Assembly (NCBI GenBank): GCA_025451775.1 | Contig: JANWJU010000032.1 | Location: 1-36,324, forward strand | Direction: 5' to 3' | Source: Terriglobales bacterium | Lineage (GTDB): Bacteria; Acidobacteriota; Terriglobia; Terriglobales; SCQP01 | DNA: 36,324 bases | Part shown: piece by piece, positions 1 through 36,324 of the stretch | Numbering within the stretch: position 1 is the first letter of the stretch | Layout: each line of letters begins with the position of its first letter | Program-made: the position numbers and the translations under genes | Notes under the pieces: model-generated | What the model was told of the DNA's origin: nothing | The model's input: the letters and a program-made list of their open reading frames with translations, nothing else | The model's database searches: none

Positions 1-950
1 GCGCAACTGCTGCGCGTGCACCTCTTCGGCGCGGGCCACGCCCTTGAGCACCAGCACCACCGCACGGCGCGCCGCGCAGTCGTTGATGGGTTCGTAGGTG
101 GCGTTGAGCACCAGCACCGGGCGCAGCCGCGCGGCGGCGGGGCTCGTGCCGCGCTCCCCGCCGCAGCGCGGGCCGTGGGGGCGGCGGCAAACTCCAAGGC
201 GGCGCGCGCCGCCGTCAGCACCACGACCTGGCGGGCCCCGGCGCGCCGCAGCGCGGCGGCGGCGGCGTGGGCGGTGGCCCCGGTGGTGAAGACGTCGTCG
301 ATCAACAGCACCCGCTGTCCCGCCACCCGCGCGGAGGCGGCGAAGGCGCCGTCCAGGTTGCGGATACGGGCGGCGCGGTCCAAGCCCGATTGCGGCGCGG
401 TCTCGCGCTGGCGATGCAAGGCCCCGGGGGTGTAGGCGCACGCCAGCCGCCGCGCCAGATGCCGGGCGATGTCGGCGCTCTGGTTGTAGCCGCGTTGCCG
501 TTGCCGCTGCCGTCCCAGCGGGACGGGGATGACCAGATGCGGAAACTCGGGCAGCGCGCGTGCCAGCGCCTCCAGTTGCTGGGCCCAGAATGAGGCCGCC
601 GGGCGCAAACCGTGGAATTTCAACTGCAGAATCAGCTCCCGTGCCGCGCCGCGGTAGACGGTGGCCGCGCGTGCGCAGGCATAGGCAGGTGGAGCGGTGC
701 GGCAGGCCAGGCAGCGGCCGTCTTCGGCCGGCGCGGGAACCGGATCGCCGCACTGGCGGCAGACGGGGAGGCCAAGACCGGCAGGCGCAGAGGCCGCGGT
801 CAAGCAGGAGAGGCACACCGGCAGCCGGCGCGCGTGCTGCAGCGGGAGGCCGCAGAGGCGGCAGGGAGAGGGGAAGAGGAGGCAAAAAACGGCTCGACCA
901 ACCTCGCGTCCCCAACGGCGCACGCCGTTACCACTCACGTGCTGGTGCAC
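1..950 (-). CDS. comF: ComF-family amidophosphoribosyltransferase-like protein (3' end outside window)
   Basis: Minus-strand reading gives N-terminal zinc-finger pairs (PCRLCGL, VCLSC, VCRQCGD, CLAC) and the PRTase signature [11 protein letters not shown] (revcomp ~285-315). GTG starts possible at 950 or 938. No stop before the window edge, so it is absent from the ORF track. Confidence 0.85.
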
Positions 951-1140
951 GTGGAGACGAACGCGATGGATTGCAGACCAACTGCTGAAAACCACCCTCC
1001 GCAGCGTTGCCTCAAGGCGTTTGTCTTGAGACGCTACCTCAAGACGGCCAAGACGGCCATGATACCGACCTTAATACCGGCATCATAGCATGCGCGCTGG
1101 CGGGCCGGGCGCGAGTCCGGACGCCGCCAGCGGAGAGCGG

Positions 1141-1266
1141 GCGGAGGCAGCTAGGAGATGCCACGAGCAGAGCGGGGCAACGAGCCGCAGTGCCGCTCGT
1201 GCGCCGCCCATCGAAGCCCGCCCACCAGCGACCAACGGGAGCGACCCAGCAAAAAGTGGCGAGCCA
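1141..1266. repeat. Dispersed repeat family 1, copy A (full length)
   Basis: GGAGGCAGCTAGGAGATGCCACGAGCAGAGCGGG...TCGAAGCCC...GCGACCAACGGGAGCGACCCAGCAAAAAGTGGCGAGCC; collinear with the reverse complement of 3711-3818. Confidence 0.75.
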
Positions 1267-1268
1267 CC

Positions 1269-1625
1269 TCAGGCGACCACGCCCTGCTCGACCTTCTCCT
1301 GGCAGGGGATGCATAACCCCGCCCACGGCACCGCCTCCAGGCGCTTCAGGTTCAGCTCCGCGCCGCAGTTGGTGCACTCGCCGAAACTGCCCTCGCGCAA
1401 CCGCACCAAGGCGCTGTTGACGAGCTGCAACTGGCTGCGCTCGGTGTTGCTCTGGTGGAACAGGAACTCCTTGGTGTAGGAGTTGGTGGCCTTGTCGGCG
1501 ATATCCTGCGTGGCCTCCTCATCGGCGGCGCGGCCATCCTGTTCGATGCGGGCCACGGCCTGCATCAGTTCCTGTTGTTTCTGTGCCAGCTTTTTTTGAA
1601 ACTGTTCCAGTCGCTTGCGATCCAT
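1269..1625 (-). CDS. DksA/TraR-family C4 zinc-finger protein
   Basis: MDRKRLEQFQKKLAQKQQELMQ...FGECTNCGAELNLKRLEAVPWAGLCIPCQEK; C-x2-C...C-x2-C zinc finger; AGGAG upstream of the ATG at 1625. Confidence 0.88.
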   Translation of the reverse strand: MDRKRLEQFQKKLAQKQQELMQAVARIEQDGRAADEEATQDIADKATNSYTKEFLFHQSNTERSQLQLVNSALVRLREGSFGECTNCGAELNLKRLEAVPWAGLCIPCQEKVEQGVVA

Positions 1626-1875
1626 TGTCGTGCTCCTGCGGGCAACGCCTTCGGGCGGCGGTCGCTCCGGCATCAAACTCAACTAGAACCAATGATGCTA
1701 GAACCAACTTGGGCAGGTGTCAAACTCCCGTTGCCCCATTACCTCGATCTGGAGCTTGGATGCACCGGGTGGGCACTCCGATGCTGGAATTTGGCGGGGG
1801 AATTTGACAGCTTGAACCGGAGCCGCTTACGATAAAAGGCCGGGATTTTTGTGCCGGCAGCCTTCAGGAGTCGTT

Positions 1876-2610
1876 TTGGCCCAGATCAGCCGCAAGGAAT
1901 TAAAGAGCGACGAGTTCGTCAGCGGCATGGACGCCGCGCTCGAGTTCTATCTGCAGCATCAGCGCGCCGTCATCACCGCCGCCGTGGTGTTGGTGGTGGT
2001 GGTCGCCTCCGGGTACGGATACGTCAGCTGGAGCCGGAACCGCAACCGCGCCGCCGCGGCGATGCTGGCCCAGGCGCTCAATACCATGCACGCCAGCGTG
2101 CAGACCACCCCGGCCAGCGCCGCGCCTGCGGCCAATTCCCCGGTGGGGGGCGTGACCTACCCCAGTACGGCCGCGCGCGGCTCGGCGGCCGCCCAGCAGT
2201 TCCAGGCGGTCATCAATCGATACGGGTCCACCAGCGCCGGGCAGTTGGCGCACTACTACTTGGGCTTGGCCCAATTGGACGACAACGACGCCCACGCCAC
2301 CCAAACCTTGCAGGCGGCAGCGCAATCCAGCGATGCCGTGGCCGCCACCGCCGCGCAGCACGCGCTGGCGAACCTCGATATCCAGCAGGGTAAACTCGCC
2401 GACGCCCACAAGTTGTTGGAAGCCCTCACCAAACAGGATTCCTCCACCTTGCCGCGCGCCGTAGCCATGCTGGAGCTTGCCTCCCTGGATCGCACCTACA
2501 ATCCCAAGGAAGCCGCGCAGCTTTATAAACAGTTGCAGGCCGATTATCCCAGCACCGCGACCGCCCAGCAGGCGCAGCAGGATCTGGCCAGCTTGGGCAC
2601 GGGCCAGTAG
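1876..2610 (+). CDS. Membrane-anchored TPR-like protein (YfgM / tetratricopeptide-like family)
   Basis: SDEFVSGMDAALEFYLQHQRAVITAAVVLVVVVASGYGYVSW followed by TPR-like helices; TTG start with AGGAG 5 nt upstream. Confidence 0.7.
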   Translation: MAQISRKELKSDEFVSGMDAALEFYLQHQRAVITAAVVLVVVVASGYGYVSWSRNRNRAAAAMLAQALNTMHASVQTTPASAAPAANSPVGGVTYPSTAARGSAAAQQFQAVINRYGSTSAGQLAHYYLGLAQLDDNDAHATQTLQAAAQSSDAVAATAAQHALANLDIQQGKLADAHKLLEALTKQDSSTLPRAVAMLELASLDRTYNPKEAAQLYKQLQADYPSTATAQQAQQDLASLGTGQ

Positions 2611-2620
2611 GGCGCACTCT

Positions 2621-3721
2621 TTATTGCCGGCGGGCCTGCCGGTTGACGCCCGCCCACGCCCCGGCGGCCTGTGCCGCGCACGCCCCACTCTGCCAATCTC
2701 CCGCCGGAATCCAGACGTAACCCACCAGAGTGGGGAGCGAAAACATCGCTTGCGTGGCGACGGAAACGGCGCCGCATCCGGTTTCCATCGCCAGTGCCGG
2801 GCGGGGCAGGGCGGTGATGATGGGGCCGGGATCCGCGGCGGGGGAGAGCCGCACCGAGTCCACGTCCGGTACGGTCCACGCCAGCCCATCCGCGCCGGGG
2901 TCCAACCCGGCGCCCAGATATAGATGGTTGGGGTCGGCGGCGTGAATGGCGTTGGCCACCACCTGTAGATAACGGACCAGCACCTGCTGGGCAAACGGCG
3001 CGGCGTCGGCCGCAAAGGCCGCGAACTGCCGGGTGTTGGCGGCGGGCACGGTGAGCGCGATAAAATCCTTCGCCGCCTCCCCCCACGCCTGGTCGAGGCG
3101 CCGGATGTCGCTGTGGTAGCGGATGCGGACGTAGTCCTCGGCCCGTTCCCGTCCGGGCGCGCCCTGGGGGAGCTGTAGGTAATAGCTCAGCACCAGCGCC
3201 GCATGCGGCGCCGGATCCCAGGTCAGCCCCTCGTCGCTGAGGTAGCCGATGAGCTGGGAGTCGCCGGCCTCGGGGGCGCACGCCGCCTGCGCCAAGGCCG
3301 CCACTTGGGCAGGGAAATCGGGGGCATAGACATCGAACAGCGCGGTTTGCTGATTCGCCTGCAAGTGCGCCGAGATGCCGAGCGACTCGATGAAGGGTAA
3401 TCCGCGGTGCCAGACGTCGGCATCCGTATCGCCGCCGAGGGCGTTGAACCCCCAGGCGCGCAGCCCGGCGAGGATGGCCTGGGAGCGCCGATCGACGTAG
3501 TCGGGGGCCAAATCGGTGCGGGGCGCGCTGGGCGAGATGAGATGAATGTGATCGGCGGCGAGCAGCGGCATCGGCTCGCCGCCGGGAGCCAGCAGCCGCG
3601 CGGGGCCGGTGCTGGTGGCGAGGCGGTAAAAGCCGGAGGCGCTAGCAGCAGAGTTGCCCGTGGCCAGTTGCCAGTTGCCGGTCAGCAGCACCAAGGCGCC
3701 CAGCAGCAAGGGGCTCGCCAC
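2621..3721 (-). CDS. Secreted glycoside-hydrolase-like (TIM-barrel, agarase/GH42-like) protein
   Basis: ORF with SRSQAILAGLRAWGFNALGGDTD-like, YLSDEGLTWD and DPNHLYLGAGLDPGADGLAWTVPDVDSVRLSP segments. In-frame GTG at 3721 gives a plausible signal peptide (MASPLLLGALVLLTGNWQLATGNSAASA). The ORF track extends to 3931 through a dispersed repeat. Confidence 0.5.
   Translation of the reverse strand: MASPLLLGALVLLTGNWQLATGNSAASASGFYRLATSTGPARLLAPGGEPMPLLAADHIHLISPSAPRTDLAPDYVDRRSQAILAGLRAWGFNALGGDTDADVWHRGLPFIESLGISAHLQANQQTALFDVYAPDFPAQVAALAQAACAPEAGDSQLIGYLSDEGLTWDPAPHAALVLSYYLQLPQGAPGRERAEDYVRIRYHSDIRRLDQAWGEAAKDFIALTVPAANTRQFAAFAADAAPFAQQVLVRYLQVVANAIHAADPNHLYLGAGLDPGADGLAWTVPDVDSVRLSPAADPGPIITALPRPALAMETGCGAVSVATQAMFSLPTLVGYVWIPAGDWQSGACAAQAAGAWAGVNRQARRQ
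3653..3687. repeat. Degenerate heptamer repeat GTTGCCC-GTGGCCA-GTTGCCA-GTTGCCG-GTCAGCA
   Basis: 7-nt periodicity with the same unit (GCCAGTT) as the perfect repeat at 15361. Confidence 0.7.
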
Positions 3722-3818
3722 TCTACGCTGGGTCGCTCCCGCTGGTCGCTTAACGGGGCGCTTCGACTGACGGCGGTGGGTACCCGCGCTGTTGGTGACA
3801 TCTCCAAGCTGCTTCCGT
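3711..3818. repeat. Dispersed repeat family 1, copy B (inverted)
   Basis: Revcomp GGAAGCAGCTTGGAGATGTCACCAACAGCGCGGG...GTCGAAGCGCC...GCGACCAGCGGGAGCGACCCAGCGTAGAGTGGCGAGCC. Confidence 0.75.
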
Positions 3819-3839
3819 ATGGAATACTGAAGGCGGCGC

Positions 3840-5285
3840 ATGCGGACGAGCTTATATCTATACACGGCCGTCGTGGGTCTGTGGCTTGCCGGCGGGGTGG
3901 TGGGGCGGGTGAATGGGCCGGGCGGCTTCATGTTGGAGGTGCCTGCCCAGGATCTTAGCGTGGGGCAACAGTTTCAGCCCCGCCTGGTGGCCACCTTTCC
4001 GAACCCGAGCGGGACGGGAGACGCTACCGTACTCCCAGAGGCGGTAACGTTGGCGCTATTGGATGCCAACGGGCATGCGCTCGACACCCAGGAGATTGAT
4101 TATCGCGGCGGTGTGGCGCCGGTCCCATCGCCGTGGTCGCTGCCGCGCTCGGGCGCGTACCGGGTGCGGGCGAGCGCGTCGAGCGGTACGCAGACGGTGA
4201 GCGTGAACGCGCTGCCGGAACCGGCCCGCGATCTGGGTGGGGTGACGGCGCTGGCCAGTTGGGGCGTACCGGCGGGCGCCGCCGATTACCTGCGTCAGCA
4301 CGGCTTCGTGGTGACGGAGGTGAGCGCGGACGATACGTCGGCGTTATCGGCCGATGCGCTGATCGTAGTGGGCGACCCGCGTTTGGATGGCGGCGACCTG
4401 GCCGCCGCCTACACGGCGCTCTGGCACGCCGTCGATCAAGGCGCCCGGCTGCTGGTGCTGGAGCCGCCGCCGCCGGGGGTGCGCGCCTTTTGGCCGATTC
4501 AAGCCCCGCTGCGCCCCGCCACCGGCGTCTGTGACGACTGGGACAGCCTCCCCGCGGCGGGAAGCTGGGCGCCGGCGCCGCAATTAGCGTTTGATCTGAG
4601 CAGCAAGGGCACGTTGGATATCTACCACTCGGACGGAACGTATATGCCGCGCGCCAAGAGCGCTGGCTACCCCGGCTGCCATACGCTCTTCAGTATTCGC
4701 TACGGCGCCGGATGGGTGACGCTATCGACCGTGCCGCTGCTGCAGCATTTCCAGGACGTGCGGGCGCGGCTCGATCTCATGACGCTGATCAAAGACAGTC
4801 TGCGGCGCAAGCACCGCCAGCCGGCGAGCCCGGGTTTGGCGTGGGTGATGCGGCAGCGGCTGGAGACCTTGGCCAAAGCGCCGCCGAAACCATGGGCCAC
4901 AGCGGCCGCGGTCTGGTACCTGCCGCCGCCGGCGCCGGTCGCGCCCGCCGCCGTGCTGGCGCCGGAAGCCAGCGATGGCGATCCGCAAACTTGCTGGAGC
5001 GCGCCGCCTGCCGCCGCGGGCGGCGCGCTGCGGTTGGATCTCGGTGCTCCCCGCCAGGTCCACGCGCTCGATCTGGATTTCGGCGCCGCCAGCGCCGACT
5101 GGCCGGCGCGCTTCCAGTTGGCGGCCTCCTCCGACGGCGTGCATTGGACACCGCTCGCCGCGCCCGCCCCCTCCGCCAACGGCGTGTTGGAGCTCACCGT
5201 GCCCGCCGGGGCATGGCGCGATTTTCAGCTCACCGTTGCCAGCCCCGGCCGCGCTTGGCGGGCGTGCGAGTTCAGCGCGCGCTAA
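3840..5285 (+). CDS. Secreted/membrane protein with C-terminal F5/8-type (discoidin-like) domain
   Basis: N-terminal hydrophobic segment LYTAVVGLWLAGGVVG. C-terminus ASDGDPQTCWSAPPAAAGGALRLDLGAPRQVHALDLDFG...FQLAASSDGVHWTPLA is discoidin-like. Confidence 0.6.
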   Translation: MRTSLYLYTAVVGLWLAGGVVGRVNGPGGFMLEVPAQDLSVGQQFQPRLVATFPNPSGTGDATVLPEAVTLALLDANGHALDTQEIDYRGGVAPVPSPWSLPRSGAYRVRASASSGTQTVSVNALPEPARDLGGVTALASWGVPAGAADYLRQHGFVVTEVSADDTSALSADALIVVGDPRLDGGDLAAAYTALWHAVDQGARLLVLEPPPPGVRAFWPIQAPLRPATGVCDDWDSLPAAGSWAPAPQLAFDLSSKGTLDIYHSDGTYMPRAKSAGYPGCHTLFSIRYGAGWVTLSTVPLLQHFQDVRARLDLMTLIKDSLRRKHRQPASPGLAWVMRQRLETLAKAPPKPWATAAAVWYLPPPAPVAPAAVLAPEASDGDPQTCWSAPPAAAGGALRLDLGAPRQVHALDLDFGAASADWPARFQLAASSDGVHWTPLAAPAPSANGVLELTVPAGAWRDFQLTVASPGRAWRACEFSAR

Positions 5286-5292
5286 CGCGCGC

Positions 5293-5640
5293 TCACGCGC
5301 TCTGATGCGCCACGACGCGGGTGATCTTGCCGGCAGGCGAGAGTTGGAGAAACTCGGCGTTGCGATGGCCGCCGCTGCTAAAGCAGATCACAATGCTGGC
5401 GACGCCGACGAGAACGTCGTTCAATTGGAACGCCAAATCCGGATGGGCGGCGAGGCCACGCTGGAAGTAGGCCCGCAGGCCGGCCTTGCCGTTCACCTCG
5501 GGATTGCCGAGCAGGCGCGCGGCGACGCGCGAGCTGCTGCCGGCGGCGTCGTCGTAATGGGCGAGGATCGCTTCCAGATCATGCGCGTTCCAGGCGGCGA
5601 TCCAACTCTCGGCAAAATTCCGGGCTTCTTCGATGGTCAT
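5293..5640 (-). CDS. SnoaL/NTF2-like family protein
   Basis: MTIEEARNFAESWIAAWNAHDLEAILAHYDDAAG...VNGKAGLRAYFQRGLAAHPDLAF; typical SnoaL-like pattern. Confidence 0.8.
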   Translation of the reverse strand: MTIEEARNFAESWIAAWNAHDLEAILAHYDDAAGSSSRVAARLLGNPEVNGKAGLRAYFQRGLAAHPDLAFQLNDVLVGVASIVICFSSGGHRNAEFLQLSPAGKITRVVAHQSA

Positions 5641-6248
5641 AAACGTTCCCATTGCTCCAGGCACAGGCGAGACCAGGACTCCAACTCCGCCGTCTCGCCG
5701 CCAAGTAATTCGGCCACGGTGGCAAAGCGCGGGGCGGCGATCTTTTGCTCCCGCGGCCGCACGGCGGGCGCGGCCAGCCGCCGGACGTGCACGAGGCCGA
5801 TGTGGACCCGTCCCACGGGTGTGGTGTCGTCATTGATCAGCCCCACCAGCGTGTTGCTGAGCACGGCGGCGCCAATCTCGACCTCCTCGGCCAGTTCCCG
5901 CTCCAGGGCGGCATCGTAGGCGGGGCGGCCGGGAGCGGTGAACAGCGAGTCATCGGTGTGCCGGATGTGGCCGCCAAGGCCCACCGAGTGCAGCGCCCGC
6001 AGCCGCGCCTCGGTCGAGCGCTGCCCGCGCCGGTAGCAGAACACCTTGTCCTCATGCACCAGGATCACGTAGGGGATGACCTGCTTCCAGGATGGATCTT
6101 CTTCTGCCGCGGCGCGCGGCAGGAAGCGGCTGTTGCGGGGCTCGAAGATGCGCTCCAGCCATGCTCCGCCGCCCACTTGCAGCCCCTGGAAGTATCCCGG
6201 CTCGAACAAAACCGCCCGCGGCACGGCCATTACCAGCTCTTCCGGCAT
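5637..6248 (-). CDS. NUDIX-like hydrolase/phosphoesterase
   Basis: GGHI...GRPAYDAALERELAEEVEI resembles a NUDIX box (RELxEExx). Overlaps the next gene by 4 nt. Confidence 0.65.
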   Translation of the reverse strand: MPEELVMAVPRAVLFEPGYFQGLQVGGGAWLERIFEPRNSRFLPRAAAEEDPSWKQVIPYVILVHEDKVFCYRRGQRSTEARLRALHSVGLGGHIRHTDDSLFTAPGRPAYDAALERELAEEVEIGAAVLSNTLVGLINDDTTPVGRVHIGLVHVRRLAAPAVRPREQKIAAPRFATVAELLGGETAELESWSRLCLEQWERL

Positions 6249-6309
6249 AGCCTATAGATTCTATCCGCCCGCGGCCGCCGAACGAACACGAGAGGCGCGG
6301 TAACGATCC

Positions 6310-6738
6310 TCATTCGGCAGGGCTGGCTAGAAATGGGTTCTCGATCCGCACGCCGAGCAGCCGCTGGCCGGGGTTCATGTCCTCGGTCAGGATGCGCTTG
6401 GCGCCGGATTTCGCCGCTGCCACCACGATCAGTGCGTCCCAGAAATTGATCCTGGCGTCTTCCTCCAGGCGCGTGGCCGCCAGCACATCGCGCGGCTCCA
6501 CGACGGCGGTCGCCCACTCCGCGTAGCGCTCCATGATCTCCCGTGCCGCGCCTCGGCCAAGCCGCAGCTTACGCGTCGCATGGACATAGAATTCCTGCAG
6601 GATTTGCAGGCTGACGACGCCCGTGTTCGATTCCCAAATTTCCCGCAGCGCCGCGTTGGCCAAGCTTCGTTTCCGAGGCTCGTCGAGGTCGTGAGCGTAG
6701 ATAAGGATTTTGGTATCAATAAAGGTCTTAACGCTCAT
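6310..6738 (-). CDS. vapC: PIN-domain toxin, VapC-like
   Basis: MSVKTFIDTKILIYAHD...LQEFY...DALIVVAAAKSGAKRILTEDMNPGQ; downstream of and overlapping a small antitoxin ORF. Confidence 0.85.
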   Translation of the reverse strand: MSVKTFIDTKILIYAHDLDEPRKRSLANAALREIWESNTGVVSLQILQEFYVHATRKLRLGRGAAREIMERYAEWATAVVEPRDVLAATRLEEDARINFWDALIVVAAAKSGAKRILTEDMNPGQRLLGVRIENPFLASPAE

Positions 6739-6979
6739 GCAGTTCATCCCGCGAGAACGGAGGCACAGGCCCCATGTGGAAGCCCTGATCCAATAGCTCC
6801 AGCGCCCGGCGTTTGGCCTGTTCGTAGGCGGCGCGCTCGCCCACCAGCGACTCGATGCGCTCGGCTACCACGGCGCTGATCGAACTGTTGCGTTCGGCGG
6901 CGATGCGCTTCGCCTGCTGGATCGTGCGCCGGTCGAGGCGAACGGTGAGGTTTTGCTTGGCGGCAGAGGCGGACTTCAT
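6728..6979 (-). CDS. vapB: Ribbon-helix-helix-type antitoxin (VapB/CopG-like)
   Basis: MKSASAAKQNLTVRLDRRTIQQAKRIAAERNSSISAVVAERIESLVG; overlaps the start of the PIN gene. Confidence 0.8.
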   Translation of the reverse strand: MKSASAAKQNLTVRLDRRTIQQAKRIAAERNSSISAVVAERIESLVGERAAYEQAKRRALELLDQGFHMGPVPPFSRDELHER

Positions 6980-6984
6980 GGCTG

Positions 6985-6999
6985 CACGTATTTTACGTG
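6985..6999. promoter_or_regulatory. Perfect palindrome CACGTATTTTACGTG, candidate VapB1 operator overlapping the -10
   Basis: 6+3+6 palindrome 6 nt upstream of the antitoxin ATG. Minus-strand TTGCTT (7018-7013) N17 TAAAAT (6995-6990). Confidence 0.55.
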
Positions 7000-7037
7000 T
7001 ACCGGGGCCGGGAAGCAACCGCGGGGCCGAGATTGGC

Positions 7038-7083
7038 GGCAGCGAGCGCCCGCTCTGCTCGTGGCGCTTCCAAGCTGCCTCCT
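7038..7083. repeat. Dispersed repeat family 1, left-half copy C
   Basis: Revcomp GGAGGCAGCTTGGAAGCGCCACGAGCAGAGCGGGCG matches the left half of copy A (GGAGGCAGCTAGGAGATGCCACGAGCAGAGCGGGG). Confidence 0.65.
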
Positions 7084-7116
7084 TGAGCCTAATCGCGCTA
7101 CACTACAGCACGCGCC

Positions 7117-8133
7117 ATGGTCATTGGTTTGACAGGCAACAACGGTTCCGGCAAGACCATGCTGGCGGAGCATCTTAAGGCCGCCGGGTTCTACTACCTC
7201 TCGCTGTCGGACGAGATCCGCGCGGAACTGGAGGCCGAAGGCGTGGCGCCCACGCGCGAGCACATGATCGAGCGCGGCAACGCGCTGCGCCGCCAGTTTG
7301 GCCGCGCCGTGCTGGCCGAGCGCACTCGGGCCCGCATCCGCGACGAGCGTAACTACGCGGTGGATTCCATCCGCCATCCCGACGAGGTGCGGGCGCTGCG
7401 GCAGATCCCGGGCTTCCATCTGCTGCACGTCGAGGCGCCGCTCGAGGTCCGCTACCGGCGCGCGGTCGAGCGCGGGGACGCCCGCGTGCCCAAGAGCTTC
7501 GAGCAGTTCGTGGCGCTGGAGAAGCAAGAGCAGGAGGGCGTCGATCCCGAGGCCCAGAACCTGCCCGCCTGCGCCGCGCTGGCCGATGCCACCGTGGTCA
7601 ACGACGGCAGCGTGGAGCAACTTGTGGCCCGCGCCGAGGAGGCCATCCGGGGCTGGCTGCGGGACGGCGCCCGCCACGATGACCGTCCCGGCTGGGACGA
7701 GTACTTCATGCGCATCGCCCGCATCGTTTCGCTGCGCAGCAACTGCGTCAAGCGCAAGGTGGCGGCCATCATCGTCCGCGACCGGCGCATCATCTCCACC
7801 GGCTACAATGGCACGCCGCGCGGGGTGGCCAACTGCAACCAGGGCGGCTGTCCGCGCTGCAACGGGCTGGCGGCCAGCGGCACCCGCCTCGATGAGTGCG
7901 TTTGCTCCCACGGCGAGGAGAACGCCATCGTGCAGGCCTCCTACCACGGCATCGCCATCAAGGATGGGGTGCTGTACACCACCATGTCGCCCTGCCTGCA
8001 GTGTACAAAGATGATCATCAACGCTGGGATCCGCGAGGTGATTTACAACGCCGATTACCCGCTGGCAGAGACGTCCAAACGCATCCTGGCCGAAGCGGGC
8101 GTGCTGCTGCGCCAGCTGGATTTGGGCGACTAA
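7117..8133 (+). CDS. Fused P-loop (d)NMP-kinase-like + dCMP/cytidine deaminase
   Basis: N-terminal Walker A GNNGSGKT. C-terminal deaminase SRSNCVKRKVAAIIV-like, STGYNGTPRGVANCNQGGCPRCN, HGEEN, SPCLQCTK. Confidence 0.9.
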   Translation: MVIGLTGNNGSGKTMLAEHLKAAGFYYLSLSDEIRAELEAEGVAPTREHMIERGNALRRQFGRAVLAERTRARIRDERNYAVDSIRHPDEVRALRQIPGFHLLHVEAPLEVRYRRAVERGDARVPKSFEQFVALEKQEQEGVDPEAQNLPACAALADATVVNDGSVEQLVARAEEAIRGWLRDGARHDDRPGWDEYFMRIARIVSLRSNCVKRKVAAIIVRDRRIISTGYNGTPRGVANCNQGGCPRCNGLAASGTRLDECVCSHGEENAIVQASYHGIAIKDGVLYTTMSPCLQCTKMIINAGIREVIYNADYPLAETSKRILAEAGVLLRQLDLGD

Positions 8134-8152
8134 CGGCTCCGGACGGCTCCGG

Positions 8153-8173
8153 GCCACCCCCTATTAGGGGTGG
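8153..8173 (+). terminator. Hairpin CCACCCC-ctatta-GGGGTGG after the deaminase gene
   Basis: Inverted repeat directly downstream of the stop codon; no clear T-tract. Confidence 0.35.
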
Positions 8174-8254
8174 AGCGGGGGGTGGGCCCTCCAGACTTGC
8201 CGGTTTCGTGTAAGCTAAGGTCGCGCGGCATTGGCGGCGCATGGAGAGGACAGC

Positions 8255-8623
8255 TTGAAGAGTATTTTTGTCGGCAACTTGGCGTTCGGGACCAGCGAGG
8301 ATGAGCTGCGGTCCGCGTTTGAAACCCATGGCACGGTGAACCGGGTCAGTATCATGATGGATCGCGAGACGGGGCGCTCGCGCGGCTTTGCCTTCGTCGA
8401 GATGGCCAACGACGAGGAAGCCGCCGCCGCCATCGCTGCCGTCAACGGCAGCAGCGTGGGCGGACGCGCGCTCAACGTCAACGAAGCCCGCCCCCGCCCC
8501 GAGCGCCCCGCCGGCGGCTACGCCAGCCGCGGCCCCAGCGTGGGCAGCGGTGGCGGCGGTCGCGGCCGTAACGACGACGACTACCGCGGCCACGTCCGCC
8601 AACCCCGCGAACCCCGCTGGTAA
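8255..8623 (+). CDS. RRM-type RNA-binding protein with Gly/Arg-rich tail
   Basis: KSIFVGNLAFGTSEDELRSAFETHG (RNP2) ... GRSRGFAFVEM (RNP1); GSGGGGRGRN tail. TTG start with GGAGAGGA upstream; alternative TTG at 8231. Confidence 0.88.
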   Translation: MKSIFVGNLAFGTSEDELRSAFETHGTVNRVSIMMDRETGRSRGFAFVEMANDEEAAAAIAAVNGSSVGGRALNVNEARPRPERPAGGYASRGPSVGSGGGGRGRNDDDYRGHVRQPREPRW

Positions 8624-8832
8624 AGGCGCGGCAGCCGACTTGGCGGAGGTGCGCTCGATTAGGCGCTCCCGTTGGCCGCTCGGCGTGCATAGTCCTTGAC
8701 CGCAGGGACCCAAGCTGTCGTCGCGGGGGAGAGATTGCGTCCCTGTTGCCTCGACGTCAGAGCGGCCATTGGCAGCGGCTTGCCACGCGGCACCACTGCA
8801 TCAATCGGGCCGCGTGCAGCGATGGTTTTTGC

Positions 8833-8861
8833 TTGACCTGAAGGGCGAAAATCTTTAATCT
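8833..8861 (+). promoter_or_regulatory. Candidate sigma70-like promoter for the ACIII/cox operon
   Basis: TTGACC N17 TAATCT in an AT-richer intergenic stretch upstream of actA. Confidence 0.35.
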
Positions 8862-9087
8862 CGTTGTTTGCTAGTTAACACTGGATGTGTTTGAGGGGAA
8901 CGGGCGCCGAATTGTTATTCCCGGTTTCATTGAGCAGTTGGCACCTCATTCCTTAAATTCATATTCTTCGTGTTCGCCGCAATAGCGGCCGGGCCCCGAC
9001 ACCATCGAGTGTGCTGGCATTCTGCCACCGGACTTTTAGGTCTTGGCTGACGTCCGCTCGAGGTGTGCGCGGTTTTGGGCTCGCAAC

Positions 9088-9663
9088 ATGAGACAACATT
9101 GGCGTTTGACGCTGATCGTGGTCGTGCTCCTGGGTTTTGGCTGTTGGAAACTGCTGGGCATGGGCGAAAACGTGGGTTATTCGCCGGTGCAGCCGATTCC
9201 ATTCAGCCACAAGCTGCACGCCGGCGATAACCATATTCCATGCCAGTACTGCCACGCGGGCGTGGAACGGTCACGGCTGGCGCCGATTCCGGCGCTCAAC
9301 GTCTGCATGGGCTGCCACGCCGTGGTGGACAACGGCGCTGCTCCCATTAAAGAGGTAGCGGCGGCGTATGCGGCGCTGAAGCCAATCGAATTTGTCCGCG
9401 TCTACGACCTGCCGCAGTTCGTCTACTTCCAGCACCGCTGGCACATCGCCGCCGGCATCACCTGCCAGACCTGCCACGGGCAGGTGCAGAACATGGACCA
9501 GGTCAGCCAGGTGACGCAGTGGACGATGGCGGAGTGCCTCAACTGCCACCGCAACGATAACCTCCTGCCCGGCCCCGGTGACAACGGCTACCACCGCGAC
9601 CCGGCCACCTTCCACGACCGGCCGGCGAACGCGCCGCAGGATTGCAATGTCTGCCATAACTAA
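9088..9663 (+). CDS. actA: Alternative complex III subunit ActA, pentaheme cytochrome c
   Basis: MRQHWRLTLIVVVLLGF TM anchor; five CxxCH motifs (CQYCH, CMGCH, CQTCH, CLNCH, CNVCH); first gene of an act-cox operon. Confidence 0.93.
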   Translation: MRQHWRLTLIVVVLLGFGCWKLLGMGENVGYSPVQPIPFSHKLHAGDNHIPCQYCHAGVERSRLAPIPALNVCMGCHAVVDNGAAPIKEVAAAYAALKPIEFVRVYDLPQFVYFQHRWHIAAGITCQTCHGQVQNMDQVSQVTQWTMAECLNCHRNDNLLPGPGDNGYHRDPATFHDRPANAPQDCNVCHN

Positions 9664-9664
9664 T

Positions 9665-9760
9665 AATGGGCGCGGGCCCCAGCGCGGCTTCGCCGCGCGC
9701 CCCGCTTGTGCTCGCGCAGGCTTGGGGGCCCCCGAGCCCCAAGCCGGCGCTGCGCGGATC
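9665..9760. repeat. Two-hairpin dispersed repeat, copy 1 (intergenic actA-actB)
   Basis: AATGGGCGCGGGCCCCAGCGCGGCTTCGCCGCGCGCCCCGCTTG...GGCTTGGGGGCCCCCGAGCCCCAAGCC; ungapped alignment to the reverse complement of 24560-24645. Confidence 0.85.
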
Positions 9761-9813
9761 GGGCGCGGGCCCCGCCGGGGTGGATCGGGTCTAGGCAAGG
9801 TAGGAACGGCTTC

Positions 9814-12800
9814 ATGAGTAAAAAATATTGGACGACGATGGAGGACCTGCGAGCCGACCCGGAGGTCGAGAAGCTGCGCAAGGAGGAGTTCCGCGCCAAG
9901 CCGCAGGAGTACTTCGACGCCCAGGCCAAGGGCGGCCTCAAATTCGGACGGCGCGACTTCATGAAGTGGTCGACCGGGGCGCTGGCGCTGGCCTCGACCG
10001 CCTGCGCGCGCAAACCCACGCAGAAGATCATCCCCTACGCCCAGCAGCCGCCCGAGATCACCCCCGGCGTGCCGGTCTACTACGCTTCCACCTGCCGCGA
10101 GTGTTCGGCCGCCTGCGGCATCGTGCTGACCACGCATGAGGGCCGGCCCACCAAGGTCGAGGGCAATCCGCTGCATCCGCTCAACCGCGGTACGGTATGT
10201 CCGCGCGGGCAAGCCTCGCTGCACAATCTCTACGATCCCGACCGCCTGCGTTCGCCCGTGCGCTTGGAGCGCGTGCATAGCCTGCGGGGGTTGGTGGGCA
10301 CCGAGGCGCCGCCGCCGGAGCACCTCTGGGTGCCGACCAACGTGTGGAATGAAGCCTGGAACCTGCGCGACAATATCCATCCCATCAAGCGGCAGATGAA
10401 AGCGGTGGAGTGGTTGACGGCGGATCTGGAGATCAGCCACCGGCTGATGGCCGCGGGCAACCGCGCGGTGCTGCTCACCGGCACCATCCACGGCCCGGCG
10501 CGGACGGCGCTGCTGGCGGATTTCCTCGGCATTTACGCGGGAATGCGGCGCGTGGTCTACGACTCCATCAACCAGGATGCGCTGGCCGCCGGCCAGCAGG
10601 CGGCGTACGGCGCCCCAGCGGCGGCCAATACCACGCCCCGCTATTTCTATGACCGCGCCGAGATGGTGGTGACCTTCGGTGACGATCCTATAGGCGCTGG
10701 CATCTCGCGCCAGGAATACTCCTACGGATTTGGGCATCAGCGCAAGGTCCGGGACGCGGAGGCGCCAGGACGGGTGCGCATGTCGCGCGTGGTGGTGTTC
10801 GAGCCCGCGCTGAGCCTGGTCGGCAACAGCGCCGATACGCGCTACCTGATTCCGCCCTCGCAATTGTTGACGGTGGCCATGGGGTTGGCACACCAGTTGG
10901 TGCTGGTGGACAAGCGCTCCGCCTTCGCTAACGATGCCACCGTGGCCAAAGCCCTGCAGGCGTTCGATCCGGCGACGGTGGAGAGCCAGGCCGGACTCAA
11001 ACCCGGCACCCTCGCCACCGTGGCCGGCGAGCTGTGGCAACAGCGCGGCAAGAGCATCGTTCGTGGCGGCGGCATGGCCGGCGCCACCGAAGATGCGGCC
11101 ATGCTGGAGACGGCGGCCGCGTTCCTGAACTCGGTGCTGGGCAACGAGGGCGCGACCGTGGACGGCACGGGCAGCCCCAGCCTGCAGGCCCAGGGCAGCG
11201 ACGCCGCCATGCTGGCGCTGGTCGATGATATGAACCAGGGCAAGGTCGATACCTTGCTGGTGTACGGTTCCAACCCGGCCTATACGCTGCCGGGCGCGGT
11301 GGGCTTTTTGGAGGCGCTGGCCAAGGTGCCGCACGTCTACGTGGTCGCCGACCGCCTGGACGAAACCGCGCAGCTCTCCGACATGGTGCTGCCGCTGTTG
11401 CACGGTTTGGAGAGCTGGGGCGATGCCGAGCCCCAAGCCGGGCTGTACAGCATTGTTCAGCCCACCATCGAGCCGCTGTTCGGCGGCCGCAGCTTCGAGG
11501 ACGTGCTCATCAACTTGGCGTATTTGAACCCGGCCGGCGCGGCCAAGTTCAAGGCGGGTCCGGGGCCGGTAGCCCCGGTGGCGCCGCCCGCACCCGCCGT
11601 CACCGCCGCCGCCGCGGCGGTGACGGCTCCGGCAGTGACGGCTCCCAAGACGGCTAACACCGCCAAGGCCGCGGCCAAACCGGCGGCCGCGCCCGCAACG
11701 GCGGCGGCCGCCGCGGCGGCCTCGCCCGCGCCCTCCTCCGCCCCGGTGGTGGCCGGGCCGACGAGCTTCTACGACTACCTCAAGGCTTATTGGCGTACTC
11801 AGATGTACCCCAAGTACACGCTGGCGGCGAGCTTTGACGACTTCTGGACCGGTCTGTTGCAAGAGGGTGTCTTCGACCCCGATCCAAAGCGGCAGCGGCC
11901 GGGCGCGGCCCGGACGTTTAAGCCGGCGGCGCTGGCGGGTACGCCCGCCCCGGCAACCCCGGCGGCGAAAAACAGCGAGGAACTGGAACTGGCGCTCGTC
12001 GTCAACCCCATGATGGGCGACGGCTGGTGGGCCAACAACGCGCTCTTGCAGGAGATTCCCGATCCTGTCTCCAAAAATTGCTGGGACAATTTCTTCACCA
12101 TCGCCCCCTCCACCGCCAAGCGGCTGGGACTCGAACCCGACGACAAGCGCCAGTACGCGATCGCGGAAGTCACCGTGGGCAGCCAGAAGCTGCAAGCGCC
12201 GGTGTTTGTGCAGGTGGGGGTGAACCCCGGGGTGGCGACCATTGCCGTGGGGTTTGGGCGGGAGTCGGTGGGTCAGATCGGGACCGATATTGGAGCCAAC
12301 GCTTACGCCTTGGGCCAAATCCAATCCGGCCCGAAGCCGGGGCTGTTTTTCTCCGGCGCCAAGGTCAAGCTCACCAAACAGGATGTCCCCAACTATTTGC
12401 TGGCCAGCCCGCAGGGCAACAACTACATCGACTTCAACGAAGATGAGGTGACGCCAGAGACGACGGTGGCGCCGGGCACCGCGCGCGGCGAGCGCATCAT
12501 CCGCGAAACCGATTTGGTGCAGTTGCAGGCCAACCCGCGCGCCGGCAACCCCGAGCAAGAGGCGCCGCTCAGCCTCTGGGACAACGGCGGCCCCAGCGAG
12601 CACGCCTTCCCCAACTACCACTGGGGCATGACCATCGATTTGAACTCCTGCATCGGCTGCAACGCCTGCGTGGCGGCCTGCTATGCGGAGAACAATGTGC
12701 CGGTGGTGGGCAAGGATCAGGTGTGGCGCGGCCGCGACATGGCCTGGATCCGCATCGACCGCTACTTCAGCGGCGACGAGGATAACCCCGACGTCACCCA

Positions 12801-13326
12801 GCAGCCCATGCTCTGCCAGCAGTGCGCCAACGCCGGCTGCGAGAGCGTGTGCCCGGTCATCGCCACCATCACCGACGCCGAAGGCATCAACGTGCAGGTC
12901 TATAACCGCTGCGTGGGCACGCGGTTCTGTTCGAACAATTGCATCTACAAGGTGCGGAAATTCAACTTCTTCAACTACGGCAAGGTGCGCGCCTCGCCGC
13001 TGGAGTTGGCCCTCAACCCCATGGTGACGATGCGCAGCAAGGGGGTCATGGAGAAGTGCAACTTCTGCACGCAGCGCATCCATGCCGCCCATTACAAGGC
13101 CAAGGAGCGGGGCCTGCCAGTCGAGGACGGCGACATCAAGACGGCCTGCCAGCAGACCTGTCCGTCGGAGGCGATCTACTTCGGCAACATGAACGATCCC
13201 AACTCCAAGATGATGCAGGCACGCACCCCGCGCGGCTACCGTGTGCTGGAGGACATGAATTACGAGCCCTCCATCCATTACCTGACCAAGATCCGCAACC
13301 TCGGTCAAGGAACGGACACGGCATGA
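9814..13326 (+). CDS. actB: Alternative complex III subunit ActB (molybdopterin-oxidoreductase-like + ferredoxin domain fusion)
   Basis: Twin-Arg leader [22 protein letters not shown]-terminal Fe-S motifs [44 protein letters not shown]...CQQTCP; operon context. Confidence 0.95.
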
Positions 13327-13344
13327 GCCGCCGCGCGCGGCAGC

Positions 13345-13400
13345 GGCTGCTGCAGTGGGGGGGCTCGCCCAGGCGCTCCCGCTGGTCGCCTGGCCGTCGA
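13345..13400. repeat. Dispersed repeat family 1, right-half copy (intergenic actB-actC)
   Basis: GGGCTCGCCCAGGCGCTCCCGCTGGTCGCCTGGCCGTCGAGG; shares the GGCTCGCC...CGCTCCCGCTGGTCGC...TCGA order with 3711-3775; CCAGGCG/CGCCTGG stem. Confidence 0.6.
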
Positions 13401-13423
13401 GGTCCGGGGGCAAGGGAACAGGC

Positions 13424-14845
13424 ATGAGCGACGAAATCACAGAACACCCGCCGCAAACGCGGCATTCCCAGGCGATGACGGCCGAGCCGCCCATCTACCG
13501 GGCCGACTTGACCCTCACCCAGGTCAACAAGGACATCACCGCCGCCATTTTCCGCCGCCCCAACGCCTACTGGTTTGCGGGCATGTTCGTCGCCTCCTGC
13601 TGTCTGGCGCTGGGGGCGGTGGTGGTCTGGATCCAGTTGCACGTCGGCATGGGCGTGCTGGGCCTGAAGCGGCCGGGGATGTGGGGCACCTACATCGTCG
13701 ACTTCGTTTTCTGGGTCGGTATTGCCCACGCTGGCACGCTGATCTCGGCCATTCTGTTCCTGTTCCGGCAGCGCTGGCGCACCGCCATCAACCGCTCGGC
13801 CGAGGCCATGACCATTTTTGCCGTCATGTGCGCCGGGCTGTTCCCGCTGCTGCACATCGGCCGCACGCTGATCGCCTACTGGCTGATCCCCTATCCCAAC
13901 TCCCGGCACCTGTGGGTGAACTTCCGCTCGCCGCTGATCTGGGACGTGTTCGCGGTCTCTACCTACACCATCATCTCCCTGCTGTTCTGGTACCAAGGGA
14001 TGATCCCGGATCTGGCCACGGTGCGGGACATGCACCCCAAGCCGTTTGCCCGCAAGGTGTACGGCATCTTCTCCCAGCGCTGGAAGGGCACGGCGCGCGA
14101 CTGGCACCACTACGAAGCCGCCTATGGCCTCTTCGCCGCCATCGCCACCCCCTTGGTGCTGTCGGTGCACAGCGTGGTTTCCAGCGATTTCGCGGTGTCC
14201 TCGATTCCGGGCTGGCACGACACCATCTTTCCGCCCTACTTCGTGGCGGGCGCGATCTTTAGCGGCTTCGCCATGGTGATCACGGTGCTCACCGTGGTGC
14301 GCAAGGCGTTCAACCTGGAGGATTACCTCACCATCGACCACATGGAGCTGATGGCCAAGATCATCCTGGCCACCTCGATGATCGTCAGCTACGGCTATAT
14401 CGTCGAGGTCTTCATGGCGTGGTACAGCGAGAATCCGGTCGAGAACCACATCTATATCTGGATACGATTCTTCGGTCCCTACCTGTGGGCGGGCTGGACC
14501 ATCGTGTTCTGCAACTGCATCGCGCCGCTGATTTTCTGGTTCCGCTTCGCGCGCCGCAACATGGTGATCCTGTTCATCGCCAGCATCGTCATCAATATCG
14601 GCATGTGGTTCGAGCGCTACGTGATCATCGTGACCTCGTTGTCGCAGGACTTCATCCCCACCAACTGGCGCTACTTCGCCCCCACCATCTACGACATCGG
14701 GACATTTATAGGATCGCTGGGGCTATTTTTCACCATGTTCATGCTATTCGCCCGCTTTGTGCCGGTCATCGCCATATCCGAGGTCAAGAGCGTGTTGCGC
14801 GAGCCGGTGGGCGAGCGCGCCGCATTGGAGGAGAGCCATGCCTAG
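13424..14845 (+). CDS. actC: Alternative complex III subunit ActC (NrfD-like membrane protein)
   Basis: Polytopic NrfD-like protein ([25 protein letters not shown]...[43 protein letters not shown]...[10 protein letters not shown]). Confidence 0.95.
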
Positions 14846-15359
14846 CAAATACCGTCCTCCGGCCGTGCTGGCGCTGTTCCTGGATCCGCAAAAGCTCCTG
14901 GACGCGGTCAAGGCCGTGAAGGACAAGGGCTACCGCGGCCTGGACGCCTATACACCCTACCCGGTGCATGGCCTTTCGGAGGCGCTGGGCCTGAAGATCA
15001 GTTGGATGCCGCGCGTCACCAAAACCGGGTTCTTCGTGGGCGCCGGGCTGGGCTTCACCCTCGAAGCCTGGACGATGGCCTGGGCGTGGCCGCTGAACAT
15101 CGCGGGCAAGCCCTTCATCTCGGTGCCCGCCTACATGCCGGTGACGTTCGAGAGCGGTATTTTGATCGCCGGTATCTCGACCTTCTGTGCCGTGCTGATC
15201 GCGGCGCGGCTGCGTCCGGCACCCAATTTCCACAATATCGACGACAGCATCACCAACGACCGGTTTGGACTCTATGTGCCGGTGCGGCCCTATGAATCCG
15301 GCAACGTGCAGACGTTGCTCAAGGAGCTAGGCGCCGAGGAGGTCCGCGACCTTGCGTAA
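14838..15359 (+). CDS. actD: Alternative complex III subunit ActD (DUF3341-like)
   Basis: [38 protein letters not shown]...[15 protein letters not shown]; overlaps the actC stop. Confidence 0.93.
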
Positions 15360-16062
15360 ACCAGTTGCCAGTTGCCAGTTGCCAGTTGCCAGCTGGCGCA
15401 TCCTCGCCGTGGGGTTGGCCGGCATCGCCCTGAGCCTCGCCCTGGCGGGCTGCGCCGGGCCGGGCAAGACCACCCACACCGAGATCGAGTACCAGCCCCA
15501 GATGTACAAGCAAGAGTACGTGCAGGCGCTGGGCACCGACAACGTCAACCCCGATCTGCCCGCCATGCGGACGCCGCCCGCGGGTACGGTGCCGGTGGAC
15601 TACACGCCCTTTCCGCAAGATTCCGACGTCACTGGCCTGGATCAACTGGTGAACCCGCTGCCCACCACGCCGCAGGTGCTGCTTAAGGGCCAGCAGATCT
15701 TCGATACCTACTGCATCGTCTGCCACGGAGCGCGGGCGGACGGGCTGGGCTACATCGTTCCCAAGATGACGCAGCCGCCACCGTTGATTGCGGGTGCGCC
15801 GCTGGAATTCAGCGACGGCCGCATCTTCACCATCATCACCCAGGGACTCGGCAACATGCCCTCCTACCAGACCGAGTTGGAGCCGGCTGAGCGCTGGGCG
15901 GTGATTCATTACGTCCGCGTGCTGCAGCGCGCCGCCAACCCCACGCCCGCCGACCTGGCGCAGGCGCAAAAACAGGGCATGGATTTCTCCCACGATTACC
16001 CGCCCGCCGAGGGACCCACGGGCCCCATCCCCGGCGTGGACGCCATCCCGCACAACCAATGA
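15352..16062 (+). CDS. actE: Alternative complex III subunit ActE, monoheme c-type cytochrome lipoprotein
   Basis: LALAGC lipobox; single CIVCH motif; ...GRIFTIITQGLGNMPSYQTELEPAERWAVIHYVRVLQ. TTG start overlaps the actD end. Confidence 0.88.
   Translation: MRKPVASCQLPVASWRILAVGLAGIALSLALAGCAGPGKTTHTEIEYQPQMYKQEYVQALGTDNVNPDLPAMRTPPAGTVPVDYTPFPQDSDVTGLDQLVNPLPTTPQVLLKGQQIFDTYCIVCHGARADGLGYIVPKMTQPPPLIAGAPLEFSDGRIFTIITQGLGNMPSYQTELEPAERWAVIHYVRVLQRAANPTPADLAQAQKQGMDFSHDYPPAEGPTGPIPGVDAIPHNQ
15361..15390. repeat. Heptanucleotide tandem repeat (CCAGTTG)x4
   Basis: CCAGTTGCCAGTTGCCAGTTGCCAGTTGCC; four perfect 7-mers within the predicted actE start/signal region. Confidence 0.95.
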
Positions 16063-16093
16063 CCACGGGCAAGTAACCAGGGGCAACGCCAAT

Positions 16094-17311
16094 ATGCACG
16101 CACACGAGGAAACAATCGAAATCGCCAACCCCGGGCCGGCGGTCTTTCCCGCCCGGGTGCGGAGCCTGCTGCTCGCCTCCACCGCCCTTGGGGTGGCCGT
16201 GTTCGTGGCGGCTCTGTTGATCGATCCGCAACGGGCCTGGTACAGCTTCCTGGTGAACTACCTGTTCTTCCTGGTGCTGGGTGTGGGCGGGGCGTTCCTG
16301 GTGGCGCTGGAGTACATCACCAGCGCCACCTGGACGGTGGTGTTCCGCCGCCTGCCCGAGGCGGCCTCGGCGTACTTGCCCGCGGCGTTCCTGCTGGGCA
16401 TTGTGCTGTTGATTGGGGTGCCCCACATCTATCCCTGGGCCGCGCCCGGATTCTCCTTCGCCACCAGCAGCAAGAATTTCTGGTTCAGCATGCCCTTCTA
16501 CAGCGCCCGCAGCCTGATCACGCTGGCGGGTTGGGTGATCTTCGCCTGGTGGTTCCAGAACAACTCCACCAAGCAGGACACCAACCCCGGCCAACTGCTG
16601 CCGCGCAAGACCTTTGGCAAGCCGCCCACCATCCGCGGACGGGTGGCGGCCGGCTTCATCGTGTTCTTCGGCTACAGCTTCACCATCGTCTTCATCGACT
16701 GGGTGATGTCGCTGGAGCCGCAGTGGTACACCAACATGTGGGGCCCCTACGGCTTCGCCGGATTGTTTGAAGCGAGCCTGGCGCTGACCCTGTTTTTCAC
16801 CGTGTTGTTCCGCCGCCACCACATGTTCGGCGGCGCGGTGCGCGATTACCACTATGTCGATCTGGCGCGCATCGTGCACGCCTTCAGCATCTTCATGGTG
16901 TACATCGGCTTTGCCCAGTACCTGCTGGTCTGGTACGCCAACTTCCGCGAAGAGACGGTCTACTTCCATGAGCGGCTGGTGGGCGGCTGGGGCGTGGTGT
17001 TCATGTTCCTGTTGTTCGCCAAATGGGTGCTGCCGTTCTGCATCCTGATGAACCAGAAAGTCCGCACCAACGAGACGGTGCTGCTGGTGATGTCGGGATT
17101 GATCGTGGTGGCGGAGTGGGTGGACTGCTACTGGATGATCATGCCGCCCATCCACAAGGCGTTTTACTTTCCCAACTGGGTGGAACTGGGCGTGTTCCTG
17201 GGCTTCCTGGGCATCTTCGGCCTGCTGGCGACGCGCTATCTGAGCAAGCACGCCCTGGTGCCCATCGGCGACCCGAAATTTCTCGCCTCGGTGGCGGGGA
17301 GGTACCTGTGA
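16094..17311 (+). CDS. actF: Alternative complex III subunit ActF (NrfD-like quinol oxidoreductase subunit)
   Basis: Polytopic; AWYSFLVNYLFFLVLGVGGAFLVALEYITSATWTVVFRRLPEA...IYPWA; follows actE. Confidence 0.93.
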   Translation: MHAHEETIEIANPGPAVFPARVRSLLLASTALGVAVFVAALLIDPQRAWYSFLVNYLFFLVLGVGGAFLVALEYITSATWTVVFRRLPEAASAYLPAAFLLGIVLLIGVPHIYPWAAPGFSFATSSKNFWFSMPFYSARSLITLAGWVIFAWWFQNNSTKQDTNPGQLLPRKTFGKPPTIRGRVAAGFIVFFGYSFTIVFIDWVMSLEPQWYTNMWGPYGFAGLFEASLALTLFFTVLFRRHHMFGGAVRDYHYVDLARIVHAFSIFMVYIGFAQYLLVWYANFREETVYFHERLVGGWGVVFMFLLFAKWVLPFCILMNQKVRTNETVLLVMSGLIVVAEWVDCYWMIMPPIHKAFYFPNWVELGVFLGFLGIFGLLATRYLSKHALVPIGDPKFLASVAGRYL

Positions 17312-18276
17312 GCCAACCGACGCAACCTTCGCTCAAGTCGCTGATCGGCTTCGCCGTGGTGGTGCTGGTGGCGGGTTTTCTGATCTACGCCGCCTTCGGC
17401 GGCGAATACGGCGCGTCGCGGTTCAGCGCGCGCTTTGATTTCCATAAGCCGGCGCCTCCGGGCTCGGCCACGGCAGTCGATCTGCATCAATTTTTGAAGC
17501 CAACCCCGCAATTGCTGACCGAAGGCCAGCAGGTCTACAGCGCCAACTGCGTACCCTGCCATGGCGCCGCCGGTTACGGCAACGGGCCGCGGGGCGCGGG
17601 GTTGAACCCGCCGCCGCGCAACTACCACACCGGCATCTTCAGGTTCGGCACTTCGGTGCTGGCCATGTATCACACCGTCACCAACGGATCGCCGGGGACG
17701 GCCATGCCCAGCTTCGTGGCCTTGTCGCCGGAGGAGCGTTTCGCGGTGGTGCATTACATCCGCGCCAACTTCATCCCCGCCGCCGCGCTGCAGGAGAATA
17801 CCGCCGAGCAGCTGGCCGCCATTGCCACCCCCGCCGCCTCCGGGCCGGCCAAGCTGCCGCCGCTGAATCCCGTGCCCACCGGCCCGCGCATCCCCATCGC
17901 GGTGGCGATGCAGGTGGTGGCGCAGGAAGCCAGCACCGCGCCCGCCCCGGAGCCTTACCGCGCGCCGGCCGCGTCCGATGTGGCCACCGGCCAGGCGTTA
18001 TATCAGCAGCGCTGCCAGAGCTGCCACGGCGACCGCGGCCAAGGCGGCGTTCCGGTGGAAATGATTACCTCCGCTCCTTACGTCGAGGTGACCGCCTCCG
18101 ACTTCCGTCATCCCCACATGCTGACCTCGATGAACGACACCGCCGGCTTTGACCACGTCGTGCTGCATGGTTTGCCGGGACGCATGATGACCGGCACCGG
18201 CACGCTGACCAAGGCGCAACTGGATGCGCTGCAAGCCTACGTGCAACAGCTCGTTGAGAAAGGAGCAGCGCAATGA
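17308..18276 (+). CDS. Membrane-anchored diheme cytochrome c
   Basis: GTG start overlapping the actF stop; N-terminal TM; two heme sites, CVPCHGAAGYGNG and CQSCHGDRGQGG. Confidence 0.9.
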   Translation: MSQPTQPSLKSLIGFAVVVLVAGFLIYAAFGGEYGASRFSARFDFHKPAPPGSATAVDLHQFLKPTPQLLTEGQQVYSANCVPCHGAAGYGNGPRGAGLNPPPRNYHTGIFRFGTSVLAMYHTVTNGSPGTAMPSFVALSPEERFAVVHYIRANFIPAAALQENTAEQLAAIATPAASGPAKLPPLNPVPTGPRIPIAVAMQVVAQEASTAPAPEPYRAPAASDVATGQALYQQRCQSCHGDRGQGGVPVEMITSAPYVEVTASDFRHPHMLTSMNDTAGFDHVVLHGLPGRMMTGTGTLTKAQLDALQAYVQQLVEKGAAQ

Positions 18277-19073
18277 ATTGGGCCATGATCTGGTTGTTCC
18301 AATCGGCCCAACAGGCCATGCAGGCCGCCGCCGAACAAGGCGCGGCGGCGCCCACCCGCAACCCCTTTGACGCCCCAGGCAGCAACGTGGCGCGCCTCGC
18401 CGCCGCCGAATCCTGGCACGCGTTCCTGTGGGTGATTCCGTTCATTCTGATTGCCTTCATCCTGTTGGTGGTGGTGATGGTCCGCTTCCGCGACAAGGGC
18501 GACGGCCGCCAACCCGCCAAGTTCCACGAGAACAACCCGCTCGAATTCGCTTGGACGGTGATTCCGGCCATCGTCGTGGCCCTGGTCGCCCTGCACTCCT
18601 ACCCGGTGCTGCACTTCATGGAATACGGCGGGAATAATCCGGCCGTCAACGTCGAGGTCATCGGGCACCAGTGGTTTTGGGAGTACAAATATCCCCAGTA
18701 CGGCATCGATATCTCCAACGACACGCTGGTGCTGCCCGCCAACCAGGTCGTCGATCTCGATCTCACCAGCGTGGACGTGATCCACGGCTTCTACGTGCCG
18801 GGGCTGGGCATTCAGGAAGACGCGCTGCCCGGCCGCCTCACCAATCAATGGTTCAAGGCGCAAGCGGGCTACTACAAGGGCCAGTGCACGCAGTTGTGCG
18901 GCGTCAACCACGGCCAGATGCTGATCGATGTGCAGGTGGTGCCCGATAACGAGTTCCAGGCGTGGCTGGAGGCGCATCGCAGCCAGCCCGCCCTGCCGGC
19001 GCCCAGCGCCCGGCTTCATCTCCCCGGAGGTTTCATGCAGTACCGGGCGGCCCAGAAAGGGATTAATCAATGA
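18273..19073 (+). CDS. coxB: Cytochrome c oxidase subunit II
   Basis: EVIGHQWFWEYKYP; CuA motif CTQLCGVNHGQM; ATGA overlap with the preceding gene. Confidence 0.96.
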   Translation: MNWAMIWLFQSAQQAMQAAAEQGAAAPTRNPFDAPGSNVARLAAAESWHAFLWVIPFILIAFILLVVVMVRFRDKGDGRQPAKFHENNPLEFAWTVIPAIVVALVALHSYPVLHFMEYGGNNPAVNVEVIGHQWFWEYKYPQYGIDISNDTLVLPANQVVDLDLTSVDVIHGFYVPGLGIQEDALPGRLTNQWFKAQAGYYKGQCTQLCGVNHGQMLIDVQVVPDNEFQAWLEAHRSQPALPAPSARLHLPGGFMQYRAAQKGINQ

Positions 19074-20665
19074 GCACCCAGGTCGCCACCTTGGGCGAAG
19101 CCCATCCCCGCCAGTACCACGGCTTGCTGGATTGGCTCACGACCACCGATCACAAAAAGATCGGCATCATGTACCTGGTCTTCGCGCTGATCAACGGCTG
19201 GTTCGGCGGCTCGCTGGCGGGCCTGATCCGGTTGAACCTCTACAACCCGGATTGGCACATCATCTCCCCGGCGCTGTACAACCAGCTCATGACCATGCAC
19301 GCCACCATCATGATCTTCCTGGTCCTGATGACGTCCTTCGCCGGACTGGGCAATTATTTGGTGCCCCTGATGATCGGCGCGCGGGACATGGCCTTCCCCA
19401 AGCTCAACGCCTTCTCGTTCTGGATCATGATCCCGGCGGCGCTGATGCTCTACGGCAGCTTCTTCATCGCCGGGGGCGCGGCTCAAGGCGGGTGGTGGAG
19501 CTATCCGCCCTTGAGCTCGCTGCAGTACGCGCCCGGCCACGGTGAGGATTTGTGGATTCTGGCGGTCATCCTGCTGGGCATCGGCTCGATTATGGGGGCG
19601 ATCAACTTCCTGGTCACCATCATCGATATGCGCGCCCCCGGCATGAGCTGGACCAAGCTGCCGCTGTTCGTCTGGAGCTGGCTGGTGACGGCCTGGATGC
19701 TGCTACTCGCCCTGCCGGTGCTCTCCGGCGCCATGATCATGCTCCTCAGCGACCGCTGGTTGAGCACCGGCTTCTACCGTCCGGCGCTGGGCGGCGACCC
19801 ACTGCTGTATCAGCACCTGTTTTGGTTTTTCGGCCACCCGGAGGTCTACATCATGATCCTGCCGGGTTTCGGGATGCTGTCGCACATCATCCCGGCCATG
19901 TCCCGCAAGAAGGTCTTCGGTTACAAGGGCATGATGGTGGCGCTGTGGGCCATTGGCGTGATCGGCTTCATGGTGTGGGCGCATCACATGTTTACGGCCG
20001 GCATCTCCGGCGCGGCGCGGATGTGGTTCTCGATGGCGAGCATGGCCATCTCGGTGCCCACCGGAGTCAAGATCTACTCCTGGCTGGCCTCGGCCTGGGG
20101 CGGCGTGATCCGTTTCACCACGGCCATGAAGTTCGCCTTGGGGTTCATCTTCACCTTTGTGATCGGCGGTTTGAGCGGCCTGATGCTGGCCGTGGTGCCG
20201 TTCGACATCCAGGTGCATAACACCTACTTCGTGGTGGCCCACTTCCACTACGTGCTGGTGGGCGGCTCGGTGATGACGCTGTTTGCCGGCATCTATTTCT
20301 GGTTCCCGAAGATCACCGGCCGCATGCTCAGCGAAAAGATGGGAAGCTGGGTGTTCTGGCTGTTCTTCATCGGTATGAACTGGGTGTTCATGCCCATGCA
20401 CCTGCTGGGCATTGACGGCATGTCACGGCGCGTGGCCACCTACCGGCCCGAGTTCAAGCCGATGAATCAGTTCATCTCCGAAGGTTTCATCTTCATGCTG
20501 ATTGCCGGGTTGCTGTTCACCTACAGCATCCTCAAGGCCCTGACCCAGCCCAAGGACGCCCCCGACGATCCTTGGGACACGCAAGCGATCGAGCGCAGTT
20601 TGGAGTGGGAGACGGCCAGCCCGCCGCCCGCGTATAACTTTGCTGAAATTCCGCAAATCCGATAA
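19070..20665 (+). CDS. coxA: Cytochrome c oxidase subunit I
   Basis: TTDHKKIGIMYL; FWFFGHPEVYIMILPGFGMLSHII; VVAHFHYVL; MPMHLLGIDGMSRR. Confidence 0.98.
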   Translation: MSTQVATLGEAHPRQYHGLLDWLTTTDHKKIGIMYLVFALINGWFGGSLAGLIRLNLYNPDWHIISPALYNQLMTMHATIMIFLVLMTSFAGLGNYLVPLMIGARDMAFPKLNAFSFWIMIPAALMLYGSFFIAGGAAQGGWWSYPPLSSLQYAPGHGEDLWILAVILLGIGSIMGAINFLVTIIDMRAPGMSWTKLPLFVWSWLVTAWMLLLALPVLSGAMIMLLSDRWLSTGFYRPALGGDPLLYQHLFWFFGHPEVYIMILPGFGMLSHIIPAMSRKKVFGYKGMMVALWAIGVIGFMVWAHHMFTAGISGAARMWFSMASMAISVPTGVKIYSWLASAWGGVIRFTTAMKFALGFIFTFVIGGLSGLMLAVVPFDIQVHNTYFVVAHFHYVLVGGSVMTLFAGIYFWFPKITGRMLSEKMGSWVFWLFFIGMNWVFMPMHLLGIDGMSRRVATYRPEFKPMNQFISEGFIFMLIAGLLFTYSILKALTQPKDAPDDPWDTQAIERSLEWETASPPPAYNFAEIPQIR

Positions 20666-20690
20666 GGATCGAGATCGGGAAGGAGTGGCA

Positions 20691-21272
20691 ATGTCTGGCG
20701 ACGCCCAGAGCGAGACGCAGCAGCAACGACGTCGACGCCGCGGGCTTAAATATGCGTTGATTGGCGTGGCGATGGTGGGCTTTGCCTTCATCAACGTCCC
20801 CTTGTTCCGCGTCTTTTGCACCCATTTGGGTATTTACGTCCCAGCAGACCAGAAGCTGGCGGCCACCACGGGGCCGGCCGACAACTCCCGCAGTGTCAAT
20901 GTGCTGTTCAGCGGCGTGCAAGCCGGCGGGATCGGGATCGCCTTCACGCCCGATCAGCCGATGGAAACCGTGCACATCGGCCAGCGCGCCGAGAATAAGT
21001 TCACCTTCACCAACAACAGCGATCACCCGGTGAGCTTTCGGGCGATTCACGACATCTATCCCTACAACGCCGCCACCCATCTGGCCCTAATCCAGTGTTT
21101 CTGCTTCTCGAACCAGACCATGGCGCCGCACACCAGCAAGACGCTGCCGGTGATCTACCAGATCAATCGGGGCATGGACCCGCTGATCGACCGCGTCAGC
21201 CTGATGTACACGCTTGAACCTTTGGCCGCGGCCGCCCCGTCCGCAACGCCGCCGGCGAAAGGCGGAGAATAG
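20691..21272 (+). CDS. ctaG: Cox11/CtaG copper chaperone
   Basis: INVPLFRVFCTHLGI...QCFCFSNQTMAPHTSKTLPVIYQI (CFCF motif); AGGAG before the ATG. Confidence 0.93.
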   Translation: MSGDAQSETQQQRRRRRGLKYALIGVAMVGFAFINVPLFRVFCTHLGIYVPADQKLAATTGPADNSRSVNVLFSGVQAGGIGIAFTPDQPMETVHIGQRAENKFTFTNNSDHPVSFRAIHDIYPYNAATHLALIQCFCFSNQTMAPHTSKTLPVIYQINRGMDPLIDRVSLMYTLEPLAAAAPSATPPAKGGE

Positions 21273-21276
21273 TCTT

Positions 21277-21459
21277 ATGGCGACGCTCGCCGAAATGAAG
21301 CAGCTTCCGCCCCACATCCGGCGCCGCAACCGGCGCCTGGGGCTGGCGATTACGTTCCTGGTCCTGATGGGCGCCCTGTGGTCGGTGCGGGCGGTGCACC
21401 GGGGTTGGATCTACCCGCAGGACGCTTCCTACAATTTCCCGCAATGGATGAAGAAGTAG
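21277..21459 (+). CDS. Small (60 aa) single-TM protein between ctaG and coxC
   Basis: MATLAEMKQLPPHIRRRNRRLGLAITFLVLMGALWSVRAVHRGWIYPQDASYNFPQWMKK; stop abuts the coxC ATG. Confidence 0.75.
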   Translation: MATLAEMKQLPPHIRRRNRRLGLAITFLVLMGALWSVRAVHRGWIYPQDASYNFPQWMKK

Positions 21460-22305
21460 ATGGAACCAACACCACTCACCACCTCCTCGACCTTGACGTC
21501 CGGCGCCCTGGCGGCCAAACCCGCCGGAGCCGCCGCTCACCTGGATCCGCACCTGCACGCGCCGGTGCCGAGTTTCTGGCCCATTTTGCTCGCCGGCGGC
21601 ATCGGCGCCGTGTTTTTTCTGGTGTTCCTGGTGTATCTGGGCGTGCCGCTGGCGGGCGTGCTCCTGGCCGCGGCCGCGCTCTATAGCCTGGTCGCCGCCG
21701 CCGGTTGGGCCAACACCATCGCCGTCGAGCGCCGCCTGATGGACCGGCTGCAGACCCAAAAGGATCTCACCCGCGGCTTCTTCTTCTTTCTTGCCAGCGA
21801 GGCGATGATCTTCTTCGCCTACTTCGAGTACATCTACTACACCCGCTTTACCGGCTCGGTCTGGCCGCCAGCGGGCATGCCCAAGCTTGAAACCTCGCTG
21901 CCCGCCGTCGCCACCCTTATCCTGGTGGGCTCCAGCTTCACCTTGAATTTTGCCGTCAAGGCGTTTCTGCGCGGCAAACAGGCGGCGGCCAAAAACTGGA
22001 TGCTGCTCACCATCGCCATGGGCATCGTCTTCCTCGGTTTCCAGGGCTTCGAGTGGGGCTACCTGAACGGCGTGATGAGCTTCACTGTCACCACCGGGGC
22101 GTTCAGCTCGGCCTACTTCATCATGACCGGCTTCCACGGCGCCCACGTCACCGTCGGCCTGCTGATGCTCTCGCTGGTCTACTGGCGCATGGAGAAGGGC
22201 GAGTACAACCGGGACTACCATATGTCGCTGATGGCCGCCGAGTACTACTGGCACTTCGTCGACATCGTGTGGATCCTGCTGTTCTTCACCCTGTATTTGT
22301 TCTAA
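21460..22305 (+). CDS. coxC: Cytochrome c oxidase subunit III
   Basis: FFFFLASEAMIFFAYFEYIYY; GAFSSAYFIMTGFHGAHVTVGLLML; YYWHFVDIVWILLFFTLYLF. Confidence 0.96.
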   Translation: MEPTPLTTSSTLTSGALAAKPAGAAAHLDPHLHAPVPSFWPILLAGGIGAVFFLVFLVYLGVPLAGVLLAAAALYSLVAAAGWANTIAVERRLMDRLQTQKDLTRGFFFFLASEAMIFFAYFEYIYYTRFTGSVWPPAGMPKLETSLPAVATLILVGSSFTLNFAVKAFLRGKQAAAKNWMLLTIAMGIVFLGFQGFEWGYLNGVMSFTVTTGAFSSAYFIMTGFHGAHVTVGLLMLSLVYWRMEKGEYNRDYHMSLMAAEYYWHFVDIVWILLFFTLYLF

Positions 22306-22805
22306 CGCCCCGAAGCGCCGCGGGCAAATACCGCGCGAATTTCCGGCGTGACATCCCGCGCGCCCGGGGTTGCCCAGACGCTGTCGCGAAGAACGAACGT
22401 GTGGCTGTTCGTGCGGTGAGCCACGGGTGCAATTCGCGCAACCACGGCATGTGGGACGATAGCAGCGCGATCAACGCTGAAATCTTCCGCGAAGAGCACT
22501 GCGGCTAGGTAATCAAAATGCTCCCCCGCTAAATCGCGAATCGCCGAGAGCTGGCGCGAGGGATTGGATTCTGTCAACCGGCGTCCTTTGATTTGGTACC
22601 GGGTACCATCGTTCCCAAGTGCGTCAAAATCACGAGAGGAATTTCCCTCCAGTGCCCAACCGAAAGCACTGCAAAAGAGCCACTCGGAGAAATCCCCGAC
22701 GGGATTATTTTCCGTTCGGCACATCCCGCTTGACCGCAGACGTACAAGAACTGCCGCGTACAACTCCAGCAACTCGGGTATTGCCAGAGCCTCTAGGTCG
22801 ATCAT
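22302..22805 (-). CDS. DUF6998-like, putative PD-(D/E)XK-type protein
   Basis: GDFSEWLFCSAFGWALEGNSSRDFDALGNDGTRYQIKGRRLTE...; D...YQIKGR resembles a PD-(D/E)XK core. ATG at 22805; convergent 4-nt overlap with coxC. Confidence 0.6.
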   Translation of the reverse strand: MIDLEALAIPELLELYAAVLVRLRSSGMCRTENNPVGDFSEWLFCSAFGWALEGNSSRDFDALGNDGTRYQIKGRRLTESNPSRQLSAIRDLAGEHFDYLAAVLFAEDFSVDRAAIVPHAVVARIAPVAHRTNSHTFVLRDSVWATPGARDVTPEIRAVFARGASGR

Positions 22806-22875
22806 GGGCCAGCCCACGATTCCGGGAGGTAAGTATAGCGGTGTCCTAACGGGGCGCACAACCGCGTTCCGCGCC

Positions 22876-22904
22876 TTGACATGTGCGGCACATGCACCTA
22901 GACT
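22876..22904 (+). promoter_or_regulatory. vapBC2 promoter TTGACA-N17-TAGACT with internal palindrome ATGTGC-G-GCACAT
   Basis: Near-consensus -35 (22876-22881), 17-bp spacer, TAGACT (22899-22904); perfect palindrome at 22881-22893. Confidence 0.65.
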
Positions 22905-22910
22905 GGGGAG

Positions 22911-23231
22911 GTGGCGAAGATGGTGCAAATCCGGCACGTTCCCGACGGCGTGCATCGCCAACTCAAGGCGCAGGCGGCGGAAGAGGGGCTATCGCTGTCC
23001 GACTATTTGCGGCAGCAAGTCGAGATCATTGCCAAGCGGCCGACGATGAAGGAAATCGTGGCGCGGCTGGAGGCATTGCCGCCGGTGCCGATGACGGAAT
23101 CCCCCGCCGAGCTGGTGCGCGCCGGGCGGGAGGAGCGGGATCGGGAGTTGGACCAGGCCCTGAAGTCAGCTTCGAAGCGGCACCAACCGACCAGCTTGAG
23201 CAACGCCGGGCGCGCGCATGATCGTTCTTGA
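22911..23231 (+). CDS. vapB: VapB/FitA-type antitoxin
   Basis: MVQIRHVPDGVHRQLKAQAAEEGLSLSDYLRQQVE; overlaps the PIN gene. Alternative ATG start at 22920. Confidence 0.88.
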   Translation: MAKMVQIRHVPDGVHRQLKAQAAEEGLSLSDYLRQQVEIIAKRPTMKEIVARLEALPPVPMTESPAELVRAGREERDRELDQALKSASKRHQPTSLSNAGRAHDRS

Positions 23232-23604
23232 TGCGTCGGTCGCAGTTGATTTCCTACTCCGCGGCCAAAATCGGCGACCTCAGCTCGACATGCTTCGGCG
23301 CGAGGACCTTCATGCTCCCTATTTGGCCGACGTTGAAGTTCTGCATAGCTTACGGCGGCAGAGTTTTCTGAATTCGGTCGAGCCGGAACGATTGGAAGAA
23401 ATGATGTCGAACCTGGCGGGATGGAAAATCACCTTTCACCCCCATCGGCCTTATTTAAAGCGGGTGTGGTCGCTGCGGCATCGGTGCACTGCTTACGACG
23501 CCTTTTACGTAGCGTTGGCGGAGGCTTTGGGCTGCCCGCTGCTGACCGCCGACGGGCATTTAGCGCGTGCCGTCCAGGGAATTATTCCGGTGGAGTTGGT
23601 ATGA
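23218..23604 (+). CDS. vapC: PIN-domain toxin VapC
   Basis: MIVLDASVAVDFLL...ADVEVLHSLRRQ...CTAYDAFYVALAEALGCPLLTADGHLAR. Confidence 0.92.
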   Translation: MIVLDASVAVDFLLRGQNRRPQLDMLRREDLHAPYLADVEVLHSLRRQSFLNSVEPERLEEMMSNLAGWKITFHPHRPYLKRVWSLRHRCTAYDAFYVALAEALGCPLLTADGHLARAVQGIIPVELV

Positions 23605-24482
23605 GCACGGCGGCTACGCATGGGGGCTGGGCCCAGAACACGCGGCGGACGCTGGCGATGATCAAGTTCGAGCACTCGGTGTTCGCGCTGCCGTTCGCCA
23701 TTCTGGGCGCCATGCTGGCGGCGAATGGCTGGCCGGCTGGGGCGACGCTGGGCTGGATCGTGGTGGCCATGGTGGGGGCGCGCAGCGCCGCCATGACGTT
23801 CAACCGCATCGTGGACCGGCACGTGGATGCCGCCAATCCGCGTACCCGTTCGCGGGAGTTGCCGGCGGGGCGGTTGTCGGTGCAGTTCGCGGTGGGGTTT
23901 CTGGTGGTGAGCGTGGCGGTGTTCGAGATCGCCGCTTGGCGGCTGAACCCGCTGTGCTTGCTTCTGTCGCCGTTGGCGCTAGGCTGGGTGTTTTTCTATT
24001 CCTACACCAAACGATTCACCTGGCTCTCGCACTGGGTGCTGGGCTCGGGGTTGGGCATTGCTCCGGCGGCGGCGTGGATCGCGGTGCGCGGGAGCCTCGC
24101 CCCGCGCATTCTGCTGCTCACGGCGGCGGTGACGCTGTGGGTGGCTGGGTTTGACCTGCTCTACGCCTGCCAGGACGTCGATTTCGACCGCGGCCGCGCC
24201 GACCTGCACTCGGCGCCCAAACGGCTGGGCGTGGCCCGCGCGCTGCGCTGGGCGCAGTACTGCCACTGGGTGATGATGGCGTTTTTGATTTTGCTGCTGC
24301 TGGCCAGCCATCTGGGCCCGCTGGCCTGGATCGGTTTGGCGGTGGTGGCGGCCTTGCTGGTGTACGAACACGCCCTCCTCAAACCAGGCAATTTATCCCG
24401 CATCAATGCGGCCTTTTTCACCGTCAATGGCTATGTGGGGATCCTGCTACTGGTCTTCTGGGGGGCGGCGCTGCTGATATGA
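23601..24482 (+). CDS. UbiA-family prenyltransferase (4-hydroxybenzoate / MqnP-like)
   Basis: MIKFEHSVFALPFAILGA; AMTFNRIVDRHVDAANPRT (NxxxDxxxD); YACQDVDFDR; polytopic. ATGA overlap with vapC. Confidence 0.9.
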   Translation: MSTAATHGGWAQNTRRTLAMIKFEHSVFALPFAILGAMLAANGWPAGATLGWIVVAMVGARSAAMTFNRIVDRHVDAANPRTRSRELPAGRLSVQFAVGFLVVSVAVFEIAAWRLNPLCLLLSPLALGWVFFYSYTKRFTWLSHWVLGSGLGIAPAAAWIAVRGSLAPRILLLTAAVTLWVAGFDLLYACQDVDFDRGRADLHSAPKRLGVARALRWAQYCHWVMMAFLILLLLASHLGPLAWIGLAVVAALLVYEHALLKPGNLSRINAAFFTVNGYVGILLLVFWGAALLI

Positions 24483-25009
24483 AGCTGCTCTTCGCGGTGG
24501 CGCTGGGCTTGAGCCTGGCCGCTGTGGGTCAGAACCCCGCCACCTTTCAGCGCGGCGCCGCGCTGGCTTGGGGCTCTGGGGCTCCCAAGCCAGCGCGAGC
24601 GCAAGCGGGGGGCGCGGCTGCGCCGCGCCAGGCCCCGCGCCCATTTATGAGCTACGAGGTCGAAGTGCCGCCGGTGGCGGGTGCGCCCGCGCAGGCGGCG
24701 CTGGAGGTGAGCCGCATCCGCGGCCGCGCCCATGATGACGTTGGCAACTCCATCGCCACGGTTGGCTTGGGACTGTTCACCGCCGATGCCAACCACCAGT
24801 TCATCACCATGGTGATTACCGACAACCAGGGTAAGTTCGACTTCGGCCAGGCGATTCCAGCGGGCAACTATCGCCTGGTGGCCAAGTACCCCGGCTCCTG
24901 CACCGCCAATATCCCCATCACCGTGAACCGCCGCGCGCACCACAGCACAATCGATCTCACCATGGAGTACCCTGGCCTCGATTTATGCAGTTCCGCCCGG
25001 GTGCGCTGA
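24479..25009 (+). CDS. Secreted carboxypeptidase-regulatory-like (Ig-like fold) protein
   Basis: Signal peptide MKLLFAVALGLSLAAVG; C-terminal AHDDVGNSIATVGLGLFTADANHQFITMVITDNQGKFDFGQAIPAGNYRLVAKYPG. Contains an in-frame repeat element. Confidence 0.7.
   Translation: MKLLFAVALGLSLAAVGQNPATFQRGAALAWGSGAPKPARAQAGGAAAPRQAPRPFMSYEVEVPPVAGAPAQAALEVSRIRGRAHDDVGNSIATVGLGLFTADANHQFITMVITDNQGKFDFGQAIPAGNYRLVAKYPGSCTANIPITVNRRAHHSTIDLTMEYPGLDLCSSARVR
24560..24645. repeat. Two-hairpin dispersed repeat, copy 2 (inverted relative to copy 1, inside a CDS)
   Basis: Reverse complement AATGGGCGCGGGGCCTGGCGCGGCGCAGCCGCGCCCCCCGCTTGCGCTCGCGCTGGCTTGGGAGCCCCAGAGCCCCAAGCCAGCGC aligns ungapped to 9665-9750. Confidence 0.85.
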
Positions 25010-25141
25010 CGATGACGGCGGGGGAGGCCCGGGGGCGCGGGCGTGGGCCAAATGACGGCGGATACGCCAGAAGGCGTAGCCGACCAGCAGCAGCAGCGCC
25101 ACCAGACACACCAGCATGAGGATGAGCAGGAACAGGTGCAC
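24983..25141 (-). CDS. Possible small single-TM protein (52 aa)
   Basis: GTG-start reading VHLFLLILMLVCLVALLLLVGYAFWRIRRHLAHARAPGPPPPSSSAHPGGTA*: TM helix followed by a basic stop-transfer. No strong SD. Confidence 0.35.
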   Translation of the reverse strand: MHLFLLILMLVCLVALLLLVGYAFWRIRRHLAHARAPGPPPPSSSAHPGGTA

Positions 25142-25185
25142 GGCAAAAAGTGGCTTCGCCAGCCACGCCCGGTCATTATAGCGTT

Positions 25186-26325
25186 ATGGCCCGCATTCTC
25201 GGCATCGAGTCCTCCTGTGATGAAACCGCGGCGGCAATCGTCGAAGACGGCCGTACCATCGTCAGTAACGTGGTGCTGTCGCAAGTGCCGGTGCACCGCC
25301 TCTATGGCGGCGTGGTGCCGGAGCTCGCCAGCCGGGAGCATCTGCGCGCCGTGGTGCCGATCGTGCGCCAGGCGCTCGAACAAGCGGGGATGCCGCTGGC
25401 CGGCATTGACGCCATCGCGGTCACGCACGGTCCCGGATTGGTGGGGGCGCTGCTGGTCGGGCTGACCTACGCCAAGGCGCTGGCCATGGCGGCGGAGAAG
25501 CCGTTGATCGGGGTCAACCACATCGAGGGACACCTGCACGCCGTCTTACTCGAAGAGCGGCGGCAGGGCCGGCCCGATCCGCCGCTGCCGGCGGTCGCGC
25601 TGGTGGTTTCGGGCGGCCACACACAGCTCTACTGGGTGGAGCGCGCGGGCGAGTTCGGGTACTCCTACCGCCGCTTGGGGCAAACGCGGGATGACGCCGC
25701 CGGCGAAGCCTACGACAAAGTCGCCAAGCTGCTTGGCCTGGGCTACCCCGGCGGGCCGGTCATCGACCGCTTGGCCGGGTCCGGGGATGCGGAGGCGGCG
25801 CTGTTGGGGCGTATCCGGCTTAAAGGCAACCAACTGGATTTTTCCTTCAGCGGGATCAAGACGGCGGTGCTGCGGCAGGCGCAGGCGGCTGGCCTGGAGA
25901 CTGGGGCGGCGGCGCGCCGGGCGGCGGCCGCCGCGCATCCGGCGGGCGGCCTCACTTGGGAGGAGTGCCGCGACCGGTGCGAGCCGGCCACGCTCAATCT
26001 CATCGCCGCTTTCCAGAATGCCGTGGTGGGCGATTTGGTCGAGCGCACGCTGGCCGCCGCCGACGCCACGCTCGAGGGGGAAGGGCCGCCACCAGCGGGC
26101 GAAGCGGCGCAATCGATCTGGGTCACCGGCGGCGTGGCGGCCAACCGCGCCCTGCGGCAACGGCTCACCGCCGCCGCCGCGCGCCAAGGGCTGACCGTGT
26201 TCGCGCCGGCGCCGGGGCTGTGCACCGATAACGCCGCCATGATCGCCACCGCCGCCTGGCCTAAATTTCAAGCGCACGCTTGGGCCGACTCCGGGCTGCG
26301 CGCCTTTGCGCAGTTGGCCGTCTAG
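25186..26325 (+). CDS. tsaD: tRNA N6-threonylcarbamoyladenosine biosynthesis protein TsaD
   Basis: MARILGIESSCDETAAAIVEDG; VVPELASREHLR; VTHGPGLVGALLVG; VSGGHTQLY; SIWVTGGVAANRALR. Confidence 0.97.
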   Translation: MARILGIESSCDETAAAIVEDGRTIVSNVVLSQVPVHRLYGGVVPELASREHLRAVVPIVRQALEQAGMPLAGIDAIAVTHGPGLVGALLVGLTYAKALAMAAEKPLIGVNHIEGHLHAVLLEERRQGRPDPPLPAVALVVSGGHTQLYWVERAGEFGYSYRRLGQTRDDAAGEAYDKVAKLLGLGYPGGPVIDRLAGSGDAEAALLGRIRLKGNQLDFSFSGIKTAVLRQAQAAGLETGAAARRAAAAAHPAGGLTWEECRDRCEPATLNLIAAFQNAVVGDLVERTLAAADATLEGEGPPPAGEAAQSIWVTGGVAANRALRQRLTAAAARQGLTVFAPAPGLCTDNAAMIATAAWPKFQAHAWADSGLRAFAQLAV

Positions 26326-26399
26326 TGGCCCGCCACCTCGCCCGTGCATCGCCGGGCTGCACCGGCGGTCTAGAATAGAAGTTGCCGTTTCCTGTTTTT

Positions 26400-26441
26400 C
26401 ATCGATTTCTCTCCATCGATTTATCTCTATCGATTTCTCTC
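26400..26441. repeat. 14-bp tandem repeat (x3) abutting a start codon
   Basis: CATCGATTTCTCTC / CATCGATTTATCTC / TATCGATTTCTCTC, followed by tATG. Confidence 0.93.
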
Positions 26442-26442
26442 T

Positions 26443-27144
26443 ATGGCTATCGGGCTCAAACTGCGCAACCTGTTGTACGTCATCCACGCGGTGCCGCCGG
26501 AGCGGCTGCAACCTCATCTGCCGCCGGGCATTGAACTCGATCTGCGCGACACGCCCCAGGGGCCGCGGGCCTTCATCGCCACCGTCACGCTAGAGTCGGG
26601 AGCAGCGTTCCCCTACGTGCTCAGCGGCTTTCGCCAAGTCAACTACCGTGTCTACGTGCGCCACGCCGCCGAGCCGGGGGTGCTGTTCATGCGCTCCTGG
26701 GTTTCGGCGCGGGCGGCGGCGGCGGTGCTCAGCCTCGCCATCCCCACCGAGCACGCCGAGGTGCAGATCGACATCGAGAACGATGGTCACCCGTACAGCC
26801 GCTATCAGGTCGATGCCCACTCGGGGGCGCACCGCTGGGCGGTCGAGGCGCACGCCGATCCCACCGTCGACTTATCCCTGCTGGGCTCGCATGACGACGC
26901 CATGCACTTCTTCATGCACCGCCTCAACGGTTTCGCGGCCTCCAACCACCCCAAAAACGGGCTCTCGGTCATCCGCGTGTCCCATCCGGTGATGAATCCG
27001 GTGTCGGCGCGGGTCAGTTCCGTCGTGGCCGACCAGTGGACGGAGGCGGGGATTTTGGAAGCCGGCGAGGTCAGCCGCCCGCTGGTGGCGTTGATTCAGC
27101 CGGAGACGCAGTTTGATATGAACCTGCCGGAGAAGATTGGGTAG
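26443..27144 (+). CDS. DUF2071 (YqjF-like) family protein
   Basis: LYVIHAVPPERLQPHLPPGIELD...GFRQVNYRVYVR...GVLFMRSWVSARAAAAVLSL; matches remembered DUF2071 features. Confidence 0.7.
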   Translation: MAIGLKLRNLLYVIHAVPPERLQPHLPPGIELDLRDTPQGPRAFIATVTLESGAAFPYVLSGFRQVNYRVYVRHAAEPGVLFMRSWVSARAAAAVLSLAIPTEHAEVQIDIENDGHPYSRYQVDAHSGAHRWAVEAHADPTVDLSLLGSHDDAMHFFMHRLNGFAASNHPKNGLSVIRVSHPVMNPVSARVSSVVADQWTEAGILEAGEVSRPLVALIQPETQFDMNLPEKIG

Positions 27145-27147
27145 GAG

Positions 27148-27175
27148 TGAGTAGTTTTGAGTGAGCAGTGAGCAG
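27148..27175. repeat. Heptanucleotide-periodic repeat TGAGTAG-TTTTGAG-TGAGCAG-TGAGCAG
   Basis: Two perfect TGAGCAG units plus degenerate flanking units, ending on the GTG start at 27175. Confidence 0.75.
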
Positions 27176-27957
27176 TGGACGCCACCACGGAGATCGTTTT
27201 TCAGCAGGTGGGCGCGGGGCCGGATGTGGTGTTTCTGCATGGCTTGCTGGGGCGGGGCGGGCAGTGGGACGGGTGCGCGCGGATTTTGGGGGCGCGGAGG
27301 CGATGCTGGATTTTGGAGTTGCCCGGCATCAGTGCTTCGGCGGCGGTGGCCGATGCCTCGCTGGCGGGGTTGAGCGGCTGGCTGGAACACGCGGTAGAGG
27401 AGTTGGGGATCGGCGAGTTCGAGTTGGCGGGGGCGTCGTGGGGTGGAGCGATCGCGCTGAAGTTTGCGGCTAATTCGCCGAAGCGCCGGCAGGTGCGGCG
27501 GCTGGTGCTGGCGGCGCCGGCGCATCCATTCTGGACGCCGAGCGCGCGCCAGCAGTGGCTGCTGACGCCGCCCTGGAGCCGGATTGTGGCCTGGATGGGC
27601 GCGCACCTGCCGAGGGCGGCGTACAGCTCGATCCTGGCGCCCAGTTACGGCGAGCGCGCGCGGCTGCGCCCTGCGAGCGTGGCCGCCTACCGCGCCACCC
27701 TGCGCCAGCCCGGGCTGAGTGCAGCCGTGGCCGCCTACGCCGGGCGCTGGCGCGAGGATCAGCGGCAGTTGCATCTCGAGCTGGGCGGCATCGCGGCGCC
27801 GGTCACGCTTATCTGGGGCGAGCGGGACCGGGTTGTGCCGGCGGCCACGGCGCCCGCGCTGCAGAAGGCGCTCCCCCGCGCCGAGCTGTTCATCCTGCCC
27901 GGATTAGGGCATCTTCCCTGTGAGGAGTTGCCGGAGGCGTTCTGCTCGGTGTGGTAA
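27175..27957 (+). CDS. Alpha/beta-fold hydrolase
   Basis: VVFLHGLLGRGGQWDG; ELAGASWGGAIALKFA (GxSxGG); VTLIWGERDRVVP; LPGLGHLPCEELPE. Confidence 0.88.
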   Translation: MDATTEIVFQQVGAGPDVVFLHGLLGRGGQWDGCARILGARRRCWILELPGISASAAVADASLAGLSGWLEHAVEELGIGEFELAGASWGGAIALKFAANSPKRRQVRRLVLAAPAHPFWTPSARQQWLLTPPWSRIVAWMGAHLPRAAYSSILAPSYGERARLRPASVAAYRATLRQPGLSAAVAAYAGRWREDQRQLHLELGGIAAPVTLIWGERDRVVPAATAPALQKALPRAELFILPGLGHLPCEELPEAFCSVW

Positions 27958-28559
27958 ATCATTTTGCGGCGCTGTTTCAGCATTACGGCCTGGGGGCCGT
28001 CTTTGTCCTGCTGTTGCTGGAGAACTTCGGTTTTCCGCTGCCCGGTGAAGCCGTGCTGCTCTACGCCGGCTACCAGGTGCAGGCGTACGCGGGCGGGGCC
28101 ACCTGGGGATTTGCGGAGCTGCTCCTCACCGGCAGCGCCGCCTGCATCCTGGGCGAGACTGCGGGTTATGTCCTGGGACGATACTTCGGCGCCTGGGCGC
28201 GGCGGGGACTGCGCTTCAGCGGGCGGCACCAGGTGGAGGCCGAGGCGTACTTTCAGAAGCATGGCCCGCTGACCATTTTATTCGCCCGCTTTGTCGCCGG
28301 CTTGCGCTTCCTGGCGGGACCGATCGCGGGTCTGTACCATATGCGATGGTGGCCGTTTATGATCTACAACGTGCTGGGGGCAGTGGTCTGGGTGGCGCTC
28401 ATCAGCCGGGCGGGGGTGCTGCTGGGCGTGCATGGCCCGCAACTGGCCGCCTGGCTGAGACGGGCGGACGTGGCGGCGTTGGCGATCGCCCTGATGCTGA
28501 TTGCGCTCGCCTGGCGCCACCTGCACCGCCAACACCGCCCCGGAGGTTCGCATGACTGA
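27951..28559 (+). CDS. DedA-family membrane protein
   Basis: LLLENFGFPLPGEAVLLYAG; LGETAGYVLGRYFG; FARFVAGLRFLAGPIAGLYHMRWWPFMIYNVLGAVVW. Confidence 0.92.
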   Translation: MVNHFAALFQHYGLGAVFVLLLLENFGFPLPGEAVLLYAGYQVQAYAGGATWGFAELLLTGSAACILGETAGYVLGRYFGAWARRGLRFSGRHQVEAEAYFQKHGPLTILFARFVAGLRFLAGPIAGLYHMRWWPFMIYNVLGAVVWVALISRAGVLLGVHGPQLAAWLRRADVAALAIALMLIALAWRHLHRQHRPGGSHD

Positions 28560-29433
28560 GCTGGAGTGGACGGGGCCCTGGCATCGCCGCTTGGGAGCGG
28601 CTGAGCTCATGGTCCTCACCGATCGCACCTATCACCTTGATGGCGGAGCCTTCTTCGGCGTGGTGCCCAAGCCCTTGTGGAACCGGCACGCGCCCGCCGA
28701 TGAGCAGAATCGCGTCCGCGCCGGCTTGAACTCACTCATCGTCCGTTTGAACGGCGCCCTGATCGTGATCGAGACCGGATGCGGCAACAAGCTCAACGAA
28801 AAACAGATGCGCAACGGAGGCGTCGACCCGCGCCGCGATTATCTAAAGCGGATGGCCGCCGCCGGCATCGACCCGGGGCGGGTCGATGTGGTCATTAATA
28901 CCCATCTGCACTACGACCATTGCGGCTGGAACACGCTGCGCCATCCGGAGACTGGCGCCATCACGGCGGCGTTTCCCCAAGCGCGCTACTACGTCCAACG
29001 GCGGGAGTGGGAACACGCGCGCGAGCAGCACGAACGGGACCGCGTCAGCTATCTGCCCGAGAACTACGATCCCCTGGTTCGCTCCGGCCAGATGACGCTG
29101 CTGGAAGGCGGCCGGGAGCTGCTGCCCGGCATTACCGTCGAGTGCTGGCCCGGTCACACGCGCGGCCTGCAGGGCGTTCTGATCCGCTCTCAAGGCCAGA
29201 CCGCCTGCTACGTCTCCGATCTCATGCCCACCCACTGGCACCTGAAGCCGAGCTGGGTCATGGGCTTCGATCTGTATCCGCTGGAGTCGATCGACAACAA
29301 GCATCGTGTGCTGGAACGCGCCGCGCGCGAGCACTGGCTGATGGTGTTCACCCACGATCCGGAGCACGTTTGGGGGTACGTCGAGCGGCATGGGGCGAGC
29401 GGCGAATACCTGTTCACTCCGGCGAGCACCTGA
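28552..29433 (+). CDS. MBL-fold metallohydrolase
   Basis: VVINTHLHYDHCGWNT (HxHxDH); CWPGHTRGLQGVLI; YVSDLMPTHWHL. Confidence 0.93.
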   Translation: MTELEWTGPWHRRLGAAELMVLTDRTYHLDGGAFFGVVPKPLWNRHAPADEQNRVRAGLNSLIVRLNGALIVIETGCGNKLNEKQMRNGGVDPRRDYLKRMAAAGIDPGRVDVVINTHLHYDHCGWNTLRHPETGAITAAFPQARYYVQRREWEHAREQHERDRVSYLPENYDPLVRSGQMTLLEGGRELLPGITVECWPGHTRGLQGVLIRSQGQTACYVSDLMPTHWHLKPSWVMGFDLYPLESIDNKHRVLERAAREHWLMVFTHDPEHVWGYVERHGASGEYLFTPAST

Positions 29434-29548
29434 AGTCCCCTCTTTCCACCCCGGATCCAAAGTAAAAATTCTTAGTGGCGGGCAACACACCCTTGCATGT
29501 GGGCAGAGCATCGCACCGCGCATGGGTTCGATTGGAAGGAGGAGAGAG

Positions 29549-30379
29549 ATGAGCACGGTGCGAAGCATTGAACGTCGGCTGTACGTGCGCCGCCAGATGG
29601 ATCGGGATTTGGCGGCGCACGCCGCTGTAGCCGGGGGCGAGGTGCCGCGGCAGATGGAGTGGAACGGGATCTGGACCGGGTATATGACCTTTGCCGGGGT
29701 GGCGATTCTGCTGCTTTCGTTTGTCTTTGGGGTCGGGTTCTCGTCGCTGAATCCACTTGAGGGGAGTTCCTGGGCGGGCGTCGGCCAGGGCACGATGTTG
29801 TGGAGCGCGATCGCCATTCTGATCGCGATCTTTGTGGGAAGTTGGGTGGCCGGACGCACGCCGCGTACCTCGAAACGGCACGGTATGATGCGCGGCGTCA
29901 CGCTCTGGGGGCTGATTCTGTTGACCCTGCTGTTCCTGGCCGGATCGGTGGCTGGCACCGCGGTGGCGGCCACGACGAACGTGGCCGGTTCGGCGCTGGG
30001 CGCGGCGCCGGCGACCGGGGTGAGCGCGCTGATGGGCGTGTTGCAGAGCAACGGCATCAATATCACCCAGCAGCAGGCCGCAGCTCTCTCGGCGCAGCTG
30101 GTGGCCGGTAACCGGACGGGCGCGGCATCGGCGCTGGCAACCGATGCCAACATCTCCAACGCGCGAGCCGACGCCGTGCTGGGCCAAGTGGCGGAGCCGG
30201 CGTCGAGTGCGGCCACGACTGCGGGACAGGCGGTGAAGACGGGTGGCTCGTCGGTGAGCTGGGGCATCTTCTGGATCGCCCTGATTGGCTTGGGATGCGC
30301 ACTGGTGGGCGGCTCCCTCGGCGGCGGCGGCGCTATTAATATTCGACGTCGCGGTTCAGCCCCGCAAGCGGCGGCGTAA
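29549..30379 (+). CDS. Hypothetical multi-TM membrane protein
   Basis: GGAAGGAGGAGAG SD region before ATGAGCACGG; several hydrophobic segments (YMTFAGVAILLLSFVFGVGF, LWSAIAILIAIFVGSWVAG, LWGLILLTLLFLAGSVAGTAVA, GIFWIALIGLGCALVGGSLGGGG). Confidence 0.75.
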   Translation: MSTVRSIERRLYVRRQMDRDLAAHAAVAGGEVPRQMEWNGIWTGYMTFAGVAILLLSFVFGVGFSSLNPLEGSSWAGVGQGTMLWSAIAILIAIFVGSWVAGRTPRTSKRHGMMRGVTLWGLILLTLLFLAGSVAGTAVAATTNVAGSALGAAPATGVSALMGVLQSNGINITQQQAAALSAQLVAGNRTGAASALATDANISNARADAVLGQVAEPASSAATTAGQAVKTGGSSVSWGIFWIALIGLGCALVGGSLGGGGAINIRRRGSAPQAAA

Positions 30380-30395
30380 CCGGCCAAGCAGCGCC

Positions 30396-30435
30396 GAAAA
30401 CGCCCAGGCGTCCCGACGGGCGCTTGGGCGTTTTC
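30396..30435 (+). terminator. Rho-independent-like terminator
   Basis: GAAAACGCCCAGGCG-tcccgacggg-CGCTTGGGCGTTTTC: long near-perfect stem ending in TTTTC, 17 nt after a stop. Confidence 0.8.
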
Positions 30436-30455
30436 GCCTGTGATAAATTGAACCC

Positions 30456-30749
30456 ATGGAGTGCTGGAACTGCGGCCGCGCCATCGCCTTGGCCAGTGCG
30501 CAAACCGTCCTGACCCGCGATACCTGTCCGCAGTGCGACGCCGACCTGCACGCCTGCCGGGGCTGCCGGCACTTCGACCTCACCGCCCATAACGAGTGCC
30601 GGGAGGTGATGGCGGAGTGGGTGCGGTACAAGGACCGCGCCAACTACTGCGACTACTTCTCGCCCGGCGGCGCCGCCCCACCCGGCGGCGGCCAGGACAA
30701 GGGCGGGGCCGCCTCTGCCCGCGACGATTTCAATCGCCTCTTCCGGTAG
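30456..30749 (+). CDS. Small zinc-ribbon-like protein
   Basis: MECWNCGRAI...DTCPQCDADLHACRGCRHFDLTAHNECRE...NYCDYFSPG; multiple CxxC pairs. Confidence 0.75.
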   Translation: MECWNCGRAIALASAQTVLTRDTCPQCDADLHACRGCRHFDLTAHNECREVMAEWVRYKDRANYCDYFSPGGAAPPGGGQDKGGAASARDDFNRLFR

Positions 30750-30877
30750 GCGCCGCGCACAAACGGCTCCGCATCTCCCGCCTCTGCCATCGCCGCCGAG
30801 CTTGCCACCTTGGGCCAAGCCGGCCTCGACCTCAATCCCGCCACGCTCGACCCGCAGCGAATTGCGGCGGGAGCCCC

Positions 30878-30933
30878 TTGACAGCGCCGCCCCGGGCGCG
30901 GTTAAATATTCATTCGGTGAATAATTATTCGCA
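30878..30933 (+). promoter_or_regulatory. argR-argFGH promoter with ARG boxes
   Basis: TTGACA (30878-30883) N18 TTAAAT (30902-30907). TTAAATATTCAT (30902-30913) and ggTGAATAATTATTCGca (30916-30933) match the ArgR consensus TGAATwwwwATTCA. Confidence 0.75.
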
Positions 30934-30948
30934 AGCGGGAGGCCCGAG

Positions 30949-31413
30949 GTGAGCCGGAACTTCCGCCAGGAACAGATCTTGAAGGTCATCGGCGCCCGCC
31001 CCGTGCACTCGCAGGCGGAGCTGGCCGAGGCGCTGCGCCGCGCCGGGGTGGCGGCGACGCAGGTGACACTGTCGCGCGACCTGAAGAAGTTGGGCCTGGT
31101 CAAGACCGCGGCCGGCTATGCCGTGCTGGGGGCGGCGGAGCGGCGACCGCAAGTCGAGGCGGTGCCGGCGTGGGCGCACGTGGTGCGGGAGTTTGTGCGC
31201 GACTTGCGGGCAGCGCAGAACCTGCTGGTGGTCAAGACCGAGCCCGGGGCCGCGCCTACGGTGGCGGCGGCGCTGGATACGGCGCGGTGGACGGAGCTGG
31301 CCGGCTCACTCGCCGGCGATGACACGGTGCTGCTGGTGTGCGAGAACGTCCGCCGCCGCATGCAGATTGAGCAGCGGATGCGGAGTCTGGTGGGAGCGGT
31401 AAAGGTAGGATGA
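30949..31413 (+). CDS. argR: Arginine repressor ArgR
   Basis: SRNFRQEQILKVIGARPVHSQAELAEALRRAGVAATQVTLSRDLKKLGLVK...NLLVVKTEPGAAPTVAAALD...LAGSLAGDDTVLLVCEN. Confidence 0.96.
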   Translation: MSRNFRQEQILKVIGARPVHSQAELAEALRRAGVAATQVTLSRDLKKLGLVKTAAGYAVLGAAERRPQVEAVPAWAHVVREFVRDLRAAQNLLVVKTEPGAAPTVAAALDTARWTELAGSLAGDDTVLLVCENVRRRMQIEQRMRSLVGAVKVG

Positions 31414-32455
31414 AGAAAAATCTTTTGAATCCACGCGCCAACGGCGGCGCCGGGCTGCCCTTCGGCACCACGCCGGCGCCGCGTTTGCCGCGCCTGGCGA
31501 CCGGCGACCTGATCAACCTCAGCGACCTCACGCGCAAGGAGTTCCTGGCGCTGCTGGATTTGGCCGCCGACCTCAAGGTGCATCCCGGCCGCTACCGGGA
31601 CCTGCTGTCAGGATGCGGGCTGGCCATGATCTTCGAGAAACCCTCGCTGCGCACCCGCGTCACCTTTGATGTGGCCATGCAGGAGATGGGCGGGCACGCC
31701 GTGTTCCTCGATTTCTCCGACTCGCCGCTGGGCGAGCGCGAGGACATCGTCGACGTGGCCCGCAACCTGGAATTATGGATGGACGCCATCGTGGCGCGCA
31801 CCTTCGAGCACGAGTCCATCGAGCTGCTGGCGCAGGCGAGCGCGGTGCCGGTGATCAACGGCTTGAGCGACTTCAGCCACCCCTGCCAGGCGCTGGCCGA
31901 CTTTTTGACGCTGCGGGAGGAGTTCGACGATTTCGACGGTTTGAAGCTGGCCTATGTCGGCGACGGCAACAACACGCTGCACTCGCTGCTGGAGGCAGCG
32001 GCGCTGGCGGGCATCAGCATGGGCGTGGCCACGCCCGCCGGTTATGAGCCTGACGCCGCCTTGGTGGCCCGCGTGCAGCAGATCGCCAAGCGTTCGGGGG
32101 CCCAGATCGAGATCGGCAACCGCACCGCGGCGGCGGTCAAGGGCGCCAGCGCTGTTTACACCGACACCTGGGCCAGCATGGGCCAGGAGGCCGAGTCCGC
32201 GCAGCGGGCACGGGATTTCGCCGGCTTCCAGGTCAACGAAGAACTCATGAAAAAAGCGCGGCCCGGAGCGCGCTTCATGCACTGCCTGCCCGCCCACCGC
32301 GGCCAGGAAGTTGCCGTGGGCGTGATCGATTCGCCGGTCTCGGTGGTCTATCGCCAGGCCGAGAACCGCCTGCACGCCCAGAAAGCCATTCTTGCTGCCC
32401 TGATCTTGGGCAACGTTAAGGAGCGGGAGACCCCCAAGCCGCTTTCAAAGTCACT

Positions 32456-32459
<4 letters not shown>
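31410..32459 (+). CDS. argF: Ornithine carbamoyltransferase
   Basis: MIFEKPSLRTRVTFDVAMQEMGGHAVFL; SDFSHPCQALADFLT; YVGDGNNTLHSLL; TDTWASMGQEAE; RFMHCLPAHRGQEV. Confidence 0.96.
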
Positions 32460-33664
<1,205 letters not shown>

Positions 33665-33668
33665 CACC

Positions 33669-35051
33669 ATGGCGGACAAGCTCTGGGGAGGGCGTTTCCG
33701 CGAGCCCAGCGCCGCCGCCTTCGAGCGCTTCTCGGAGTCGTTCGGCTACGACCGGCGGCTGGCGCTGGCCGAGATCCGGGGCTCGCGCGCCCACGCCCAA
33801 GGCCTCGCCGCCGCGGGGGTGCTGGACGCCGACGAGGCACGCCAGATCGAGACCGCCTTCGATCGCTTGGAAGCGGAGTTTCAAGCGGCCGTTCCGGAAC
33901 CGCAACCCGGAGTGGAGGACGTCCATACCTACGTGTTTCAGCGGTTGGAAGCTCTTGCTCCTGCCGCCGCCCGCAAGCTGCAAACCGGCCGCAGCCGCAA
34001 CGAACAGGTGGCGCTCGATTTGCGCCTCTACTTGATCGAGCAGCAACCGCGGCTCGAGCTGGGCGTGCGCGGGTTGGTGCAAGCGCTGGCGGCGTTCGCG
34101 CACCGGCACGCGGAGGTCATCATCCCCGGCTACACCCACTTGCAGCGCGCCCAGCCGGTATCGTTAGGCCACCACGCGCTTGCGTACGCCGAAATGCTGC
34201 TGCGCGATGCCGGGCGGCTGCGGGACGCCTACGCGCGGTTGAGCGTCTCGCCGCTGGGCAGCGGCGCGCTGGCGGGCACGCCGTATAACCTCGACCGCAA
34301 GGCGGCGGCGCACCAGCTGGGCTTGAAGGACATCACACAGAACAGCCTGGATGCGGTCAGCGACCGGGACTTCGCGATCGAGTTGGTGTTTGTCCTAAGC
34401 TTGCTGGGCGTGCACCTGTCGCGCTGGGCCGAGGATTGGATCCTGTATTCCAGCTCCGAGTTCGGCTGGCTGGTGTTGGGCGACGCTTACGCCACCGGCA
34501 GCAGCCTGATGCCGCAGAAGAAGAACCCCGACGCGCTGGAGCTCATTCGCGGCAAGAGCGCCCGCCAGATCGGGAATTTGACCCAGCTTCTGGTACTGCT
34601 CAAAGGCCTGCCGCTCGCCTACAACCGCGACCTGCAGGAGGATAAAGAGCCGGTGTTCGACGCCGTGGACACCGCCGCGGCGTGTTTGGAGATCGCCGCC
34701 GGCGTGGTCGCCACCACCGGCGTGGACGCCGCCCGTGCCGCGCGTGCCGCCAGTGACCCGGCGCTGCTCGCCACCGACTTGGCCGACGTGCTGGTGGCGG
34801 CGGGCGTGCCCTTCCACGAGGCGCACCAAGCGGTGGGCGCGATTGTTTCGCGGGCGCTGGAGGAGGGACGGGACTTCCGCGAGTTCACCGCGGCCGAGGT
34901 TGCCGCCTGTGCGCCCCAGCTGGCGGGCAAAGCGCTCGATGCTGCCGCGTGGCGTGCGCTTACGCCCGCCGTCTCGCTCGCACGCCGCGACGTGGTGGGC
35001 GGCACGGCGGTGGCACAGGTCCAGGAGCGAGCCCGGAAGTTACTTTTGTGA
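33669..35051 (+). CDS. argH: Argininosuccinate lyase
   Basis: MADKLWGGRFREPS; VHTYVFQRLEA; LQTGRSRNEQVALDLRLYL; PGYTHLQRAQPV; GSSLMPQKKNPDALELIRGK. Confidence 0.97.
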   Translation: MADKLWGGRFREPSAAAFERFSESFGYDRRLALAEIRGSRAHAQGLAAAGVLDADEARQIETAFDRLEAEFQAAVPEPQPGVEDVHTYVFQRLEALAPAAARKLQTGRSRNEQVALDLRLYLIEQQPRLELGVRGLVQALAAFAHRHAEVIIPGYTHLQRAQPVSLGHHALAYAEMLLRDAGRLRDAYARLSVSPLGSGALAGTPYNLDRKAAAHQLGLKDITQNSLDAVSDRDFAIELVFVLSLLGVHLSRWAEDWILYSSSEFGWLVLGDAYATGSSLMPQKKNPDALELIRGKSARQIGNLTQLLVLLKGLPLAYNRDLQEDKEPVFDAVDTAAACLEIAAGVVATTGVDAARAARAASDPALLATDLADVLVAAGVPFHEAHQAVGAIVSRALEEGRDFREFTAAEVAACAPQLAGKALDAAAWRALTPAVSLARRDVVGGTAVAQVQERARKLLL

Positions 35052-35061
35052 TAATGGAACG

Positions 35062-36051
35062 GTGAGCGCCGTTTCACCGTTTGCACCTCCGTTTTGGCTG
35101 CGCAGCGGCCACGCCAATACTGTCTACTCGTTTCTGCGGCCGCGCGGCATCCGGCTGCCGGAGGCGCACGCGGACTGGATCTCCGCCGCGCCCGGGGTCG
35201 ACATCCTGGTGCGCAGCCACTGGCAAGCCTACCCGGCGCCGGCGCTGGTGCTGGTGCATGGCCTGGAGGGCACAAGCGAGGCCGGCTACATGCTCACCAC
35301 GGCGGCGTTGGCGCTGGCGCGGGGCTGGCACGTGCTGCGCATGAACGTGCGCGGCTGCGGCGACTCCGAGCCGCGCTGCGACACGCTCTACAACTCCGGC
35401 AAGAGCGAGGACGTGGCGCGCGTGCTGGAGTGGGTGGCGAGCCGTGGCATCAGAACCGGCATGGTGACCGGTGTGGCTCTCGGAGGCTTCTCCATGGGCG
35501 GGAACCTGGCCTTGAAGTGCGCCGCCGAGCTGCACCCTGAGGCGCGGCCCCGAGCCGTCGTGGCGGTGTCGCCCTGCCTCGATCTGGCGGCCTGCGCCCG
35601 CGCGCTGCACCGCAAGGTCAACTACTTCTACGAGCAGCGCTTCCTGCGCAGCTTGAAGCAGCGCCTGCGGCGCCATGCCGCCCGCTTTCCCGGCCGCTAT
35701 CCCCTGGAGAAGCTCGATGGCATGCGCTCGGTGCGGGATTTCGACGACGCCATCACCGCTCCCTTCACCGGCTACCGCGACGCCGACGACTACTACGCCC
35801 GCGCCAGCGCCGCGCGCGTGCTGGACGACATCCAGACGCCCACGCTGGTGCTGTACGCCGAGGACGACCCCTTCATTGTGATCACGCCTGCATCGCGCGC
35901 CCGCATGGCGGCCAACCCCTGGATGCAATTCGAGACGCTGCCCCACGGCGGCCACTGCGCCTTCATCAACTCCCGCCGCCATGGCGACAGCGTCTACTGG
36001 GCGGAAACGCGCCTGGTCGAATTCCTGGCCGAGTTCTGCCCGGCCCATTAA
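35062..36051 (+). CDS. Alpha/beta hydrolase, YheT-like
   Basis: PFWLRSGHANTVYSFL; LVLVHGLEGTSEAGYM; RMNVRGCGDSE; LGGFSMGGNLALK; YAEDDPFI; PHGGHCAFI. GTG start. Confidence 0.9.
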   Translation: MSAVSPFAPPFWLRSGHANTVYSFLRPRGIRLPEAHADWISAAPGVDILVRSHWQAYPAPALVLVHGLEGTSEAGYMLTTAALALARGWHVLRMNVRGCGDSEPRCDTLYNSGKSEDVARVLEWVASRGIRTGMVTGVALGGFSMGGNLALKCAAELHPEARPRAVVAVSPCLDLAACARALHRKVNYFYEQRFLRSLKQRLRRHAARFPGRYPLEKLDGMRSVRDFDDAITAPFTGYRDADDYYARASAARVLDDIQTPTLVLYAEDDPFIVITPASRARMAANPWMQFETLPHGGHCAFINSRRHGDSVYWAETRLVEFLAEFCPAH

Positions 36052-36084
36052 TCGGGTATCCTGCCGGGTGCGGCAGCGTCACTT

Positions 36085-36324
36085 TCATGGAACGCTCCCC
36101 GGCTTCCGCGTTGCCTGCCACCGCAGGGGACAGAACTCGGCGAGGCGGCCGAAGTCGCGCTGATTCACGGTGACCACGGTGATGCCGGTGCGGGCCGCGC
36201 TGGTGGCGATCAGCGCGTCATTGGTCAGTCGAGCCTTGCCAATGCGCTCAAAGCCGTACTTTTCCGCCAGCCGCGCGAGGACCTTGCCGGCGTGTGTCCA
36301 GTCGCCGAGGTTGGGAACTAGAAC
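36085..36324 (-). CDS. PIN-domain (VapC-like) protein, C-terminal part (5' end outside window)
   Basis: Minus-strand reading ...RLAEKYGFERIGKARLTNDALIATSAARTGITVVTVNQRDFGRLAEFCPLRWQATRKPGSVP*: PIN pattern NDALIATSA...VTxNxxDF. Confidence 0.78.
   Translation of the reverse strand, partial: VLVPNLGDWTHAGKVLARLAEKYGFERIGKARLTNDALIATSAARTGITVVTVNQRDFGRLAEFCPLRWQATRKPGSVP

Follow-up and report, generated by a model that had tools for sequence, protein, structure and literature searches.

The window, that is, the whole stretch of 36,324 nt that was analysed, is contig C32 of G000, a draft genome of 2.86 Mb that is 82% complete. It contains two copies of a GC-rich, hairpin-bearing element, one between an actA-like and an actB-like gene and the other within the ORF of a secreted protein (Table 1). 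Copy 1 (9665-9755, + strand) and copy 2 (24555-24645, - strand) align without gaps and are identical at 78 of 91 positions (E=5e-26 in a within-window search). In the stretch for which an earlier note on this DNA had estimated about 12 mismatches in some 86 nt there are exactly 12. The sequence also confirms the note's observation that the stem of hairpin P2 (GCGCGGC/GCCGCGC) is the same in both copies while the loop is replaced, TTC in copy 1 and GCA in copy 2, and that the second hairpin, P3, has a perfect stem of 13 bp in copy 2; in copy 1 it is a stem of 14 bp with a single A.G mispair. The 3' end of these short-form copies is GGCGCTGCGC. The 13-bp direct repeat said to bracket copy 1 (GGGCGCGGGCCCC; 9668-9680 and 9761-9773, + strand) is real. 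Since copies elsewhere are arrayed head-to-tail with a period of ~90 nt, its downstream member is read as the opening 13 nt of another, truncated unit.

Table 1 Coordinates of the two element copies in the window, their hairpins and the genes around them.
Feature	Position	Strand	Remark
actA-like multihaem cytochrome gene, upstream of copy 1	9043..9663	+	stop codon 9661-9663
Copy 1, short form, model positions 1-92, with AT-rich 5' flank	9664..9757	+	between actA stop and actB
Outer stem of P2, GCGGG (9672-9676) / CCCGC (9701-9705)	9672..9705	+	nearly invariant
Hairpin P2, GCGCGGC-TTC-GCCGCGC	9682..9698	+	
Hairpin P3, 14-bp stem 9714-9727 / 9737-9750, one A.G mispair	9714..9750	+	strongly covarying helix
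Truncated second unit, start only (GGGCGCGGGCCCC)	9761..9773	+	
actB-like molybdopterin/4Fe-4S gene, downstream of copy 1	9814..13326	+	ATG at 9814
Secreted-protein gene, host ORF of copy 2, C-terminal CarboxypepD_reg domain (just below Pfam cut-off)	24479..25009	+	
Copy 2, short form, within ORF	24555..24649	-	

Other repeats are present in the window. An inverted pair of 64 nt (1202-1265 / 3712-3775, 80% complementary, 2.4 kb apart) is not a copy of the element according to the profile search, and close to it lies an inverted pair of 34 nt (1143-1176 / 7049-7082, 88% complementary). A head-to-tail run of the heptamer CCAGTTG occupies 15361-15393.

A DNA search of G000 returned 67 matching pieces, and a profile built from the copies gave 50 matches at E<1e-4 in 42 clusters. 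Within the same genus, G004 (98% complete; 2.31 Mb of sequence searched) has about 60 matches, some of them weak. The element was found in 5/5 genomes of genus g1 and, elsewhere in its Acidobacteria family, in 3/3 of g3 and 1/2 of g5; genera g2, g4 and g6 have only isolated short matches. Among 298 genomes drawn from the order, matches at E<=1e-6 occur in nine only, which are the g1, g3 and g5 carriers; an exact core pattern run against the GTDB collection hit 56 stretches, all in five Acidobacteria MAGs. The copies are 82-84% GC, a composition in which hairpins form easily, so we considered whether these GC-rich hairpins are alike by chance, or through local duplication alone, without belonging to a wider family. 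Matches reaching E=6e-35 on dozens of G000 contigs and in other genomes, set against a single weak partial match (E=1e-4) across the neighbouring family (46 genomes), refute that reading, and we regard its probability as negligible.

Most resolved sites are intergenic and the unit measures 90-200 nt. With about 50 hairpin-bearing copies in G000, the element is a REP in the general sense, a short palindrome dispersed in many copies that lie mainly between genes. Mean identity among the copies in G000 and G004 is only ~83%, so its activity in these genomes is not recent. Multi-copy clusters are head-to-tail in 8/8 cases in G000 and 2/2 in G004, in contrast to BIMEs, where REPs are regularly spaced and alternate in orientation (PMC2817692); the BIME-like organisation proposed in the earlier note was thus not borne out.

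In full, the element measures about 200 nt (ATTGCTT-GGCGCGGGCCCC...GGCGCGGCCCCCGCG) and its fold comprises several hairpins. This long form (~190-270 nt) is found in g3, g5 and among some G000 and G004 copies, with a 3' domain ending in GGCGCGGCCCCCGCG, and its outer stem, GGCGCGGGCCCCAGCG / CGCTGGGGgCCGCGCC, encloses two hairpins. The short form of ~90 nt seen in the window corresponds to the 5' part, comprising the first two hairpins, and is missing most of the 3' arm of the outer stem. Solitary 5' halves and solitary 3' halves are also present in G006. The conserved 5' flank reads ATTGCTT in g3 and ATTGAT[TG] in g1.

Pairing in the stems has been maintained by compensatory change. Across 44 copies, 94.0% of the combinations at the 26 proposed pairs are standard, and there are 47 double-change cells, compared with 9.3 in shuffles and 2-10 with slid partners. 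Kinship among copies can inflate such counts; the slid controls retain that kinship, yet their counts are far lower. In the larger set of 86 copies, P3 has 82 double-change cells against 20 when shuffled, and P2 has 8 against 0.5. Variants of the P2 stem, among them GCGTGGC/GCCACGC and GCCCGGC/GCCGGGC, can be picked out by eye, while its loop varies in both sequence and length. The outer stem GCGGG/CCCGC is too invariant for any covariation measure. Fold energies relative to shuffles are modest for copy 1 (z -1.9 on the + strand, -0.65 on the - strand) and strong for copy 2 (z about -5); the case for structure is carried by the covariation and not by the single-sequence fold. No Rfam 15 covariance model matched the window at its gathering score, and none matched five element loci at E<=1. 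The proposal in the earlier note of a dispersed REP-like family with a maintained nucleic-acid structure is therefore upheld: the genome does hold further copies, about 50 of them, and changes in the stems are compensated rather than falling equally in stems and loops.

The location of copy 1, immediately 3' of the actA stop codon and between two co-directional genes, together with the maintained structure, would suit a cis-acting RNA element, an mRNA stabiliser or attenuator selected at its sites and, for example, tuning actA/actB stoichiometry. The distance from the actA stop to the actB start is 150 nt in the window, but three congeners lack the element there: the two genes are 2 nt apart in G004, about 10 nt apart in G003 and nearly contiguous in G002. 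Copy 1 is thus not a conserved part of the operon. The regulatory idea is weakened by these empty sites and by the intergenic stretch itself, in which no terminator-like or promoter-like match was found. The element is also absent at 19/20 G000 clusters with flank matches in G004 (some of these pairings being loose), and copies point either way with respect to the genes beside them. Mispairs in P3, scored on the + strand of the element in 86 copies, are A.C in 65 cases and G.U in 23, the reverse of what RNA of that strand would favour; the excess hints that the wobble pairs may lie on the other strand, and lineage effects could also be its cause. A cis-acting role kept up by selection is, in our view, highly improbable, although this single insertion may affect the mRNA, and the operon position of copy 1 is most likely incidental.

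Two clean pairs of filled and empty sites for an element of ~200-250 nt were identified between G011 and G006, GGCTAC^AAGG and GGACG^ATGG. At the first, the empty sequence is GGCTACAAGGCTAGG and the filled one GGCTAC-[ATTGCTT...CCCCCGCGA]-AAGGCTAGG; at the second they are GGACGATGGACGG and GAACG-[ATTGCTT...CCCCCGCGA]-ATGGACGG. Since the boundaries at both sites are ambiguous by at most 1-2 nt, there is no ordinary target-site duplication, and the element was precisely inserted or excised at both. The sites are unpolarised, and precise excision in G006 is possible in place of insertion. The fifth base 3' of the terminal CGCG is G in 36/37 ends examined, a count that is not fully independent as overlapping or orthologous loci contribute a few of the ends, and G at +5 is already there in the empty site of both clean pairs.

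Other candidate target signals were rejected. In g3 the conserved 5' flank is not a target, since ATTGCTT is missing from the empty sites. Direct repeats around the g1 copies show a slight excess of 3-4-nt matches (1/200 shuffles as high), which head-to-tail arrays create by themselves, so they were not taken as duplications. At locus L252 a long-form copy lies at the 5' end of a miaA-like (tRNA dimethylallyltransferase-like) gene in G006 and the element is also present in G013; G011 carries an unrelated stretch of ~60 nt instead, with the remaining flank 99% identical, and the locus was discarded as a clean empty site for that reason. Synteny between locus L260 and contig C453 of G011 breaks at element copies, with 6.5 kb of other sequence at one of them, which suggests rearrangement at the repeats.

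Some copies lie in frame within genes. Copy 2 contributes about 29 extra in-frame codons after the signal-peptide-like start of its host ORF, with the predicted peptide GAALAWGSGAPKPARAQAGGAAAPRQAPR, and the orthologues in G002, G003 and G004 are without the insert. In-frame insertions also add 27 residues to an LpxB-like protein and a head-to-tail dimer of the element to a 3-methyladenine-DNA-glycosylase-like one, and an M48-peptidase-like protein carries another; all are uninterrupted in their G004 orthologues, and these three names come from reading the sequences and not from a family search. Spurious high-GC ORFs spanning copies were left out of the intragenic count. The elements are open in most reading frames, which makes survival within genes easier. 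Rickettsia palindromic elements (RPE), too, are palindromic repeats that sit in frame within genes unrelated to one another. Compared by description and not by alignment, they differ in sequence and phylum from the present element, which is GC-rich and mostly intergenic.

An enzyme that could mobilise the element was sought. The RAYT/Y1 profile PF01797 had no match in G000, G001, G004, G008, G010 or G012, while five control genomes were positive; G000 and G001 are incomplete, so the meaningful case is G004, of which about 2% may be missing. RAYT-type genes are present in G002, G003, G006, G011 and G013. None of 13 Y1_Tnp loci of relatives has an element copy at E<=1, and several have inverted repeats of their own. 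The RAYT link raised in the earlier note is therefore not supported, PF01797 being undetected in three carriers (G000, G001 and G004) and the RAYT-type genes of relatives carrying other repeats. At L063, L059 and L067, Y1/RAYT-type genes of relatives are flanked by their own multi-copy palindromes, a separate family for each gene. Clustering of the ORFs within 1.5 kb of copies revealed no recurring transposase, the inspected clusters being out-of-frame repeat translations or orthologous neighbours. No gene recognisable as a transposase adjoined any of the copies inspected, and no IS with matching ends was seen beside copies. A search with Y2_Tnp (PF04986) gave no match, but its controls were silent too, and it is not evidence of absence.

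Orientation of the copies agrees with replication-type third-position GC skew in 26/29 clear-skew copies of G004, which represent only about 12 regions. Elsewhere the agreement is 13/20 in named loci of five MAGs, where the sequence is shorter, and 6/24 in short G000 loci, an opposite trend. A signal that is strong in G004 and failed in other genomes was not retained as a pillar of the interpretation. Contigs C1, C7, C14 and C16 of G004 have several skew sign changes each, which is unusual for two replichores and reflects either rearrangement or an assembly artefact.

The element is a real, structured, mobile repeat family that is REP/MITE-like yet matches none of the definitions tested for GTAG REP, CGTC REP, BIME and RAYT-linked REP. 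The defining features used were those of RAYT-linked REPs (PMC2817692), REPINs (PMC3116915) and single-strand transposition (PMC6006769), together with those of GTAG and CGTC REPs from PMC3733652, which describes their intragenic copies, states that CGTC REPs lack a transposase and also mentions Acidobacteria with tyrosine transposases that have terminal repeats. One rival reading would make the element a true REP/REPIN system, a conventional REP doublet whose RAYT has been lost or missed in some genomes. Like members of the GTAG superfamily, the element is short, palindromic, high-copy and mostly intergenic, conserves its stems and has occasional in-frame intragenic copies (PMC3733652); the outer stem around two hairpins recalls the 'clover' fold of REPINs (PMC3116915), in which two inverted REPs on either side of a spacer form a single hairpin or a clover, and five of the genomes do have RAYT-type genes. 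A GTAG/GTGG head at the palindrome end is lacking, GTAG or CTAC occurring anywhere in only 5/86 copies, and units are arranged head-to-tail rather than as inverted doublets. The usual REP is 20-40 nt long, compared with 90-200 nt here and a many-hairpin full form of ~200 nt, and none of the 13 Y1_Tnp loci carries the element as a cognate RAYT flanked by its repeat would. PF01797 also went undetected in nearly complete G004 despite about 60 copies. We consider this reading unlikely. CGTC REPs resemble the element in having no dedicated transposase known and in their intragenic insertions, and CGTC is found at the 3' edge of P2 in 58/86 copies. Their unpaired CGTC at one end, stem of 8-9 bp that opens with AT pairs and CCA tail are, however, unlike GCGCGGC/GCCGCGC, which has neither AT first pairs nor a CCA tail, is nested in GCGGG/CCCGC and precedes a second long hairpin; the published repeats are, moreover, mainly head-head dimers.

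Descent from a conventional DDE insertion sequence, as a MITE moved in trans by its parent IS, would account for a short, non-autonomous, high-copy element with modular truncated forms. Bacterial MITEs of 150-400 nt and ~50 copies are known (PMC5896051), and QMITE1/2 of Coxiella, in the same source, are similarly non-autonomous, 100-400 nt long, present in ~50 copies and overlapping ORFs. Such elements have terminal inverted repeats and a duplication, whereas here there are no simple terminal inverted repeats, no direct repeats beyond 1-2 nt at the two clean sites and no matching-end IS beside copies, and this origin is improbable. Palindrome-associated elements derived from IS200/IS605 (PATE type) share the hairpins and the absence of target duplication. 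They differ in that TnpA (Y1) is undetected in three carriers of the element and in that its conserved flank base is 3' and not a fixed 5' tetra- or pentanucleotide. Of the lagging-strand bias expected of such elements, an orientation bias was seen in G004 only.

The reading we prefer, with a probability of roughly 0.68, is a REP/MITE-like mobile DNA repeat, rich in hairpins and non-autonomous, that is peculiar to one uncultured Acidobacteria lineage, probably moved in trans by single-strand transfer and persisting near-neutrally. Its insertion would be precise and leave the target site unduplicated; the moving form would most likely be single-stranded DNA, folded and acted on by a transposase-like enzyme of the HUH/Y1 type or similar. 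The hairpins would be the feature that such an enzyme recognises, and the stems may be maintained because it requires them. Copies would then persist near-neutrally between genes and occasionally within genes when in frame. IS200/IS605-type transposases provide a precedent, as they depend on subterminal secondary structures and use single-stranded DNA of the lagging-strand template (PMC6006769). We infer single-strand insertion as the favoured route; against this preferred reading stand the failure to find a candidate enzyme, an orientation association that was not reproduced beyond G004, the chance of precise excision in G006 at the two clean sites and the mean identity of only ~83% among G000 and G004 copies. 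We hold only tentatively that the family may be a class of its own among mobile hairpin elements that encode no protein, with precise, duplication-free insertion next to a short motif on the 3' side (G at +5) by means of an enzyme unrelated to RAYTs.

Palindromic in-frame insertions in conserved enzymes, such as those in the LpxB-like and DNA-glycosylase-like proteins, were not found reported for Acidobacteria in the literature searched. REP-type repeats that have no transposase of their own are a recognised gap, exemplified by the CGTC REPs (PMC3733652). With filled and empty sites in close relatives, exact boundaries, a motif in the 3' flank and a carrier genome that is nearly complete and in which Y1 is undetected, this family makes the question of how such a repeat moves testable.
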